Source of the DNA: Arboricoccus pini
GTDB taxonomy: Bacteria; Pseudomonadota; Alphaproteobacteria; Geminicoccales; Geminicoccaceae
Assembly (NCBI RefSeq): GCF_900187945.1
Contig: NZ_FYEH01000011.1
Span: 62,001 to 126,000, forward strand
Reading direction: 5' to 3'
Length of the DNA: 64,000 bases
Position numbers and translations under genes: made by a program. Shown here piece by piece: positions 1-64,000 of the stretch. Each line of letters starts with the position of its first letter. Position 1 is the stretch's first letter. Below the pieces are notes generated by a model, which had not been told where the DNA came from, did no database searches, and was given only the letters and a program-made list of their open reading frames with translations.

Positions 1-356
1 ATCGCCTCGAGATTCAAGGGGGTGCCGGCGGCGCGCAGGCTGGCCAGCGTTTCCAGCCTCTGGGCCGAGACCGGGGCGGCACGGCGAAGAAACACTTCGC
101 CGAACAGGCCGGATTTGGAGCCGAAATAGTAATTGATCAGGGCCTGCGTGACCTTGGCGGCCTGCGAGACCTCGCGCAGCGTCGTGCCGGCATAGCCGAG
201 ATCGGCAAAGAGCCGCTCGGCCGCGTCCAGTATGTCATCGCGAATCCGGCTGACCCCTTCGGGTCGACCCGGACCCTTGGCTTTTACGGCCGGGCCGCGT
301 CGCCTTGCCGGCTGGTCGGCTGCGGACTGCATTTTCCTCGGATCGATCCTTGCCAT
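1..356 (-). CDS. TetR/AcrR-family transcriptional regulator (C-terminal part outside window)
   Basis: Only the N-terminal 118 codons are present; the gene runs off the left edge. After a basic, Ala/Pro-rich leader of about 35 residues comes a typical TetR DNA-binding domain: IRDDILDAAERLFADLGYAG, then a helix-turn-helix (TLREVSQAAKVTQALINYYF) followed by GSKSGLFGEV. The family represses transcription as a dimer and is released by a small ligand bound in the C-terminal domain, which cannot be seen here, so targets are unknown. I chose the first ATG (base 356); a second in-frame ATG at base 332 would shorten the leader by eight residues. It lies 82 bases beyond the queC stop on the same strand and is probably a separate unit. 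Confidence 0.85.
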   Translation of the reverse strand, partial: MARIDPRKMQSAADQPARRRGPAVKAKGPGRPEGVSRIRDDILDAAERLFADLGYAGTTLREVSQAAKVTQALINYYFGSKSGLFGEVFLRRAAPVSAQRLETLASLRAAGTPLNLEA

Positions 357-438
357 CGGCCGTCACCCTAGCAGGCGCCTCGGCGCAGGAACATTGCCCG
401 GCAGGACGACCGGGACTCCTGGCGATCGCGCGATCCGC

Positions 439-1158
439 TCAGCCCTGGCGCCGTCCGGCCACGAAGCGGCCATGGCCCTCAGCGCGCAACTGGCAGGCCG
501 GGCAGGTGCCGCAGCCATGGCCCCAGGCATGGCTGGCTCCGCGTTCGCCCAGATAGCAGGTGTGGCTCTCCTCGACGATCAGGTCGACCAGCGCCTGGCC
601 GCCCAGCCGTTCCGCCAGCGCCCAGGTCTGGGCCTTGTCGATCCACATGAGCGGCGTTTCGAGGACAAAGCGCTTTTCCATGCCGATATTGAGCGCTACC
701 TGCAGTGCCTTGATCGCGTCGTCGCGGCAGTCTGGATAGCCCGAATAGTCGGTCTCGCACATGCCGCCGACGATGCGCCGCAGGCCCCGCCGGTAGGCAA
801 GCGCCGCGGCGAAGGTCAGGAAGATGATGTTGCGGCCCGGAACGAAGGTGTTGGGGAGGCCCGAGGCCTCGATCCTGATCGCCTCGTCGCGGGTCAGCGC
901 CGTCTCGGATATCTGGCCGAGGCCGTCGAGCGCGATCGTGTGGTCGTCGCCCAGGCGCTCGGCCCAGAGCGGGTTCAAGGCCTGAAGGCCTCGTCGCAAA
1001 TGCTGGCGCTGGTCGAGCTCGATGCGATGGCGCTGGCCATAGTTAAAGCCCACCGTCTCGACGCGGGCGAAGCGCTCCAGCGCCCAGGCAAGGCAGGTCG
1101 TCGAATCCTGGCCGCCGGAGAAGAGGACAAGGGCACCTTCGTCGCTTGGCTGGCTCAT
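439..1158 (-). CDS. queC: 7-cyano-7-deazaguanine synthase QueC
   Basis: ATP-dependent cytosolic enzyme that converts 7-carboxy-7-deazaguanine and ammonia to preQ0, the nitrile precursor of queuosine in tRNA. The 239-aa protein has the PP-loop motif SGGQDS at residues 14-19, which binds ATP, and the family C-terminal zinc cysteines (CYLGERG, then GCGTCPAC). Length matches the family (about 220-240 aa). Its ATG overlaps the queD stop by four bases (ATGA), so the genes are translationally coupled in the order queE-queD-queC. The later steps (QueF, Tgt, QueA, QueG) are not in the window, so whether the product goes to queuosine or only to preQ0 cannot be told here. Confidence 0.97.
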
Positions 1159-1511
1159 GTCCCGTCATGCTCCGCCCAGCAGAAGGGTGTCTCGAAGACC
1201 TTGACGCTCGCCAGTTGCGGCAGGCCCGGCTTCACCTGGTCCCAGATCCAGATCGCGATCAGCTCGGCGGTCGGATTGGAGAGGCCCTCGACCTCGTTCA
1301 GCGTATGGTGGTCGAGCCTTGCCAGCACGGGACCGAACGCCGCCTCGACATCGAAGAAATCGACGACGAAGCCCGTCCCCGGATCGACCTTTCCCTCGAG
1401 CGCCAGCTCGACGCGATAGGAATGGCCGTGCATGCGGCTGCAGCGATGCGACGCCGGCACGTTCGGCAACCGGTGCGCGGCTTCAAAGGTGAAGGCCTGA
1501 ACGATCCTCAT
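1155..1511 (-). CDS. queD: 6-carboxy-5,6,7,8-tetrahydropterin synthase QueD
   Basis: Converts 7,8-dihydroneopterin triphosphate to 6-carboxytetrahydropterin, the first committed step toward 7-deazaguanine. The 118-aa protein is standard family size. Zinc ligands are visible as His13 (EAAHRL) and the HGH pair at residues 28 and 30, and the catalytic cysteine is Cys24 (HRCSRMHGH). Conserved DHHTLN and the C-terminal ETPFCWAEH are also present. It sits between queE (10 bases upstream) and queC (four-base overlap). The single cysteine before HGH fits the QueD subfamily rather than eukaryote-type PTPS, which makes another pterin. Confidence 0.97.
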
Positions 1512-1521
1512 GCGGAATGTC

Positions 1522-2154
1522 TCAAGGTATGCCGATCATTTTGTGCGTCTGCAGGCTCAGCCGCCAGCGCGGATGGGCCAGACAATAGGCGATCGCGGCC
1601 TGGACGTTCTGCTCGCGCGTCGGGCCGTCCAGCGGCTGGAGGAAGAAATGCCGGAAGTCGAGGCCGGTGAAGTTCGCCGGATCGAGCCCGTCCTGCGGGT
1701 AGACGAGTTTCAGCTCGTCGCCGGACGCGAGGGCCAGTTCGGCCCGGGCCTTGGGACTGACGCAGACCCAATCCAGCGGCACCGGCGGCAAGAGCGTGCC
1801 GTTCGTCTCGACGGCGACCTCGAACCCCGCCGCGCGGACGGCATCGACCAAGGCCTGGTCGAGCTGGAGAAGGGGCTCGCCGCCCGTGAAGACGACGTAG
1901 CGTAGCTGCTCCTCGCCGTCCCAGGTGTCGACGATCGCCGATGCCAGGCTCGCCGCATCGGCAAAGCGTCCGCCGCCCTCGCCATCCAGCCCGACGAAAT
2001 CGGTATCGCAAAAGCGGCAGACGGCCTCAGCTCGGTCGCGCTCGCGGCCAGACCAGAGATTGCAGCCGGCAAAGCGGCAGAACACCGCCGCCCGGCCGGT
2101 CCTGGCCCCTTCGCCCTGGAGCGTCTTGAATAATTCCTTGACGGCGTAGGTCAT
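1522..2154 (-). CDS. queE: 7-carboxy-7-deazaguanine synthase QueE
   Basis: Radical SAM enzyme that contracts 6-carboxytetrahydropterin to 7-carboxy-7-deazaguanine. With the ATG at base 2154 the protein has 210 residues, begins with the family-typical YAVKELFKTLQGEG, and carries the QueE-type cluster motif C-x14-C-x2-C (Cys31, Cys46, Cys49) in place of the usual CxxxCxxC. The motif FTGGEPLLQ (SAM binding) follows. A GTG at 2205 would add 17 residues, but that stretch is not family-like and would run through a palindrome at 2201-2216 that looks like an operator, so I prefer the ATG. First gene of the queE-queD-queC operon. Confidence 0.96.
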   Translation of the reverse strand: MTYAVKELFKTLQGEGARTGRAAVFCRFAGCNLWSGRERDRAEAVCRFCDTDFVGLDGEGGGRFADAASLASAIVDTWDGEEQLRYVVFTGGEPLLQLDQALVDAVRAAGFEVAVETNGTLLPPVPLDWVCVSPKARAELALASGDELKLVYPQDGLDPANFTGLDFRHFFLQPLDGPTREQNVQAAIAYCLAHPRWRLSLQTHKMIGIP

Positions 2155-2780
2155 GCTGCGGCTGCTGAGAGAGACGTTCGACGGGAAGAGAGGTCGGTCG
2201 GTCACGCTAGTGTGACGCCGCTCAGGTAGTCAGCCCTGAAGACAATGTCGAGGGCAGACGCGCACATGGCCCGTTCACGCCACCCGATGCCAAGGTGCGG
2301 CTAGGACCGCTTGGCTTGGCGGTGGACCGAACCTGGGCGTGAGCTCGGCCCGTCTCGCTGACGGATGATCGAGCCTCGAAGACGCTATGAAGCTTGAGCG
2401 CTGTCCCGACAATCCCGAATGGCCGGGCGGTCTCAGGCAAGCACCATTACGGATCAAGAAGCCGACGATCGCCCGACCTTTATGCCTGAATGCCAACCCG
2501 TCGCATGAGCTAGATAGCCGCCGCCTTTGCCGTCCTCAGCAACGTGATCGGTATTGCCGAAAGGGGCGGCCGCCGCAGCCCGATCCCGTGCGCGCCCATC
2601 GGTTGCATTCAGCCCACCACACCTCGGCTATGATCGCTGGTGTGCCCGGGAACTTCGAACGTTGGACGATCTGGTCGAGATGATGGACGAAGTTGCGGCG
2701 AAACTGGGTTGGTCCGACCGTGGCAAAAGGCAAAAGGCCAAGATTTTAAACTGAAACGCTATCTGGGCCGCGCGGTAACT
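2155..2780. other. Intergenic stretch without a convincing gene
   Basis: About 625 bases between the queE start and the end of the VOC gene. Apart from the palindrome at 2201-2216 I see no clear signal. Short open frames exist on both strands near 2536-2754. One on the plus strand ends in an amphipathic stretch (DDLVEMMDEVAAKLGW), but it has no ribosome-binding site and is composition-driven at its N terminus, so I do not call it. Confidence 0.5.
2201..2216. promoter_or_regulatory. CTAG-centred palindrome upstream of queE
   Basis: GTCACGCTAGTGTGAC matches its own reverse complement at 14 of 16 positions and lies 47 bases upstream of the queE ATG. The position suits an operator for the que operon. 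No regulator is identified, and no preQ1-aptamer sequence could be recognised by eye. Confidence 0.35.
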
Positions 2781-3200
2781 TCAGTAATTCGCCCAGATGC
2801 CGGGGGTGGTGAGCTCGACTAGATGCTGGTCTGGGTCGCGGAAATAGAGGCTGGTCGCACCCTCGGGCCAGGTGACCTCGCTCTCGATCGGGACGGCGAA
2901 GGAGGCAAGATGTCGGCGCCAGGCGTCGAGATCGGCAGCGGCGATGGCAAAGGCATAATGCAGCTGGCCCGAGCCCTCGTGCGGCGGGATGGTGCCGCCG
3001 GGTGTGGGGGCCGGGACGTTGGTCGTGCCTTGCTGGAAGATGAGGAGCACGCTGCCCCGGCCAAGCGGGTAGGCGCAGAGCCGCTCGTCGAGGAACATGG
3101 GCTCCAGCCCCATGACAGTCTCGTAGAAGTGTCGCGCCTTGGCCAGGTCCTGGACGTAGAGGCCGGTTTCAAGAACGTTGCCGAGTTTGGGGGCAGCCAT
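2781..3200 (-). CDS. VOC-superfamily (glyoxalase/bleomycin-resistance-like) protein
   Basis: A 139-aa single-copy vicinal-oxygen-chelate fold. It opens with LETGLYVQDLAKARHFYETV, the first beta-alpha-beta module, and ends with FRDPDQHLVELTTPGIW, the family C-terminal metal-ligand strand; HYAFAI supplies another candidate ligand in the middle. The family includes glyoxalase I, dioxygenases and thiol transferases, and the substrate cannot be predicted from this sequence. It stands alone: upstream is about 210 bases without a gene, downstream the long gap before queE. The ATG start gives a normal domain boundary. Confidence 0.85.
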   Translation of the reverse strand: MAAPKLGNVLETGLYVQDLAKARHFYETVMGLEPMFLDERLCAYPLGRGSVLLIFQQGTTNVPAPTPGGTIPPHEGSGQLHYAFAIAAADLDAWRRHLASFAVPIESEVTWPEGATSLYFRDPDQHLVELTTPGIWANY

Positions 3201-3412
3201 CTTTGTCGTTCCTCCGCTACCGCGCCTTCGTCCCTTGGCCCGGATCGTTCGTCGAGGCGGTTCGCTTCGGGTTGGCGGGTGCGGCGCAGATCATCCTCTT
3301 TTTGCAGGCATTTGTCGTGCCAGCCCTTCCGGGTTGGCGGCGATGGCTGCTGCAGTCGAGCCTGCCCGGCCGCGCGCGGCTGCGTGCCGCGGGAGAGCCC
3401 GGCCGATGCATG

Positions 3413-4672
3413 TCAATCCGGTAGCAGTCGCACGGCATCCGGGTCGAAGCGGTCGTAGATGCTACCGCAGGCCGCGTAGCGCTGGGCGCTCTCGGGCAGG
3501 CCGGTGGCGCGGATGGCGCGGATCGCCCAATCGTCATGAGGATCGGCGATCTCCAGATAACGCTCCGCCTTAGCCGTGCCGTCGGGGAAGATGTAGAGGA
3601 GCAGGCGGATCGGGGCTTCCTGCTCCTCCCGCGGCAGGGGATGCCTGAAATCCGGCACGGCCAAGGCCGCGCTTTGCCAGCGGCCGGGCGAGGCGATCGT
3701 CTGCCATCGCAATGTCAGCGTCTGTCCGAGATCGACAAAGGCGCCGCCCATCGGCGTCGGGGTCTCGCGACATGGAGCTGGCGAAGGCGGGATGGCGCGC
3801 ACTGCATACTCGCCGGGATCGAGAGCCTGTCCATTCACCTCGAGGCGCGCGATGCTCGCCGGGAGATAATTGTAGACGCTGATCAGGATCAGCCCGCCCA
3901 TGTTCTTCCGCCAGAAGGCCGCCTCCTGCGACGCGGCGAACCTGGCGATCGCCGGCGCCACGTCGACGTGGTCGGGATAATGGTAATAGAGATGGACGAG
4001 GATTTCGCTTTCGCGTTCGCCGGTACCGGCCAGGAATCTCGCCATGTCCGGATAGGGTGACCGGCGCAGCGGCAGGGGTGCGTGCGCCGGCAGCGGCGGC
4101 GAGAAGTAAGGAACGTCCTTATAGTTGAACTGCGTGACGTCCTCCTTGAGACGCGTGCCATCATAGGGAAAGTCGCGACCGGCATCCGTCCGGTCTGGAT
4201 AGCGGATCAGCTTGGTGAAACGATCGGGGCTGTCGGCCGGGAGCAAGGGCATCCCGCCGCCGCTGCCATAATCGGGCTCGCCGATCAGGCCGAGAGTCTG
4301 GCCGCTCATGTTGACATGGGTCTCGTGAACGCCGGGATGCGCCTCGTCGGAACGCTCTTGTCGGGCGGCTTTGAGGTCGTAGCCGATCGGCACGATCGGG
4401 ATCGCGAGCAGCGTCGGCAGGAACATCAAGGCGTGGATCCGTGCTGGAACCCGCCCGCCGGTCCGGATCAGGTAGGCGATCCAGAGAGCCAGCAGGATCA
4501 AGGCCAGCGGGACGCCCACATAGAGCACCCCCAGAATGAGCCCGATCGCGCCATAGCCGAGATCGTTCTGCGTGACGGCGATCATGCCAAGCAAGGCCAG
4601 CCATGCCGCCAGCAGGAACGATACGACGATGCCGGCCGCATAGCTGCCCGGGGATTTAGGATCTTTTGACAT
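3413..4672 (-). CDS. Unknown membrane-anchored protein with large soluble domain
   Basis: From the ATG at 4672 the product has 419 residues. Three hydrophobic segments lie near the N terminus, roughly residues 10-33, 40-68 and 79-95, followed by a soluble domain of about 320 residues rich in Pro, Tyr and Asp (for example DFPYDGTRLKEDV and LYYHYPDHVDVAPAIARF). I recognise no family or catalytic motif. The frame stays open for about 360 codons upstream, but that part is Arg/Pro/Gly-rich like random GC-rich sequence, so the true start is placed at MSKDPKSPG. A single small cysteine pattern near the end (RYAACGSIYDRF) may form a disulfide if the domain is periplasmic. Monocistronic by spacing. 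Confidence 0.75.
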   Translation of the reverse strand: MSKDPKSPGSYAAGIVVSFLLAAWLALLGMIAVTQNDLGYGAIGLILGVLYVGVPLALILLALWIAYLIRTGGRVPARIHALMFLPTLLAIPIVPIGYDLKAARQERSDEAHPGVHETHVNMSGQTLGLIGEPDYGSGGGMPLLPADSPDRFTKLIRYPDRTDAGRDFPYDGTRLKEDVTQFNYKDVPYFSPPLPAHAPLPLRRSPYPDMARFLAGTGERESEILVHLYYHYPDHVDVAPAIARFAASQEAAFWRKNMGGLILISVYNYLPASIARLEVNGQALDPGEYAVRAIPPSPAPCRETPTPMGGAFVDLGQTLTLRWQTIASPGRWQSAALAVPDFRHPLPREEQEAPIRLLLYIFPDGTAKAERYLEIADPHDDWAIRAIRATGLPESAQRYAACGSIYDRFDPDAVRLLPD

Positions 4673-5511
4673 CACGTGATGGTTTGGCAGGAAGTTTTTC
4701 TTGTCACCACCGATTTCTTCACCAGAAGACGGCGCCATGGAAGCACGCCAACCTGGCCTATGCATTCGTCCGAACGGTGCGGTTTGGCGTTTTGTAGCGG
4801 GAAGGATGGGGAGCGGCACAAGCCTGCGGCCGGGGCCCTGTGCCACGCGGCAAGCGCCGGTTCCGCCGCTGGTTTCGGTCACAGCCCGCGCGGGAGAGCG
4901 ACGGCGGCGTCCGAGCGCGGTTGGCTGATGGCCAAGGGCAGCGCGTTGTTGCTCGTCCCTTGATGATCGGCGTCCAGGGCGGCGCCTGTCCTGCCCGGTC
5001 ACCTCGACGACACCGCGATGGGGTTGGCCTGTCGACGATCCGCTGGGCGTCGGCAGGACGCCGTCAGCAGGCAGAGCGGTCGTTGCGGGCTGGAAGGCTG
5101 GCGCGGATCGAGGGAAGGCAGCCGGCGTCAGATTTTGGCGTTTCGCGACGCGGATGTACCCGGGATGTCGTGGCCCGCCCCTCCATGCCTTCTTGCGCGG
5201 ATCCGTGTGGCCCTTGTCGCAACAGGATCGGATGCGGCCACTTTCCAGGCCATAGCCCTGGTCCATCGACCGCGCCGGCCGATCGAGCACACGCCGCGCG
5301 ACCGGCACTACCCAAAGGCTGCCGGCCCGACCGACACGCCGCCGTCCTGACGCCAGACCCGCATGATCGTTCGGGCGCGCGAGCGGATCGGGACAGAGCC
5401 ATTCTCGGACCTCGATGCGGTTCGCGGCTGCCTCTTTTGGGGCGGCGGGGTTCGCCGGTGGCGGGCCGGGTGCTAGATTGGGCGATAGCACTTCCCGGAC
5501 GAGAATGATCC
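4673..5511. other. 839-base divergent intergenic region without a recognised gene
   Basis: Lies between the start of the unknown membrane protein (minus strand) and the start of gabD (plus strand). Long frames exist on both strands, but their translations are Arg/Pro/Gly/Ala-rich, without domains, hydrophobic patterning or ribosome-binding sites. It must hold the promoters of both flanking genes; I could not assign them. It is unusually long for this compact region, so a decayed gene is possible but unsupported. Confidence 0.45.
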
Positions 5512-6978
5512 ATGCGTACCGCTGAGCTTTTAAGAGATCCCGCTTTGTTTCGTGAGCAGGCCTTTGTCGCCGGTCACTGGCAGGACGCGGATGACGGCCT
5601 GGAGATCGAGGTCGACAACCCGGCCACGGGCGAGGTGATCGGCACGGTACCGGCCTGCGGCGAGGCGGAGACGCGGCGCGCCATCGAGGCGGCGGAGGCC
5701 GCCTGGGTCGACTGGCGCCGTCAGCCGGCCGGCAACCGGGCGGCGATCCTCGAGGCATGGCACCAGCTGATCCTGGAGAACGCCATCGATCTTGCCCTCA
5801 TCATGACGCTGGAGCAGGGCAAGCCCGTGGGCGAGGCCATGGGCGAGGTCACCTATGGCGCGAGCTTCGTTAAATGGTTCGCCGAGGAGGCAAGGCGCGT
5901 CGCAGGGTCGATCGTGCCGGCACCGACGGCCGATCGGCGGATCCTCGTGATGAAGCAGCCGGTCGGCGTGGCGGCGGCGATTACGCCTTGGAACTTCCCG
6001 ATCGCGATGATCACGCGGAAGGTGGCCCCGGCGCTGGCGGCCGGCTGCCCGATCATCGTCAAGCCCTCCGAGCTCACGCCTTATTGCGCCCTGGCCCTGG
6101 CGGTCCTGGCCGAGCGCGCCGGGGTGCCGGCTGGCATCCTCTCGGTCGTCACCGGCGATCCCAAGGCGATCGGCGCCGAGATGACCGGCAACCTTGCCGT
6201 CAGGAAGCTCTCCTTCACGGGCTCGACCGGCGTCGGGCGCATCCTGATGGCGCAATCGGCCCCCTCGATCAAGCGGCTCTCTTTGGAGCTCGGCGGCAAC
6301 GCGCCCTTCATCGTCTTCGACGATGCCGACCTGGAGCAGGCCATCGCCGGGCTCATGGTCAGCAAGTTCAGGAATGCCGGACAGACCTGCGTCTGCGCCA
6401 ATCGCATCCTCGTCCAGGACGGCATCTATGACCGCTTCGCCGCCGCTCTGGCCGAGGCGGTGGGCAAGCTCGTGGTCGGCGACGGTCGCGCTGCCGGCGT
6501 CACCACCGGCCCGCTCATCAATGCCGCCGCCGTCGCGAAGGCCCTGGGCCATATCGAGGATGCGACGGCGCATGGGGCGCGCGTGCTGACGGGCGGCGGC
6601 GCGGCACCGCAGGGTGGCCGCTTCGTGACGCCCACCGTGCTGACCGAAGCGACGACGGCGATGCGCCTTGCCTCCGAGGAGACGTTCGGCCCGGTGGCCC
6701 CGCTCATACGCTTTGAAGACGAGGCGGACGCGATCAGAATCGCCAACGCCACCCCCTTCGGCCTCGCCTCCTATTTCTATACCAACGATCTGGGCCGCGC
6801 CTTTCGCGTCGGCGAGGCCCTGGAGTTCGGCATGGTCGGCCTCAATACCGGCACCGTCTCCATGGAGATGGCGCCCTTTGGCGGCATCAAGCAGTCCGGG
6901 CTCGGCCGCGAGGGGGGCAGTGTCGGCATCGAGGAATATCTCGAGCTGAAGAGCTTCCATATCGCGGGCCTCGCCTGA
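5512..6978 (+). CDS. gabD: NAD(P)-dependent succinate-semialdehyde dehydrogenase
   Basis: Cytosolic aldehyde dehydrogenase, 488 aa, the normal size for the GabD group. Visible landmarks are ITPWNFPIAMITRK and KPSELTP (cofactor binding), FTGSTGVGR (Rossmann glycine motif), LELGGNAPFIV with the general-base Glu, and FRNAGQTCVCANR with the catalytic Cys near residue 290. The doublet CVC and MAPFGGIKQSGLGREG near the C terminus are typical of succinate-semialdehyde dehydrogenases, which feed GABA carbon into the TCA cycle; glutarate semialdehyde is an alternative substrate. No GABA aminotransferase is adjacent. A small lipoprotein gene follows 14 bases downstream. Confidence 0.93.
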   Translation: MRTAELLRDPALFREQAFVAGHWQDADDGLEIEVDNPATGEVIGTVPACGEAETRRAIEAAEAAWVDWRRQPAGNRAAILEAWHQLILENAIDLALIMTLEQGKPVGEAMGEVTYGASFVKWFAEEARRVAGSIVPAPTADRRILVMKQPVGVAAAITPWNFPIAMITRKVAPALAAGCPIIVKPSELTPYCALALAVLAERAGVPAGILSVVTGDPKAIGAEMTGNLAVRKLSFTGSTGVGRILMAQSAPSIKRLSLELGGNAPFIVFDDADLEQAIAGLMVSKFRNAGQTCVCANRILVQDGIYDRFAAALAEAVGKLVVGDGRAAGVTTGPLINAAAVAKALGHIEDATAHGARVLTGGGAAPQGGRFVTPTVLTEATTAMRLASEETFGPVAPLIRFEDEADAIRIANATPFGLASYFYTNDLGRAFRVGEALEFGMVGLNTGTVSMEMAPFGGIKQSGLGREGGSVGIEEYLELKSFHIAGLA

Positions 6979-6992
6979 GACGGGTAGCCGGC

Positions 6993-7352
6993 ATGGCGGC
7001 GCTGGTGCTGGCCGCCTGCGCCCACCCGTCCGGCACCACGACACCAGAGGGGACACCCGAGGCGGCGACAGAGAGGGCAGGGCCGGGCGTGGACCGCCAG
7101 GCCTGTCTCGCCGCCCTGGAACGCCAGTCGGCCTTGACCCGGGGCAAGGTCGCCAGCCTGCTCCGGCTCCCCTCGCTCGAGGATTATCCAGCAGGGGTCT
7201 GCGACCATGCCCTGGCCGGGCTCGACGCTGGCCGGATCGGCGGGGAGGACGGGCTGGGCCTGATGCATGGGCTGCCCAGCGTCGCCGTCGTCGCCCTCTT
7301 CAATCCCCTGGCCCGGGCCGATGCGCGCCCGCTGCCCAAGCTGGCTGATTGA
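6993..7352 (+). CDS. Small putative lipoprotein of unknown function
   Basis: 119-aa protein beginning MAALVLAACAH, where LAAC is a good lipobox, followed by a Thr/Pro/Gly-rich linker and a short Ala/Leu-rich domain with two cysteines (RQACLAAL and AGVCDHAL). No family recognised. The n-region before the lipobox is too short from this ATG; in-frame upstream codons from a CTG at 6975 (overlapping the gabD stop) would give a basic LRRVAG leader and a proper signal peptide, so the true start may overlap gabD. Likely exported and anchored in a membrane if translated. Probably co-transcribed with gabD. Confidence 0.55.
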   Translation: MAALVLAACAHPSGTTTPEGTPEAATERAGPGVDRQACLAALERQSALTRGKVASLLRLPSLEDYPAGVCDHALAGLDAGRIGGEDGLGLMHGLPSVAVVALFNPLARADARPLPKLAD

Positions 7353-7457
7353 CCGCCATGGCGCAGGCTCCCTACTCTGGTTCGAGACGGAACGCCGCGC
7401 CAGGGTAGCTGGTTAAGCGTTGTCCCATGCTTGCATTCTCCAGAGGTTAAAGAGCCA

Positions 7458-9104
7458 ATGTCCGCGACCGAGAAGCCCAGGCCCGGCCAGCATCTGCCGA
7501 ACGCGGACCTGCCCAATATTCCGCGCCTCATGGCCGCCTATTTCGCCGAGAAGCCCGACCCCGCCATCGCCACCGAGCGCGTGGCCTTCGGCACCTCGGG
7601 CCATCGCGGCTCCGCCTTGAGGCGCTCCTTCAACGAGGCGCATATCCTGGCCACCTCCCAGGCCATCTGCCTCTACCGCGCCAAGGAAGGCATCACCGGC
7701 CCCCTCTATCTGGGCATCGACACGCACGCGCTCTCCGAGGCGGCCTTCGTCTCCGCGCTTGAAGTCTTCGCCGCCAACGAGGTCACCGTCCGCATCGACA
7801 GTGCCGGTCTCTTCACCCCCACGCCCGCCGTCTCGCATGCCATCCTCACCCACAATAAGGGCAGGAGCAGGGGTCTGGCCGACGGTGTCGTCGTCACCCC
7901 CTCGCACAACCCGCCCGAGGATGGCGGCTTTAAATATAACGGCACCGATGGCGGCCCCGCCGACACCACGGCCACGGGCTGGATCGAGCGCGCCGCCAAC
8001 GAGTTGCTCGAGGATGATCTGGTCGACATCCGCCGCATCCCCTACGCCCGCGCGCGCGCGTCCGCGTTCGTCCAGCCCTTCGACTTCCGCGCCGCCTATG
8101 TCGACGACCTGGCCTCGGTGGTCGACATGGAGGCCATCCGCGCCTCCGGCCTGAAACTCGGCATGGACCCCCTGGGCGGTGCCGCCACCTGGTACCTCTC
8201 CCCCATCATCGAGCGCTACCGCCTGGATGCCACCATCGTCGCCGACCGCATCGATCCGGCCTTCGCCTTCATGCCCGTCGACTGGGACGGCAAGATCCGC
8301 ATGGACTGCTCCTCCCCCTTCGCCATGGCCGACCTGATCAGGATGAAGGACCGCTTCGACGTCGCGTTTGCCAACGACACCGACGCCGATCGCCACGGCA
8401 TCGTCACGAAGTCGGGCGGCCTCATGAACCCCAACCATTATCTGACCGCCGCCATCTCCTACCTCTTCACCCACCGCCCGGACTGGCCGGCGGGGACCGC
8501 CATCGGCAAGACCGCCGTCTCCTCCTCGGCCATCGACCGCGTCGCCAAGAAGCTCGGCCGCCGCCTCTACGAGACGCCCGTCGGCTTCAAATGGTTCGTC
8601 AAGGGCCTGATGTCGGGCGAGCTCGGCTTCGGCGGCGAGGAATCCGCCGGTGCCTCCTTCCTTCGCCGCGACGGCAGCGTCTGGTCCACCGACAAAGACG
8701 GCCTCATCCTGGGCCTCCTGGCAGCCGAGATGACCGCCGTCCTCGGCCGCGACCCCTCCGAGGTCTATGAGGGCCTCACCGCCGAATTCGGTGCCCCCAC
8801 CTATGCCCGTATCGACGCCCCGGCGACCCCGGCGCAAAAGGCCGCCTTGAAGAAGCTCGACCCCTCGTCGATCACGACGACCACCCTGGCCGGCGACCCG
8901 ATCGAGAGTGCGATCACCAAGGCGCCGGGTAACGACGAGCCCTTGGGCGGCCTCAAGGTCAGCACGGCGAACGGCTGGTTCGCGGCAAGGCCGTCAGGGA
9001 CTGAGGATGTGTACAAGATTTACGCGGAGAGTTTTAAGGGGAAGGATCACCTGAAGGTGATTCAGGAGGACGCTCAAGCGCTCGTCAGCCACGCATTGGG
9101 CTAG
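7458..9104 (+). CDS. pgm: Phosphoglucomutase (alpha-D-glucose phosphate-specific)
   Basis: Interconverts glucose 1-phosphate and glucose 6-phosphate in the cytosol, linking glycolysis to UDP-glucose, glycogen and envelope sugar synthesis. 548 aa, close to E. coli Pgm (546). Motifs in order: FGTSGHRG (substrate loop), [12 protein letters not shown] with the phosphorylated Ser, NDTDADRHG (metal-binding loop), [10 protein letters not shown] (sugar-binding loop) and [15 protein letters not shown] (phosphate-binding loop). I use the ATG at 7458 rather than an in-frame TTG at 7431; a weak GAGG lies about 10 bases before the ATG. Monocistronic, convergent with the PfkB gene. Confidence 0.96.
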
Positions 9105-9195
9105 CTGCTGCTCCCCCCAGGCTCGACACCGCGAGGCGGTTGAGCCGTTTTGGCCGTGCGTCGTCGTCGGCGCGGGCCGCCTGGATGAGACGGGC

Positions 9196-10218
9196 TCAGG
9201 CCGGGGTGTAGCTGCGGGGATAGGTGGAGATGGCGCGGGACGCGGCGGCGATGCCCTTAGCCACGGCCTGCGCCAGGGACTGGCCCTCGACCAGGGCGAT
9301 CAGGCAGGCGGCGTTGAACGTGTCGCCCGCTCCCACCGTGTCGATGGCGGCGACGCTCGGCGCCGGCAGGGCCAGGCGCTCCTGGCCCCGGCAGGCGAGC
9401 GCACCGGCCGGGCCGAGCTTGGCGATCAGCGTGCCGTCCCTGGGCAGGCGCGGGCGGAGGCGCTGGATGGCGGCCTCGACATCCGCCGTCTCGGCCTCGG
9501 CGCCGAAGGCCTGGCCCTTGAGCTCGGCCTCGTTGAAGAGGAGATAGTCGATCCAGGGCAGCCAGGAATCGACGATGGCGCGCAGGTCCGGGGTCCAGCC
9601 GGTGCTGTCGGGCCAGCCCGTGTCCAGGGCCAGGCGGTAGCCCAGCGCCTTCAGGCGCGCCATCAGCGGGTGGAGGCCGGCGATCAGGCCGGGGCTGAGG
9701 AAGATGCCGCAAAGGAGAGCGATGCTGCCTGCGGCCGCCTTCTCGGGCAGGAGGGCCATCAGGGGGGCGGGGTCGAGGGCCTGGAGATGGCCGGGGGTCG
9801 TGAGGAAGCTGCGCTCGCCGCCTTGATGCGTCACGCCGACCGAGACGGTGGTGGGCCCGGGCTCGGCATAGGCGCGGGTCTGGCTGGCGGTGAACTGGCC
9901 GGTCAGCCAAGTGCCCAGGCTGTCGGTGCCGTGGCTGGTGACCATGAGATAAGGCTTGTTCAAGCCGTCCAGCGCCAAGGCGGCGTTGCCGGCCTGGCCA
10001 CCGGCGCGGAACTCGCCGCGCTCGGTGATGATCTCGGTGCCGATGGCGGGCCAGGCGGCGATCGGTCCCATGACGAGGTCGGCATTGATGTTGCCGAGGA
10101 GGAGGAGATGCGGCCCGCTCGGGTCCTGGCCGTCCGTGCGCGCTGTCGGCGCCTGCGCGCTCGGGCGCGTTTCAGGGTGCGGCGCGCCCGGTTGCTCCCT
10201 TGCGTCCCGTTGGCTCAT
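9196..10218 (-). CDS. PfkB-family carbohydrate kinase
   Basis: 340-aa ribokinase-fold kinase, last gene of the sugar ABC operon; its ATG overlaps the upstream SIS gene stop by four bases. A disordered Pro/Thr-rich leader of about 35 residues precedes LLLGNINADLVMG. RAGGQAGNAALALDGL is the first PfkB signature, and DTVGAGDTFNAACLIAL near residue 300 contains the anion hole and catalytic Asp. It probably phosphorylates the sugar or sugar derivative imported by the adjacent permeases, before or after the SIS protein acts. FrlD (fructoselysine 6-kinase) is a possible analogue, but the substrate is not determined by sequence. Confidence 0.88.
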   Translation of the reverse strand: MSQRDAREQPGAPHPETRPSAQAPTARTDGQDPSGPHLLLLGNINADLVMGPIAAWPAIGTEIITERGEFRAGGQAGNAALALDGLNKPYLMVTSHGTDSLGTWLTGQFTASQTRAYAEPGPTTVSVGVTHQGGERSFLTTPGHLQALDPAPLMALLPEKAAAGSIALLCGIFLSPGLIAGLHPLMARLKALGYRLALDTGWPDSTGWTPDLRAIVDSWLPWIDYLLFNEAELKGQAFGAEAETADVEAAIQRLRPRLPRDGTLIAKLGPAGALACRGQERLALPAPSVAAIDTVGAGDTFNAACLIALVEGQSLAQAVAKGIAAASRAISTYPRSYTPA

Positions 10219-11228
10219 TCGCCGTCGGTGACCTTGGTGGAGCGAAGCGGCGTGCCGATGTCGGGCACGAGGAGGGTGGCGGTGTCGATGAAGATGCGCT
10301 GCAGCGTGGCAAGGACGATGGCGGCGGCGGCGAGACCACGGAGGCGGGGCAGGGCCACGGTGCGGGCGCCCTCGATGGGCGGGGCGCCCGAGCAGTCGAT
10401 GACGATCGGGGTGAGGCCGGCCTTGAGGGCGATCTGGGCGACGGTGGCCACGGTGTCGGCATCGGCGCCGGCCGGGCGGGCCAGGACGATGGCCGTCTCC
10501 GTGCTCAGCACCTCGAGCGGGCCGTGGCGGAGCTGGCCGCCTTCGATGGCCAGCGCCGGGCGGCGGGCCAGCTCCATGAAGGTGAGGCCGGCCGTCTCCA
10601 CCACGCCCTGAAGGTGGCCGCGGCTGGAGAGGATGAGGATGCGGGCGGCGGCGAGCTGCTCAGGGACACCCTTGCTCTCGGTTTCGGGCGGGGCGGTGAG
10701 GACGGAGAGGAAGTCGGCGGGATCGCTGCCCAGGTGCTTCAGGATGGCGGCGTGCAGCGCCAGGGTGATGGCGAGGCTGCGGGTGGCGGCGAAGGCCTGT
10801 TCGGGGCCGCCCTCGCCGATGAGGCTGGTCGTGCGCTGGCCCAGGGGCGAGCTGGCGTTGAGGGTGAGGCCGAAGGCCTCCGTGTCGCTCTCGCGGCGGT
10901 CGAGATAGCGAACGATCTCGCCCGAGGCGCCCGACTGGGAGACGAGCAGCTCGGTGGCGGGGCCCGGCAGGGGCGCGCGCAGGAGCTCGGAGGCAAGGAC
11001 GGCCGTGGCGTCGATGCCGTGCGTGCGATAGAGCGGCTCGACGGTGCGGTTCAGCCAGTGCGAGGCGCCCATGCCGACGAGGTGGAGGCGCTTCGTCTCC
11101 TGGATGTGGCGCGCGGCGGCCTGGGCGTTGGCCTGGTTGGCTTCGAAGGAGCGGCTGGCGTCCTGGAACTGGCGGGCCATCTCGGCCTCAAGGCGGACGA
11201 GACCGTCGGGCTTGGGGGTGGTCGACAT
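10215..11228 (-). CDS. SIS-domain sugar isomerase/deglycase
   Basis: 337 aa with two SIS (sugar isomerase) domains. The first has RLHLVGMGASHWLNR and LLVSQSGASGEIV (phosphosugar-binding Ser-rich loop); the second has RILILSSRGHLQGVV and the ELRHGPLE-like stretch EGGQLRHGPLEVL. This layout resembles the isomerase half of GlmS, AgaS and FrlB, which act on phosphorylated amino sugars or Amadori compounds. The gene starts at ATG 11228 behind an AGGA, four bases after the permease stop, and overlaps the kinase gene by four. I infer that the kinase and SIS protein together open the imported substrate. Confidence 0.88.
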   Translation of the reverse strand: MSTTPKPDGLVRLEAEMARQFQDASRSFEANQANAQAAARHIQETKRLHLVGMGASHWLNRTVEPLYRTHGIDATAVLASELLRAPLPGPATELLVSQSGASGEIVRYLDRRESDTEAFGLTLNASSPLGQRTTSLIGEGGPEQAFAATRSLAITLALHAAILKHLGSDPADFLSVLTAPPETESKGVPEQLAAARILILSSRGHLQGVVETAGLTFMELARRPALAIEGGQLRHGPLEVLSTETAIVLARPAGADADTVATVAQIALKAGLTPIVIDCSGAPPIEGARTVALPRLRGLAAAAIVLATLQRIFIDTATLLVPDIGTPLRSTKVTDGE

Positions 11229-11232
11229 CGAT

Positions 11233-12063
11233 TTATCCTTTGACGCTGCCGGCCGAGAGGCCGGCAATGAGCGAGCGTTGGAAGAGGAGGGCCAGGACGA
11301 TGGGCAGGATGGCGGCCAGCACGCCCACGGTCGAAACCATCCCATAATCCGTCACTCGTCCCGAGGCAAAGTCGGCGATGGCGACAGGCAGCGTCTTGGC
11401 CTTGGTGCTGCCCGTCAAGATGAGGGCGTAGAAGAATTCGTCCCAGGCGGTGAGAAAGGAGAGGAGGGCCGTTGCCATGAGGGCCGGCCGGGCGGTCGGC
11501 AGGATGATCCGGACAAGGATCGTGAGCGTGCCGGCGCCGTCCAGCATGGCGGCTTCCTCGGTGGCGACGGGCAGGGCGTCGATGGCGCTCTTGGCGAGCC
11601 AGACGGCGTAGGGGAGGAGGAAGGCCGTGTAGACGATGACGAGCCCGGTCCTTGTATCGAGCAGGCCGACGCCGCCCAGCGTCTCGTAGAGCGGCAGGAC
11701 ATAGACGATGGGCGGGATCATGAAGGTGCCGAGGATGAGGAAGAGGATGGCGATGGGTGCGCGGCGCCGGGCGAAGGCGTAGGCGGCCGGAATCGCCACC
11801 GCCATGGCAAGCAGCGTGCCGAGGCCGGCGGCGATGACGCTGTTGCGCAAGGCGGCCAGGAAGAGCCCGTCCTCCAGGAGGACGCTGGCATAGCGCGTAA
11901 GGTCGAGGCTGGAGGGCCACCAGCGGAGCGGGACGGTGACGAGGTCGCTTGCCGGGCTGACGCTCATGATGACGAGCCAGGCCACGGGTGCGACGGTGAA
12001 GAGGAAGAGGAGGAAGGCGAAAAAATAAAGGATGGCGAAGCGGAGCGCCCTGCGGCTGGTCAA
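11233..12063 (-). CDS. Carbohydrate ABC transporter permease (MalG type)
   Basis: 276-aa inner-membrane permease with six predicted transmembrane helices: one near the N terminus (AILYFFAFLLFLFTVAPVAW), a periplasmic loop, then five in the BPD_transp_1 domain. The EAA loop, which contacts the ATPase, is visible as EEAAMLDGAGTLTILVRIILP. It starts with TTG in a TTGA overlap with the preceding permease. It pairs with that MalF-type subunit to import a sugar delivered by the binding protein. No ATPase gene is present in the operon, so a shared MsmK/UgpC-like ATPase from elsewhere is needed. Confidence 0.93.
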   Translation of the reverse strand: MTSRRALRFAILYFFAFLLFLFTVAPVAWLVIMSVSPASDLVTVPLRWWPSSLDLTRYASVLLEDGLFLAALRNSVIAAGLGTLLAMAVAIPAAYAFARRRAPIAILFLILGTFMIPPIVYVLPLYETLGGVGLLDTRTGLVIVYTAFLLPYAVWLAKSAIDALPVATEEAAMLDGAGTLTILVRIILPTARPALMATALLSFLTAWDEFFYALILTGSTKAKTLPVAIADFASGRVTDYGMVSTVGVLAAILPIVLALLFQRSLIAGLSAGSVKG

Positions 12064-12938
12064 TGGCTGCCTTCCCGGCGCATGGCGCGCAGATGGGCGA
12101 GGATGAGGATGCTGCTCAAGAGCGCGATGACGACGGCATAGGCCGCACCCGTGCCGGCGTCGAGGAAGGAGAAATATTGCTGGTAGACGAGGAAGCTTAC
12201 CGTCTTCGTCGCATCGGCGGGACCGCCCCGCGTCATGACGTAGACGATGTCGAAGACGCGAAAGGCCTCGATGGCGCGTAGCGCCAGGATGACGAGCAAA
12301 GAGGGGAGGATGTGGGGCAGCGTGACGTTCAAGAAGCGCGCCATCGGGCCGGCGCCATCCAGCCTGGCTGCCTCGTAAAGGTCGGTCGGGACGGATTGGA
12401 GGGCCGCCAGGACGATGAAGGCCACGAGCGGGAAATTCTTCCAGGCATCGACGATCGCAACCATGCTCAAGGCGATGGCGGGGTCACCCAGCCAGCTCCG
12501 ATACTGTCCGATAATCCCGGTTTGCAGGAGGAGCGCGTTGAAGCTGCCGAATTCCGGGTTGAGGATGAGTCGCCACATCAAGGCGTTGACGATGTTGGGA
12601 ACTGCCCAGGGCAGGATGACCAGGACGCGCACAAACGTGCGGCCGGGAAAGCGCTCTTGCAGCAGGAGCGCTGTCCCGACCCCGATCAGGGCCTCGAGGC
12701 CGACCGAGAGGAGGGTGAAATAGAGCGTGCGCAAGAGGGCCGCGCGAAAGCCAGGGTCCTTGAGCGCGAAGAGATAATTGTCCAGCCCCACGAACGAGGC
12801 GGGGCCGCCGCCCAGTTGCGCGTCGGTGAAGCTTGTCCAGAGCGTACGGACGAGCGGGTAGAGGGTGATTGCCGCCAGGACCAGGAGAGCCGGCCCGAGC
12901 AGCAGCCACGTTTCGAAAGAGGATCCGTCGCGCCGCAT
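12060..12938 (-). CDS. Sugar ABC transporter permease (MalF/UgpA type)
   Basis: 292-aa inner-membrane permease with six predicted helices, beginning with FETWLLLGPALLVLAAITLY. The EAA motif is YEAARLDGAGPMARFLNVTLP. The start is the ATG at 12938 behind GAGGG; a TTG at 12962 overlapping the binding-protein stop would add eight residues and cannot be excluded. Second gene of the operon, after the binding protein; it overlaps the MalG-type permease by four bases. The pair forms the membrane channel of a CUT1-type carbohydrate importer. Confidence 0.93.
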   Translation of the reverse strand: MRRDGSSFETWLLLGPALLVLAAITLYPLVRTLWTSFTDAQLGGGPASFVGLDNYLFALKDPGFRAALLRTLYFTLLSVGLEALIGVGTALLLQERFPGRTFVRVLVILPWAVPNIVNALMWRLILNPEFGSFNALLLQTGIIGQYRSWLGDPAIALSMVAIVDAWKNFPLVAFIVLAALQSVPTDLYEAARLDGAGPMARFLNVTLPHILPSLLVILALRAIEAFRVFDIVYVMTRGGPADATKTVSFLVYQQYFSFLDAGTGAAYAVVIALLSSILILAHLRAMRREGSH

Positions 12939-12958
12939 GCCCTCGCCCCTTGCGACGA

Positions 12959-14215
12959 TCAACGGATGCGGGCGGCCTGGGCAGCGGCATCTTCCAGGGC
13001 GTCCTTGGGCGTCGTGTCCGTGAAGAGGGCCGATTGGATCGCCGACTGCAAGGTGGTCGACAGGCGCTGATAGCTCGGGATCATCGGCCGTGGGAACATG
13101 ACCGGCAGGGCGACCTTGGCAGCGGCGATCAACTCCTCCTGGCCCTTGGCGACCGCCGGATCATCGTAGGAGGCCTTCCAGATCGGCAGGCTAAGCTTGG
13201 CGTATTTGTCCTGTACCGCCTTCGAGGTCAGATAGGCGATATAGGCGAAGGCTTCCTTATCGTGCGCGCTGCTGCCAGCCACACCCAGGCCCATGGAGCC
13301 GTTCACGGCCGAAACGGAGCTCTTGCCCGCGACCCCCGGTGCGGGTGCCACGCCCACCTTGCCCACGACCTTGCTTTCCTTGGGATCGTTGGCCATCGCG
13401 TACATGTAGGTCCAGTTGAGGGCGAAAGCGGCATCGCCGTTGCTAAAGACCTTGCGTACGTCCTCTTCCAGATATTCGCGGCTGTTGGGGTTGGTGATGC
13501 CGTCCTTCAGCGAGCCCTTCATATACTCCAGTGCCTCGAGGCCGCCGCCGTTCTGGAAATCGGGCTTGCCGGCCTTGAGGAAGTCACCGCCATAGGCGGC
13601 AACGAGCGTGGTGTAGTCGCAGATCGCGGCCTCCGCCTGCGACCAGCTCCAAACGATCGGATACTGGACCAGCCCCTTGGCCTTGATGGCCTTTGCCTGG
13701 CTGGCGAGCTCGCTCCAGGTCGCGGGCGGATGATCGAAGCCCGCCTGCCGCAGAAGATCCTTATTGTAGAAGAGATACTTGGTATCCAGGATCCAGGGCA
13801 TGCCGTAGCGCTTGCCGTCATAGGTCACGGTCGACCAGGCACCGTCGAAGACGGCGGCCGTGTCGGCAGCGGGAATGGCGGCCGTTTCGTCCTTGAGAAA
13901 ATGCCGCTGAGCGAACTCAGCCGTCCAGACCACGTCGAAGAGCGCCACGTCATAGCCGTTGCCGGCTGCAGCCGCCGTGACGATCTTGTCGTGCAGTGCC
14001 TCGTAGGGGACGAACTCGAGCGCCACCTTGACGCCTGGATGCCCGGCCTCGAAGTCGCGCGTCATGGAACGGACATCGTCCTCGCTATAGGCCGCCTGCT
14101 GCATGAAGATCGCGTTCAGCGTCAGGTCCGCCGCCCTGGCCGGGGCGAGCCCTACCAGACTTGTCAGCAAGAACGCCCCCAGCCCGCATCGCAGGCTCGT
14201 CTTGACCTCGCGCAT
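12959..14215 (-). CDS. Extracellular sugar-binding protein of ABC transporter
   Basis: 418-aa periplasmic solute-binding protein of the family-1 (maltose-binding-like) type. The ATG at 14215 follows a strong GGAGGG, and the N terminus is a Sec signal peptide: a basic MREVKTSLR start, a hydrophobic core, and cleavage after APARA. The mature protein has the family features ADLTLNAIF, FEAGHPGVKVALEFVP, GMPWILDTKYLFYNKDLL and FSNGDAAFALNW. First gene of a five-gene operon (binding protein, two permeases, SIS, PfkB), divergent from a ROK repressor that very probably controls it. Ligand unknown; the enzymes suggest a sugar derivative that must be phosphorylated and isomerised or deglycated. Confidence 0.93.
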   Translation of the reverse strand: MREVKTSLRCGLGAFLLTSLVGLAPARAADLTLNAIFMQQAAYSEDDVRSMTRDFEAGHPGVKVALEFVPYEALHDKIVTAAAAGNGYDVALFDVVWTAEFAQRHFLKDETAAIPAADTAAVFDGAWSTVTYDGKRYGMPWILDTKYLFYNKDLLRQAGFDHPPATWSELASQAKAIKAKGLVQYPIVWSWSQAEAAICDYTTLVAAYGGDFLKAGKPDFQNGGGLEALEYMKGSLKDGITNPNSREYLEEDVRKVFSNGDAAFALNWTYMYAMANDPKESKVVGKVGVAPAPGVAGKSSVSAVNGSMGLGVAGSSAHDKEAFAYIAYLTSKAVQDKYAKLSLPIWKASYDDPAVAKGQEELIAAAKVALPVMFPRPMIPSYQRLSTTLQSAIQSALFTDTTPKDALEDAAAQAARIR

Positions 14216-14276
14216 CGTCCCTCCGGCTTGGTCTGAACCCAGGCGGCCCGCCTGCCGCCGTTTCGAACTCGGCTGC

Positions 14277-14305
14277 ATTTGACGGACCCCTCGCGAAAGT
14301 GTCAA
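14277..14305 (-). promoter_or_regulatory. Candidate sigma-70 promoter of the sugar ABC operon
   Basis: On the minus strand TTGACA (14305-14300) is a perfect -35 hexamer, separated by 17 bases from TCAAAT (14282-14277), which matches the -10 consensus at 4 of 6 positions. It points at the binding-protein gene starting at 14215, leaving about 55 bases of leader. Confidence 0.5.
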
Positions 14306-14316
14306 TTCGATTTACA
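14300..14316. promoter_or_regulatory. Candidate ROK-repressor operator
   Basis: TGTCAATTCGATTTACA is an imperfect palindrome, 12 of 17 positions matching its reverse complement. It covers the -35 box of the sugar-operon promoter and lies 24 bases upstream of the ROK start. Binding here could repress both divergent units. The assignment to the ROK protein rests on position only. Confidence 0.45.
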
Positions 14317-14340
14317 CAATAACGTTTGGACTCCAGCTCG

Positions 14341-15555
14341 ATGGCGATAACGCCGTCCTCGATCGCGCGCGGCGGCACCAACCTGGAGCGTGCCGGCTCG
14401 CATAATTATCGCGTGGTGCTGACTACGATCCGCGCCTTAGGCTCCGCGTCGCGCAGTCAGATCGCCGCTTCGACCGGGCTGACCCGCCAAGCGGTCCACA
14501 GCATTGTCGGCCGCCTGCGCGCGGCGGGCCTCGTCAAGATCACTGGCGCCCGCTCCGAGGCCAATCGAGGAGGCAGAGGCATGCCCGGCATCGCCGTCGA
14601 ACTCGCCGCCGAGGGCGCCTATTCATTGGGGCTGCTCGTGGATCTGTGGGGGGTGAATACGGTGCTGGCCGATTTTTCGGGCGGGATCGTCGACACTCTG
14701 CACCTGCCCCTGCGGCAGCGCTCGGTCGATGACGTGCTCGAAGCCGCCAGTGCCGCGCGGCACTGGCTGGCCCAGCAGCCACCTGCAAGGCGTGAGCGCC
14801 TTATCGGTGCCGGTATCGCCATGCCTGGGCCCTTTCGCGTTGCCGGCATGACCGATGTCGGTCCGACAGGCATGCCCGACCTCACCTTGCCGGCCATTCA
14901 AGCCGAGCTTGCCAGCCGCCTCGACATGCCGGTCAGCATTCATAACGATGCATCCGCCGCTGCCCTGGCTGAGCATCTCTACGGACTGGGCAGGGGCCTC
15001 GAGAGCTTCGCCTATATCTATTTCGGCTTCGGCCTTGGTGCCGGCCTCATCATCGACGGCCAACTGCATCGGGGTCGCGGCGGCAATGCCGGCGAGATCG
15101 CCCATATGATGGTGGAGCCCGGCGGCCGTCCCTGCGGCTGCGGCAATCGCGGTTGCCTTGAGCGCTACGTCTCGGTGCACGCGCTGGCCGAATCCCTGGG
15201 CCTGCCGCCGGTCGGTGAGTCGACACTCGATGACATTGACCGCATGTTGGCCCATGGCGAAGCTGGCCTGGAGGAATGGTTGGCGATCGCCGGACGCCGC
15301 CTGCGCCAAGCAATCAATATCCTGGAATCGACGCTCGATCTGGATGCCGTCGTCATGGGCGGCCGCATTTCCGCGCCGCTTCTGCAGGCAATCGACCGGC
15401 ATACCCGCCCATTGGCGCACTCCATCGGTGCGCGGACCCGCCAGACGCCCAGACTTCTCCTCGGCCGTACCGGCAGCGACGTTCCGGCACTAGGCGCTGC
15501 CGCCCTGCCGCTTTTTCACGCCTTCAGCCCGAAGCTCGAAGCCCTCCTGGGCTGA
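14341..15555 (+). CDS. ROK-family transcriptional repressor
   Basis: 404 aa from the ATG at 14341 (a TTG at 14326 is an alternative). An N-terminal winged helix-turn-helix (residues about 20-75: SRSQIAASTGLTRQAVHSIV) is followed by a ROK sugar-kinase-like domain. The ROK zinc motif CGCGNRGCLE is intact, as is HNDASAAALAEHLYG. The kinase ATP loops appear degenerate, as in NagC/XylR-type repressors that sense sugars without phosphorylating them. It is divergent from the sugar ABC operon and shares its 125-base promoter region, so it is the likely substrate-responsive repressor of that operon and perhaps of itself. Confidence 0.93.
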   Translation: MAITPSSIARGGTNLERAGSHNYRVVLTTIRALGSASRSQIAASTGLTRQAVHSIVGRLRAAGLVKITGARSEANRGGRGMPGIAVELAAEGAYSLGLLVDLWGVNTVLADFSGGIVDTLHLPLRQRSVDDVLEAASAARHWLAQQPPARRERLIGAGIAMPGPFRVAGMTDVGPTGMPDLTLPAIQAELASRLDMPVSIHNDASAAALAEHLYGLGRGLESFAYIYFGFGLGAGLIIDGQLHRGRGGNAGEIAHMMVEPGGRPCGCGNRGCLERYVSVHALAESLGLPPVGESTLDDIDRMLAHGEAGLEEWLAIAGRRLRQAINILESTLDLDAVVMGGRISAPLLQAIDRHTRPLAHSIGARTRQTPRLLLGRTGSDVPALGAAALPLFHAFSPKLEALLG

Positions 15556-15594
15556 CCCGCTACCGCCCGGGGCCGGCGGCAGCGGATTGAAAGC

Positions 15595-15993
15595 CTATTT
15601 TTTGTCTTTAAGGACGTGCTCAAGGAAGAGGCCGCCGCGCGGCGCATCGTAATCGGGTGCGCCCGAAGCACCCGTCAGAGCACGGCGCGCCTCCCTGGCG
15701 CGTTGGACCAGATAGAAGATGAGGGCGAAGATCCCGGCGCCCGCCAGCAGTGTAAAGGGCATGAGCATCACGCTCATGAACAACAGGTGCATCGGCATCT
15801 GCGCCGACATGTCGCCGACCAGGAGATAGGCCAGACCCATGATCACGCCTAGAATGACAGGGCCGCCCGGAATGCCGACGATCAATCCCATGCGCGCCGC
15901 GTCGGCCGCGCGCTGACGCCCTATCTCGTCGGCTGCCTGCTTGTTCTCGGACATGCCACTGGACGAGACGTACCCAGCCTGTGCCACCATCAT
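15595..15993 (-). CDS. Small inner-membrane protein of unknown function
   Basis: 132-aa protein. A short polar N terminus (GMSENKQAADEIGRQRAADAARMG) leads into two hydrophobic helices at about residues 38-60 and 74-97 (LLFMSVMLMPFTLLAGAGIF), then a basic stretch and a polar C terminus ending in KDKK. A strong GGAGG (bases 15997-16001, minus strand) precedes tandem ATGs at 15993 and 15990; a third in-frame ATG gives MSENKQ. No family recognised. It is convergent with the ROK gene (39 bases) and preceded by about 200 bases of non-coding DNA, so it has its own promoter. Confidence 0.7.
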   Translation of the reverse strand: MMVAQAGYVSSSGMSENKQAADEIGRQRAADAARMGLIVGIPGGPVILGVIMGLAYLLVGDMSAQMPMHLLFMSVMLMPFTLLAGAGIFALIFYLVQRAREARRALTGASGAPDYDAPRGGLFLEHVLKDKK

Positions 15994-16196
15994 CAACCTC
16001 CCATATCGTACCCGGCCTCAGCGAGGCCGCTGTCCGCAGCCCTCCGTCTTTTTTGCGCGAAGGTAATTGCTGCAGAACCATTACAGACCCGAAACGATCT
16101 GTTTAACAAGACGGAAAATGCGCTCTTTGGTCACAGGCTTGCTAGCGGGCAAGGAAGGTTTTTTGCCGTATATCCGCTTGACTTAAAGAAAAAGCG

Positions 16197-16679
16197 TCAA
16201 TCCAGCCTTTTGAGGCGGTCGATCCCATAGGTTTCAAAGCCGAAGCGCTCATAGGCGCGCTCGGCCAACTCATTGCCGGCCACGTAGCTGATCATCAATT
16301 GTCGATAGCCGCGCGCGCGGGCGATAGCCTCGACATGTGAAAGGAGCTTCTGCGCCAGTCCCAGTCCGCGCGCCTCCTCCCGCAGGAACAGTTCCTTCAC
16401 ATAGGCGTAGCGCCGCCGCTCGGGACGAATATAGACCGGGGCCTCCTCGAACGTGAGACAGATATGCCCCAGGACCCTGCCTGTCCGCTCGGCCACGAGC
16501 AGCAGACCATCCGTCTTCGCCACGTGGGCCAGCACGACATCCAGCGCTTCCTCGCCGCCTTCCCGGTCGCGTCGACGATCGTGCAGGATATCGTCCTCGT
16601 GCTGGTTCAGGAGCTGGAACTGCTCGATGAGCGCGTCGCGATCTTCCGCAACGGCGGGTCGAATGACGATTTCTGACAT
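16197..16679 (-). CDS. GNAT-family N-acetyltransferase
   Basis: 160-aa single-domain acetyltransferase. It opens with the GNAT beta strand IVIRPAVAEDRDALIEQF, continues with YAYVKELFLREEARGLGLAQKLL (the acetyl-CoA pyrophosphate-binding Q/RxxGxG/A region, here RGLGLA) and ends with SYVAGNELAERAYERFGFET, the typical final helix and strand. The acceptor substrate is unknown. The ATG at 16679 is the only start that gives a natural GNAT N terminus; its Shine-Dalgarno is weak. It stands alone, with about 300 bases of non-coding sequence to lcdH. Confidence 0.85.
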   Translation of the reverse strand: MSEIVIRPAVAEDRDALIEQFQLLNQHEDDILHDRRRDREGGEEALDVVLAHVAKTDGLLLVAERTGRVLGHICLTFEEAPVYIRPERRRYAYVKELFLREEARGLGLAQKLLSHVEAIARARGYRQLMISYVAGNELAERAYERFGFETYGIDRLKRLD

Positions 16680-16975
16680 CTTGAAGGGTTGATCCGTTCC
16701 GTGCCGCGCCACATCGTCTGGTCGCGGGCGCACTTCATTATTGCCGGGTGCCGGGCTCGATCCTGGCGGGCTCCCTGAAGTCCTGGCGGCGCACGGGCAT
16801 GACGTCAATCGTCGCGACCAAGCATGTCGCGGACCAGAGGACGGACCTGAGATCGCTCGACCCCGCAATCCGCGTCGACGCGAACGAGGGCATGACCGCC
16901 TCGACCTAAGCTTGGTGCGTCATGGCGATCGTTCCCGTCAGTGCGCCACGCGATGTCATGCCGAAGGCGATCCGT

Positions 16976-18478
16976 TCAGCCGGTCCGCTGACCCACGTGG
17001 CGGCCGATTGGACATTCCTTCTGCAGCGCGGCATGGGCCGTGGCGTAGGCGGCGAGCCGTTCGGCCACGGCCCCTTCGACAGGCACGGCCTTCGCGGCCC
17101 CACTGTCGACATGCAAGAGCATATGCTCGCCGGTCGCCAGCAACTCGCCCGTGACGGCGTTGCTGACCTTGTGGAAGAGATGCAGCCGCTTGGGATCGCT
17201 GCCGACCACCTGGGTCGTCGTGGTCAGCTGGTCGCCCGCCCGCGCCTGGCCTTTGTGGGTCAGATGGGACTCGACCGTGTAGTAACTATGGCCGCCGGCC
17301 ACGTACGCCTTATCGACACCGATCAGGCGCAAGAACGCGTCGGTGGCCTCGCCCAGTACCTGCAAGTAGCGATGTTCGGTCATATGGCCGTTATAGTCGA
17401 TCCAGTCGGGCTCGACCGTTGCCGCCAAAAGCGGGAGCGGGACGTCCGATGGCGATGGCGAGGGCGGCACCGGCCTCCTTGCGGCCAGTAATGCCTCCAG
17501 CGCGCGCACTTCCTGGCCGGCACCCCAGCCACGACCTTCGTTTTGGGCAGCCAGGGCCTTCATGATGCCCACCAGATTATCGTCGCGGATGCGCTCCAGC
17601 GCGCGAACCGAGAGGCCGTTCGCCTGGGCGTCGGACTGGGCGGCGATCTTGTCGATCAGGGCCTCGTCAAGATCGGGAACGTCGGTGAGCTTGGTCCAGG
17701 GCCAAGCCAGGCATGGGCCGAACTGGGCCAGGAAATGGCGCATGCCGGCTTCGCCGCCAGCGATGCGATAGGTCTGGAACAGGCCCATCTGCGCCCAGCG
17801 CAGGCCGAAGGAGAAACGGATGATGTCGTCGATCTCCTCCACGCTCGCAATGTCATCATGCACGAGCCAGAGAGCCTCGCGCCAGAGTGCCTCAAGCAGA
17901 CGATCGCCGACAAAGGCTTCGATCTCGCGCCGGAGCACCACGGGCCGCATGCCGATGCCGCGATAGATCGCCCCGGCGCGCGCGATGGCCTCCTTGGTGG
18001 TGGCTTTCCCGCCTACGATTTCCACCAAAGGGAGGAGGTAGACGGGATTGAAGGGGTGGGCCACGACGAGCCGGCCCGGCTCGCGCATGCCGGCCTGCAT
18101 GTCGCTCGGCAGCAGGCCCGAGGTGGAGGAGCCGATCAGGGCGTCAGGCCTGGCGTCCGCCTCGATCTCCGCGAGGATCCGGCGCTTGAGGTCCAGGCGT
18201 TCGGGCACACTTTCCTGGATGAAGTCGGCATCGCGCACGGCTGCCGCGATCGAGGTCGCAAATGTCAGCCGGCCGGCCGGCGGCAGCGGCTGGGGCAGAA
18301 GGCGTTGCCAGGCATGGGTGGCATTGGCCAGCACCGCCTCGATCTTGCGGCCGGCTTGCGGATCCGGATCGAAGAGGGCGACGTCGATTCCCGAGAGGAG
18401 GAGGCGGGCAACCCAGCCGGCGCCGATGACGCCGGCACCGATGCAGGCGGCGCGCGCGATAATGGTCTCGCTTGGCAT
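16976..18478 (-). CDS. lcdH: L-carnitine dehydrogenase fused to betainyl-CoA thioesterase
   Basis: 500-aa two-domain enzyme. Residues 1-320 form a 3-hydroxyacyl-CoA-dehydrogenase-like NAD domain (CIGAGVIGAGWVARLL with the Rossmann glycines, VPERLDLKRRIL, GSSTSGLLPSDM and VAHPFNPVYLLPLVEIVGG). Residues about 350-480 form a hot-dog thioesterase (EPDWIDYNGHMTEHRYL, YYTVESHLTHKGQARAGDQL). L-carnitine is oxidised to 3-dehydrocarnitine, and the thioesterase would release glycine betaine from betainyl-CoA produced by the neighbouring BKACE enzyme, which ends as an upstream partner seven bases away. This fused form is known from several proteobacteria. Regulated presumably by the divergent CdhR-like protein. 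Confidence 0.92.
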   Translation of the reverse strand: MPSETIIARAACIGAGVIGAGWVARLLLSGIDVALFDPDPQAGRKIEAVLANATHAWQRLLPQPLPPAGRLTFATSIAAAVRDADFIQESVPERLDLKRRILAEIEADARPDALIGSSTSGLLPSDMQAGMREPGRLVVAHPFNPVYLLPLVEIVGGKATTKEAIARAGAIYRGIGMRPVVLRREIEAFVGDRLLEALWREALWLVHDDIASVEEIDDIIRFSFGLRWAQMGLFQTYRIAGGEAGMRHFLAQFGPCLAWPWTKLTDVPDLDEALIDKIAAQSDAQANGLSVRALERIRDDNLVGIMKALAAQNEGRGWGAGQEVRALEALLAARRPVPPSPSPSDVPLPLLAATVEPDWIDYNGHMTEHRYLQVLGEATDAFLRLIGVDKAYVAGGHSYYTVESHLTHKGQARAGDQLTTTTQVVGSDPKRLHLFHKVSNAVTGELLATGEHMLLHVDSGAAKAVPVEGAVAERLAAYATAHAALQKECPIGRHVGQRTG

Positions 18479-18485
18479 GGGCGAC

Positions 18486-19391
18486 CTACCAGCGCTTCAC
18501 GAGCTTCAGGCGCTCGCGCACCTGGGCAGGCGTCAGGACGCGCGAGCCCATGGCCTCGGTTATCTGCACGGCACGCTGAACGAGGTCGCCATTGCTGGCC
18601 AACTGCCCCTTGCCCAGCCAGAGATTGTCTTCAAGGCCGACACGGATATTGCCACCGGCCAGGACCGCCTGGGCGGCATAGGGAAGCTGGTTGCGGCCTA
18701 TGGAGAAGGCCGAGAAGGTCCAGCCCGCCGGCAGATTGCCGATGAGCGCCAGGAGGGTCTGGAGATCGTCCGGCGCTCCCCAGGGAATGCCCATGCAGAG
18801 CTGCACCATCACCGGGTCGTCCAAGAGGCCCTGGTCCGCCAGCCACTTGGCCAGGAGAAGATGGCCGGTGTCGAAGATCTCGATCTCGGGCCGCACGCCC
18901 AGCGCCTGGATCTGGCCTGCCATCTGACGCAGCATGGCCGGCGTGTTGGTCATGACATAGTCACCCTCGCCAAAATTCATCGTGCCGCAATCAAGCGTGC
19001 AGATCTCAGGCAGGAGTTCCTTGACATGGACCAGGCGCTCGCTGGCGCCGGCCATGTCGGTGCCGTCGGCGTTGACGGGGAAGGGGGCCTCGGGCGAACC
19101 CAGGACGAGATCGCCGCCCATGCCGGCCGTCAGGTTCAAGATGACGTCCACGCCCGAATCGCGGATATGCGCCACGGTCTCGCGATAGAGGGCCGGATCG
19201 CGCGCGGCCTTGCCGGTCTTCGGATCGCGGACGTGGATATGGGCGATGGCCGCACCGGCCTTCGCCGCCTCGATCGCCGCATCGGCAATCGCTCTTGGCG
19301 TGACCGGCACCTTGGCCGAGCGCCCCGTCGTGTCGCCAGCCCCCGTCAGGGCACAGGTGATGAAAACGTCCTTATTCGGTGTCAGCGCCAT
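18486..19391 (-). CDS. BKACE-family dehydrocarnitine cleavage enzyme (DUF849)
   Basis: 301 aa, the usual BKACE size. The zinc-binding [11 protein letters not shown] motif, [21 protein letters not shown] and [12 protein letters not shown] are all present. BKACE enzymes cleave beta-keto acids with acetyl-CoA; family members next to carnitine dehydrogenase act on 3-dehydrocarnitine, giving betainyl-CoA and acetoacetate. The location directly before the lcdH fusion supports that role. The ATG at 19391 follows AGGAAAGGCGG, a good ribosome-binding site; the frame is open further upstream, but that part runs antisense to the cdhR gene. The gene name is left blank because symbols vary. Confidence 0.9.
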
Positions 19392-19487
19392 GGATCCGCC
19401 TTTCCTGCTCCGGCCTCGAACATGCGACGGCGACCTTGGCCAGTCTTTGCCCTGGGCGCAGGTTTCTTTGCCTGTTACGCAACCGGC

Positions 19488-20495
19488 ATGAACATCTTCA
19501 CCGCCACCCAGCAGCCGCTCGCAGTCACCATCCTGGTCCTCGACAAGGTCTCGCTCATGAGTCTCGCGGCGACGCTCGAACCCATGCGCGGCGCCAACCG
19601 CGTGGCCGGGCGGCGTCTCTTTGGCTGGAAGCTGGTCTCGGTGGACGGCAATTCGGTGCAGGCATCCTGCGGCCTGCCGATCGCGGTCGAGGGAGCCTTC
19701 GACCCACGATCGGCGGGTGAGGCCCTCTTCGTCGTCGCGGCCTTCGATGCCCTGGCCCAGGCGGGAGCACCGCTGCTCAAGGGCCTCCGCCAGGCGGCCG
19801 GTGCCGGTGTCTTCATGGCCGGCATCGAGGGCGGTGCCTGGGCCCTGGCCCGGGCCGGCCTGCTGGAAGGACGGCGGGCGACGACGCATTGGGAGGATCT
19901 CGAGCCCTTCGCCGCCCGATTTCCGGCAGCCCACGTGGTGCCCGACCGCTATATCGTCGATGGGCCGGTCGGCACGACGGGCGGCGCGTCGCCGGCCCTC
20001 GACTTCATGCTGGCGCTGATCCGCGCCCGGGCCGGCCGGGCGCTGGCCCTCGATGTGGCCAGCCTCTTCATCTATGACGAGGTGAGGGCGGGCTTCGAGG
20101 CGCAGCCCTTCGTTTCCCTTGGGGCCAGCGGCTCTCGGGAGCCGCGTCTCGCACGTGCCATCAAGGTCATGGAGGAGCGGATCGAGGCGCCTTTGACGCT
20201 GGCGGCCGTGGCCGCGCGCGCCGGCCTCAAGCTTCGGACCATGGAGTCTCTCTTCCAGCGCCATCTGCAGACGGCTGCCGGCGCCTACTACACGGCCCTG
20301 CGCCTGGGTGCCGCCCGCCGGCTGCTCGTCGATGCCGAGATGGACCTGGCCGAAGTTGCAACCCGGACCGGCTTTGCCTCGGCGGCGACGCTCTCGCGGG
20401 CCTGCCGTCGCCGGTTCGGCCAGCCACCCGGTGCGTTGCGCCGTGCCGGCCGGCGTGCCAGGGCCGGCTCGACGTCGCCGGACTCGCGCCCTTGA
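19488..20495 (+). CDS. cdhR: GlxA/CdhR-type AraC-family regulator of carnitine catabolism
   Basis: 335 aa with an N-terminal DJ-1/PfpI-like sensor domain (residues about 10-190, [40 protein letters not shown]) and a C-terminal AraC pair of helix-turn-helices ([20 protein letters not shown], then [20 protein letters not shown] and [13 protein letters not shown]). Pseudomonas CdhR has this architecture and activates carnitine dehydrogenase. Here it is divergent from the BKACE-lcdH pair with 96 bases between starts. The ATG at 19488 gives a natural N terminus. The symbol is by context and architecture; betaine-responsive GbdR is a related alternative. Confidence 0.82.
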
Positions 20496-20539
20496 GCCCA
20501 AGCAGCGCGAAGCCCGGTAGTGCCCAAAGAAGCACGCCC

Positions 20540-20566
20540 AGTCATGTCGAGTCGTTCGACATGGCT
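20540..20566. terminator. Hairpin between convergent cdhR and MFS genes
   Basis: CATGTCGA and TCGACATG form a perfect 8-bp stem with a 5-base loop, extended by AG/CT across one G-T wobble to 11 bp. There is no T-run on either side. It overlaps the MFS stop codon and may serve as a bidirectional terminator or mRNA-end structure. Confidence 0.45.
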
Positions 20567-21851
20567 AGGTCGGCTGGTGTTTGCGCAGGACCATCTGGAT
20601 GACGATGACCATGCAGCCGGCGAAGGCCAGGCAGGCGCCGAGGAAGAACATGGGTGCGAGGTCGCTGCCGGTCGCGACCTTGATGTAGGGGACGATATTC
20701 TGGGAGATGAAGCCGCCCAGGTTGCCGACCGAATTGATGGCGGCCAGACCGGCTGCCGCCCCGCGACCGGTGAGGAAGGAGGAGGGCAGCGTCCAGAAGA
20801 CCGGCTGCGGCGAGAGGATCATCGCCGCTGCGATGCAGAGCAGCACGTACTTGAAGATATTGCCGTCGACGACGACGCTGAGGACCAGGCAGACGGCACC
20901 GATCAGCGCCGGGATGACGATATGCAACGTCCGCTCGCCCGTCCGCTCGGACCGACGCGGCACGTACCAGAGCGCCCAGGCAGCGGCGATCCAGGGCAGC
21001 ATGTTGATGAGCCCGTTCATCGTGTTGGAGACGCCAAAGCCCTTCACCACCGTCGGCAGCCAGTAGCTGAGACCGTAGGCGGCCAGCGGAAAGCCCACAT
21101 AGGTAAGTGCGATCAGGAGCACTCGGCCGTCGGTCAGTGCCTTGAATGGATTGCCCTTCGCGGTCTGCGATTTGCCGGTATCCTCGGCGTCGAGCTTGGC
21201 GCGCAGCCAGTCCTTCTCCGCGTCGCTATAGAAGCCCGCGTCCTCGGGCTTGCTCGGCAGCATGATGATGACGACGAATCCCATGAGGATGGCTGGCACG
21301 CCGGTAATGATGAAGACCCACTGCCAGCCGGCCAGACCCCAAAGTCCGTTCAGATCGAGCAGCACGCCGCAGATCGGCGCGCCGACGACATTTGCGATCA
21401 TGCTGGCCATCATGAACCAGCCAATCATGCGGGCGCGGTGGCCGAACGGCACCCAGAGGGTCATGAGATAGAGGACGCCCGGAAAGAAGCCCGCCTCGGC
21501 TACGCCCAGGAGGAAGCGGAGGATGTAGAACATCACCTCGTTCTGGGTGAAAGCCAGGGCCAGCGTCACCAGGCCCCAGGAGACCATGATCCGCGTGAAC
21601 CAGCGCCTGGCGCCTACGCGCTCCATGATGATGTTCGAGGGCACCTCGAAGATGAAATAGGCCAAGAAAAAGAGAGAGGCCCCAAGTCCGAACGCGTATT
21701 CGGAGATGCCGAGATCGGGCGCCATCTGCAGCTTGGCGAAGCCGATATTCTGCCGGTCGATATAGGCGATCAGATACATGATCCCCAAGAGAGGCATGAT
21801 GTGGCGCATGAACTTGCCAACCACGCGATCTTCGACGTCCTGCTCGCTCAT
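20565..21851 (-). CDS. MFS transporter, anion:cation symporter family
   Basis: 428-aa integral membrane protein with 12 predicted helices. The N terminus (FMRHIMPLLGIMYLIAYIDRQNIGFAKL) is the signature of the ACS family that imports organic anions such as tartrate, phthalate and hydroxyphenylacetates; EVPSNIIMERVGARRWFTRI is the loop 2-3 motif. The substrate is unknown. It is convergent with cdhR and its 5' end faces cobG at a distance of 108 bases. The ATG at 21851 was chosen because the sequence before it is not membrane-like and overlaps the divergent leader. A link to carnitine uptake is possible but not shown. Confidence 0.9.
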   Translation of the reverse strand: MSEQDVEDRVVGKFMRHIMPLLGIMYLIAYIDRQNIGFAKLQMAPDLGISEYAFGLGASLFFLAYFIFEVPSNIIMERVGARRWFTRIMVSWGLVTLALAFTQNEVMFYILRFLLGVAEAGFFPGVLYLMTLWVPFGHRARMIGWFMMASMIANVVGAPICGVLLDLNGLWGLAGWQWVFIITGVPAILMGFVVIIMLPSKPEDAGFYSDAEKDWLRAKLDAEDTGKSQTAKGNPFKALTDGRVLLIALTYVGFPLAAYGLSYWLPTVVKGFGVSNTMNGLINMLPWIAAAWALWYVPRRSERTGERTLHIVIPALIGAVCLVLSVVVDGNIFKYVLLCIAAAMILSPQPVFWTLPSSFLTGRGAAAGLAAINSVGNLGGFISQNIVPYIKVATGSDLAPMFFLGACLAFAGCMVIVIQMVLRKHQPT

Positions 21852-21959
21852 GAAGCTCCAGTGGCGTTTTGTTGCGGCTTCAGAGGCGCTACATGGCTGG
21901 CCGACGTCGGTCAAATGCGGCCCCTGCCCAAACGCATGCGTGCCGCCTATGTTCGGCCG

Positions 21960-23258
21960 ATGGTTGAAGAGATCTTGCATGAGACCGAAGCGTCGCCGGG
22001 AAGGCGCGGCTGGTGCCCGGGCGCCTGGCGGCCCATGGCCAGCGCCGATGGCCTCGTCGCCCGGCTACGCCCGAGCGGCGGCCGGCTGAGTGGCGCGCAA
22101 CTCCTGACCATGGCCTCGGCCGCGAGCCACGCCGGCAACGGCGTGATCGAGCTGACCGGGCGCGCCAATCTGCAGCTGCGCGGTATCGAGGCGGCAAAGC
22201 TGGCCGCGCTGCAGGCGCAGCTGGGTCTGGCCGGCCTGCTCGACTCCTCGGCCGCGGACGAGGCCCGTCGCAACATTCTCCTGCCGCCCCTGGCTGGCCT
22301 CGATCCCACCGCGGCCCTCGATCTTTTGCCGCTTCTGGCCGAACTCGAGCACCGGCTGCGAGAGGCGGACGAGCTGGCGGCCTTGCCGGCCAAGTTCGCC
22401 CTTGTTCTCGAGGATGGCGGCTTGTTCCAGCCCTCGCGCATCACGGCCGACCTGCGTGCCCGCCCCGTGGCTCAGCTGCCGGGCCAGCTCGCCGTCGGCG
22501 TGGGGGCGCCGGATGGCGGGACGCGCTGGCTGGGATCTGCGCCGCCCACGTTGCTGCCCGGCATTCTCCTCGCTCTGATGCGGCGCAGCCTGCCTTATCT
22601 CGAAACCCTGCCGCGCGCGCGTTTCAGCTATCTGACAACTGACAACTGTCGAGCGATCGCGCAGGGATTGCCGCTTCGCCCATTGGGTTCCACCCCGATG
22701 CCCGAGCCGCCAGGAGGAAGCGCGCCGCCGCTTGGCCACTGGCGCCTCGGCGAGCTGTCTCTCGTCGGCGTGGCAGCACCGTTGGGACGCCTCGATCCGC
22801 GCATGCTGGAAATCCTGGCAGGTTGCATCGGTCCAAACGGCCAGGCACGCCTGACGCCCTGGCGCAGCTTCGTGCTTCCTGACCAGTCGGCCCCGATCCT
22901 GCGAACACTCAAGGATGGCGGTTTCATCGTCGATGCAAGCTCGCCGTTGCTGGCGATCGCTGCCTGTCCCGGCAAGGAGGGCTGTCGCAGTGGCACGACG
23001 TCCACCTTGAAGGACGCCCTCCATCTGGCCGCGCGCCTGCCACTTGAGCCTGGGGGCGGGATCAGACTGCACGTGGCCGGATGTGCCAAGGGATGCGCCC
23101 ATCCGGCCAAGTCAGCCCTGACCCTCGTGGGGCGAAACGGCAGCTACGATCTCGTGCAAGACGGAAGGGCGGACGCGTCGCCTCTTGCCAAGGGGCTCAG
23201 CCTGGGCGATGCCGCGCATCTCCTCTCCTCCCTTACCCTGCGGACCGATCGCCCGTGA
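21960..23258 (+). CDS. cobG: Precorrin-3B synthase CobG
   Basis: Oxygen-dependent enzyme that converts precorrin-3A to precorrin-3B in the aerobic cobalamin route. 432 aa, nitrite/sulfite-reductase fold with two ferredoxin-like halves. The cluster cysteines are CPGKEGC (C-x5-C) and CAKGC (C-x3-C), the 4Fe-4S/siroheme pattern. The N-terminal region [12 protein letters not shown] and [10 protein letters not shown] fit the family. The ATG at 21960 gives a natural N terminus; in-frame ATGs at 21915 and 21942 are alternatives, none with a good ribosome-binding site. It heads the cobG-H-I-J unit, with four-base overlaps between all members. Confidence 0.92.
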
Positions 23259-23908
23259 CCCTGCCGCGACCTTCATCGATCTCGCCTTTCGCCTATGAGC
23301 GGGATGGTGCAGCCATCTATCGCCATTCCTTCGCCATCATCCGGGCGGAGGCCGATCTGGCTCGCTTTCGGGGCATCGAGGAACAGGTGGCGGTCCGCAT
23401 CATTCACGCCTCGGGCATGGTCGAGGTGGCAGCCGATCTCGCCTTCACGCCGGATGCGGCCAAGATCGCGCGCCAAGCGCTCCAAGGCGGCGCGCCCATC
23501 TTCTGCGACAGCCAGATGGTGGCGAACGGCATCACTCGGGCCCGTCTGCCGGCCGGGAACGAAATCCTCTGCACGCTCGGCGACCCGCAGGTGCCAGACC
23601 TGGCGCAAAAGGCCGGTACGACGCGCTCGGCCGCCGCCCTGGAGCTCTGGCGCGACCGGCTGGGGGGAAGCGTGGTCGCCATCGGCAACGCACCCACGGC
23701 CCTGTTCCGCCTGCTCGAACTCGTGGAGGAGGGCGTGCCGCCACCGGCCGCCGTTATCGGCATGCCGGTGGGCTTCGTCGGCGCGGCCGAATCGAAGGAA
23801 GCCTTGCTGGCAGCCGGGCACCCGCCGGCCCTGGTCGTGCGTGGCCGCAAGGGTGGCAGTGCCATGGCGGTGGCGGCCCTCAACGCCTTGGCCTGCGAGC
23901 GCGAATGA
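23255..23908 (+). CDS. cobH: Precorrin-8X methylmutase CobH
   Basis: Catalyses the 1,5-methyl shift of precorrin-8X to hydrogenobyrinic acid. 217 aa with the family-typical [22 protein letters not shown], the [15 protein letters not shown] loop carrying the catalytic His, [10 protein letters not shown] and [16 protein letters not shown]. The start is a GTG overlapping the cobG stop (GTGA), which gives the correct N terminus and shows translational coupling. Overlaps cobI by four bases at its end. Confidence 0.96.
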
Positions 23909-24636
23909 ACGCCTCTCCCTGTCTCTATGGCATCGGCGTCGGGCCGGGCGATCCCGAGCTCATGACGCTCAAGGCGGTGCGCCTGCTGCAGGCGGTCGAT
24001 TTCGTCGCTTATTTCGCCAAGGCTGGCCGTCAGAGCACGGCACGCGTGATCGCCGACCAGCACGTGGCTGCGACCTGCGAGGAACTGCCGCTCTTTTATC
24101 CGATGACGACCGAGATCGCCTTCACGCACCCCGAGTATCGCGCCCGCCTCGCCGCCTTCTATGAAGAGGCCACCAGCCAGATCGCCACACGGCTGGCGGC
24201 AGGGCGTCGGGGCGCCCTGCTCTGCGAGGGCGACCCGCTTTTCTATGGCTCTTTCATGCACGTCTTCGAGCGCCTGAAAGGAAGCTTTCAGGCCGAGATC
24301 GTACCCGGCATCACCGGGATGGCCGGGGCCTGGAGCGCCGCCGGTCTGCCGATGACCTGGGGCGACGACGTCCTGACCGTGATCCCCGCCACGCTCCCTT
24401 ACGACCGCCTCGTCGACCGCCTGCGGGATGCGGACGCGATCGTCATCATGAAGCTCGGAAAAAACATTAGTAAAGTCCAGCAAGCCATTGAGAAATGCGG
24501 CCTTATGGATCGTGCTGTGTATGTCGAATATGCGACGCGTCAAGCGGAGCGTATTCTGCCGCTGGCGACCCTCGGTGCGCGCGCGGCACCCTATTTCGCG
24601 CTCGTCCTCGTGGCCGGCCGGGGCAGGCGACCTTGA
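23905..24636 (+). CDS. cobI: Precorrin-2 C20-methyltransferase CobI
   Basis: SAM-dependent methyltransferase that makes precorrin-3A from precorrin-2. 243 aa, tetrapyrrole-methylase fold: [20 protein letters not shown] at the N terminus, [13 protein letters not shown] in the middle and [17 protein letters not shown]. Start ATG overlaps the cobH stop. The stretch [17 protein letters not shown] has slightly lower GC than its surroundings, but the frame is continuous. The substrate, precorrin-2, would come from CobA, which is not in the window. Confidence 0.96.
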
Positions 24637-25394
24637 GCGGCTGGCTGCGGGTGGTGGGGCTGGGCCCGGGCGACGCGCATTGGATCACGCCGGAAGTCCA
24701 GGCCATCCTCAGCGAAGCCAGCGATCTCGTCGGCTACGAGTCCTATCTGGCAAGGCTGACGCCCGGCCCCAGCCAAAGCCTGCACGCGACGCCCAACCGC
24801 GTCGAGCTGGATCGAGCCCAGGCAGCCCTGGAACTGACGGCCGGCGGCGCGCGTGTAGCCGTCGTTTCCGGCGGCGATCCCGGCATATTCGCCATGGCAT
24901 CCGCCATCATGGAGGCCTTGGAGCATGGCCCCCCGGCATGGCGTAATCTCGATGTCGGGATTGCCCCTGGAATCAGCGCCATGCAGGCTGCAGCGGCAAG
25001 GCTGGGAGCCCCGCTCGGCCATGATTTCTGCGCCATTTCGCTCTCCGACAATCTGAAGCCCTGGTCCATCATCGAGCGCAGGCTCCGGGCAGCCGTTGCG
25101 GGCGATTTCGTCATCGCGCTCTATAATCCCGCCTCGCGCGCGCGGCCGGCGCAGATCGGCTTGGCGCTGGAACTCCTGCGCGCCACAGCCGGGGGCGAGC
25201 GCTATGTGGCCCTGGCGCGCGGCATCGGCCGTGCCGAGGAGCACGTGCAGGTAACGTCGCTGGCGGATGTCGATCCCGCCGCCATCGATATGCGCACCCT
25301 CGTTCTGATCGGCTCCTCCCAGACCCGGCTTTTCCCGCGCGGCCAGACAGGTGCCTGGCTCTATACGCCGCGACGCTATGAGGCCGCCCCGTGA
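24633..25394 (+). CDS. cobJ: Precorrin-3B C17-methyltransferase CobJ
   Basis: Methylates C17 and contracts the ring, giving precorrin-4. 253 aa: VVGLGPGDAHWITPEVQAIL, VVSGGDPGIFAMASAIME, APGISAMQAAAARLGAPLGHDFCAISLSD and FVIALYNPASRAR are family hallmarks. It starts with TTG in a TTGA overlap with cobI; no ATG gives this N terminus. Its last 19 bases overlap the 3' end of cobK on the opposite strand. Confidence 0.95.
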   Translation: MSGWLRVVGLGPGDAHWITPEVQAILSEASDLVGYESYLARLTPGPSQSLHATPNRVELDRAQAALELTAGGARVAVVSGGDPGIFAMASAIMEALEHGPPAWRNLDVGIAPGISAMQAAAARLGAPLGHDFCAISLSDNLKPWSIIERRLRAAVAGDFVIALYNPASRARPAQIGLALELLRATAGGERYVALARGIGRAEEHVQVTSLADVDPAAIDMRTLVLIGSSQTRLFPRGQTGAWLYTPRRYEAAP

Positions 25395-26134
25395 GGCAAG
25401 CGGGCGATCCAGTCCAGCACGTCGTCGATGACATGCCGGCATGGCACGGGCGGGAGGCGTGGGCGGTCGATCATGATGACCGGGACCCGCAGAAGCCGGG
25501 CAGCCACCAGCTTGGCGGCCGCCGCCTCGCCGCCGCTATTCTTGGTCACCAAGATGTCGATGCGATGATGCCTCAGGATGTCGAGTTCGCCGTCGAGCTG
25601 GAACGGCCCACGGTCCAAAAGCCAGGTCTGATCCGACAAGGCAGGCCGCCTCGCCGGCGGGTCGACGGCCCGGATCAGATAATGATGCAGCGGTGCCGCC
25701 TCGAACGCCTCGATGCCCTGGCGGCCGGTCGTCAGAAAGACCCGCCGCGGTTTTGGTCCCAACGCCGCGGCCGCAGCCGCAAGGTCGCCCACGCTATGCC
25801 AGTCATCGCCCTGTCCCGGCAGCCATGCCGCGCGGGTGAAGCGCAGGAGGGGCAGCCCGGTCACCTCAGCGGCGCTTGCCGCGTTCATCGACATGCGGGC
25901 AGCAAAGGGATGCGTGGCATCGATCAAGCCCGATGCACCCCAACGCCTGAGAAAGCTTATAAGGCCCTCGACACCGCCAAAGCCTCCATGGCGCACCTCG
26001 ATCGGCTGCGGCCTGGGCGTGCGGGTCACTCCAGCCAGCGACAAGAGAGGGTGGAGATCACGCCGGCCAGCAAGGGCCGCCGCCAGCTGGCTGGCCTCGC
26101 TACTCCCGCCGAGTATGAGCAAACGTGTTGGCAT
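25376..26134 (-). CDS. cobK: Precorrin-6A reductase CobK
   Basis: NADPH-dependent reductase that converts precorrin-6A to precorrin-6B. 252 aa, beginning LLILGGSSEASQLAAALAG (Rossmann-like glycine loop), with DATHPFAARMSMNAASAAE, FLTTGRQGIEAF and DILVTKNSGGEAAAAKL. It lies on the strand opposite to the other cob genes, convergent with cobJ (19-base overlap) and divergent from cobL (50 bases between starts), so it needs its own promoter in that 50-base gap or upstream inside cobL. Confidence 0.94.
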   Translation of the reverse strand: MPTRLLILGGSSEASQLAAALAGRRDLHPLLSLAGVTRTPRPQPIEVRHGGFGGVEGLISFLRRWGASGLIDATHPFAARMSMNAASAAEVTGLPLLRFTRAAWLPGQGDDWHSVGDLAAAAAALGPKPRRVFLTTGRQGIEAFEAAPLHHYLIRAVDPPARRPALSDQTWLLDRGPFQLDGELDILRHHRIDILVTKNSGGEAAAAKLVAARLLRVPVIMIDRPRLPPVPCRHVIDDVLDWIARLPHGAAS

Positions 26135-26184
26135 GTCGCCCGTTCTGCCGCCGGCTGCGGTCTTCGCGCAAGCGACCAGCGGTC

Positions 26185-27402
26185 ATGAGTCGGCCTTGGC
26201 TAACCATTGTCGGCATCGGCGAGGACGGGCTGGCTGGCCTTAGCGCTGTCGCGCGCGCAGCCATCCAGGCTGCGCCTTTTATCATGGGTGGCCGCCGGCA
26301 TCTGGCACTTCTGGGCCCGCATCCGGCCATCTGTCATCCCTGGCCAAGCCCGTTGACCGCCGCCATTCCGACGCTGCTGGCGCGGCGCGGAGAGCCGACT
26401 CTCGTCCTCGCCAGCGGCGATCCTTTCTGCTGGGGCATCGGCGCCACGCTGGCGCGACATGTCCCGGCCGAGGAGATCTTGAGCCTTCCGGCCCCTTCCG
26501 CCTTTTCTCTCGCAGCGAACCGGCTGGGCTGGCCGCTCCAGGATTGTCAGTGCCTCAGCCTGCATGGGCGCCCGCTGGAAGCGATCCTTCCCCATCTGTA
26601 TCCAGGCGCCCGCATTCTGGCCTTGAGCTGGGATGGCGGTACGCCCGGAAAGCTTGCCGCCCTCATGGATGAGCGCGGCTTTGGCGCCTCGCGGCTGACG
26701 ATCCTGGAATCGCTGGGCGGCCCGGCGGAGCGGATCAGGTCCTGCCTCGCCGCCGACTTCGACGTCGCGGCCATAACCGATCTCAACACGCTGGCGGTCG
26801 ACGTTGCCGCGAAACAGGGCGCGCGCATCCTGCCACGCGCAGGCCTGCCCGACAGCGTCTTCGCCCATGACGGACAACTCACCAAGCGGCCGATCCGTGC
26901 GGTGACACTTTCCTCGTTGGCACCGCTGCCGGGCGGCCTGCTCTGGGATGTCGGATCGGGATCGGGGTCGGTCGCCATCGAATGGATGCTGATCCATCCG
27001 AGCAATCGGGCCATCGCCATCGAGGCCGATCCGGCTAGGGCCGCCCGGATCGGCCTCAATGCCCGCGAGCTTGGCGTGCCCGGGCTCCAGGTGGTCGAGG
27101 GTCGGGCGCCCGAGGCGTGCGCAGGCCTGGCGCCGCCGGATGCCATCTTCGTGGGTGGGGGCAGCAGCGATGTCCGCCTCCTGGATGCCATGCTCGCGGC
27201 TCTGCCGGCCGGTGGGAGACTCGTCGTCAATGCCGTCACCCTTGAGGCGCAGGCGGAGCTGGCGCGTCGCCATGGCGTCCTTGGCGGCGAACTCATCGCG
27301 TTGTCGATCGCGACGGCAGCACCCATCGGCAGGTTCCAGGCCCTGCGTCCCGCCCTGCCGGTTCATCAATGGATCTTCATCCGGTCGAGAGAAAGCGCAT
27401 GA
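26185..27402 (+). CDS. cobL: Precorrin-6Y C5,15-methyltransferase (decarboxylating) CobL
   Basis: Bifunctional 405-aa enzyme. The N-terminal half is a CbiE-like tetrapyrrole methylase ([36 protein letters not shown]). The C-terminal half is a CbiT-like Rossmann methyltransferase ([40 protein letters not shown]). It methylates C5 and C15 and decarboxylates the C12 acetate, giving precorrin-8X. The ATG at 26185 starts the family N terminus. Its end overlaps cobM by four bases. Confidence 0.95.
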
Positions 27403-28160
27403 CGGTTCATTTCATCGGCGCCGGTCCGGGAGCACCCGACCTCATCACCTTGCGGGCCGTCCGGCTGCTGCGCGCCGCACCGGTCTGCCTTTATGCGGGC
27501 TCACTCGTCCCAAAAGAGATCCTGGGCCATTGTCCAAAGGGTGCTCGGCTGGTCGATACGGCACCGTTGTCGCTGGACGAGATCGTGGCGGAATATGTCC
27601 GCGCCCACGCTCTGGGCCAGGACGTGGCGCGGCTGCATTCGGGCGATCTCTCGATCTGGAGTGCTGTGAACGAGCAGCTTCGCCGGCTCGATGCCCTGGG
27701 TATCGACTATACCTTGACCCCAGGCGTGCCGGCCTTCGCGGCGGCGGCTGCCAGCCTCGGGCGCGAACTCACCGTCCCCTCCCTGGCGCAGTCGCTGGTC
27801 TTGACCCGGACGCCGGGGCGCGCCTCGGCCATGCCGGAGCGCGAGACGCTGGCGGCCTTCGCCAGCACCGGGGCGACGCTGGCGATCCATCTCTCGATCC
27901 ATGCGGTCGCGACCGTTGTGGCTGAGCTCTCGCCCTTCTATGGCCAGGACTGTCCGGTGGCGGTCGTCTGGCGCGCCTCGTGGCCGGAGGAGCGGATCGT
28001 GCGCAGCACGCTGGCCGGGCTCGTCGCCGCCATCGCCGAGGCCCCCATGGAGCGGACGGCGCTGATCCTGGTCGGGCCTGGCCTCGAGGCGCAGGCCTAC
28101 CCGGACAGCGCACTCTACGACCCCGGTTATCAGCGCCGCTTTCGCGGCCGCGGAGATTAG
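27399..28160 (+). CDS. cobM: Precorrin-4 C11-methyltransferase CobM
   Basis: 253-aa SAM-dependent methylase that forms precorrin-5. Motifs: [58 protein letters not shown] and [21 protein letters not shown], all typical of CobM/CbiF. ATG start overlaps the cobL stop (ATGA). Last gene of the cluster. The next enzyme of the aerobic route, CobF (precorrin-6A synthase), is not encoded in the window. Downstream is an AT-rich 107-base gap to the convergent ssuD. Confidence 0.95.
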
Positions 28161-28267
28161 GCGCACGCAGGCCCGACCGACGGATAGAATAAGCTGTTAA
28201 GAGTTATTTATATCAACGTGTTGGATGTTTTTGCTAAACTTATCGACGAGCATATGGCGGCCTCGGA

Positions 28268-29449
28268 TTAGGACTGACTGAGCGCGCCACCAGGGCGAAT
28301 ATCGTTGGCGATCGTCTCGCCGAAGGGTCCCGTATTGACGCCGCGCGGCTGGCTGCCCTCGTCACGGTGTGCCAGCGGCAGATGCGGCATGGCGTATTCG
28401 GCAAAACGGTAGGCTTCCTCCAGATGAGGGTAGCCGGAGAGGATGAAGGTATCGATGCCGACATCCATGTATTCGCGCATCCGGGCCGCCACGGTGGGGC
28501 CGTCGCCGACCAGAGCGGTGCCGGCGCCGCCGCGCACCAAGCCGACGCCGGCCCACAGGTTCGGCGCTACCTCAAGCTTATCGCGGCGGCCGCCGTGAAG
28601 CGCCAGCATCCTGCGCTGCCCCTCGCTGTCCATGCGGGCGAAGATCTTCTGGGCCGCGGCAATGGTGTCGTCGTCGATATGGGCGATGAGATCGTCGGAC
28701 GCCCGCCAGGCCTCGGCGTTGGTGCGGCGGACGATGACATGCAGGCGGATGCCGAAGCTGACCTTGCGCCCGGTCCTGGCGGCCGCCGCCCGCACCGTCT
28801 TCACCTTCTCGGCCACCTGGGCCACGGGCTCACCCCAGGTCAGATATTTGTCGACCGTCTCGGCCGCGACATCGATGCCCTCGGCCGACGAACCACCGAA
28901 ATAAAGCGGCGGACCGTTTTCCTGCACGGGCGGAAAGATCAGCTTTGCACCCTCTAGCTTCAGATGCTTGCCCGTGAAGTCGACCGTCTCGCCCGCCAGC
29001 AGGCGCTTATAGACGGTGAGGAATTCCCGGGTCACCTCGTAGCGTTCATTGTGCGGCAGGTAGATGCCATCGCCTTTGTTCTCGACCGGATCGCCGCCCG
29101 TCACGACGTTGATCAGGAGGCGACCGCCCGAGAGCCGGTCCAGCGTCGCCGTCATGCGGGCGGCCAGGGCAGGCGGCTGCAGCCCCGGGCGCACGGCCAC
29201 GAGGAAGCGCAGACGACGCGTCTGCGGCACCATGGCCGAGGCCACGATCCAGCTATCCTCACAGGAGCGGCCGGTCGGCAGGAGGACGCCGTAATAGCCC
29301 AGATTATCGGCCGCCTGGGCGACCTGTGTCAGGTAGGGCAGGTCGACGGCGCGGCTGCCTTCGGCGGTGCCGAGAAAATGGCCATCGCCATGAGTCGGCA
29401 GGAACCAGAGGACGGTTGCTCCCTCGGCGTCGGCCACGTCCATCCCCAT
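28268..29449 (-). CDS. ssuD: FMNH2-dependent alkanesulfonate monooxygenase SsuD
   Basis: 393-aa bacterial-luciferase-fold enzyme that releases sulfite from alkanesulfonates using FMNH2 from a separate reductase. Family sequence is clear throughout: [81 protein letters not shown] and [19 protein letters not shown]. The ATG at 29449 follows GAGGAG at good spacing. It is an orphan: no ssuE, ssuA, ssuB or ssuC is adjacent. The reductase gene at 32933 and the sulfonate-type ABC transporter at 54.7-57.5 kb are candidates to complete the system. Confidence 0.93.
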
Positions 29450-29464
29450 GTCATTCGCTCCTCG

Positions 29465-29497
29465 GCTGGCGCGACATCATTTCACACAAACGCCAGC
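29465..29497. promoter_or_regulatory. Inverted repeat in ssuD leader
   Basis: GCTGGCG (29465-29471) and CGCCAGC (29491-29497) are perfect 7-base inverted copies separated by 19 bases, just upstream of the ssuD ribosome-binding site. It could fold in the mRNA leader or bind a dimeric regulator. Confidence 0.35.
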
Positions 29498-29499
29498 TT

Positions 29500-29522
29500 A
29501 TTTCCTATTCAACCCAGGAAAT
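29500..29522. promoter_or_regulatory. Second inverted repeat upstream of ssuD
   Basis: ATTTCCT and AGGAAAT, perfect 7-base arms with a 9-base spacer, about 50-70 bases upstream of the ssuD start. The position and symmetry suit an activator or repressor site, for example of a LysR-type sulfur regulator, but no regulator gene is adjacent. Confidence 0.4.
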
Positions 29523-29578
29523 TGGTAGACAAGACAAGCATCGTCAAGCCCGGCACCTCGTTGAAGCCGCAAGCGGGG

Positions 29579-30361
29579 TTAGTCGCCAGTCGGGCGATAG
29601 GGCTCGAACCAGCTGAGACCGTCGAGGGTGGCGCCGCGCGGCCGGTACTCGCAGCCGACAAAGCCGCGATAATCCAGGCGATCGAGCTCGTCGAAAAAGA
29701 AGGGATAGTTCACCTCCTCGCCGTCGGGCTCATGCCGGGACGGCACGGAGGCGATCTGGACATGGCCGATCAGCGGCAGATAGCGGCGTAGCCGCATCGT
29801 CACGTCGCCGTGGATGATCTGGCAATGATAGATGTCGAACTGCAGCTTGAGGTTAGGTATCGCCAGCTTCTCGATGAGGGCTGCTGCCCGGTCAACACTG
29901 CCGAGGAAATAGCCCGGCATGTCGCGCGGATTGATCGGCTCGATGAGCAGATCGAGGCCATGCTCGCCCACCATGGCAGCGGCATTGGCGACCGCCCGGC
30001 CATAGGCCTCTATCGCCTTGGGGTCGGCGGAATCGGCCAGGCCCGCCATGAGGTGGACGCGGCTGGCGCCGAGGGCCTTGGCATAGGGGAGGGCTTGAGC
30101 GATGGCGCCGGCGACCTCGTTGGCCCGCGCCGGGATCGCGGCAAAGCCGCGCTCGCCTTTGGACCAGTCGCCGGGCGGCAGGTTGAAGAGGGCCTGGGTC
30201 AGGCCCGCTTGGTGCAGCCGCTCGCCGACCAGATGGGATGGGAAATCATACGGAAAGAGAAACTCGACGGCCTCGAAGCCCGCATCGGCAGCGGCGGCGA
30301 AGCGGTCGAGAAAGTCCCATTCATTGAACATCATCGAGAGATTGGCGGCAAAGCGCGGCAT
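29579..30361 (-). CDS. otnI: 2-oxo-tetronate isomerase / hydroxypyruvate isomerase family protein
   Basis: 260-aa TIM-barrel isomerase of the Hyi family. Landmarks: RFAANLSMMFNEWDFLDRF, EAVEFLFPYDFPS, LLIEPINPRDMPGYFL (catalytic Glu and metal ligand), LQFDIYHCQIIHGD and FVGCEYRPRGATLDGLSW. Hydroxypyruvate isomerase and OtnI are close homologues; I favour OtnI because the gene directly upstream on the same strand (34 bases) is an LtnD-type dehydrogenase, the usual partner in L-threonate catabolism. A kinase (OtnK) and decarboxylase (OtnC) are missing here, so Hyi remains possible. Confidence 0.82.
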   Translation of the reverse strand: MPRFAANLSMMFNEWDFLDRFAAAADAGFEAVEFLFPYDFPSHLVGERLHQAGLTQALFNLPPGDWSKGERGFAAIPARANEVAGAIAQALPYAKALGASRVHLMAGLADSADPKAIEAYGRAVANAAAMVGEHGLDLLIEPINPRDMPGYFLGSVDRAAALIEKLAIPNLKLQFDIYHCQIIHGDVTMRLRRYLPLIGHVQIASVPSRHEPDGEEVNYPFFFDELDRLDYRGFVGCEYRPRGATLDGLSWFEPYRPTGD

Positions 30362-30395
30362 GGGTGGTCCTCAGGCTCTTTCGGTCTGTTGGTGC

Positions 30396-31310
30396 TCAGA
30401 CTTGGCCCGGGAGGTCTATCCCGGCAATTCGCGCGAAGAGCCGGGCAACAGAGGCGTCGTCGTCCTTGCCCATGCCAGCCGCGGCCGTCATCAGGAAGAG
30501 CTGCAGGGCCGCTCCAGCCATGGGAGTGGGGAACTGCGTACTCCGGCCCATGTCGGCGATGATGCCCAGATCCTTGGTGAAGATCTCGATCGCGCTCCGG
30601 GGCGCATAGTCACCCTCCAGCACGTGCGGAATGCGGTTCTCGAACATCCAACTGTTGCCAGCCGAACCCGTGATCACCTCGAATACTCGGGCCAGGTCGA
30701 GCCCTTGCCGGGCGGCGAACGATATCGCTTCGCAGGCAGCGGCGATATGCACGCCCGCCAGGAGCTGGTTGATCATCTTGAACGCCGCACCCGTGCCGGC
30801 GGCATCGCCCAGCTCATAGACCTTGGCGGCCATGGCATCGATGGCGGGCCCGGCCATGGTGAAGGCGCGCTTGCTGCCGGCGGCAAGGATGGTGAGCGCC
30901 CCTTCGGCGGCCCGAGTTGCGCCGCCGCTGATGGGCGCATCGAGATAATGCCGGCCGGTCGCCTCGACGCGGCGGGCGAGGTCGCGCGCTGCCTCGGGCG
31001 CCATGGTGGCGGAGGAAATGACGACGCTTTCCTCCGGCATGGCCGCAAGACAGCCCTCGGCGCCGAAGAGGACATTTTCGGTCTGATGGGCATTGACAAC
31101 CACCGAGACGAGGATCGGCGTGTCCTGGACCGCCAGCGCCGCACTTGCGGCCACGGTACCGCCTGCCGCCGCGAAAGCCTCCAGATTGGTCGGGTTGACG
31201 TCGAAGCCCTTGACCCTGAAGCCCGCCGCCAGGAGTGCACGGGCCATACCGCCGCCCATCGAGCCCAGACCGATCACGGCCACCTGCGATGCCGTCGCCG
31301 TCTTGTTCAC
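30396..31310 (-). CDS. ltnD: L-threonate dehydrogenase / beta-hydroxyacid dehydrogenase
   Basis: 304-aa NAD-dependent enzyme of the 3-hydroxyisobutyrate dehydrogenase family. VAVIGLGSMGGGMARALLAAGF is the cofactor-binding glycine motif, DAPISGGATRAAEGAL the substrate-binding loop, and KMINQLLAGVHIAAACEAISFA contains the catalytic Lys with the family Asn. The combination with a Hyi/OtnI gene is characteristic of the threonate pathway, in which LtnD oxidises L-threonate to 2-oxotetronate. The start is a GTG at 31310 preceded by AAAGGC; no ATG fits. Sequence upstream of the GTG in the same frame is not conserved-looking. Confidence 0.83.
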   Translation of the reverse strand: MNKTATASQVAVIGLGSMGGGMARALLAAGFRVKGFDVNPTNLEAFAAAGGTVAASAALAVQDTPILVSVVVNAHQTENVLFGAEGCLAAMPEESVVISSATMAPEAARDLARRVEATGRHYLDAPISGGATRAAEGALTILAAGSKRAFTMAGPAIDAMAAKVYELGDAAGTGAAFKMINQLLAGVHIAAACEAISFAARQGLDLARVFEVITGSAGNSWMFENRIPHVLEGDYAPRSAIEIFTKDLGIIADMGRSTQFPTPMAGAALQLFLMTAAAGMGKDDDASVARLFARIAGIDLPGQV

Positions 31311-31417
31311 GCCTTTGCACCGCGTGCTTGCAATATCGGCATCGGTACTAGCCTCCCTTATCGTTTGATCGAGGCTTAGGCGTCTCCTGTGGCAGCGGCA
31401 AGGGCTGTGGCCTAACG

Positions 31418-31451
31418 CCAAGGGCACCGACCCGGAGGTCGATGCCCTTGG
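31418..31451 (-). terminator. Strong hairpin downstream of the DUF2852 gene
   Basis: CCAAGGGCA (31418-31426) pairs with TGCCCTTGG (31443-31451), and inside it CGACC pairs with GGTCG around a 4-base loop; a single C-A mismatch separates the two stems, giving about 15 bp in all. It begins 25 bases after the DUF2852 stop. No T-run follows, so it may act with Rho or protect the mRNA end. Confidence 0.6.
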
Positions 31452-31476
31452 TCAGCCAGCAACGGAACGGGTCGCA

Positions 31477-31881
31477 TTAGGCGGGGTTGGTGAGGTTGCC
31501 CGGGCCGTTGCGACGATCCGCCATGAACTGGTCGAACTCGGCCTTGTCCTTGGCCATGCGCAATCTGGAGAGGAAGGTCTTGAACTCGCGCTCCTCCTCC
31601 TCGAGGCGACGCAGCGTGTCGGTGCGATACTCGTCAAAGGCGCTATTGCCGCTCGAGGCCTTGAAGCCGCGACCGAGCCCGCTCATCGCCCGCTCGGCCA
31701 CATTGTCCGCATCCTTGAACCAACGCCCGAAGCGTCCACACATCCTACTGCCCATTCGCCCACTCCCAATGACGTAAGCCGCCGTTGCCACACCCAGAGG
31801 CCACCATGCCATGAAGGACAGCACGATGAGCGCAAGCCAGGCAGGCTTACCCACACCATCCAGTTTCGCCGCGATGCCCAT
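31477..31881 (-). CDS. DUF2852 family membrane protein
   Basis: 134 aa. An N-terminal hydrophobic helix (WLALIVLSFMAWWPLGVATAAYVIG) is followed by FGRWFKDADNV, a linker, and the DUF2852 core FDEYRTDTLRRLEEEEREFKTFLSRLRMAKDKAEFDQFMADRR (given here as separate recognisable parts of one amphipathic helix pair). The family is common in alphaproteobacteria and has no assigned function. The ATG at 31881 follows AGGAGG (31894-31889). A degenerate copy of the TetR operator lies at 31902-31920 in its leader, and a strong hairpin ends the unit, so it is a single-gene transcript probably controlled by the adjacent TetR protein. Confidence 0.88.
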   Translation of the reverse strand: MGIAAKLDGVGKPAWLALIVLSFMAWWPLGVATAAYVIGSGRMGSRMCGRFGRWFKDADNVAERAMSGLGRGFKASSGNSAFDEYRTDTLRRLEEEEREFKTFLSRLRMAKDKAEFDQFMADRRNGPGNLTNPA

Positions 31882-31901
31882 CAAGGGGCCTCCTGAAGTG
31901 A

Positions 31902-31920
31902 ATGTTAATTACATTTACAT
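31902..31920. promoter_or_regulatory. Degenerate TetR operator before the DUF2852 gene
   Basis: On the minus strand this reads ATGTAAATGTAATTAACAT. Compared with the perfect site at 32599-32617 the left arm matches at 6 of 7 and the right arm at 5 of 7 positions, with the same 19-base length. It lies about 20 bases upstream of the start of the DUF2852 gene. Confidence 0.45.
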
Positions 31921-31962
31921 AGATTGGGCCTGACACAGCCTTTGTCAACCGGCTTTGTGGCC

Positions 31963-32580
31963 CTAGGGGCCGGGCGTCAGGCCCAATCCTTGAAGATAGA
32001 TCAGCAGCCCGGCTTCGAGGAGGTCCTCCGGGGCCATGGGCAGGCTGCGCCTCGCAGCGTCGCCACGGCTGAAGAGAGCGGCGATGCCGTGCGAGAGCGA
32101 CCAGAGATGCAAAGCCATCATCAGGGAGGGCGGCCGGCTCTCTGGCGGCAGGCGAAGGGCTACCTGCTGGGCCGCCTGGCGGAGGATTGCAAAGGCTCTA
32201 TCGCCCGCATGCCGCAGTTCCGGATGCGCCTCGAGCGAGAGCCCCGATTCGAACATGGCCGAGTGATAAGCGGGCTCGGTAGCGGCAAAGGCCAGATAGG
32301 CCTTGCCAATATTGCCGAGCGCCACGATCGGGTCGGGCCGGCCATTGTTCCAGGCCAGATGCAGCATGGCCTCGAAGCGCTCGAAGCCCTGCCGTGCCAC
32401 GTCGGCCAACAACTCGTCGCGATCGCGAAAATGCCGGTAGGGGGCAGCCGGACTGACGCCCGCCGTCCGCGCCGCCTCGGCGAAGGTAAAACCCGAGAGG
32501 CCTTTCTCGCTGATCAAGTTGAGGGCGGCACGGATCAGCGCTTCTTTCAAATTACCGTGATGATAACCGCGCCTGCTCAT
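31963..32580 (-). CDS. TetR-family regulator with WHG-type C-terminal domain
   Basis: 205 aa. The N-terminal helix-turn-helix is standard (RGYHHGNLKEALIRAALNLI, then FTFAEAARTAGVSPAAPYRHF and RDRDELLADVA). The C-terminal ligand domain contains LHLWSLSHGIAALF, the pattern for which the TetR_C WHG subgroup is named. The YHHGNL start is typical of this subgroup. A perfect inverted repeat, ATGTAAG-N5-CTTACAT, lies 19 bases upstream of the ATG and is the probable autoregulatory operator. The gene is upstream of the DUF2852 gene on the same strand, 81 bases away. Confidence 0.93.
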   Translation of the reverse strand: MSRRGYHHGNLKEALIRAALNLISEKGLSGFTFAEAARTAGVSPAAPYRHFRDRDELLADVARQGFERFEAMLHLAWNNGRPDPIVALGNIGKAYLAFAATEPAYHSAMFESGLSLEAHPELRHAGDRAFAILRQAAQQVALRLPPESRPPSLMMALHLWSLSHGIAALFSRGDAARRSLPMAPEDLLEAGLLIYLQGLGLTPGP

Positions 32581-32598
32581 GGAAGGTCCGCCCGCTCA

Positions 32599-32617
32599 AT
32601 GTAAGGAGGTCTTACAT
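32599..32617. promoter_or_regulatory. Perfect TetR operator
   Basis: ATGTAAGGAGGTCTTACAT: perfect 7-base inverted arms with a 5-base spacer, a typical size for a TetR dimer site. It is 19 bases upstream of the TetR start codon, so binding would block transcription of the regulator itself. Confidence 0.75.
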
Positions 32618-32714
32618 GGTCGCGGCGGGCGGCGCCATATCGTGGCGGAAACAGACGCTTAGCGTCACGCAGAGATCTGATCACCACCGGCCTATACCAA
32701 GATGATCCAACGCA

Positions 32715-32736
32715 CTTTCCACAGTTTTGTGGATAA
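32715..32736. repeat. Inverted pair of DnaA-box-like 9-mers
   Basis: TGTGGATAA at 32728-32736 is a perfect DnaA box (TTATCCACA) on the minus strand. CTTTCCACA at 32715-32723 matches the consensus at 7 of 9 on the plus strand. The two face each other across four bases. There are no further boxes, AT-rich unwinding region or origin-linked genes nearby. Confidence 0.45.
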
Positions 32737-32932
32737 CCCTGTCACGCCCTTATCACCGTCGCCGCCCGGCCGATGCGGTCTGGCAAGACTGGTATCGACA
32801 TTGCGAAGGGGAAGCCTTGCCATCACATTCCCTACCCATCGGTCGATCCCGGCCGATATGCGATCGCAGTGACACCCAGAGCCCGCCCGCAGCGCCAGCG
32901 CGGCCAGGCATATCAACCCGGACCCAGGCCGC

Positions 32933-33595
32933 ATGACCTCTTTTGCCTCGCGTTTCTTCGATCTGGCGGAACTTCCTCCGCGCGACGCCTATAAGCTCAT
33001 GATCGGCAGCGTCGTGCCCCGCCCGATCGCCTGGGTGACGACGGTCGATCTGGAGGGCCATATCAATGCGGCCCCCTTCAGCTTCTTCAATTGTCTTTCC
33101 AGCGAGCCGCCGCTTCTGGCGATCGGCATCGGCACCCGGGGCGATGTCGCCCAGACGCTAAAAGATACCGCGCGCAACATCCACCTGACCCACCAGTTCA
33201 CCGTCAACATCGTCGGCAACGATCTGGTCGAGGCGATGAACATCACGGCCGCTCCCTTCGCCGCCGGCGTCGAGGAATTATATCAGGCGGGGCTAGAGAC
33301 GATCCCGGGCAGCAAGGTGGTCTCGCCTCGGATCGCTGCCGCGCCGGCGGCGCTCGAATGCGAGCGCTTCACGACACTGGAGGTCGGTGCCGGGCAGAAC
33401 ATCGTGCTTGGCCGCATCCTGGCGATCCACGTGCACGAGGACGCGGTGGACGAACGCTTTCACATCGATCCACGGCGATTGGACGCGGTCGGTCGCATGG
33501 GCGGCGCCGGCTACGCTACCACGCGCGATTATTTCGAGCTCGACCGCCTCGACGTCGAGGCGGCGATAGCCGGCAAGAACCAGGAACGGCGTTGA
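32933..33595 (+). CDS. Flavin reductase family protein
   Basis: 220-aa FMN-binding split-barrel protein. AYKLMIGSVVPRPIAWVTTVD is the family opening, NAAPFSFFNCLSSEPPLLAIGI the flavin-binding stretch, and KDTARNIHLTHQFTVNIV and EDAVDERFHIDPRRLDAVGRMGG (two parts) complete the fold. Such proteins either reduce FMN for two-component monooxygenases or carry flavin in other redox reactions. It could supply FMNH2 to SsuD or to the two luciferase-like enzymes, but it is not adjacent to any of them. Promoter presumably in the 352-base upstream gap. Confidence 0.88.
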   Translation: MTSFASRFFDLAELPPRDAYKLMIGSVVPRPIAWVTTVDLEGHINAAPFSFFNCLSSEPPLLAIGIGTRGDVAQTLKDTARNIHLTHQFTVNIVGNDLVEAMNITAAPFAAGVEELYQAGLETIPGSKVVSPRIAAAPAALECERFTTLEVGAGQNIVLGRILAIHVHEDAVDERFHIDPRRLDAVGRMGGAGYATTRDYFELDRLDVEAAIAGKNQERR

Positions 33596-33609
33596 CCGGG
33601 ACCAACCCT

Positions 33610-33629
33610 GTCCCGGCTGACGCCGGGAC
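33610..33629. terminator. Hairpin between convergent flavin-reductase and gnd genes
   Basis: GTCCCGG-ctgacg-CCGGGAC: a perfect 7-bp GC-rich stem with a 6-base loop, 15 bases after the flavin-reductase stop. No T-run. It resembles the short GTCCCGG/CCGGGAC extragenic palindromes seen in GC-rich proteobacteria. An 11-base direct repeat, GCTGCTTGAGC, follows at 33651 and 33682. Confidence 0.5.
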
Positions 33630-33698
33630 CTGGGCGCAGCCGCGCGCGACGCTGCTTGAGCGGTCTCCGCGGCTACCGCGCGCTGCTTGAGCCAAGGA

Positions 33699-35129
33699 TC
33701 AGGCGTCGATTTCGCTGCCGTCCTGCGACCAGCGGGTGTGGAAGCTGCCCTCCTTGTCCAGCCGGCGATAGGTGTGGGCGCCGAAATAGTCGCGCAGGCC
33801 CTGCAGAAGATTGGCCGGCCCCCGCGCGCGGCGAAGCCCGTCGAAATAGGCAAGGCAGGACGAGAAGGCAGGTACCGGCGTGCCGCTCTCGATGGCGCGT
33901 GCGACGGTACGACGCCATGCGGACAGGCTCTCCTGCATGGCGTCGGCGAAATACGGACCAAAGAGCATGTTGGCAGGGGCTTCCTTAGCATACATCTCGC
34001 GGATGCGATCGAGGAAGGCCGCCCGGATGATGCACCCGCCGCGCCAGATCTTGGCGAGCGTGCCGAGATCGAGATCCCAACCATAGGTATTGGACGCGAC
34101 CGCCAACTGCTCGAAGCCCTGGGCGTAAGCAACGATCTTTGAGGCATAGAGTGCCGCGTGAAGATCGGCCAGTTCGGCGGCACTGGCTTTGAAGGGCGGC
34201 TTCGTCTCGACCTTGAAGAGCCTCGATGCCTCGTCGCGCTGCGAGCGCCTGGACGAGAGCCCGCGGGCATAAACGGCCTCGGTGATGGCGGTGATCGGCA
34301 CGCCGAGCTCAAGAGCCGACTGAGCGGTCCAGCGACCCGTACCCTTCTGCTCCGCCTCGTCGACGATCATGTCGACGAGTGGCTTGTTGCTCTTGGTATC
34401 GACCTTGCTCAGGACCTCGACCGTAATGTCGATCAGGTAGGAATCGAGCGGGCCCTTCTGCCATCCTTTGAAAATTTCCGCGATCTCGCCGGCACTAATG
34501 CCATGCACGCCACGCATGATGTCGTAGGCCTCGGCGATGAGCTGCATGTCGGCATATTCGATGCCGTTATGCACCATCTTGACGTAGTGGCCGGAGCCGC
34601 CCGGGCCGATATAGGCAGCGCAAGGCTCGCCATCGACCTGTGCAGCCATCTTCATGACGAAGGGCTCGATGCGCGCCCAGGCATCCTTGTCGCCGGACGG
34701 CATGATCGAGGGGCCGAGCAGCGCGCCTTCCTCGCCGCCGGACACGCCCATGCCGAAGAACCGAAGGCCCTTTTGCGCCATTTCGGCGCTGCGCCGTTCC
34801 GTGTCGGTGAAAAGCGAATTTCCGGCATCGATCAGGATGTCGCCCTCATCGAGATAAGGGATAAGTTCCTCCATGACCTCATCGACCGGCTTGCCGGCCT
34901 TCACCATGATGACGATCGGGCGCGGCCTCGCGATCGACTGGACGAACGCCTCAAGATCGGTCGATCCCTGCAGGACGCCCTCGTCACCATGCTCGGCCAG
35001 AAGTTTCTCGGTCCGTTCGCTGCGCCTGTTGTATACGCTGACCTTAAACCCCTTGCGGGCGGCATTGCGGGCCAGGTTCGCCCCCATTACCGCCAATCCA
35101 AAAACGCCCAAATCGTTCTTCTCAGCCAC
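33699..35129 (-). CDS. gnd: 6-phosphogluconate dehydrogenase, decarboxylating
   Basis: Oxidative pentose-phosphate enzyme: 6-phosphogluconate to ribulose 5-phosphate plus CO2 with NADP+. 476 aa, the long (enterobacterial/eukaryote-like) form. DLGVFGLAVMGANLARNAA binds the cofactor, GVSGGEEGALLGPSIMPSG the substrate, and GHYVKMVHNGIEYADMQLI contains the catalytic Lys; WRGGCIIRAAFLDRI and YFGAHTYRRLDKEG close the protein. The start is a GTG at 35129 behind AGGGGA; the upstream open frame is not family-like. No zwf or pgl is adjacent. Confidence 0.96.
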   Translation of the reverse strand: MAEKNDLGVFGLAVMGANLARNAARKGFKVSVYNRRSERTEKLLAEHGDEGVLQGSTDLEAFVQSIARPRPIVIMVKAGKPVDEVMEELIPYLDEGDILIDAGNSLFTDTERRSAEMAQKGLRFFGMGVSGGEEGALLGPSIMPSGDKDAWARIEPFVMKMAAQVDGEPCAAYIGPGGSGHYVKMVHNGIEYADMQLIAEAYDIMRGVHGISAGEIAEIFKGWQKGPLDSYLIDITVEVLSKVDTKSNKPLVDMIVDEAEQKGTGRWTAQSALELGVPITAITEAVYARGLSSRRSQRDEASRLFKVETKPPFKASAAELADLHAALYASKIVAYAQGFEQLAVASNTYGWDLDLGTLAKIWRGGCIIRAAFLDRIREMYAKEAPANMLFGPYFADAMQESLSAWRRTVARAIESGTPVPAFSSCLAYFDGLRRARGPANLLQGLRDYFGAHTYRRLDKEGSFHTRWSQDGSEIDA

Positions 35130-35290
35130 GCAGCTTCCCCTTTCACCCGGGCCAATGCCCAGAGACGCGTCCGCGGAGTCCCACCCTATGCGGCCTCCTA
35201 CGTACCCCGATGATGGCAAATGCCGGCGTCCGGGCCAAGGCGTGACTGCGTCTTTTTGTCCAACATGGTCATGCAAGAGCGGCATAGCTC

Positions 35291-36061
35291 TTAGATTGAG
35301 GCGACGGCGAAAAGACGAGGGAAGGGCATGAGGCGACGGCCATCGGTACGAGATGGGTAGGCCTTGTCGATGCGCTGTTGATAGGCCTGACGGAACGCTG
35401 CGCGCCCGTCGTCGTCCAGCGGCTCGAGATAGGGCCGCAGACCAGTGGCGCTGACCCAGTCGACGATCGCCGAGGCATCCGCCATCTGATGGTGATAGAT
35501 GGTCCGCCACACATCGACCGCCTCGGCCCGCGGCGCCATGAGGTCGTAATAGTCGTCAGGCCTTAGGATTTGCAGCCTCGCATGCGCTTCCTCGCCGATC
35601 CGGGCCGCAAAACGCGGCTCGTCCGCCGTCTCACGCATCAGCCGGTGGGTGGGCTCGTCGCGATTATCGGGCACCTGGAAAGCCAGGACGCCGCCCGGTG
35701 CCAGCATCGAGAGGAGACGCGGCAGGAGTGCCTCATGCCCGGGCACCCATTGCAAGGAGGCGTTGGCAAAGATCAGGCTCACCGGCCGGCTCGTCTCCCA
35801 GGTCAGCATGTCCGCCCGCTCGAAGCTGGCGCCGGGAAGCCGGCGGGCAGCTTTTTCCAGCATGGCGGGCGAGCTGTCGACACCAAGGATAGTGGCCGTT
35901 GGATAGCGATTTTGCAGAAGTTCCGTCGAGTTGCCGGGACCACAGCCGAGGTCGACGACGAACGCTGCGTCGTCTAGCGGCACGGCGGCCAGCAGGTCTT
36001 GCGCCGGCCGGGTCCGCTCACGCTCGAAACGAGCATAAAGCTCTGGATTCCAGTCAGCCAT
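35291..36061 (-). CDS. tam: Trans-aconitate 2-methyltransferase
   Basis: 256-aa SAM-dependent methyltransferase that monomethylates trans-aconitate, an aconitase inhibitor. VVDLGCGPGNSTELL is SAM motif I, GVDSSPAMLEKAARRLPG motif II and LIFANASLQWVPGHEALLPRL the family-specific motif; WNPELYARFERERTRPA at the N terminus is diagnostic for Tam. The ATG at 36061 gives exactly this N terminus. It stands alone, preceded by about 370 non-coding bases. Confidence 0.93.
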   Translation of the reverse strand: MADWNPELYARFERERTRPAQDLLAAVPLDDAAFVVDLGCGPGNSTELLQNRYPTATILGVDSSPAMLEKAARRLPGASFERADMLTWETSRPVSLIFANASLQWVPGHEALLPRLLSMLAPGGVLAFQVPDNRDEPTHRLMRETADEPRFAARIGEEAHARLQILRPDDYYDLMAPRAEAVDVWRTIYHHQMADASAIVDWVSATGLRPYLEPLDDDGRAAFRQAYQQRIDKAYPSRTDGRRLMPFPRLFAVASI

Positions 36062-36430
36062 GGCGATGATCCCTGCGGTTGGACTTATCGGATTTGGAGT
36101 TTTTTGCCCGGAAAACGGCGATATGCGCTGCCACCCGGGGCGATCAACCCTCGGCCCCCCTTTTGGGGTTCCGCAATCCCGACTGCGTCCATAGCCGCTC
36201 CTTAGCGGCAGAGTCGGCCGCCTCCCTCCATTTGCTGAATACTTGCAGGTGCACAAGGCCGATGCGGCTCGATTGCAACTTGGCCGAAGCAGATTGAGGA
36301 TTTCTATCTGAGAAATTGGACCGACGTTTCCAATGCTGCACAAAGATTGAAAGCTGGCTGATCGACGCTGCCGGAGCGCAGCGACGCGCTCGCGACAAGG
36401 GCCGATGTCAGGCTCCCTGGTGTCTGGCCC
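36062..36430. other. Intergenic region upstream of tam
   Basis: 369 bases between the tam start and the stop of the next minus-strand gene. It contains a C4-T4-G4 mini-hairpin near 36150 and a lower-GC stretch at about 36290-36350. An 84-codon frame on the minus strand (36144-36398) lacks a ribosome-binding site and any domain; I do not call it. Otherwise I see nothing definite. Confidence 0.5.
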
Positions 36431-37441
36431 TCAAGACGAGCCCGGAGCCACCATCTTGCTGCTGGCGCCGATCTCGCTGACGATCTCATAGGAGCGCAGG
36501 CGGGCGGCGTGATCGTAAATCGCCGAGACGATCATCAACTCGTCGGCGCCCGTCTCGGCGATGAAATGCTCCAGTCCTTCCCGCACTGTTTTGGGCGAGC
36601 CGACGATTGCGTATGTCAGCATGTGCGAGGCCCGCAGCTTCTCCGAGGGCGACCAATATGTCTCGATGTCCTTGATCGGTGGCGGATATTTGCCGGGCCG
36701 ACCGCGATGCAGGTTCGTAAAGGCCTGCTGTATCGTCGTGAAGAGAAAGCGCGCTTCCTCGTCGGTATCGGCGGCCACGATGTTGACGCCCGCCATCACA
36801 TGCGGGCGCGCCAGCTGCTCGCTCGGCTGGAAACGCTGGCGATAGAGGGCCAGAGCGGTCGCGAGGGCGTCGGGTGCGAAATGCGAGGCAAAGGCGTAGG
36901 GCAGGCCGAGAGCGGCTGCGAGCTGGGCGCCGTAATGGCTGGAGCCCAGGATCCAGATCGGCACATTGAGGCCGCCGCCCGGCACGGCCTGGATTCGCTG
37001 GCCGGGTTGCACCGGTGCTAGAAAGGCCTGGAGCTCCTGGACGTCGTGAGGAAAGCTGTCGGCCGAGTTGGGATCGCGCCTGAGGGCGCGCAACGTGGCC
37101 TGATCGGTGCCGGGCGCCCGGCCGAGGCCGAGATCGATCCGCCCCGGATACAGAGTTTCGAGCGTACCGAACTGCTCGGCAATGAGCATGGGCGCGTGGT
37201 TGGGCAGCATGATGCCACCGGCACCGACGCGGATCGTTTTGGTCCCACCGGCGATATAGCCGATCACGACCGAGGTGGCGGCGCTGGCAATGCCCGGCAT
37301 GTTATGATGCTCGGCCACCCAGTATCGATGATAGCCCCATCGCTCGGCATGCTGGGCCAGATCCAGCGAATGCCGCAGCGCATCGCCGGGGGAGTGACCC
37401 TCCGGGACGAATGAGAGATCGAGAACCGAGAGAGGGATCAT
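36431..37441 (-). CDS. LLM-class flavin-dependent oxidoreductase (MsnO8/YhbW-like)
   Basis: 336-aa luciferase-like monooxygenase. [21 protein letters not shown] starts the barrel in the manner of the LuxA-like subgroup, and [45 protein letters not shown] and [14 protein letters not shown] are the flavin-binding signatures; [17 protein letters not shown] is the usual C-terminal motif. FMNH2 or F420 dependence and substrate are unknown, although an F420-type enzyme is unlikely here. The ATG at 37441 gives the family N terminus. It is divergent from an Old Yellow Enzyme gene. Confidence 0.9.
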
Positions 37442-37561
37442 AAAATCTGTCCGGTTGGGTGCACCGCCCGCGGGCACCATGGCCTTTTGCCGCATATGGC
37501 TCGACCGCGGCCTGCTTCAATTGTCGTTCAACTCTTGCGGTCGGCCCAGGGGCACCATAAG

Positions 37562-37610
37562 TTCGATAAACGTCGAACATCGACGAAAATGATCCGGCGT
37601 CAATTGCCGG
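37562..37610. promoter_or_regulatory. Two inverted repeats between divergent oxidoreductase genes
   Basis: TTCGA-N6-TCGAA (37562-37577) and CCGGC-N7-GCCGG (37594-37610) lie 30-80 bases upstream of the Old Yellow Enzyme start and about 120-170 bases upstream of the luciferase-like gene. Their placement suits regulator binding to the shared promoter region; the regulator is unknown, with the ArsR protein just downstream one candidate. Confidence 0.35.
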
Positions 37611-37639
37611 TCCATCATTACCTTGAACGAGACCGCAGC

Positions 37640-38704
37640 ATGCCCAGCCTTTTCGATCCTCTTCGCCTCGGTGACCTTGAGATTCCAAACCGTATCGTCA
37701 TGGCTCCGCTGACGCGCCTGCGGTCCGACGATACGGTCCATGTGCCGACGCCCCTCATGGTCGAGTATTACTGCCAGCGCGCCAGCGCTGGTCTCATTCT
37801 GACCGAAGCCACGCCCGTGACCCCCCAGGGTATTGGCTATCCACGCGTGCCCGGCATCTGGAGCGACGCCCAGGTCGAGGGCTGGAAGGCGATCACGCAG
37901 GCCGTCCACGCGGCCGGCGGCAGGATCTTCATGCAGCTCTGGCATGTGGGCCGCATTTCCGATCCGATCTACTTGAACGGCGAATCGCCGGTGGCGCCCA
38001 GCGCCATCCGCCCGGCCGGGACCGTGAGCCTAGTGCGACCACAAAAGGAATACGTGACGCCCCGCGCGCTTGAGAGCCACGAAATTCCAGGCATCGTCGC
38101 CGCCTACAAGCAGGGCGCCAACAACGCCAAGCGGGCGGGCTTCGACGGCGTGGAGATCCACGGTGCCAATGGTTATCTACTGGACCAGTTCCTGCAGGAC
38201 GGAACAAACAAGCGAACCGATGCCTATGGAGGCCCGATTGAGAATCGGGCCCGGCTGATGCTCGAAGTCACGGACGCGGCGATCGACGTCTGGGGTGCTG
38301 GTCGCGTCGGCATGCATTTGGCGCCGCGTCGCGACAGCCATGACATGAGCGATTCCAATCCTGAGGGCACATTCGGCTACGTGGCCGAGCAGCTCAAGCA
38401 GCGGAAGATCGCCTTCATCTGCGCGCGCGAAGCGGAGGGGCCGGACAGCCTCGGGCCAAAGCTGAAGCGGATCTTCGGCGGGCCCTATATCGCCAATGAA
38501 AGCTTCACCTTCGAAGCGGCGCAGGCGAGCCTCGCGCGTGGCGACGCCGATGCCGTCGCGTTCGGCAAGCTCTTCATCGCCAATCCCGACCTCGTGGCCC
38601 GCTTCGCCCAGCGCGCTCCTTTGAATACGCCCGATCCCACCACCTTCTACAGCCACGACAAAATCGGCTATATAGACTATCCAAGCCTGCCCGTCGCCGC
38701 CTGA
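37640..38704 (+). CDS. Old Yellow Enzyme-family alkene reductase (NemA-like)
   Basis: 354-aa FMN enzyme. LFDPLRLGDLEIPNRIVMAPL is the flavin-binding N terminus, GRIFMQLWHVGRIS the central motif, and GFDGVEIHGANGYLLDQFL the catalytic His-x-x-Asn pair (here HGAN); KRTDAYGGPIENRARL and AVAFGKLFIANPDL follow. The family reduces alpha,beta-unsaturated carbonyls, maleimides and nitro compounds with NADPH. The ATG at 37640 was chosen over in-frame codons upstream because it starts the conserved N terminus. It precedes an ArsR regulator by 46 bases, perhaps as one operon. Confidence 0.9.
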   Translation: MPSLFDPLRLGDLEIPNRIVMAPLTRLRSDDTVHVPTPLMVEYYCQRASAGLILTEATPVTPQGIGYPRVPGIWSDAQVEGWKAITQAVHAAGGRIFMQLWHVGRISDPIYLNGESPVAPSAIRPAGTVSLVRPQKEYVTPRALESHEIPGIVAAYKQGANNAKRAGFDGVEIHGANGYLLDQFLQDGTNKRTDAYGGPIENRARLMLEVTDAAIDVWGAGRVGMHLAPRRDSHDMSDSNPEGTFGYVAEQLKQRKIAFICAREAEGPDSLGPKLKRIFGGPYIANESFTFEAAQASLARGDADAVAFGKLFIANPDLVARFAQRAPLNTPDPTTFYSHDKIGYIDYPSLPVAA

Positions 38705-38728
38705 GGCTAGGGCAAAACCGACCGTCGC

Positions 38729-38745
38729 CAATCGAGCCCCGATTG
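38729..38745. promoter_or_regulatory. Candidate ArsR operator
   Basis: CAATCG-AGCCC-CGATTG is a perfect 6-base inverted repeat with a 5-base spacer, ending five bases before the ArsR start codon. It is suited to a small winged-helix dimer and would allow autorepression, but could also fold over the ribosome-binding site in the mRNA. Confidence 0.45.
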
Positions 38746-38750
38746 ATCTC

Positions 38751-39122
38751 ATGCCGCCAGCAACCCATTGCCGCCAGCTCGTCTGTCCTGCTGCCGAGGA
38801 CACGTCGTTGCCGGCCGTGCTGGCGGCCCTCTCGGACCCGACCCGGCTGGCTCTCGTCATGGTCCTGGCAGAGCATGGCGAACAGCCTTGGGGCGATTTC
38901 GACCTCAGAATCGGCAAATCGACATTTAGCCATCACGTAAAGGTATTGCGGGAGGCGGGCCTCCTGCATCATCGCCGCGAGGGCACGCGCTGCTGGATTT
39001 CGCTGCGCCGCGACCTGAAGAGCGGCTATGGCGAGGTTCTGGCCATGCTGCTCAAGCTTGCGGCCGACGATCCGCTCGTGGCGGAGCTAGCCGCCACCGC
39101 TCGCCTGCCATTGCCGGCCTGA
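38751..39122 (+). CDS. ArsR-family winged-helix regulator
   Basis: 123 aa. LPAVLAALSDPTRLALVMVLAEHG is the family opening, and STFSHHVKVLREAGLLHHRREG the recognition helix with its wing; TRCWISLRRDLKSGYGEVLAML closes the dimerisation helix. No CxC metal motif is seen in the recognition helix, so it is probably not a classic arsenic or metal sensor; related members sense redox or organic ligands. It follows the Old Yellow Enzyme gene and has an inverted repeat at its start. Confidence 0.9.
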   Translation: MPPATHCRQLVCPAAEDTSLPAVLAALSDPTRLALVMVLAEHGEQPWGDFDLRIGKSTFSHHVKVLREAGLLHHRREGTRCWISLRRDLKSGYGEVLAMLLKLAADDPLVAELAATARLPLPA

Positions 39123-39124
39123 GA

Positions 39125-39640
39125 TTGCCAAGCCCGTCGCGATGGATCGCAGCGGCTGAACCCGCGATCTCCCGCGCCGATCTCGTGCGCGGGACCGGAT
39201 GGCTGGGCACCGCCGCGGCCCTGACGGCACTCGCAGCTTGCGCCACGCGCGGGCCTGGAAGCGCGGCCAGCACGCTCGAATGCGCGCCTTATGCGCGACG
39301 CGTCACCGGCGTCGCGCTTTACGGCGATGGCGCCGATTGGTGGACGCAGGCAGCCGGACACTATCGCCGCACGAAAGAGCCGGCGAAAGGCGCCATCATC
39401 GTCTTTGCCCGCACATCGAGGCTCGTGCATGGCCATGTCTCGGTCGTGGAGAGCCTGATCAGCGAGCGACGAATCACCGTCCGGCATGCCAACTGGGTGC
39501 CCGGCCGTATCACCACAGCGCAGCCGGTCGTCGACGTCTCGCCCGGCAATGACTGGTCGCGAGTCCGCGTCTGGTGGCAGCCGACCGACAGCCTCGGCAT
39601 CACGGTCTACCCGGTGCTGGGCTTCATCTTGCCAGCATGA
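39125..39640 (+). CDS. CHAP-domain lipoprotein, putative peptidoglycan amidase
   Basis: 171 aa from a TTG two bases after the ArsR stop. An N-terminal signal region (GTGWLGTAAALTALAAC) ends in the lipobox LAAC. The mature part is a CHAP (NlpC/P60-like) domain: STLECAPYARRVTG carries the catalytic Cys, RLVHGHVSVVE the His and VRHANWVPGRI the Asn. CHAP enzymes cut peptide cross-links in peptidoglycan; this one would sit in the periplasm, anchored to a membrane. No ATG is available in frame. Function in the ArsR neighbourhood is unclear. Confidence 0.8.
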   Translation: MPSPSRWIAAAEPAISRADLVRGTGWLGTAAALTALAACATRGPGSAASTLECAPYARRVTGVALYGDGADWWTQAAGHYRRTKEPAKGAIIVFARTSRLVHGHVSVVESLISERRITVRHANWVPGRITTAQPVVDVSPGNDWSRVRVWWQPTDSLGITVYPVLGFILPA

Positions 39641-39646
39641 ACGAGG

Positions 39647-40069
39647 TCAGCCGAGGCAGGCCTCGAGCGCCAGTTCATAGGAGCGCGCGCCAAAGCCGGC
39701 GATCACCCCTTTGGCCACGGCACTGATATAGGAATGGTGCCGGAAGGCCTCGCGCGCAAAAGTGTTGGAGAGATGCAGCTCGATCACCTCCGCGCCGACG
39801 GCCTTGATTGCGTCATGAAGGGCGATCGAGGTGTGGGTATAGGCAGCGGCATTGAGGACGATCTTCTGGCCGGCCAGGCCCGCTTCCTGGATCCAGGTCA
39901 CGAGATCGCCCTCATGGTTGGATTGGCGAAAGACAATCGCGGCCCGGCCATCGGCGCGACGGCGCAGGCTGGCCTCGATGTCGGCCAGCGTGGTGGCGCC
40001 ATAGATGGCAGGCTCGCGCGTGCCCAGGAGATTGAGGTTCGGACCGTTCAAGAAAACGATGGTCTGCAT
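39647..40069 (-). CDS. aroQ: 3-dehydroquinate dehydratase, type II
   Basis: Third step of the shikimate pathway. 140 aa, dodecameric type II enzyme. [19 protein letters not shown] includes the catalytic Arg and Tyr, [16 protein letters not shown] the substrate loop, [17 protein letters not shown] the active-site Asn and His, and [18 protein letters not shown] the remaining contacts. The ATG at 40069 starts the family N terminus. It is convergent with the CHAP gene by six bases and on the same strand as folD. Confidence 0.95.
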
Positions 40070-40151
40070 ACGCGCTGCTTCCTTCCGCTCAAGTACAGAT
40101 AGCGCGGTTTGAGATCTCAGAGAAATCACCGAGCGCCGTCAGGGCCGGAGT

Positions 40152-41021
40152 TCAGCCGATCTGAACGCGCGCTGCCTTCAAGGTGTTCTGCAAAAGACAG
40201 GCGATCGTCATCGGCCCGACGCCGCCCGGTACCGGCGTAATATGCCCAGCCACCGCCAAGGCTTCCTCGAAATCGACGTCGCCCACGATCTTGCCCTTGC
40301 CGCCGTCCACGGCCGGCAGGCGGTTGATGCCGACATCGATGACTGTGGCACCCGGCTTGATCCAATCGCCCTTGACCATGCGCGGACGGCCGACCGCAGC
40401 CACCAGGATGTCGGCCCGACGGCATTCGCCCGGCAGATCCCTGGTGCGCGAATGGGCGATCGTCACGGTGCAACTCTCGGCCAGCAGCAGCTGTGCCATG
40501 GGTTTGCCGACGATGTTGGAGCGACCGAGCACTAAAGCCCGCATGCCCGCGAGATCGCCGTGGATCGACTTCAGCAATTGCAGGCACCCGGACGGCGTGC
40601 AGGGGACAAGGGCACTCTGCCCGGTGGCAAGGCGGCCGGCGTTGATGACATGAAACCCGTCGACATCCTTTTCCGGCGCGATCGCATCCAGGACGGCGGC
40701 ATCGTCGATATGCGGTGGCAAGGGGAGCTGCACCAGGATGCCATGCACCTCCGGCGCAGAGTTCAGGCGGCGGATCAGGGCCAGAAGGTCGGCCTCGCTC
40801 GTCGCCTCTTCCAGCCGGTGCTCGTAAGAGCGCATGCCGATCTCGACCGTGCGCCTGGCCTTGCTGCCCACATAGATCTGGCTGGCCGGATCATGGCCGA
40901 CGACGACCACGGCCAGGCCCGGCACAAGGTCATGTTCCTTCTTGAAAGCACGAACATCATCTTCGAGCGCTCGCAACAGCCCGTCGGCAAACGCCTTGCC
41001 GTCGATCACCTCTGCGCTCAT
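40152..41021 (-). CDS. folD: Methylenetetrahydrofolate dehydrogenase / cyclohydrolase FolD
   Basis: Bifunctional cytosolic enzyme interconverting 5,10-methylene-, methenyl- and 10-formyl-tetrahydrofolate with NADP+. 289 aa. [16 protein letters not shown] holds the catalytic Tyr and Lys; [35 protein letters not shown] (cofactor binding) and [17 protein letters not shown] are signature motifs. The ATG at 41021 follows GGGAGAAGGG. It lies 75 bases after soxG on the same strand, and FolD would process the methylene-THF that sarcosine oxidase produces, so the link is probably functional. Confidence 0.96.
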
Positions 41022-41096
41022 GAACCCTTCTCCCGGAGCCTTGCCTGCATGTCCTCTTAGCGCATGCCACGAACGATGCGCCAAGGAACAGGGGCG

Positions 41097-41675
41097 TCAT
41101 GTCGCGTCGATGCCATCCGGGCCGGCCGTTTCCTTCAGCCAGGCAAGGAAGGAACGATAATAGCTGCGGGTCACCGCGAGCTCGAGACGGTCAGCGTCGG
41201 TCAGCCAGAGAACGACATTGATCCCGGCGATGGCTGTCACCGCCGCATCGCCCGGTGCGAGGCGCTCGACGTCGATCGCTGCGCCCGAGGCCAGTACCCG
41301 CCGCCAGCCGCCGCCGGTCAGCGACAGACACACATAGGCGCTGTCCATGTCGAGGATCGAGGCGCCCTCGCCCAATTGGCGGGCGAGGGCCGTCTGATCG
41401 ATCCCGCCCAGAATAAGCCACTTGCCGGGCGCGATCGCTACCCGGTCGACCCCATCGATACGGCTTGCCCGCGCGACCCGCAGGCCCAACTGCGCCGCGA
41501 CGATTTGGGCGGCATTCGCGGCCGCCATGACGAGCAAGATGGCCTCGTCGCGAATCTCGACATGCAGCAGTCCGGCTTTCGGCGCGGTTTCAAGCCCGGT
41601 TTCAAGCAAGGACGCGGCTCCCTTCAGGGTCGACGAAGACGGGCGCGACGATCCGGGCCAGGGCATCGCCGTCAC
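41097..41675 (-). CDS. soxG: Sarcosine oxidase gamma subunit SoxG
   Basis: Small subunit of heterotetrameric sarcosine oxidase; structurally related to the THF-binding T-protein fold. Recognisable parts are KAGLLHVEIRDEAILLVMAA, RIDGVDRVAIAPGKWLILG, ASILDMDSAYVCLSLTGGGW and VLWLTDADRLELAVTRSYYRSFLAWL. The 5' end overlaps soxA. The start is uncertain: ATGs at 41675 or 41666 give about 190 aa with a 74-base overlap, whereas a TTG at 41609 spanning the soxA stop gives 170 aa and a more typical arrangement. Last of soxB-D-A-G. Confidence 0.88.
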   Translation of the reverse strand: MTAMPWPGSSRPSSSTLKGAASLLETGLETAPKAGLLHVEIRDEAILLVMAAANAAQIVAAQLGLRVARASRIDGVDRVAIAPGKWLILGGIDQTALARQLGEGASILDMDSAYVCLSLTGGGWRRVLASGAAIDVERLAPGDAAVTAIAGINVVLWLTDADRLELAVTRSYYRSFLAWLKETAGPDGIDAT

Positions 41676-44568
41676 GCAGGGGGTCGACGACGCGGATGGT
41701 CTGGCCCAATCGCTCGGGCCCCCCGGACAGAAGCGCCAGGGCGATGGGATGGCCCAGCGTCGGCGAATACGCGGCCGAGGTCACATAACCCTGGTCGACG
41801 GAAGCTGCCGGGCGCTCTCCCTCTGGTACCAGATGCGCGCCGACCGGCAGCTTGGCCCTGCCATCCAGCGGCACGAGACCGACCAGCCGCATCCGGTGCA
41901 AATCGTTGAGTGCCGGCCTTGCGGCCATCACCCGGCCGATAAAATCCTTCTTCCGTGACAGCAGGCGGCCGAGGCCGAGGTCGAAGGCGGTGGTCCGTCC
42001 GTTTAGCTCGGCACCGCCGACATGACCCTTTTCGATCCGCATCACGCCCAGCGCCTCGCTGCCATAGGCAGAGCCGCCCAGCGTTTCGGCCGCATGCACG
42101 AGCGAGCGCCAAAGCGCCGCGCCGAACCGCGCCGGGACGGCCAGCTCGAAGGCAAGCTCGCCCGAGAAGGAAAGCCGGAAGAGCCGGCCGCGCACGCCGC
42201 CTATCTCGATGGGGCGGCAGCCCATATGGGGCAGGTCGCCATTCTCGAGCGGGGTCGACGGCAGGATGCCTGAGAGCAACGCGCGCGCTTTGGGGCCGGC
42301 AACAGCGAATTGCGCCCATTGCTCGGTGACCGAGGCCATGCGGACATCGAGTTGCGGCCAGAGCACCTGATGGCAATATTCCAGATGCATCATGACGTTG
42401 GCGGCATTGGCCGTCGTTGTCGAGACGAGATAATCCGTATCGCCCAGCCGCGCCGCCGTACCGTCATCCATGACAAACCCGTCCTCGCGCAGCATGAGCC
42501 CATAGCGGACCTTGCCGACCGCGAGGCCGGAAAAGCCGTTCACATAGACCTTGTCGAGAAAGATGCCGGCATCCGGGCCGAGGACGGCGATCTTGCCCAG
42601 AGTGGAGACGTCGGCGACGCCAACGTGAGCGCGCACGGTCAGGACTTCGCGATCGACCGCCTGACGCCAGTTCGTCTCGCCGGGCCGCGCGAAATACTGC
42701 GCCCGCTTCCAGAGGCCGGCGTCCATGAAGGGTGCGGCGGCGGCCGCGGCCCAGTCGTGGCTGGCGGTCAGGCGCGTCGGGCGGAACTGCCGACCACGAT
42801 GCCGGCCGGCAAGCGCGCCGATCGCTACCGGCACCTGCGGCGGCCGCGCCCGCGTCGTGCCCAGGCCGGCCGGGCCGACTTTTTCGAGATCGGCCATGAT
42901 CGCCTGGCCCAGGATCGCCATCGACTTGCCCTGGTCGGTTGCCATGCCCAGCGTCGTATAGCGCTTGAGATGCTCAACAGCCTTGAAGCCCTCGCGATGC
43001 GCCAGTTCCACGTCCTTAACGGTCACGTCGTGCTGCAGGTCGACAAAAGCCTTGCCCGAAGCACCCTCGACCCGCCAGAGCGGAGTCGTGCGAGCGGGAT
43101 CGTCGCTGGCGATCGGCATGTCGAAGGCCGGCACCCGCCTCTCCAGTTCGCCCAGGACGGCCAGGGCCGCCTCGACCCCGCCCCTGAAGGCCTCACCCAG
43201 GCCAAAGGCGCCAGCGGCGGCACCGGCTACCCGCATCCAGGATGGCGTCTTTCCCGGCAAGAACGCCGCCGCCGTCTCGGACCATTCGGGCTTGCCGCCC
43301 AGATGCGTCGAGAGACCCAGATTGCTGTTCCACCCGCCGCTTACCGCCAACGCCTCAATGGGTAGCCAAGTGGTGCCGCGCGCGCTCCTGAGATAGGCGC
43401 CGTTCAGGCCCGTGGCACCGGTGGCGTCCTCCACCCTGGCCCCCAGCTCCACGCGCAGGCCCAGACGGCGGCCGCGCTCGACGAGGTCGGCGGCGACATC
43501 GGCCCGCGCATCGGCGAGGAACGGCACCTCGATGCCGGCTGCGGCAAGGTCGAAGGCGGTCTTCCAGCCATCGTCGCTGGAGGTGAAGACGGCGATACGC
43601 GATGCGGCCGCCACGCCGAAGCGATGCAGATAGGTCCGCACGGCCGAGGCCAGCATGACGCCCGGCCGGTCATTGCCGCCAAAGGCGATCCCGCGTTCGA
43701 TACCGCCGGTTGCGAGAACGGCGCGGGCGGCGACGATCTGCCAATAACGCTGGCGCACCTGTCCCGGCTCCGGCTCGGGAAGGTGGTCGGCGACTTTCTC
43801 GATCGCGCCGAACGTGCCGTCGTCATAGGCGCCAAAGACGGCTGTGCGCTTGAGGATGCGGACATTGGGTAGGGTCTCGAGCTCCGCCTCGACCCGCCGC
43901 GCCCAGAGATGGGCCGGCGCATCGTCGATCAGGAAGGCTTCGGCCAGCAGTCGGCCACCCAGGAGGAAATCCTCCTCGGCCAGAATAACCCGGGCTCCGG
44001 ATCTGGCGGCCAGAAGGGCGGCAATCAAGCCGGCAGGTCCCGCGCCGACGACCAGAAGGTCGGCATGCGCATAGCATTTCTCGTAGCTGTCCGGGTCCGG
44101 CAGGCCACTGGCCCGGCCGAGGCCGGCAGCCCGACGGATCGCGGGCTCGTAGAGCTTCTCCCAGAAATGGCGCGGCCACATGAAGGTCTTGTAGTAGAAA
44201 CCAGCCGCCAGCAACGGGGAGGCTAGTTGGTTGACCGCCATCAGATCGAGGCCAAGCGACGGCCAGCGATTCTGGCTCCGCGCCGAAAGACCGTCAAAAA
44301 GCTCGACCGTCGTCGCCTTGGTGTTGGGCTCAAGCCGCGCGCCTTCGCGGAGCTCGACCAGGGCGTTCGGCTCCTCTGGCCCGGCCGTGACGATGCCGCG
44401 CGCCCGGTGATATTTGAACGAGCGCCCAACTACCCGCACGCCATTGGCGAGGAGGGCCGCTGCCAGCGTATCGCCCGCCACGCCCTGCAGGGGAAGACCG
44501 TCAAATTGGAAATCGAGCTTCTGTGCCGGGTCGATGCCGGTGCCCGGACGGCGCTGCCGCGGCATCAC
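41602..44568 (-). CDS. soxA: Sarcosine oxidase alpha subunit SoxA
   Basis: 988 aa. An N-terminal 2Fe-2S-ferredoxin-like region (LDFQFDGLPLQGVAGDTLAAA, VGRSFKYHRARGIVTAGPEE) is followed by an NAD(P)/FAD-type Rossmann region (LLVVGAGPAGLIAALLAARSGA) and, in the C-terminal 380 residues, an aminomethyltransferase (T-protein) domain (NWRQAVDREVLTVRAHVGVADVS in two parts, SGELAFELAVPARFG, GSEALGVMRIEKGHVGGAE). The last domain binds tetrahydrofolate and takes up the methyl carbon of sarcosine. Starts in a four-base overlap with soxD. Confidence 0.95.
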   Translation of the reverse strand: MMPRQRRPGTGIDPAQKLDFQFDGLPLQGVAGDTLAAALLANGVRVVGRSFKYHRARGIVTAGPEEPNALVELREGARLEPNTKATTVELFDGLSARSQNRWPSLGLDLMAVNQLASPLLAAGFYYKTFMWPRHFWEKLYEPAIRRAAGLGRASGLPDPDSYEKCYAHADLLVVGAGPAGLIAALLAARSGARVILAEEDFLLGGRLLAEAFLIDDAPAHLWARRVEAELETLPNVRILKRTAVFGAYDDGTFGAIEKVADHLPEPEPGQVRQRYWQIVAARAVLATGGIERGIAFGGNDRPGVMLASAVRTYLHRFGVAAASRIAVFTSSDDGWKTAFDLAAAGIEVPFLADARADVAADLVERGRRLGLRVELGARVEDATGATGLNGAYLRSARGTTWLPIEALAVSGGWNSNLGLSTHLGGKPEWSETAAAFLPGKTPSWMRVAGAAAGAFGLGEAFRGGVEAALAVLGELERRVPAFDMPIASDDPARTTPLWRVEGASGKAFVDLQHDVTVKDVELAHREGFKAVEHLKRYTTLGMATDQGKSMAILGQAIMADLEKVGPAGLGTTRARPPQVPVAIGALAGRHRGRQFRPTRLTASHDWAAAAAAPFMDAGLWKRAQYFARPGETNWRQAVDREVLTVRAHVGVADVSTLGKIAVLGPDAGIFLDKVYVNGFSGLAVGKVRYGLMLREDGFVMDDGTAARLGDTDYLVSTTTANAANVMMHLEYCHQVLWPQLDVRMASVTEQWAQFAVAGPKARALLSGILPSTPLENGDLPHMGCRPIEIGGVRGRLFRLSFSGELAFELAVPARFGAALWRSLVHAAETLGGSAYGSEALGVMRIEKGHVGGAELNGRTTAFDLGLGRLLSRKKDFIGRVMAARPALNDLHRMRLVGLVPLDGRAKLPVGAHLVPEGERPAASVDQGYVTSAAYSPTLGHPIALALLSGGPERLGQTIRVVDPLRDGDALARIVAPVFVDPEGSRVLA

Positions 44569-44831
44569 GGCTGGTCGTTACGGGCAAGCGCGACGCGGCC
44601 GATCGCGTGGGTCGCCGTGTCGCGTTCGACCACGAGCCAGGCGCGGCAGCCGGCTGCATGATACCAATGCTCGCGATGCGGACCGCGCGGATTGGCCCGC
44701 AGATAGACATAATCGGCAAAGGCGGATGCGGCATTGGCTGCGTCGGGATCGGGCCGGCGCAGGGTCGCATCGCCACGATAGGTGAATTCCCGAAGGTCGC
44801 GGGGGCCGCAGAAGGGGCAGGTCAGGCGCAT
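44565..44831 (-). CDS. soxD: Sarcosine oxidase delta subunit SoxD
   Basis: 88-aa small subunit with a zinc site formed by the N-terminal CPFCGPRDLREFTY (CxxC) and downstream His/Cys (HWYHAAGCRAWL). YLRANPRGPHREHWYHAAGC and RDTATHAIGRV are typical. The ATG at 44831 gives the family N terminus MRLTCPFCG. It lies 13 bases after soxB and overlaps soxA by four, the standard soxBDAG order. Confidence 0.95.
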   Translation of the reverse strand: MRLTCPFCGPRDLREFTYRGDATLRRPDPDAANAASAFADYVYLRANPRGPHREHWYHAAGCRAWLVVERDTATHAIGRVALARNDQP

Positions 44832-44844
44832 GCGGTGATGAGAC

Positions 44845-46095
44845 TCAATGCAGGTTGGGCTGCGCGCCAGCACCTTTCTCGTCGATCACGAGTCCGGTGG
44901 CGAAGCGATCAAGACGATAGGCAGAGGCCACGGGATGAGAGCGATCGGTGGCCAACAGATGGGCAAAACACCAGCCCGAGGCAGGCGTGGCCTTGAAGCC
45001 GCCATAACACCAGCCGGCGTTGAGATAGAGGCCCTCAAGGGGCGTACGGTCGATGATCGGGCTGCCATCCATCGACATGTCCATGATGCCACCCCATGAG
45101 CGCAGAATGCGCAGCCTGCCCAGCATCGGCATCATCGCCATGCCGCTCTCGCAGACATCCTCGACCGTCGGCAGATTGCCGCGTTGCGCATAGGAATTAT
45201 AGCCATCGATATCGCCGCCGAAGACCAGGCCGCCTTTGTCCGACTGGCTGATATAGAAATGTCCCGCCCCGAACGTGACGACGTTGGGGATGACCGGCTT
45301 GATACCCTCCGAAACGAAGGCCTGGAGGACGTGACTCTCGATCGGCAGGCGCAAATCTGCCATGGCCGCCACGTGCGAGGTGTTGCCGGCCACGGCCATG
45401 CCGACCTTGCCGGCAGCAATCGGGCCCCTGGTCGTCTGGACGCCGCGAACGCGGCCTTGGACGATATCAAAGCCGGTAACCTCGCAATTTTGAATGATGT
45501 CGACACCCAGAGTCGATGCGGCGCGGGCATAGCCCCAGGCCACGGCATCATGCCTGGCCGTGCCGCCACGACGCTGGAGGAGACCGCCCGCGACAGGAAA
45601 GCGCGCATCCTCAAAGGCGAGAAAGGGACAAAGCTCCTGAACCCTGGCCCGGTCCAAGAGCTCGGCATCGATGCCATGCAGCCGCATCGCGTTGCCGCGC
45701 CGGGCATAGGCATCCCGCTGGCCATCGGTATGGTAGAGGTTGAGAACACCCCGCTGGCTGACCATGGCGTTATAGTTCAAGGCCTGCTCCAGGCCTTCCC
45801 AGAGCTGCATTGAATGCTCGTAGAAGGGCGTGTTGCCCGGCTCGCCATAATTGGAGCGGATAATCGTCGTATTACGGCCGATATTGCCCGAGCCGAGCCA
45901 GCCCTTCTCGAGAACCGCGACATTGGTGATGCCGTGCTCCTGCGCCAGATAGAAGGCCGTCGAGAGCCCATGGCCGCCGCCGCCGATGACGACGATATCG
46001 TAATGCGCCCTGGGAAGGGCATCCCGCCAGGCGGCCGGCCATCCTGCCTGCCCATTCAGGGCCTCGCGAAGAAGGCTGAAAAGAGAATAGCGCAT
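44845..46095 (-). CDS. soxB: Sarcosine oxidase beta subunit SoxB
   Basis: Catalytic FAD subunit that oxidises sarcosine to glycine. 416 aa. YDIVVIGGGGHGLSTAFYLA binds FAD, GWLGSGNIGRNTTIIRSNY is the ribityl-binding loop, and RRGGTARHDAVAWGYARAAS contains the His expected to hold the covalent FMN. WGGIMDMSMDGSPIIDRTP and NAGWCYGGFKATPASG close the substrate site. The ATG at 46095 was chosen because it gives the family N terminus MRYSLFSLLREAL. First gene of soxBDAG, divergent from an RraA-like gene. Confidence 0.96.
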   Translation of the reverse strand: MRYSLFSLLREALNGQAGWPAAWRDALPRAHYDIVVIGGGGHGLSTAFYLAQEHGITNVAVLEKGWLGSGNIGRNTTIIRSNYGEPGNTPFYEHSMQLWEGLEQALNYNAMVSQRGVLNLYHTDGQRDAYARRGNAMRLHGIDAELLDRARVQELCPFLAFEDARFPVAGGLLQRRGGTARHDAVAWGYARAASTLGVDIIQNCEVTGFDIVQGRVRGVQTTRGPIAAGKVGMAVAGNTSHVAAMADLRLPIESHVLQAFVSEGIKPVIPNVVTFGAGHFYISQSDKGGLVFGGDIDGYNSYAQRGNLPTVEDVCESGMAMMPMLGRLRILRSWGGIMDMSMDGSPIIDRTPLEGLYLNAGWCYGGFKATPASGWCFAHLLATDRSHPVASAYRLDRFATGLVIDEKGAGAQPNLH

Positions 46096-46214
46096 CCTTG
46101 AGCCCGCGGCGTTGCCTGAAGCAAGGGCCAGCATGGGCGGACATTATTCGCGATTCTTGCCTTTATACGCCGTGGCCTTGCCTATTTCCGCCGGACGCGA
46201 CGATGACCGATCAT

Positions 46215-46244
46215 TTGCGATCTTAGAGCCGCCGTCGCTAGAAT
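46215..46244 (+). promoter_or_regulatory. Candidate promoter of the RraA-like gene
   Basis: TTGCGA (46215-46220, 4 of 6 to the -35 consensus) and TAGAAT (46239-46244, 5 of 6 to the -10 consensus) are separated by 18 bases. Transcription would start near 46251, which favours the ATG at 46272 over the one at 46260 for the following gene. Confidence 0.45.
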
Positions 46245-46271
46245 GCGCACCAGCCAACGATGCGAGATCCC

Positions 46272-46970
46272 ATGAGCGAGAACGAGCTGTTTGCCGCACT
46301 GCGCGAGGTGTCCACCGCCACCTTGACCACGGTTCTTTTGAAGAAGGGGCTGCGCTCCACCTGGATGCGCGGCACGCGTCCGCTCAAGCCCGGGCAGGGG
46401 CGGCTGGTGGGGCCCGCCTTCACGTTGCGCTTCGTGCCCGCACGCGAGGATCTGGCAACCCCGGCCTCCTGGTCCAATCCGATCTCGACGCGCTCGGCAA
46501 TCGAGGCGATGCCGGAGGGTGTCATCACTGTGGTCGATGCCATGGGCGTCAAGGATGCCGGCATCTTCGGCGACATTCTTTGCGCCCGCATGCAAAAGCG
46601 CGGCGTGACCGCCCTCGTGACCGATGGGGTCGTGCGCGACGCCGCCGGCGTCATTGCCTGCGGCCTGCCCGTCTGGTGCGACGGTGCGGCGGCACCGCCT
46701 TCGGTGGCCGGACTCACCTTCATCAATTGGCAAGAGCCCATCGGCTGTGGCGGCGTAGCGGTTTTCCCGAATGATATCATCGTCGTCGATGACGACGGCG
46801 CTGTCCTGATTCCCCAGGCCATGCTGGCCGAGGTGACGGCGGCGGCCGTTGAGCAGGAGCGCCTCGAGGCCTGGATCATGACCGAGGTGGAGAAGGGCGC
46901 GGCTCTGCCAGGGCTCTATCCACCCAACGCCGAAAACAAGGCACGCTACGATGCAACCCGCACAAGCTGA
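46272..46970 (+). CDS. RraA-like / HMG-aldolase family protein
   Basis: 232 aa from the ATG at 46272 (an ATG at 46260 would add four residues). The RraA fold is evident from TATLTTVLLKKGLR, the DAMGVKDAGIFGDILCARMQKRG segment with the Gly-Asp metal loop, and VTDGVVRDAAGVIACGLPVW, where the Asp/Arg pair supports divalent-metal aldolase or decarboxylase activity. FPNDIIVVDDDGAVLIP is the family beta region. True RraA inhibits RNase E in enterobacteria; members elsewhere are usually 4-hydroxy-4-methyl-2-oxoglutarate aldolases or oxaloacetate decarboxylases, which I consider more likely. Divergent from soxB. Confidence 0.85.
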   Translation: MSENELFAALREVSTATLTTVLLKKGLRSTWMRGTRPLKPGQGRLVGPAFTLRFVPAREDLATPASWSNPISTRSAIEAMPEGVITVVDAMGVKDAGIFGDILCARMQKRGVTALVTDGVVRDAAGVIACGLPVWCDGAAAPPSVAGLTFINWQEPIGCGGVAVFPNDIIVVDDDGAVLIPQAMLAEVTAAAVEQERLEAWIMTEVEKGAALPGLYPPNAENKARYDATRTS

Positions 46971-47044
46971 CGTTTAAGCTTTTCAGGGGACGATTGCACC
47001 GCCGACGCGTTGATCGCGCATTGGCGGTAGCCTGGAGGACGGCG

Positions 47045-47359
47045 TTGGTATCGCGACTGGTATCCGTGCGCATTGACCATCAACTAGGACGGGATGACGC
47101 ACGGCGGCGACTACAGGCCGGGATCGCCGATGCACGTGCCCGGTTCGGCGACAAAATCTCGATGATCGACGAAAAATGGCAGGGCGATCATCTTGATTTC
47201 CGCGTTAGAGCACTTGGCCAGTCGATCGAGGGTACGATGGACGTGGCCGAAGATCACGTTCAGCTTGAGTTCACCCTGCCCGCACTGCTCGGTATGCTCG
47301 GGGGCAAGGTGAGATCATACTTGCAGGCCAGCGGTACGCGCCTGCTGGGAAAAAGCTGA
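47045..47359 (+). CDS. Polyhydroxyalkanoic-acid system family protein
   Basis: 104 aa. The PHA_gran_rgn pattern is visible: VSVRIDHQLGRDDARRRLQAG, WQGDHLDFRVRALGQSIEGTM and LPALLGMLGGKVRSYLQASGTRLL. These small proteins are encoded near polyhydroxyalkanoate granule genes or alone, and their role is unproven; the fold resembles lipid- or ligand-binding START-like pieces. The start is a TTG at 47045 six bases after a strong GGAGG (47034-47038); the frame is open further upstream without a ribosome-binding site. No PHA synthase or phasin is in the window. Confidence 0.85.
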   Translation: MVSRLVSVRIDHQLGRDDARRRLQAGIADARARFGDKISMIDEKWQGDHLDFRVRALGQSIEGTMDVAEDHVQLEFTLPALLGMLGGKVRSYLQASGTRLLGKS

Positions 47360-47420
47360 AAAAGACGGTCAAAAAAATATAAAAACCGGTTAATGCCGCA
47401 CCGCAGTAGGCCAAATGTAC

Positions 47421-47461
47421 GGCAAAAAACATACCCTGGTATGGAAAAATAATTTTTTGCC
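47421..47461. repeat. Nested palindrome in AT-rich intergenic DNA
   Basis: Outer perfect arms GGCAAAAAA (47421-47429) and TTTTTTGCC (47453-47461) enclose an inner perfect inverted repeat CATACC-CT-GGTATG (47430-47443). Transcribed rightward, the T-run in the outer arm could make it a terminator for the upstream gene; transcribed leftward it shows the same A/T tracts. It could equally be a cruciform or regulator site before the 98-aa gene. Confidence 0.55.
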
Positions 47462-47470
47462 CGAAAAATC

Positions 47471-47557
47471 GTGATCACATGCACGCGACCGCGTTTTCGC
47501 TCTTCCAAAGATGTATCTTTACGGCGATGCTACTTACGGTTGTATGAGCGGCATACA
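47471..47557. promoter_or_regulatory. Cluster of three short palindromes before the 98-aa gene
   Basis: GTGATCAC (47471-47478), AAAGAT-GT-ATCTTT (47507-47520) and TGTATG-AGCGG-CATACA (47541-47557) are all perfect. The last ends six bases before the GGAG ribosome-binding site and could fold in the mRNA leader or bind a regulator. Together with the nested palindrome just upstream they make this leader unusually symmetrical. Confidence 0.4.
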
Positions 47558-47574
47558 GCAATTGGAGTGACGCC

Positions 47575-47871
47575 ATGGGAGCCCTTCTCGCGCACGCTCT
47601 TTCCGAAGAGGAGCAATGGACCGAGCAGGACCAACCTTTGTTGCTCTCGGTCGATGATCTGATCGTAGACGCCAACGGCGAGATCGTTATTTTCAGCGGC
47701 GATGGTATCGACGCCGTAACGCTCACGGGTGCCACCGTCACCCATACTGGGCGGGTCGAATTTCACCGCACTGCGGCTGGTGACGATGTCGCCGGCTTTC
47801 AATTTCTCACCTTCGACAACGGTATGACGATCTTCCACGATCCGCAGCTTCGTGTCACCGTAACGGACTAG
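47575..47871 (+). CDS. Small acidic protein of unknown function
   Basis: 98 aa. The N-terminal third is acidic (LSEEEQWTEQDQPLLLSVDD), the rest alternates hydrophobic and polar residues as in a beta sandwich (NGEIVIFSGDGIDAVTLTGA, TVTHTGRVEFHRTAAG, FLTFDNGMTIFHDPQLRVTV). There are no cysteines, signal peptide or membrane helix. No family recognised; the GDGID turn is reminiscent of calcium-binding repeats, but a single copy proves nothing. GGAG lies seven bases before the ATG, so translation is likely. The AT-rich, palindrome-rich 215-base leader suggests tight regulation. Confidence 0.65.
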   Translation: MGALLAHALSEEEQWTEQDQPLLLSVDDLIVDANGEIVIFSGDGIDAVTLTGATVTHTGRVEFHRTAAGDDVAGFQFLTFDNGMTIFHDPQLRVTVTD

Positions 47872-47923
47872 GGTCGGGGCGGCAGAACCCCAGCTCCGAC
47901 CGGGATAGGGGATGTCCTGACGG

Positions 47924-48745
47924 ATGAGCGAGACGGTGTCTGCGAACGAGACGAGGGCAACCGAGGCGGCGATTAAGGCGCGCTTCGAGTTGGCAGCGAC
48001 GATAGCGCTGGAAGCAGGCCGGCATGCTTTCGCGGCCTGGAAAGAGCGTGACCAGTTGACGATCGACGCCAAGACGAGCGCGCAGGACGTCGTCTCTAAT
48101 GCCGACAAGGAGACCGAGACCCTCATCCGCGCTCGCGTCGGTGCAGCTTTTCCAGATGACGGCTTCATCGGCGAGGAATTTGGAGAGAGCCCCGGCCACT
48201 CGGGATTCGTCTGGGTCTTGGACCCGATCGACGGAACGAGCCCCTTCGTCTTCGGACTGCCCAGTTGGTGCGTCTCGATCGCGGTGATGCTGCAGGATGA
48301 CGTCAAGATCGGCATCATCCACGCGCCGGTGCGCGATGAGACATTTAAGGCCATGAGCGGCAAGGGCGCCTGGCTGAACGACGTACCGCTACGCCTCGAT
48401 CCGAACCGCACGCTGACCGACGGTCTTTTGGGCGTGGGCGCCAATCTGCGGGTCGACCCGGCGCTCATCGCCAGCTTCATCGAGCGGCTGATGCGCGCCG
48501 GCGGCATGTTCATCCGCAACGGCTCGGGTGCCTTGATGCTGGCCTACGTCGCAGCGGGCCGACTGGTTGGCTATTACGAACCTCACATCAATGCCTGGGA
48601 CTGCCTGGCCGGTCTTTGCCTGATCCGCGAGGCGGGCGGCTGGACCGAGCGCTTCCCACACGCAGCTCCCCTTTTGTCAGGCAGCCGCATCATCGCGGCG
48701 ACGCCTGCAGCACGCGCGCAGTTGCTCGATCTCATCGCCGCCTAG
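47924..48745 (+). CDS. Inositol monophosphatase family protein
   Basis: 273-aa Mg2+-dependent phosphatase. SNADKETETLIRARV and FIGEEFGES provide the metal-binding Glu, WVLDPIDGTSPFVFGLPSWC the signature DPIDGT motif, and HINAWDCLAGLCLIREAGG the second signature with the catalytic Asp. Substrates in the family include inositol phosphate, histidinol phosphate (HisN), PAP and fructose bisphosphate; sequence alone does not choose. It lies 52 bases after the small unknown protein and is convergent with an MFS gene. Confidence 0.92.
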   Translation: MSETVSANETRATEAAIKARFELAATIALEAGRHAFAAWKERDQLTIDAKTSAQDVVSNADKETETLIRARVGAAFPDDGFIGEEFGESPGHSGFVWVLDPIDGTSPFVFGLPSWCVSIAVMLQDDVKIGIIHAPVRDETFKAMSGKGAWLNDVPLRLDPNRTLTDGLLGVGANLRVDPALIASFIERLMRAGGMFIRNGSGALMLAYVAAGRLVGYYEPHINAWDCLAGLCLIREAGGWTERFPHAAPLLSGSRIIAATPAARAQLLDLIAA

Positions 48746-48770
48746 GCTTTGTTGACCACCGCAAGCCGTT

Positions 48771-49859
48771 TCATGCAGGCTTGCGGGATTGCTCTTTCGC
48801 GCCGACCACAGGCCCAATGAACGCGACCATGATCAATGCGAGCGCGATGCAGGCGAAGGCCGTCCGCAGGCTCGAGGCCTGGGCGATGAAGCCAATGACC
48901 GCCGGGCCGACAAGGACGCCGGCATAGCCGACGGTCGTGACTGCCGCCAGGGCCTGATTGGCAGGCATGACCGATTGATTGCCAGCGGCGGTGAAGAGCA
49001 CCGGCACGATGTTCGCGCAGCCGAGCCCGATCAGAAGGAAACCAGCGAGTGGCAGGGGCCAGGGCAAAGGCAGCATCGCGAGAGTCACGCCCAGGGCGGC
49101 GCAAATTCCTCCTGCCAGGATGATGACGCGCGCACCCAGGATCCGCACGATCCGATCGCCCAGAAGGCGTCCAAGCGTCATGGCCGAGGCGAATGCCGCG
49201 TAGCCGAATCCCGTCGAAGCCGGCGCCGCTGAGTGCACGAGGTTGAGGAATAGAGCGCCCCAGTCAAGCATGGCGCCCTCGGTGAGGAACACGATCAGGC
49301 AAGCGATGCCGATCAGCAGAACCGGCCCCCTGGGCAGAGCGAACCCTTGGCTGTCACCCTCACCGCCTTCGGCCAGCATATGGCGTGCGGTCGTAACCAG
49401 CAGGAGCAAGAGGAGGCCAGCGGCGGTCAAGGTTGCCGTCGCGTGGCTCAGGCCGGCCTGGAGAAGAAACGAGGCGCCACCGGCACCGGCAAAGCCGCCG
49501 ATGCTGAAGAAGGCATGGAAGCCCGACATCATGGGCCGTATAGAACGCCGCTGGACCATGACAGCCTGAATGTTCATGGTCACGTCCAGCATGCCAACGG
49601 CAAAGCCGAGAAGCGGCAAGCCGACGAAGAGCCACGCGGGAGTGGGTAGGAACACGAGACTGGGCAGAAGCAATGCTGCGCTGGTGCTAGAGGCGACGAT
49701 CACCGCCCGGCAGCCGAAACGCGCCGCAGCACTTCCAGAAAGCGGCATCGCCAGCATGGCGCCGAGACCGAGCGTGAGGAGCAGGACACCAAGGGTGCCA
49801 TCGCTCAGCAGCGCTTGGTGCTTCACGAAGGGCACCATGGGCGCCCAGGTGGCGATCAA
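48771..49859 (-). CDS. MFS transporter (YbjJ-like) with unusual start
   Basis: At least 362 residues with 11-12 predicted helices; LSGSAAARFGCRAVIVASS is the loop 2-3 motif and MLDVTMNIQAVMVQRRSIRPMM is typical of the YbjJ/fucose-permease-like group. The first usable start in frame is a TTG at 49859, but it falls inside transmembrane helix 1: codons upstream in the same frame encode ILATRVAFFIAGALIATWAP, the beginning of that helix. An ATC at 49958, eight bases after GGAG, would give a 395-aa protein of normal length. A start-codon change, an ATC/CTG start or a sequence error are possible. Substrate unknown. Confidence 0.82.
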   Translation of the reverse strand: MIATWAPMVPFVKHQALLSDGTLGVLLLTLGLGAMLAMPLSGSAAARFGCRAVIVASSTSAALLLPSLVFLPTPAWLFVGLPLLGFAVGMLDVTMNIQAVMVQRRSIRPMMSGFHAFFSIGGFAGAGGASFLLQAGLSHATATLTAAGLLLLLLVTTARHMLAEGGEGDSQGFALPRGPVLLIGIACLIVFLTEGAMLDWGALFLNLVHSAAPASTGFGYAAFASAMTLGRLLGDRIVRILGARVIILAGGICAALGVTLAMLPLPWPLPLAGFLLIGLGCANIVPVLFTAAGNQSVMPANQALAAVTTVGYAGVLVGPAVIGFIAQASSLRTAFACIALALIMVAFIGPVVGAKEQSRKPA

Positions 49860-50060
49860 GGCGCCGGCGATAAAAAATGCAACACGGGTCGCAAGGATCG
49901 GCCGTGACGACCCCGCCCGCGAGACCAGTTCGCGGCCCCTATCGGTTTCAGACGAGATGGGAGAGACTCCGGCGCTGTCAGGACGAGCGGTCGCTTTCTA
50001 GACGCTAGCGACCGATCCCGCCACCGGCTCTCTCCAACTCTTAACGTGGAAGGCTTACAG

Positions 50061-50243
50061 CTAGCTACTCATCGCCAGCAGAATTTGATGCAAAATCTGC
50101 CAGATCGCCACCCAGCCCAGAACCGAGGTGCTGATAGCGAATGCAACTCCCGCCACGACCGGCCAGCGAATGGACCGCAATCTCCGGCCACTGACTCCCG
50201 CCGCCCTGGCATGTGATGCAACCTGCTCCCATGCGATGCTCAT
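50061..50243 (-). CDS. 60-aa single-helix membrane protein
   Basis: MSIAWEQVASHARAAGVSGR leads into a basic patch (RRLRSIRW) and one hydrophobic helix (PVVAGVAFAISTSVLGWVAI) before a short tail. GGGAGG lies six bases before the ATG at 50243, a strong ribosome-binding site, which is the main reason for calling it. The positive-inside rule predicts the N terminus in the cytoplasm. No family recognised. It is divergent from msrB and preceded by an AT-rich region at 50280-50340 that probably carries both promoters. Confidence 0.6.
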   Translation of the reverse strand: MSIAWEQVASHARAAGVSGRRLRSIRWPVVAGVAFAISTSVLGWVAIWQILHQILLAMSS

Positions 50244-50375
50244 TTTGCCTCCCGGCGCCCGGCCCAGTATGGGCGCCATCGAATTTTCGTATTTGTTAAC
50301 TATGAACTATATAGAGGTCGCGAGAAAAATCTACAGTCGCATTCGACGAATCGGCAAAGCACGGAGGCAGTGCTC

Positions 50376-50795
50376 GTGGAGAAAATTTACCCTGTGATGC
50401 GCTCTGACGCTGAGTGGCAGGCCCGCCTCTCGCCTGAACAATATCGCGTGATGCGCAATCACGGGACCGAAGCGCCCGGCAGTTGCGCGCTGCTTGGGGA
50501 GAAGCGACCCGGGACCTTTGTGTGCGCGGGCTGCGACAGTCCGCTATTCGAGGGCAAGGTCAAGTTCGAGAGCGGCACGGGCTGGCCCAGCTTCAACGAG
50601 CCCATCGAGGGATCGGTCGAAACGACCGTCGACCGGAGCTATGGCATGGTGCGCATGGAAGTGCATTGCGCTACCTGCGGCAGCCATCTCGGCCATGTCT
50701 TCGACGACGGGCCGCCGCCTACCCATCTACGTTTTTGCATCAACGGCGTGGCCATGAATTTCGCCCCGGCCGAAGCGGAGGAAGCCGTTCGATGA
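50376..50795 (+). CDS. msrB: Peptide-methionine (R)-S-oxide reductase MsrB
   Basis: Repairs oxidised methionine (R-epimer) in proteins with thioredoxin. 139 aa from a GTG at 50376, eight bases after GGAGG; another GTG at 50370 is too close to the ribosome-binding site. FVCAGCDSPLFEG and HCATCGSHLGHVFDDGP supply the four zinc cysteines, SGTGWPSFNEPI the substrate pocket and LRFCINGVAMNF the catalytic Cys. The stop overlaps the mop gene by four bases. Confidence 0.95.
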   Translation: MEKIYPVMRSDAEWQARLSPEQYRVMRNHGTEAPGSCALLGEKRPGTFVCAGCDSPLFEGKVKFESGTGWPSFNEPIEGSVETTVDRSYGMVRMEVHCATCGSHLGHVFDDGPPPTHLRFCINGVAMNFAPAEAEEAVR

Positions 50796-51001
50796 AACTT
50801 AGCGCCCGCAACACGATCAAAGGTAAGATCGTCGAAATCAAAGAGGGCTCGGTGATGGCGATCGTCGTCATCGAGATCGGCACGGGCGAAAGGCTGAGCT
50901 CCGCCATTACACTCGACTCGGTGCAGGAGATGGGCCTCAAGGTCGGCGATCAGGCCCTGGCGGTGATCAAATCGACCGAGGTCATGGTCGCCCTTCCTTA
51001 A
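50792..51001 (+). CDS. Single-domain molybdopterin/molybdate-binding (Mop) protein
   Basis: 69-aa molbindin: LSARNTIKGKIVEIKEGSVM, VVIEIGTGERLSSAITLDSV and LKVGDQALAVIKSTEVMVAL span one Mop/TOBE domain. Such proteins oligomerise and bind molybdate or tungstate in the cytoplasm for storage or homeostasis. Start ATG overlaps the msrB stop, so the two are one operon; several msrB-like repair systems depend on molybdoenzymes, but a direct link is speculative. Its stop overlaps the end of the Nudix gene on the other strand. Confidence 0.92.
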   Translation: MKLSARNTIKGKIVEIKEGSVMAIVVIEIGTGERLSSAITLDSVQEMGLKVGDQALAVIKSTEVMVALP

Positions 51002-51423
51002 GGCGCAGCCAAGCGCAAGAGTCGCGCTTGAGGCAGGACGACATGCCGCGAAAGCGGCGCGATCTCGATCTCGTCCGGCGGCTGCAGCGGATCGATCCAA
51101 AGGTCCGTTTCGATCTCGGCGCCGATTCGTGGCGCTGTGGCGCTGATCAGGCCGAACATGTCGGCCAGTACGCGGTGGCCCGGTTCGTTTGCGGCATCGG
51201 CCTGGCCCTGGCCGAGCGGTACCAGCGCCGATGGCTCGATCGCCAGACCCAATTCCTCGTGGAGCTCGCGCCTCAACGCTGCCTCCGGCCGCTCCCCGGG
51301 TTCAATCTTGCCACCGGGCTGGATGAAGATCCGGCTGCCGCGCTTCCTCACGAGGAGAGCCAGCCCATCCGGTCGGAGGAGCAGTGCCACGGCGATGCGA
51401 ATCATCTGGCATTCCTCGTGCAT
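50998..51423 (-). CDS. Nudix hydrolase
   Basis: 141 aa. The Nudix box GGKIEPGERPEAALRRELHEELGL is complete (G-x5-E-x7-REUxEExGU; quoted here in full only as GERPEAALRRELHEELGL). IRIAVALLLRPDGLALLVRKRG starts the fold and DLWIDPLQPPDEIEIAPLSRH ends it. The substrate (NTP, NDP-sugar or other nucleoside diphosphate derivative) is unknown. The ATG at 51423 follows AGGAGG at five bases. Convergent with mop, overlapping it by four bases; its start region is divergent from the next luciferase-like gene by 68 bases. Confidence 0.93.
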   Translation of the reverse strand: MHEECQMIRIAVALLLRPDGLALLVRKRGSRIFIQPGGKIEPGERPEAALRRELHEELGLAIEPSALVPLGQGQADAANEPGHRVLADMFGLISATAPRIGAEIETDLWIDPLQPPDEIEIAPLSRHVVLPQARLLRLAAP

Positions 51424-51491
51424 ACGATCCTCCTGAAAGGGCGGCGGCCCACGCGTCGCGTTGCCATGAACTTGTCCAAGGATCGTTTGGG

Positions 51492-52868
51492 ATGACGCGA
51501 CAGATCCATGTCTGCCTGCTCGATATGCCCACCGTCAGCCACAATAACTACGGTCTTTGGGCGCATCCCAGCAATCGCCACGCCGACTATAAATCCCTTG
51601 AATTCTGGCTGGACGTCGCGAGGTTGCTGGAGCGCGGACTCTTCGACGGACTCTTCTTCGCCGACGTGCTGGGCATCGCCGAGGGCTTTGGCGGGGGTCC
51701 ACAAACAGCACTTCGGGAAGGGGCTCACGTACCCAGCCACGATCCCCTCCTTCTCATCTCGGCCATGGCCTCGGTGACGAGGCATCTGGCCTTTGCCGCT
51801 ACCGTCTCAACGACCTATGAACCGCCCTTCGCGCTAGCCCGCCGCATGAGCACGCTCGACCATCTCACCAAGGGCCGGATCGGCTGGAATGTCGTGACGT
51901 CCTACCTGCCGACGGCGGCCGCCAATTTCGGCTTCGCCGCGGAAATGGAGCATGACGCGCGCTATGAGCGGGCCGAGGAATATATGGAGGTTTGCTACAA
52001 GCTATGGGAATCGAGCTGGGCCGATGACGCTGTCCTCGCCGACCGTGCCGGCCAGATCTACACCGACCCCGCCAAGGTCCGCCCTATCGATCACTCCGGC
52101 CCCTTCTTCTCGGTACGCGGCCCGCATCTGGCGGAGCCGTCGCCCCAACGCACACCGGTGATCTTTCAGGCCGGCAGCTCGGGCAGGGGTGCGGCCTTCG
52201 CCGCCCGCCATGCCGAGGGAGTCTTTGTCGGCGGCTACACCTATGACGGGCTTGCCAGCTTTGTCGCCGAACTGCGCGCCAAGGCGGCGGTAGCCGGTCG
52301 GCACCCGCGACAGCTCAAGACCTTCGTTCATGCTCATGTCCTGACGGCGCCCAGCGATGCTCTGGCAAAGGCCAAGCTCGCCGATTTCAACCGCTGGAGC
52401 CGGGCCGAGGGCTATATCGCCCATCGCTTCGGCGCCGGCCTCGACCTCGCGCGGCATCCGCCCGAGCGACGCCTTGAGGACATCATTGCCGAGGGTGGCC
52501 CCGGCAGCGCTCACATGGCCCGCTATCCACATCGGGCCGATGCTACGGTCGGCGACATCATCCAGGAGATCGGCCAGCTTGAGAGCAAGCGCTTCTTCGT
52601 AGCCGGCACGCCGGTCGAGGTGGCGGACACGCTGGAGGCGTGGTGCGAGCGCTACGATCTGGATGGTTTTCTCCTGGCCCAGCACACGACGCCCGGCACG
52701 GCCGCTGACTTTATCGACCTCATCGTGCCCGAGCTGCAAAAGCGCGGGCGCTATCGCCGCGCCTACGCTCCGGACGAAACGTTCCGCGAACGGCTCCTGG
52801 GCAAAGGCCAGACAGGCCTGCCGAGGGGCCATCCGGGCCATGCCTGGCGCCAGCATCGGCCCATCTAG
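51492..52868 (+). CDS. LLM-class flavin-dependent monooxygenase (NtaA/DmoA/SnaA-like)
   Basis: 458-aa enzyme of the NtaA/SnaA/DszA group, which uses FMNH2 to oxidise substrates such as nitrilotriacetate, dimethyl sulfide or dibenzothiophene sulfone. GLWAHPSNRHADYKSLEFWL, FDGLFFADVLGIAEGFGGGP, STLDHLTKGRIGWNVVTSYL, ARYERAEEYMEVCYKLWESS and VIFQAGSSGRGAAFAARHAE are clear family blocks. It ends with a basic tail. The ATG at 51492 gives the normal N terminus. It needs a flavin reductase; the nearest candidate is at 32933. No transport gene is adjacent. Confidence 0.92.
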   Translation: MTRQIHVCLLDMPTVSHNNYGLWAHPSNRHADYKSLEFWLDVARLLERGLFDGLFFADVLGIAEGFGGGPQTALREGAHVPSHDPLLLISAMASVTRHLAFAATVSTTYEPPFALARRMSTLDHLTKGRIGWNVVTSYLPTAAANFGFAAEMEHDARYERAEEYMEVCYKLWESSWADDAVLADRAGQIYTDPAKVRPIDHSGPFFSVRGPHLAEPSPQRTPVIFQAGSSGRGAAFAARHAEGVFVGGYTYDGLASFVAELRAKAAVAGRHPRQLKTFVHAHVLTAPSDALAKAKLADFNRWSRAEGYIAHRFGAGLDLARHPPERRLEDIIAEGGPGSAHMARYPHRADATVGDIIQEIGQLESKRFFVAGTPVEVADTLEAWCERYDLDGFLLAQHTTPGTAADFIDLIVPELQKRGRYRRAYAPDETFRERLLGKGQTGLPRGHPGHAWRQHRPI

Positions 52869-52989
52869 CACGACGAACCCCTCGAGACTGGTGAAGAGCT
52901 GTCAACTCGCCGCCGTTTCTGCTGCAGGCGTGAGCATCGCCAAGCCTTGTCAGCGAGTGCCTCGCCAGACGGTCATCGCGAAACGGTCT

Positions 52990-54618
52990 TCAGGCGCGAT
53001 ATTCCGGGCGATAGGCCCGCGCGCGTACATAGGCGGCGATGTCGCCCGGGTGTGGGACGCGGGCCAAACCCTCGTCGAAGATGTGCTCGGCCAGACGGAT
53101 GGCCACTTGCAGGGATGCCTCGAAGATACGCGACTGGGGTGGATAGATCAGGCCCTGTGCCAGACTCTCGTCATCCACCTGGTCGGCAACCGCACGGGCG
53201 GCCAGAATGAACATCTGGTCGGTGACCCGGCTGGCCTCGGTCGCATAGATCGCCATGCCCATGGCCGGAAAGATATAAACATTATTGCCCTGGCCCGGCA
53301 CGAAGATCTTGTCGTTGAACTGGACCGGCGGGAAGGGACTGCCGCTGGCAAAGACCGCCTTGCCGTTCGACCAGCGATAGGCTTCCTCGGCCGTGCATTC
53401 CGAGCGCGACGTCGGGTTGGAATAGGGGAAGATGATCGGTCGCTCGTTGAGCTCGGCCATGGCCTCGACGACCTGCTGATTGAACAGCTTGGGTACCGTC
53501 GAGACGCCAACGATGGCCGTTGGCCGCAGCGCCCGCACGGCGGTGGCGAAATCGTCGATCGGCGCATGGTCGATGGCAAAGGGCTTTTGGAAGTCCATCA
53601 CGTCGTCGCGCGACGTGGTGATCAGGCCGTTGACATCGAAGAGAAGATTTCGCGCCCGCGCTGCCTCGAGCGAAATGCCTTCTTGAGTCATTGCCCGCGC
53701 GATCAGCTCGGCGATCCCGGTGGCGGCCGAGCCGGCGCCGAGGAAGAGAACGCGCTGCTCCGGCAGCCTGCCACCGGTGATGTGCAGGGCTGCCAGAATG
53801 CCGGCCAGGGCCACCGCCGCGGTACCTTGGATGTCGTCGTTGAAAGTGCAGATCTTCTCCTTGTAGGTCGCAAGGATCGGGATCGCGTTTTGATTGGCGA
53901 AATCCTCCCACTGAATGCAGGCACGCGGATAGCGCGCCAGGATCGCCTCGACGAACTCGTCGATGAAGGCATGATAGTCTTGGCCTCGCACGCGCTCCTG
54001 GCGCAGGCCCAGATAGAGCGGATCGTTGCGCAAGGCTTCGTTATTGGTGCCGACGTCGAGGGTGACGGGCAGGCAGGTCTCTGGCGGCACGCCGGCACAG
54101 GCTGTGTAGAGCGAGAGCTTGCCGATCGGGATTCCCATGCCGCCCACGCCCAGATCGCCGAGCCCGAGGATACGCTCGCCGTCGGTCACGACGATGAAAC
54201 GGACATCATGGGCCGGCCAGTTGGCGACGAGGTCGGCCAGCCGGCCTTTGGCGCTGATCGGCAGATAGAGGCCGCGCGCCGCGCGAAAGATATGATCGAA
54301 CTTCTGACACGCCTCGCCGACGGTCGGCGTATAGACGAGCGGCATGAAGGTGGCCGGGTCCGACATGATGACAGCGTAGAAGAGCGTCTCGTTGCGTGCC
54401 TGGAGGTCGGACAGCACCAGGTATTTGTGAATATCCTCGGGAAGATTGGCGAGTTCGCCATGAATGCGCGCCACCTGGAGCGCCAGCGTGCTGGGTTGGG
54501 GCGGTAGCAATCCCTCGAGGCCCAGACGCGAGCGATCTTCAAGGCTGAAGGCGGTCCCCCTGTTGCTCCTTGGATCGCGCAACAGGGCATAGCCCCTGGA
54601 TGTAGGTTCGTTCGACAA
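52990..54618 (-). CDS. NAD-dependent malic enzyme (SfcA-type)
   Basis: Oxidative decarboxylation of malate to pyruvate. 542 aa, the large single-domain-type form without a phosphotransacetylase tail. YTPTVGEACQKFDHIFR is the N-terminal signature with the catalytic Tyr; FIVVTDGERILGLGDLGVGG and LDVGTNNEALRNDPLYLG surround the active site, ICTFNDDIQGTAAVALAG supplies the metal Asp residues, and VLFLGAGSAATGIAELI binds the nucleotide. The start is a TTG at 54618 eight bases after GGAG; no in-frame ATG precedes the conserved part. It lies 131 bases after an ABC binding-protein gene. Confidence 0.94.
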   Translation of the reverse strand: MSNEPTSRGYALLRDPRSNRGTAFSLEDRSRLGLEGLLPPQPSTLALQVARIHGELANLPEDIHKYLVLSDLQARNETLFYAVIMSDPATFMPLVYTPTVGEACQKFDHIFRAARGLYLPISAKGRLADLVANWPAHDVRFIVVTDGERILGLGDLGVGGMGIPIGKLSLYTACAGVPPETCLPVTLDVGTNNEALRNDPLYLGLRQERVRGQDYHAFIDEFVEAILARYPRACIQWEDFANQNAIPILATYKEKICTFNDDIQGTAAVALAGILAALHITGGRLPEQRVLFLGAGSAATGIAELIARAMTQEGISLEAARARNLLFDVNGLITTSRDDVMDFQKPFAIDHAPIDDFATAVRALRPTAIVGVSTVPKLFNQQVVEAMAELNERPIIFPYSNPTSRSECTAEEAYRWSNGKAVFASGSPFPPVQFNDKIFVPGQGNNVYIFPAMGMAIYATEASRVTDQMFILAARAVADQVDDESLAQGLIYPPQSRIFEASLQVAIRLAEHIFDEGLARVPHPGDIAAYVRARAYRPEYRA

Positions 54619-54708
54619 AACCCATCTCCAAGATTGTTAAGCAAGGAAGGCAGGTCTGGCGGCTAGCGGAGGCCCGCACTTCATTGCAATGCTGGCTAGG
54701 AGAGAGAG

Positions 54709-54729
54709 CGGGGGCAAGTCTCGCCCCCG
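54709..54729. terminator. GC-rich hairpin between ABC operon and malic enzyme
   Basis: CGGGGGC-aagtctc-GCCCCCG: a perfect 7-bp stem with a 7-base loop, 20 bases after the binding-protein stop on the minus strand. No T-run follows, but position and stability suit an mRNA end that separates the transporter operon from the malic-enzyme gene. Confidence 0.5.
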
Positions 54730-54749
54730 ACGGACGTGCCCTGCTGGCG

Positions 54750-55763
54750 CTAGCTGCCGGCTCGGTCCTTGAGCTGCGGGACGAACATCTCGCTCCATTC
54801 AGTCGGCACGCGTTTGATCGAACCCACTTCACCCATGAAGGTCGCCATGTCCAAGATCTTCTTGGGCGTGGTCGAGAAATTCGTATCCTTGTCCTCCAGC
54901 ATCTGGAGCGCCTGCGCCTTTTCCATTTTCGCACCCGATGCCTTGATCAGGATCTCAGCCGCCTCGTCCTTATTGGATTCGATAAAGGCATTGGCCTCGT
55001 CCTGGGCGGCTATGAAGGCCTCGATCATCTTGGGGTTGGCGTCGGCGAATTTCTTGGGCGTGTAGACGACATCCAGCGTCATGTCGCCGAGGACGTCGGC
55101 ATGGTTGAGGACGCGGTGCACGCTCGAGCTCGCCGCCTCCAGATAGGAGAAGGGCGGGGAGGCGAAATGCGCGCGCACCTCGGTGCCGCCGGAGACCAGA
55201 GCCTGATAGGCCTCGGGATGTGGCAGGCCCACCGTCAAAGGGTCGAGCTTGGCATAGTTGTCCTGGCCGAACTCCTTGGCGACACACATTTGCAAAATGA
55301 CGGCGGCGAGGGATGTCTTGATGCCGGGAATGGCGATCTTGTCGCCTTCCTTGAAGTCGGCCAGCGTCTTGATCTCGGGCTTGTTGCTCATGAGCCAAAG
55401 GCCCGTGGAACTCATGCCGGAGACGCCCTCGACGGCAGCGCTTGAGCCCTTGGCCTTCGACCAGAGCGTGATAAAGCCGGGGCCGCCGGTGCCGGCAATG
55501 TCGAGCGCACCCGAGAGCATCGCATCGTTGATGACGTTGCCGCCATCCAACATCTTCCAGCTAACGGTGACGTCGCCCAGGCCCGCCTCCTTGGCGTGCT
55601 TCTCGATCAGCTTCTTCTCCTGCATCACGTGAAGCGGCAGGTAGAGAATGCCGTAGCCCTTGGAGACCCTGAGCTCACTGACCTCGGCCTTCGCCGCAAC
55701 GGTGAGGCCAAGGCCCATGCAGGTGGCGAGCGCCAAGGTGGCCAGACGTCGGTTCATCTTCAT
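54750..55763 (-). CDS. ABC transporter substrate-binding protein (nitrate/sulfonate/taurine type)
   Basis: 337-aa periplasmic protein of the SsuA/TauA/NMT1 family. The signal peptide is MKMNRRLATLALATCMGLGL then a cut after AAKA. The mature protein has SELRVSKGYGILYLPLHVMQ, LDIAGTGGPGFITLW, DKIAIPGIKTSLAAVILQM and GLPHPEAYQALVSGGTEVRA. The ligand cannot be read from sequence: sulfonates, taurine, nitrate, cyanate or thiamine precursors are all possible. Start ATG at 55763 (second ATG two codons later). Last gene of an ATPase-permease-binding protein operon. Confidence 0.9.
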   Translation of the reverse strand: MKMNRRLATLALATCMGLGLTVAAKAEVSELRVSKGYGILYLPLHVMQEKKLIEKHAKEAGLGDVTVSWKMLDGGNVINDAMLSGALDIAGTGGPGFITLWSKAKGSSAAVEGVSGMSSTGLWLMSNKPEIKTLADFKEGDKIAIPGIKTSLAAVILQMCVAKEFGQDNYAKLDPLTVGLPHPEAYQALVSGGTEVRAHFASPPFSYLEAASSSVHRVLNHADVLGDMTLDVVYTPKKFADANPKMIEAFIAAQDEANAFIESNKDEAAEILIKASGAKMEKAQALQMLEDKDTNFSTTPKKILDMATFMGEVGSIKRVPTEWSEMFVPQLKDRAGS

Positions 55764-55827
55764 GATGATGTTCTTTCCCTGATATAAGTATCTGATATCG
55801 GCTGGTTTTCCGGGCCGACTTAAAGGC

Positions 55828-56715
55828 TCAGCTCTGCATGCCCCAGCGGCGGACGGTCCGACGCTCGATGGTGGCAAAGACAAGATTCTCAACGACAAGA
55901 CCGATCAGGATGACCGAAAAGAGGCCGGCAAAAACGTTGGCGGTCTCGAGGAGATTGCGGTTCTCGAAGATGAACCAGCCAAGGCCGCCCGAGCCCGAGG
56001 AAACACCAAAGACGAGCTCGGCTGCGATCAACGTGCGCCACGCAAAGGCCCAGCCCACCTTCAGGCCGGTGAGGATCGAGGGGAAGGCTGCCGGGATGAG
56101 CACCTTGCGGACCAACGTCAGGCCGCGCAGACCATAGTTTAGACCAACCATGCGCTGTGTCGTCGACACGCTCCGAAAGCCTGCATGAGTATTGAGTGCG
56201 ATGGCCCAGAGCACGGAATGGACGATGACGAAGACGACGCTGCCAGTCCCGAGGCCGAACCAGATCAGCGCCAGGGGCAGAAGGGCAATGGCCGGCAAGG
56301 GGTTGAACATCGAGGTCAGCGTCTCGAGCAGGTCCGTGCCGATACGCGAGCCGATCGCCAGCGTCGTCAGGAGGCAGGCCAGGACGATACCGATCCCATA
56401 GCCGATGAGAAGGGTCTGGAGCGAGATCCAGGCGCGGGCCGGGATAATGCCGCTCACGATACCCTCAAAGAAGGCCTGGAGCGTATCGGTGAAACTGGGG
56501 AACAAAAGCGGATTGTCGAGCCAGAGGCCATAGGCCTGCCAGATCACCGCGAGGCCGATCAGCACCAGCGCCTTGCGCAGCGCGGCCACCTGATAGAGGC
56601 GCTCCGGCAGCGAAAGGCTGGCCTCGGCCTTAACCGTGGCGCCGGCCTCGCCGACCTCCCGGATGATTTCAGGACGATGGATGATGCCGTCGCGCGGAAG
56701 GGTGGAAAGAGCCAT
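55828..56715 (-). CDS. ABC transporter permease (SsuC/TauC type)
   Basis: 295-aa inner-membrane permease with six predicted helices after a polar N-terminal tail of about 45 residues. VLIGLAVIWQAYGLWLDNPL starts the membrane part, QTLLIGYGIGIVLACLLTTL and PLPAIALLPLALIWFGLGTG are family-typical, and the ATPase-contact loop is GLTLVRKVLIPAAFPSILTG. The ATG at 56715 follows GAGAGGAGG. It lies 16 bases after the ATPase gene. Confidence 0.93.
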   Translation of the reverse strand: MALSTLPRDGIIHRPEIIREVGEAGATVKAEASLSLPERLYQVAALRKALVLIGLAVIWQAYGLWLDNPLLFPSFTDTLQAFFEGIVSGIIPARAWISLQTLLIGYGIGIVLACLLTTLAIGSRIGTDLLETLTSMFNPLPAIALLPLALIWFGLGTGSVVFVIVHSVLWAIALNTHAGFRSVSTTQRMVGLNYGLRGLTLVRKVLIPAAFPSILTGLKVGWAFAWRTLIAAELVFGVSSGSGGLGWFIFENRNLLETANVFAGLFSVILIGLVVENLVFATIERRTVRRWGMQS

Positions 56716-56731
56716 GACGATCCTCCTCTCT

Positions 56732-57538
56732 TCAATGCCCAAAGAGCATGTCGTTGATGCGCGTCTCGAGCTGGCTCTGTCTGGCCGTGCCGAGCTCGGA
56801 GGGATCGAGGCTGTTCAATTCGGCCTTCACCCGGCCCGGATGCGGCGAGAGAAGGAGAATGCGCGTGCCGACCCGAATAGCCTCCTCAATCGAGTGCGTG
56901 ACGAACAGAACGGTAAAGCGCGTGTCCTCCCAGAGACGAAGAAGCTCGTCTTGCATCTTGCGGCGGGTGAGGGCGTCCAGAGCGGCAAAGGGTTCGTCCA
57001 TCAAGAGCACGTCCGGCTCCATGGCCATGCCGCGGGCAATGGCGACGCGCTGCTTCATGCCGCCCGAGAGCATGTGGGGATAACTGTCCTTGAACTTGGC
57101 CAGGCCCACTTTCTCGATGTAGTAATCGGCCCGATCCGTCGCGGCCTTGCCACTTAGCCTCTTGCTCGCAAGGAGTGCGAACTCGACGTTCTGCTGGACG
57201 GTCTTCCAGGGGAGGAGCTGGTCGAATTCCTGGAAGACCATCATCCGGTCGGGTCCGGGCTCGGTGACTGTCCGACCCTTCAAGGCAATCTTGCCCTCGA
57301 CGGGCTTCATATAGCCACCGATCGCCTTCAGGAGCGTGGACTTGCCGCACCCCGAAGGACCGAGCAGGATGTAGCGATCCGAGGGATAGACGGTAAGGTC
57401 GACCCGGTGGGTCGCAGTGATCAGAAGATCGGTGGTCTTGTATTGCAGGGTTACCCCCTCGACCGTCAGAAGCGGTGTCGGTGCGGCGCACTTCCCTGCC
57501 TCCACGCCGCTCCAGGCGAATGCATCTCGTGCTTCCAT
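56732..57538 (-). CDS. ABC transporter ATPase (SsuB/TauB/NrtD type)
   Basis: 268-aa cytoplasmic ATPase. Walker A is GPSGCGKST, the Q-loop MVFQEFDQLLPWKTV, the signature LSGGMKQRVAIARG, Walker B VLLMDEPFAALDALTR and the H-loop VTHSIEEAI; FQEF instead of FQ[DE]x is normal in this subgroup. It heads the operon for a nitrate/sulfonate/taurine-type importer. The ATG at 57538 follows AAGGGAG. A GC-rich hairpin lies directly upstream in its leader (57554-57573), and the gene is divergent from a two-component system. Confidence 0.95.
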   Translation of the reverse strand: MEARDAFAWSGVEAGKCAAPTPLLTVEGVTLQYKTTDLLITATHRVDLTVYPSDRYILLGPSGCGKSTLLKAIGGYMKPVEGKIALKGRTVTEPGPDRMMVFQEFDQLLPWKTVQQNVEFALLASKRLSGKAATDRADYYIEKVGLAKFKDSYPHMLSGGMKQRVAIARGMAMEPDVLLMDEPFAALDALTRRKMQDELLRLWEDTRFTVLFVTHSIEEAIRVGTRILLLSPHPGRVKAELNSLDPSELGTARQSQLETRINDMLFGH

Positions 57539-57553
57539 CGCTCGCTCCCTTGT

Positions 57554-57590
57554 GCCGCCGGTCGGTCGGCGGCTTGTTTGCTGTTTTTTT
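57554..57590 (+). terminator. Hairpin plus T-tract in divergent promoter region
   Basis: GCCGCCG-gtcggt-CGGCGGC, a perfect 7-bp GC stem, is followed on the plus strand by TTGTTTGCTGTTTTTTT, as in a Rho-independent terminator. No plus-strand gene lies upstream, since the ABC operon is transcribed the other way; it may end read-through or an antisense RNA, or act as a leader hairpin 15 bases before the ABC ATPase ATG. Confidence 0.45.
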
Positions 57591-57594
57591 GACG

Positions 57595-57608
57595 ACCGCC
57601 CTGGCGGT
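57595..57608. promoter_or_regulatory. Short perfect palindrome
   Basis: ACCGCC-CT-GGCGGT, perfect 6-base arms, lies between the hairpin at 57554-57590 and the direct repeat at 57636-57652 in the divergent promoter region. Candidate operator; no regulator assigned. Confidence 0.3.
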
Positions 57609-57635
57609 GCCTTAGAGGCTCCTTTACGTTGCAAA

Positions 57636-57652
57636 CCTGTCATGAACCTGAC
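57636..57652 (+). promoter_or_regulatory. Direct repeat typical of OmpR-family binding
   Basis: CCTGTC (57636-57641) and CCTGAC (57647-57652) recur with an 11-base period, the spacing at which OmpR-family regulators bind tandem half-sites. It lies 45-60 bases upstream of the response-regulator start, so autoregulation is plausible. CTGTCAT also resembles a Pho-box half-site. Confidence 0.4.
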
Positions 57653-57696
57653 GCGCCCGAAGAAGGCCCGGGGGTGGGGACCGGGATCGGGGAGCG

Positions 57697-58365
57697 ATGC
57701 GTATACTCTTGGTCGAGGACACGACGGACGTAGGCGAGGCCATTGTCGCCCGGCTGCATCGGCTGGGCCACGATGTGGAATGGGAGCGACGTGGCGATCG
57801 CGCCGACGACCGCCTCCGAGTACAGGCCTTCGATCTCTTGATCCTCGACATCAACCTGCCGGGTATGGACGGGCTCAGCCTGTTGCGCGGCTATCGCGAT
57901 CGCCAGGGCCTGGCACCCATTTTGATGCTGACGGCGCGGCTCAAGGTCGACGACCGCATCAAGGCTCTGGACCATGGTGCTGACGACTACCTGACCAAGC
58001 CGTTCGACTATGGCGAGCTCGAGGCACGGGCGCGGGCGCTCCTGCGCCGCAGGACAGCTGCAGCGACCAATCAGATGACGGCCGGCAACATCGTGCTCGA
58101 CCGGCATATGCGCCTGGTGCGGGTCGGCGGGGAACCGGTCGAGCTTACCCGCCGCGAGCTCACGCTGCTCGAGATCCTGATGGCACAGCCCGGCCGGATC
58201 TTTCCCAAGGAGGAACTGGTCGACCAGCTCTTTGGGTTGGACGAGATCGCCTCCGATAATGCGGTCGAGCAATACGTGGCAAGGCTGCGCAAGAAGCTGG
58301 TCGGCGCGAGCGATGTCCAGATCCGCACCCTGCGCGGACTTGGCTATCAGCTTCTTTGTCGATGA
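57697..58365 (+). CDS. OmpR/TctD-type response regulator
   Basis: 222 aa. The receiver domain has Glu7-Asp8, the phosphoacceptor Asp51 (ILDINLPGMDGLSLLR), Thr in MLTARLKVDDRIKALDHGAD and Lys in DYLTKPFDYGELEARA. The C-terminal winged helix (residues about 130-222) includes VELTRRELTLLEILMAQPGR, NAVEQYVARLRKKL and IRTLRGLGYQLL. It overlaps the kinase gene by four bases (ATGA) and resembles TctD, which controls tricarboxylate uptake. A likely binding site lies in its own promoter. Confidence 0.95.
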   Translation: MRILLVEDTTDVGEAIVARLHRLGHDVEWERRGDRADDRLRVQAFDLLILDINLPGMDGLSLLRGYRDRQGLAPILMLTARLKVDDRIKALDHGADDYLTKPFDYGELEARARALLRRRTAAATNQMTAGNIVLDRHMRLVRVGGEPVELTRRELTLLEILMAQPGRIFPKEELVDQLFGLDEIASDNAVEQYVARLRKKLVGASDVQIRTLRGLGYQLLCR

Positions 58366-59729
58366 ATCGACTTTCCCTCCGCGTCAGGCTCATCGGCCTG
58401 ATTGCGCTGGTCTTCCTCCTGGGCAGCACGGTTCTCACCGTCGCTGCCTGGGCCTATGCACGGATCGCCGCTGACCGGGCTTATGACCGCCTCCTGATCG
58501 GGGCCGCCTTGCAGATTGCCGGCACCGTCAGCGTCGAGGAAGGGCAGGCGGTCGTCGATCCGCCCATCTCGGCCTTTGCCATGCTGGGCTTGGCCGAAGG
58601 CGACAGCATTTTCTACAAAGTCGAGGCGGAGGGGAGCCGCCTGCTGACAGGCTATGCCGACCTCGATGTGCCGGGCGGACCGGTCACCGCCGAGCCTGTC
58701 CTGGCCGACGGCGCCTATCGCGGGCGCGCCATCCGCCTGGTGACTCTCGGCCGCTATCTGACCGACACTTCCAGCCCTGGCTGGGCAAAGGTGACGGTGG
58801 CGCAGACGCGCAGTGCCCGGAGCAACCTCGCCTTCTCCTTGACGATGCAGGCCCTGAAAATGCTGGTCGTCCTGGGATTTCTTATCCTGGTAGCCGTACT
58901 TCTGGCCGTCCATCTGGCCTTCCTGCCGCTCTCGCATCTCGGTCATGTCATCAGGGCGCGCGATCCAAACGATCTGCGGCCCTTGAACGTGCCGGTGCCG
59001 AGCGAGGTGCAGGGCCTGGTCAATGCCGTCGATCGTTTCATGGCCCTCCTGGCGGCCCGTATCCAGTTCATGCAGCGCTTCATCGCCGACGCCGCGCATC
59101 AGATCCGCACGCCGCTGACAGCCCTCAATTCGCAGCTCGACCTTCTGCGCAGCGAGCCGCTGCCCGCGGCCCAGGCGCGTCATCTGGAGCGGATCCAGAT
59201 CCGCGCCGACGAATTGAGCCGACTGGCCAACCAGTTGCTCGACCATGCGATGGTCGTCCATCGCGGTACTCTGATCGCGCCTGAGCCCGTCGACCTCGTC
59301 CATCTGGCGCGGCGGCGGCTGGGCGAGATCGCGCTGCTGCCGCTCGACCGGCCGGTCAATCTCTCCCTCGACATCGAGGGAGAGCCCGCTTTGGTGATGG
59401 GCGACCGGGTGCTGCTGGGCGAGGCCTTGAGTAACGTCCTCCACAACGCACTTCTCCACGGCGCCAGGAGCGAGCTTCGCGTCACGGTCGGCACCCGTGG
59501 CGGCCAGGCCCGGATCACCGTCAGCGATGATGGGCCAGGCATACCCGAGCCGCTTTGGAGTGCCGTGCGTGAGCCTTTTCACGCGCGCCAGGACGGTAGA
59601 CCCGGAGCGGGGCTCGGCCTCTCCATCGTCGTGGACGCACTACGCGCGCACGGTGGCGAGCTGCTTTTCCAGCATGAACCCGGCCGCGCCTTCACCGTCA
59701 TCCTCAGCCTGCCGGCCAGGCTCCCTTGA
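58362..59729 (+). CDS. Sensor histidine kinase (TctE type)
   Basis: 455-aa inner-membrane kinase. Transmembrane helix 1 (LIGLIALVFLLGSTVLTVAAWAYA, given in part) and helix 2 (MLVVLGFLILVAVLLAVHLAF, in part) enclose a periplasmic domain of about 130 residues of the 2CSK_N type (RAYDRLLIGAALQIAGTV, DSIFYKVEAEG). Then follow a HAMP-like linker, the phosphoacceptor His in FIADAAHQIRTPLTAL, the N box LSNVLHNALLHG, G1 VSDDGPGIPE and G2 GAGLGLSIVVDALRAHGG. The ATG at 58362 overlaps the regulator stop, and its own stop overlaps the binding-protein start. Confidence 0.94.
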   Translation: MNRLSLRVRLIGLIALVFLLGSTVLTVAAWAYARIAADRAYDRLLIGAALQIAGTVSVEEGQAVVDPPISAFAMLGLAEGDSIFYKVEAEGSRLLTGYADLDVPGGPVTAEPVLADGAYRGRAIRLVTLGRYLTDTSSPGWAKVTVAQTRSARSNLAFSLTMQALKMLVVLGFLILVAVLLAVHLAFLPLSHLGHVIRARDPNDLRPLNVPVPSEVQGLVNAVDRFMALLAARIQFMQRFIADAAHQIRTPLTALNSQLDLLRSEPLPAAQARHLERIQIRADELSRLANQLLDHAMVVHRGTLIAPEPVDLVHLARRRLGEIALLPLDRPVNLSLDIEGEPALVMGDRVLLGEALSNVLHNALLHGARSELRVTVGTRGGQARITVSDDGPGIPEPLWSAVREPFHARQDGRPGAGLGLSIVVDALRAHGGELLFQHEPGRAFTVILSLPARLP

Positions 59730-60814
59730 GGCGGCTCTGCTCCGCTCTGGGACTGGCGATGCTGACCTTCCTAGCCGGGGTCATGGCCGCGCGGGCGGAG
59801 GGGCCGCCGGTCGTCTTCTTTCCGGCCAGTACCGCCCCATCTCTGGTGCTCGACATCGCGGCCGCGACCGATCTCGTCGTCATCGAGCCGTTGATCCGCG
59901 ATTTCCAGACACTCCATCCCGAGATCGCGATACGCTATCGCGACTTCCAGACGACCGACCTTTTCAGCCTCCTGCAAAGGAGCTGCGCTGGTGACGGCAG
60001 GGCCGATCTGGCGCTTTCCTCGGCGGTCGATGAGCTGGTCAAGCTCGCCAATGACGGCTGCGCCCTCGCACATACTTCTCCCGGCGTCGATGCGCTGCCG
60101 AGCTTTGCGCGCTGGCGCAACGAGGTGATAGGCGTGACCTACGAGCCGGCCGTCATCGTCTATAACCGGTTGCTCGTGCCGCCCGGGGAGGTACCGCACA
60201 GCCGGGCGGCGCTGATCGATCTTTTGCGCACTCAGCCCAAGGCCTACGATGGGTTGATCGGCTCCTACGACATCGAGCGGGCGGCCGTGGGCTATCTTCT
60301 GGCCTCGTTCGATGCGGAGAACAGCACGATTTTCGGTCGACTTCTCGAGGCTTTCGGCCGCAGCCATCTGCGCGAATTACCGCGCTCGGCCGATCTGCTG
60401 GCGGAACTGGCCGATGGCAAGCTGAAGATCGCCTATAATGTCCTTGGCTCCTATGCCTACCGGGCCCTGCTGGCCGGTGCGCCGATCGGCATCGTGCTGC
60501 CGCGCGATTATGTCCTGGTCCTGCGCCGGGGCGCCATGATTCCGAAGAACAGCGCCCAGCCTCGGCTGGCTGCGGCCTTTATCGACTACCTGCTCTCGCC
60601 ACGCGGCCAGGCCACGGCTAGCGCCCGCGCGTTCTATTTCACGCCCGACGGGCCCTTGCCGCGCGGTGTCGAGGGAACAAGTAGACTGAGTGCGGGCGAT
60701 AGTGTGCGGTCGATCCCGGTCGGCCCCGAACTCCTAGCGGTCCAGGATAGGGCGCGACGCAAGCGCTTCTTGGGCCTCTGGCGGCAGGCTTTGGGCAAGC
60801 CGCTCGCGGATTGA
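59726..60814 (+). CDS. Periplasmic solute-binding protein coupled to the two-component system
   Basis: 362 aa from a TTG that overlaps the kinase stop (TTGA). The signal peptide is RRLCSALGLAMLTFLAGVMA with a cut after ARA; the mature protein resembles iron/phosphonate-type (family 1/6) binding proteins: LVVIEPLIRDFQTLHPEIAI, GRADLALSSAVDELVKL, FARWRNEVIGVTYEPAVIVY and AAFIDYLLSPRGQ. No permease or ATPase follows, so it probably serves as a ligand-sensing partner of the kinase rather than as an importer. A basic C-terminal tail is present. Confidence 0.87.
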   Translation: MRRLCSALGLAMLTFLAGVMAARAEGPPVVFFPASTAPSLVLDIAAATDLVVIEPLIRDFQTLHPEIAIRYRDFQTTDLFSLLQRSCAGDGRADLALSSAVDELVKLANDGCALAHTSPGVDALPSFARWRNEVIGVTYEPAVIVYNRLLVPPGEVPHSRAALIDLLRTQPKAYDGLIGSYDIERAAVGYLLASFDAENSTIFGRLLEAFGRSHLRELPRSADLLAELADGKLKIAYNVLGSYAYRALLAGAPIGIVLPRDYVLVLRRGAMIPKNSAQPRLAAAFIDYLLSPRGQATASARAFYFTPDGPLPRGVEGTSRLSAGDSVRSIPVGPELLAVQDRARRKRFLGLWRQALGKPLAD

Positions 60815-60826
60815 GAGGTCGTGCCC

Positions 60827-61264
60827 TCAGTGTTCGTCGATCTGGTGCAGTGCTGCCTTGCCATCGAGGACGGCGGCAACAGAGAGCTTCCGGTCGAAGG
60901 TCGCCAAGGCGCCGTCCTTGGCCCTGGCCAGAGCCAGGAGATAGGTGTCGGTCACTTGGCCTGCGGTCAGGATCATAGCCGGCCGCACCACTTTGCTTGC
61001 GACCAGGCTCAGTTCGTCCGGCCAGAAATGGTGACCAGGAAGAGCCCTGAGGGCGTTGAGGATATCGGCCACGACCGCCGGCGATCCCGGCGAATTCGGA
61101 TAGCGCGGGCTGCCGACGATGCGCAGGACGCCATTCTCGGTAAGAGGACAGGTTGCGAAGTCGTGTCGACCCTGGCGCTCGAACCACGCATGGGCGGAAT
61201 CGTGGGCGATATGCCCAGGATCAATCAGGGCTATCAGGACATTGACGTCGAGCAGGAAGGTCAA
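60827..61264 (-). CDS. vapC: VapC-type PIN-domain toxin
   Basis: 145-aa RNase of the PIN family. LLDVNVLIALIDPGHIAHDS carries the first catalytic Asp (residue 6), PLTENGVLRIV the Glu, QVTDTYLLALARAKDGAL the second Asp and ATFDRKLSVAAV the third, so the active site is complete. VapC toxins cut tRNA or rRNA when released from VapB. Start overlaps the antitoxin stop by four bases, the usual coupling. The LDVNVLIALID start is typical of the TAxx subgroup. Confidence 0.9.
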   Translation of the reverse strand: MTFLLDVNVLIALIDPGHIAHDSAHAWFERQGRHDFATCPLTENGVLRIVGSPRYPNSPGSPAVVADILNALRALPGHHFWPDELSLVASKVVRPAMILTAGQVTDTYLLALARAKDGALATFDRKLSVAAVLDGKAALHQIDEH

Positions 61265-61488
61265 GCGAGCTCGTCGCGCAGCTCGTTTACCGTCTCGAGC
61301 GTGACGGGGAGGGCTCCGGCGCGCGGCCGCAACAGCGGGATACCGTTGCGCTGGGCGGAAGGGGCCGGCCGCTGCAAGGACCGTCTGGCAAGTTCGGAGA
61401 TGACCTGGCCCAACGACCGTTCTTCCTGTCTTGCCATGGCCTTGGCCACGATCAGCACGTCGTCATCGATGGATAGTGTGGTTCGCAT
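61261..61488 (-). CDS. vapB: VapB-type ribbon-helix-helix antitoxin
   Basis: 75 aa. MRTTLSIDDDVLIVAKAMAR is the ribbon and first helix, SLGQVISELARRSLQR the second helix, and the C-terminal RPRAGALPVTLETVNELRDE is the disordered toxin-binding tail. It binds and neutralises VapC and represses the operon. The ATG at 61488 (after AAGGCGGA) is preferred over an upstream start at 61518. A 9-base direct repeat lies 16-38 bases upstream. Confidence 0.88.
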   Translation of the reverse strand: MRTTLSIDDDVLIVAKAMARQEERSLGQVISELARRSLQRPAPSAQRNGIPLLRPRAGALPVTLETVNELRDELA

Positions 61489-61503
61489 TCCGCCTTGACC
61501 CGT

Positions 61504-61526
61504 CGCATCAATCATCACGCATCAAT
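61504..61526. promoter_or_regulatory. Direct repeat before vapB
   Basis: CGCATCAAT occurs twice (61504-61512, 61518-61526) with a 14-base period just upstream of vapB. Tandem repeats of this kind suit cooperative binding of ribbon-helix-helix VapB dimers, so this is a candidate autoregulatory operator. Confidence 0.45.
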
Positions 61527-61637
61527 CTGGGGCAGATCGAGCCGAGCTACAAGAGTGCTCATTGGACCGGCCGGACACGGCGCTCTATAGGAAGAATTTA
61601 GCGGCGGATAAGCGCCGGTGAGCAGGGGAGATTGTAA

Positions 61638-63008
61638 ATGAAGCTCTTGCATGGGGCACTGTTGACGGGCGCCTGCCTGTTACTGCCACAGGTCGCCGAC
61701 GCACAAAGTGCCACCAATCTCGCTGTTCTCAAAGGGCTGGCACCGGTGACCAGCCTCTATAAGACCTATGAAGGGCGGGCAGCCCTCTCGTCGAATTATA
61801 CCGTGACGGGCGGCATCCAGACGGGTGCGATCCGCCAGCCAACGCTTCTCCCCTTCGCCGCGCAGCAACAGCAGGCGCTAAAGGATGCCTTCATCACCGA
61901 TGGCGACCTTGCGGATCTGGCCGACGGACTGGGGACCACGCTTGGCAGCGCCTACCTTGCCCGCGCGCATTACAATGATCGGGACCACTTTACGAACGTG
62001 ACACCCTCGGTGGCCGACCTGATCAGCTACACCGGCGCCACGACCGAATCCGATTCCAATTCCGGCAAGTATTTCTTCGCCAATGGCACGACGAACGGAA
62101 AGTCGCCGGTGAGCGATGAGGCGCGCGCCATCCTGAGCGCCATCAGCGGTAAGCCCGACATGTTCGGTGGCTCCTACGGCCATCCAGCTGGCACCCCCGG
62201 TGCTGGCGCCTACGGCAATTCCCGCCCCTTCCAGACCGAGAAGAGCATCCTTGCCATCGTCGGCAACGACTATTTCAACGCCCCGGCCGACAACACCGTC
62301 TATAACCAGGGCCCGATCATGGACCTGAGCAACAGCCCCTCATTCCCGAGCGGCCATACGACCTATGGCTATACGGGCTCGATCCTGATGGCGATCCTGG
62401 TGCCCGAGCGCTATCAGGAGATGATCGCGCGGGGTGCCGAATACGGCAATGACCGGATCCTCATGGGTGCCCATTACGCCATGGACATTCTGGGCGGCCG
62501 CACGCTGGCCACCTATGATCTGGCGCATCTCCTCGCCAATGATCCAGCCTATGTTGGCCGGACGTTCGAGGATGTTCCGCCGATTGCCGACTATCAGGCA
62601 GCGCTCAAGGCGGCGCGCGCCGATCTGACAGGCGTGCTGGAGGCCGCCTGCGGCAACAAGATCGCCGTCTGCGCCAAAGAGGATATCGGCCGGTTCAGCC
62701 AGTCCGCCATGAACGAGGCCTTTTATGCCTCGACCCAGAATTATGGCCTACCCGTCGTCTTTCCGCAGAATGCGAACGTGAAGGAGGATGTCGGCAAGCT
62801 CGCACCCGAGGCCGGCTATCTGCTGACGGCCGCGTTCCCCGCTCTGACGCTGGAAGAGGCCGACCGCATTCTGACCGAGACTGAAGGGCAAGGCGGCGGC
62901 TTCCTCGATAACGGCTCGGCCTTTGGCGTCTATTCCAGACTCAATCTCTATGCCGCGGGCGCCGAGGCCAGCTCGCTGGCGGCCAGCAAGGCTGCAACGC
63001 CCCAATGA
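61638..63008 (+). CDS. Secreted PAP2-family acid phosphatase
   Basis: 456 aa with a signal peptide (KLLHGALLTGACLLLPQVADA). The PAP2/haloperoxidase phosphatase triad motifs are visible: GNSRPFQ (R-P), SFPSGHTTYGY (PSGH) and NDRILMGAHYAMDILGG (R-x5-H-x3-D), with class A non-specific acid phosphatase character. The protein is longer than typical class A enzymes (about 250 aa); the extra C-terminal 130 residues include a possible disulfide pair in EAACGNKIAVCAKED. The ATG follows GGGGAG at seven bases. Probably periplasmic phosphate scavenging. Confidence 0.88.
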   Translation: MKLLHGALLTGACLLLPQVADAQSATNLAVLKGLAPVTSLYKTYEGRAALSSNYTVTGGIQTGAIRQPTLLPFAAQQQQALKDAFITDGDLADLADGLGTTLGSAYLARAHYNDRDHFTNVTPSVADLISYTGATTESDSNSGKYFFANGTTNGKSPVSDEARAILSAISGKPDMFGGSYGHPAGTPGAGAYGNSRPFQTEKSILAIVGNDYFNAPADNTVYNQGPIMDLSNSPSFPSGHTTYGYTGSILMAILVPERYQEMIARGAEYGNDRILMGAHYAMDILGGRTLATYDLAHLLANDPAYVGRTFEDVPPIADYQAALKAARADLTGVLEAACGNKIAVCAKEDIGRFSQSAMNEAFYASTQNYGLPVVFPQNANVKEDVGKLAPEAGYLLTAAFPALTLEEADRILTETEGQGGGFLDNGSAFGVYSRLNLYAAGAEASSLAASKAATPQ

Positions 63009-63078
63009 TCTGACCGCCGCGTTCTGGGCTACCCCAACGCTTGCGCGGCGAATGGCGTCGCTAGCCAACGGCGCAACC

Positions 63079-64000
63079 TCAGGCGAGGAGACGGTCCAAC
63101 CTGTCACGCAGCCGGAACCATTCGCCGACCACGGGTAGGAACCACGGCCGGCCTGCATAGAACGGCAGGGTTGGGAAACGCTCGCGATTGAGCGCGAAGG
63201 GCGCGTTGCCGGCCTTGGACGCCAGAAGGGCCGCCTGATGACCGAGCCAACTCATCATGGCGACGCCCGAGCCCTGACATCCGGCCGCGTAATGAATGCC
63301 GTCATGCACGCCCACATGCGGCAGTCCGTCCAGGGTAAAGGTGACATTGCCGCTCCAGGCGTGCGTCAGCCGGACGTTCTTGAGCACCGGCAAGGCCTCG
63401 GTCATCGTTCGATGCAGGACGGGTGCCGCCTCCCTTGGAGTCGTGCCAAGGCGAAAGCTGGCGCGGCCGCCCCAGAGAATACGCTGTCCGTCAGGGCTGG
63501 GGCGAAAATAATTGAGCACGCGCTTGGTGTCCGAGACCGTGCGCAGCTTGGGAAAGATCGACCGGACCCGTTCGCGACCCAGCGGCTCGGTCGCAATGAT
63601 ATAGCTTGTCACGGGTACGAGTCGTCGGGTCAGCCAGGGCAGGGCACCGCTGCCGGTAGCAGGCTTGGCATAGCCGTTGACCGTGACGATGACCCCGCTG
63701 GCGCGTATTTGGCCTTTGTCGGTTCGCACCTTGAAGCCGGATCCCTCCTGGTCGATTGCCTGCACGCGGACCCGATCGACCAGGAGGGCGCCCGCACGCT
63801 CGGCAGCGGCGGCAAGGCCACGGGCATATTTGCCCGGGTGAAGCGAGCCCGTTGCCTCCTTCACGAGGCCGCCATGATAATGATCGGTGACGAACTCCTC
63901 ATGCTGACGCTCGCGCGGGACGAGCCGCACGGACGCGCCGGTCAGAGCCGCCAGCGTCTCGGCCTTCTTGGCAAGGGCGCGGTAATGGGCGGGCGTCCAG
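63079..64000 (-). CDS. FAD-dependent amine/amino-acid oxidoreductase (5' part outside window)
   Basis: The last 307 codons of a DAO-fold enzyme; the gene continues past the right edge. HYRALAKKAETL and EEFVTDHYHGGLVKEATGSLHPGKYARGLAAAAERAG (in parts) are the middle region, GVIVTVNGYAKPATG the second FAD-contact strand, and TLDGLPHVGVHDGIHYAAGCQGSGVAMM (in parts) the C-terminal FAD motif. Such enzymes include gamma-glutamylputrescine oxidase (PuuB) and glycine/sarcosine oxidases; the N terminus that would help is missing. Convergent with the PAP2 phosphatase. Confidence 0.85.
   Translation of the reverse strand, partial: WTPAHYRALAKKAETLAALTGASVRLVPRERQHEEFVTDHYHGGLVKEATGSLHPGKYARGLAAAAERAGALLVDRVRVQAIDQEGSGFKVRTDKGQIRASGVIVTVNGYAKPATGSGALPWLTRRLVPVTSYIIATEPLGRERVRSIFPKLRTVSDTKRVLNYFRPSPDGQRILWGGRASFRLGTTPREAAPVLHRTMTEALPVLKNVRLTHAWSGNVTFTLDGLPHVGVHDGIHYAAGCQGSGVAMMSWLGHQAALLASKAGNAPFALNRERFPTLPFYAGRPWFLPVVGEWFRLRDRLDRLLA

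Follow-up and report, generated by a model that had tools for sequence, protein, structure and literature searches.

Type I secretion systems of the LssB/LapB type export large surface proteins, and the retention module of LapA-type adhesins is a small beta domain tied to export of the LapB type; we take the LssB-type loci recognised by TIGR03375 to be equivalent to LapB. The FecR fold is also a small beta domain, as is that of the protein family described here, which we met through one gene in the window, by which we mean the whole 64,000-nucleotide stretch of Arboricoccus pini DNA that was analysed. One branch of this family forms part of type I secretion loci, where its gene stands directly behind tolC (TIGR01844) and divergent from the genes for an LssB-type ABC transporter (TIGR03375) and an HlyD protein (TIGR01843). 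The window copy does not share this setting: it lies elsewhere, in a genome that gave no TIGR03375 match among the candidates scored, and its protein carries no Pfam domain. Unlike the LapA-type retention module, the members of the family are free-standing proteins. As for substrates of the RTX type, the window protein has no RTX repeats recognisable by Pfam (0 families at E up to 1). FecR domain proteins are encoded next to one subgroup of the family, but the profile-profile comparison, made against three FecR relatives only, lent no support to a kinship with FecR (probability 0.4% over 22 columns).

Within the window, the gene for the 98-aa protein stands on the + strand in a row of genes with the same orientation, preceded by an RraA-like gene and a PHA_gran_rgn-type gene and followed by an inositol-monophosphatase-like gene (Table 1). 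The 215 bases in front of it, here called the leader, have a GC content of 44.2%, where 215-base tiles of the window average 65.4%, so that the sharp contrast in composition noticed from the sequence alone is borne out. They are the most AT-rich spot of the window, with only 0.06% of tiles equally low. Of the 23 intergenic stretches 100 bases or longer that a crude GC-based gene caller delimits, the leader is the poorest in GC and the densest in palindromic arms of at least 5 bases. A second AT-rich intergenic dip lies at window positions 15997-16196 and holds the lowest 215-base tiles outside the leader (0.48-0.52 GC).

Table 1. Features of the leader and its flanking genes (window positions)
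Feature	Position	Strand	Remarks
RraA-like gene	46260-46970	+	
PHA_gran_rgn-type gene, 121 aa from TTG	46994-47359	+	Pfam PF09650, E 4.7e-16
AT-rich intergenic leader, putative promoter region	47360-47574	+	44% GC
Palindrome AACCGGTT	47384-47391	none	loop-less 8-base class, not above chance
Nested inverted repeat, 9-base outer and 6-base inner arms	47421-47461	none	hairpin, -11.2 kcal/mol
Nested repeat, outer arms GGCAAAAAA / TTTTTTGCC	47421-47429 / 47453-47461		
Nested repeat, inner arms CATACC / GGTATG	47430-47435 / 47438-47443		
Palindrome GTGATCAC	47471-47478	none	loop-less 8-base class, not above chance
Inverted repeat AAAGAT-GT-ATCTTT	47507-47520	none	
Inverted repeat TGTATG-N5-CATACA	47541-47557	none	immediately 5' of ribosome-binding site
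Likely ribosome-binding site GGAG	47564-47567	+	read from the sequence, before ATG 47575
Gene for 98-aa acidic beta-domain protein, unnamed alphaproteobacterial family	47575-47871	+	core at about residues 20-97
Inositol-monophosphatase-like gene	47924-48745	+	Pfam PF00459, E 6.1e-51; 52 bp 3' of the 98-aa gene, possibly co-transcribed

The sequence-only reading had described the leader as packed with perfect palindromes, and every element that it named was found; AACCGGTT starts one base earlier than given there, at 47384 instead of 47385. Perfect arms of at least 6 bases with a loop of at most 6 number five, where 2000 dinucleotide shuffles give 0.42 on average and a fraction of 0.0005 of them reach as many, and arms of at least 5 bases number eight against 1.61 (fraction as high 0.001). 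Two of the five longer arm pairs are A/T tracts. The loop-less 8-base palindromes AACCGGTT and GTGATCAC are not above chance (2 against 1.25 in shuffles, fraction 0.35), and a 9-base arm with a loop of at most 45 arises in 5% of 500 shuffles. Five arms of at least 6 bases are reached by 0.67% of 597 window tiles. The excess of palindromic arms is thus real but moderate, moderate because the stretch was picked out of 64 kb.

The 98-aa protein is a member of a family of small acidic beta-domain proteins that has as yet no name. It has a pI of 4.1 and is predicted to be rich in beta strands, in agreement with its first description as acidic and beta-rich. The accompanying statement that it has no recognised family stands for the named collections, with no match to the window protein in Pfam (0 families at E up to 1) or NCBIfam, and fails in so far as the protein has many relatives. 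These are present in 30 of the 31 genomes of its taxonomic family, the Geminicoccaceae, including all 22 of good quality; the 29 genomes other than its own carry them at no more than 48% identity (BLAST), and its own genome holds two paralogues (the copies C14 and C25), of which one is 42% and the other 31% identical to the window protein. A scan of named genomes with the window protein alone gave no match, and the same scan with an alignment gave 21 loci, titled Geminicoccaceae (including Geminicoccus flavidas and G. harenae), Alphaproteobacteria, Pseudomonadota, one Rhodospirillales bacterium and Bacterium HR40.

A profile, A1, made from an alignment of 20 rows, was searched in 385 genomes drawn from the class, and 4 genomes of the taxonomic family gave confident matches, as did 12 that belong to seven other families. 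Each of these 12 genomes has a best match of 3.5e-20 or better, and together they hold 19 places with open frames of 90-166 aa. The window copy scores 110 bits (E 1.7e-31), being itself a row of A1; the weakest confident match, at 3e-5, is a second copy within the taxonomic family that was later seen to lie behind tolC, and the next match listed is at 0.006. All members in the sets listed occupy short open frames, of at most 253 codons from stop to stop. A resemblance of the core to the repeat domains of giant adhesins found no support: none of the large open frames among the 12 candidates scored per genome in the 385 genomes matched A1 confidently. The shared core reads LxDLIxDxNGEIVLFNDS...HxTAxGxDVSGFxFVxFxNGxTLYY, and the window copy carries over its own core the motif DxxGEIV...TAxGxDVxG...NGxTLY, by which membership was judged. 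Cores are acidic (median pI 4.1, n = 62), and 51 of the 62 are without cysteine. No convincing match to members of the family came from Pfam, NCBIfam or PHROGs; weak matches in Pfam, NCBIfam, PHROG and PDB sequences, confined to single members or chains with E above 0.001, were set aside. Literature searches, which covered the openings of abstracts, brought up no description of the family, which has no name to search by.

Structure prediction and homology search, both proposed with the first description, yielded a confident beta domain and the many relatives, and no Pfam or NCBIfam name. The AlphaFold2 models show a seven-strand domain, predicted with a mean pLDDT of 87.1 for the window protein and 89.4 for a second member, and the order of the seven strands is identical in both. 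A Foldseek search with each of the two models returned no PDB match at E 0.001 or better, and the best results of the fold searches, Z 4.2 (5tov, rmsd 4.6, 67 residues) and Z 3.6 (5axa, rmsd 6.0, 68 residues), are ordinary background. Matches at background level do not establish a new fold for these predicted structures.

The link of one branch to type I secretion is strong and specific to that branch. Among 14 second copies detected by sequence alone, 12 stand directly behind tolC on the same strand with the ABC gene divergent, and the HlyD gene is next in 11 of these 12 loci, the twelfth ending at a contig end. The two not behind tolC are the C25 copy of A. pini and one in a genome (G014) where a member and an LssB locus are both present, but apart. 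A scan of LssB loci added a fifteenth second copy, also behind tolC, which brings the count to 13 of 15; in these 13 loci the distance from the tolC stop to the first candidate start is 80-280 bases. In one further genome the sole copy found (L033) lies behind a tolC fragment as well. Tests on six example proteins bore out the identity of the machinery (TIGR03375, TIGR01843 and TIGR01844). Within the taxonomic family, TIGR03375 at E 1e-200 occurs once each in 24 of the 31 genomes; three of these 24 loci end at tolC with their contig, and of the 21 that show the stretch behind tolC, 12 have a detectable member there and 9 do not. Outside the taxonomic family, where all 19 places in the 12 genomes were fetched, LssB-like ABC and HlyD genes lie within 10 kb of the member at four (L103, L115, L116/L149 and L117/L162), in four genomes of four families, and the other 15 places are without such machinery in the stretch fetched; neighbour counts at these places are lower bounds, because several contigs end close to the gene.

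The window copy, unlike 13 of the 15 second copies, is not encoded beside tolC, an LssB-type ABC gene or hlyD, nor does it have the surroundings typical of the first copies in Geminicoccaceae. The 64-kb window has no match to TolC or HlyD, and its only ABC component, 9 kb away at 56756-57499, is the ATP-binding portion of a generic ABC protein. Among the 25 of 172 candidates scored in its genome there is no TIGR03375 match at E 1e-200, and the matches listed there to the L103 transporter start no earlier than its residue 250 and lack its N-terminal part. Around the C25 and C14 copies, too, about 20 kb shows no such machinery. In the other member loci checked, no PHA_gran_rgn or phosphatase gene stands beside a member, the sole match being a weak phosphatase 8 kb off at one locus. 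In the tree, the nearest row to the window copy is the C14 copy; both branches are long and the order of the forks is not fixed. The window copy may have arisen by an old duplication or have been acquired.

From the sequence alone, the leader had been put down as an attenuated or regulator-controlled leader, a remnant of a foreign insertion or a hub for binding proteins. Of these, a control region fits the position, which is 215 bp of intergenic DNA before a gene that ends 52 bp from the next one. Attenuation is not supported. It would require that the nested hairpin (47421-47461) end transcripts of the PHA_gran_rgn-type gene and that an alternative fold let them through, and we judge this very unlikely: the 56-base piece holding the hairpin is somewhat more stable than chance (-11.2 kcal/mol; z -2.1 on the + strand and -2.4 on the - strand), but the T run sits inside the 3' arm of the hairpin itself, the whole leader folds as its shuffles do (z 0.11 on + and -0.28 on -), and the scan of 47360-47574 found no intrinsic terminator (a G+C-rich stem with a T run behind it) on the + strand. 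One terminator-like site lies on the - strand at 47490-47473, and the whole 1.1-kb scan gave 2 sites against 1.0 expected. A known Rfam element or a repeated intergenic element was rejected as well: a search of 46900-48000 with a cut-off of E 5 gave 0 Rfam matches, and the genome showed no second copy of the leader, only partial matches of 15-19 bases (best E 0.41). It is also unlikely that a regulator controls the 98-aa gene by binding repeated GTATG/CATAC half-sites, paired at 47430-47443 and 47541-47557. Once the A/T tracts are set aside, two of the remaining three long palindromes have the half-site in common, and arms of at least 6 bases exceed chance; yet the common half-site was spotted post hoc, GTATG-N5-CATAC occurs at 2 places in the 4.07-Mb assembly against 1 for the reversed control, and CATACCNNGGTATG, from the nested repeat, is found at this site only even with one mismatch allowed (reversed control 1). 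A regulon sharing either palindrome is thereby rejected, both patterns being at chance level genome-wide, which also speaks against the proposed binding hub. Neither pattern occurs in 59 other leaders of the family, and the six named motifs are absent there bar one GTGATCAC. That the palindromes are not conserved in relatives that keep the gene had been named beforehand as a finding that would refute the sequence-only reading; it holds here as a weaker test, since the 59 are leaders of other loci, the same locus having been found in no relative. In all, leaders of 60 of the 62 distinct members were scored, that of the window included, with the first ATG of the frame as a crude start. The L033 leader, without a motif in common with the window leader, is the sole other among the 60 with five arms of at least 6 bases. 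The palindromes of the leader are real but are not a conserved element.

The remaining proposal, a foreign insertion at 46994-47871 comprising the PHA_gran_rgn-type gene, the leader and the 98-aa gene between the RraA-like and the phosphatase genes, is a possible origin for the leader, though we consider it improbable. Both genes are lower in GC (0.60 for 46994-47359 and 0.57 for 47575-47871), and the PHA_gran_rgn protein has a BLAST match in 1 of the 31 genomes, that of the window itself; there is also a plasmid-borne relative, 40% identical, in Methylobacterium aquaticum. Against this stand the absence of tRNA genes from the window, of direct repeats from 46900-48000, of any phage match and of a second leader copy; the closeness in the tree of the 98-aa protein to the C14 copy of the same genome, with the fork order not fixed; and the AT-richer leaders that also precede the other copies of this genome (GC 0.46 for C25 and 0.54 for C14). 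For two members of the 98-aa protein's family that were searched, no plasmid-borne relatives were found. The leader is most likely a promoter and leader region of the ordinary kind, specific to its lineage; a consensus scan restricted to sigma-70-like promoters found none in it.

As a lineage-specific promoter region, the leader would serve as promoter and 5' leader of the 98-aa gene and probably also of the inositol-monophosphatase-like gene behind it, and its short palindromes would be candidate local operator or hairpin sites. By itself the leader adds little, and the protein family matters more. It is widespread, with members in 30 of 31 genomes and in seven other alphaproteobacterial families, it is nameless in Pfam and NCBIfam, and the gene order of one branch ties it to a complete type I system. 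Gene order suggests that the family aids or rides export of the LssB/LapB type; members linked to tolC may act in type I export, either by being exported themselves as small surface components or by assisting a large exported adhesin. The window copy would then be a paralogue that has moved and diverged, in a genome in which the search brought up no LssB-type transporter, and it may have kept a role at the surface or envelope without such a transporter or have taken on another. We give the combination of a lineage-specific promoter, a branch tied to type I secretion and a relocated, diverged paralogue in the window somewhat less than an even chance of being right as a whole. A further-reaching idea, which we hold tentatively and think rather unlikely, is that alphaproteobacterial LssB-type systems have in this family a dedicated small component that has so far escaped description, be it a helper, an anchor or an exported partner, and that the family has spread also to loci with c-di-GMP enzymes, FecR or RHH_4 genes and to stand-alone copies such as that of the window. 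If true, a dedicated small component would offer a handle on how large surface proteins are exported and held in these bacteria.

Away from tolC, the members of the family have other neighbours. Among 21 loci of first copies in Geminicoccaceae, some of which end early at contig ends, 16 have speE nearby and 15 a hybrid histidine kinase. The C14 copy of A. pini has lepA on one side and an amidohydrolase gene on the other, and this amidohydrolase also follows the member in five of the 21. In four others of the 21, downstream of the first-copy gene, the histidine kinase is followed by genes for a spore-coat-U protein and a PapD-type chaperone. At the 19 places outside the taxonomic family, a gene of the RHH_4 type (ribbon-helix-helix, some with PAS) is within 1.5 kb at ten (L104, L105, L106, L108, L110, L112, L115, L116, L118 and L120; three of the ten by Pfam, the rest by similarity). 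FecR-type genes adjoin four members (L107, L109, L111 and L113; Pfam on L113, the rest by similarity), and CHASE2-type genes adjoin five (L106, L108, L110, L112 and L121; Pfam on L106 and L121). In L106, L108, L110 and L112, from the four genomes found of one genus, a CHASE2-GGDEF-EAL-like gene is divergent from the family gene (Pfam on L106). In one genome, type VI secretion genes of the Hcp type and ClpB-like genes follow the family gene (L104, 2135-3200 and 3324-5996).
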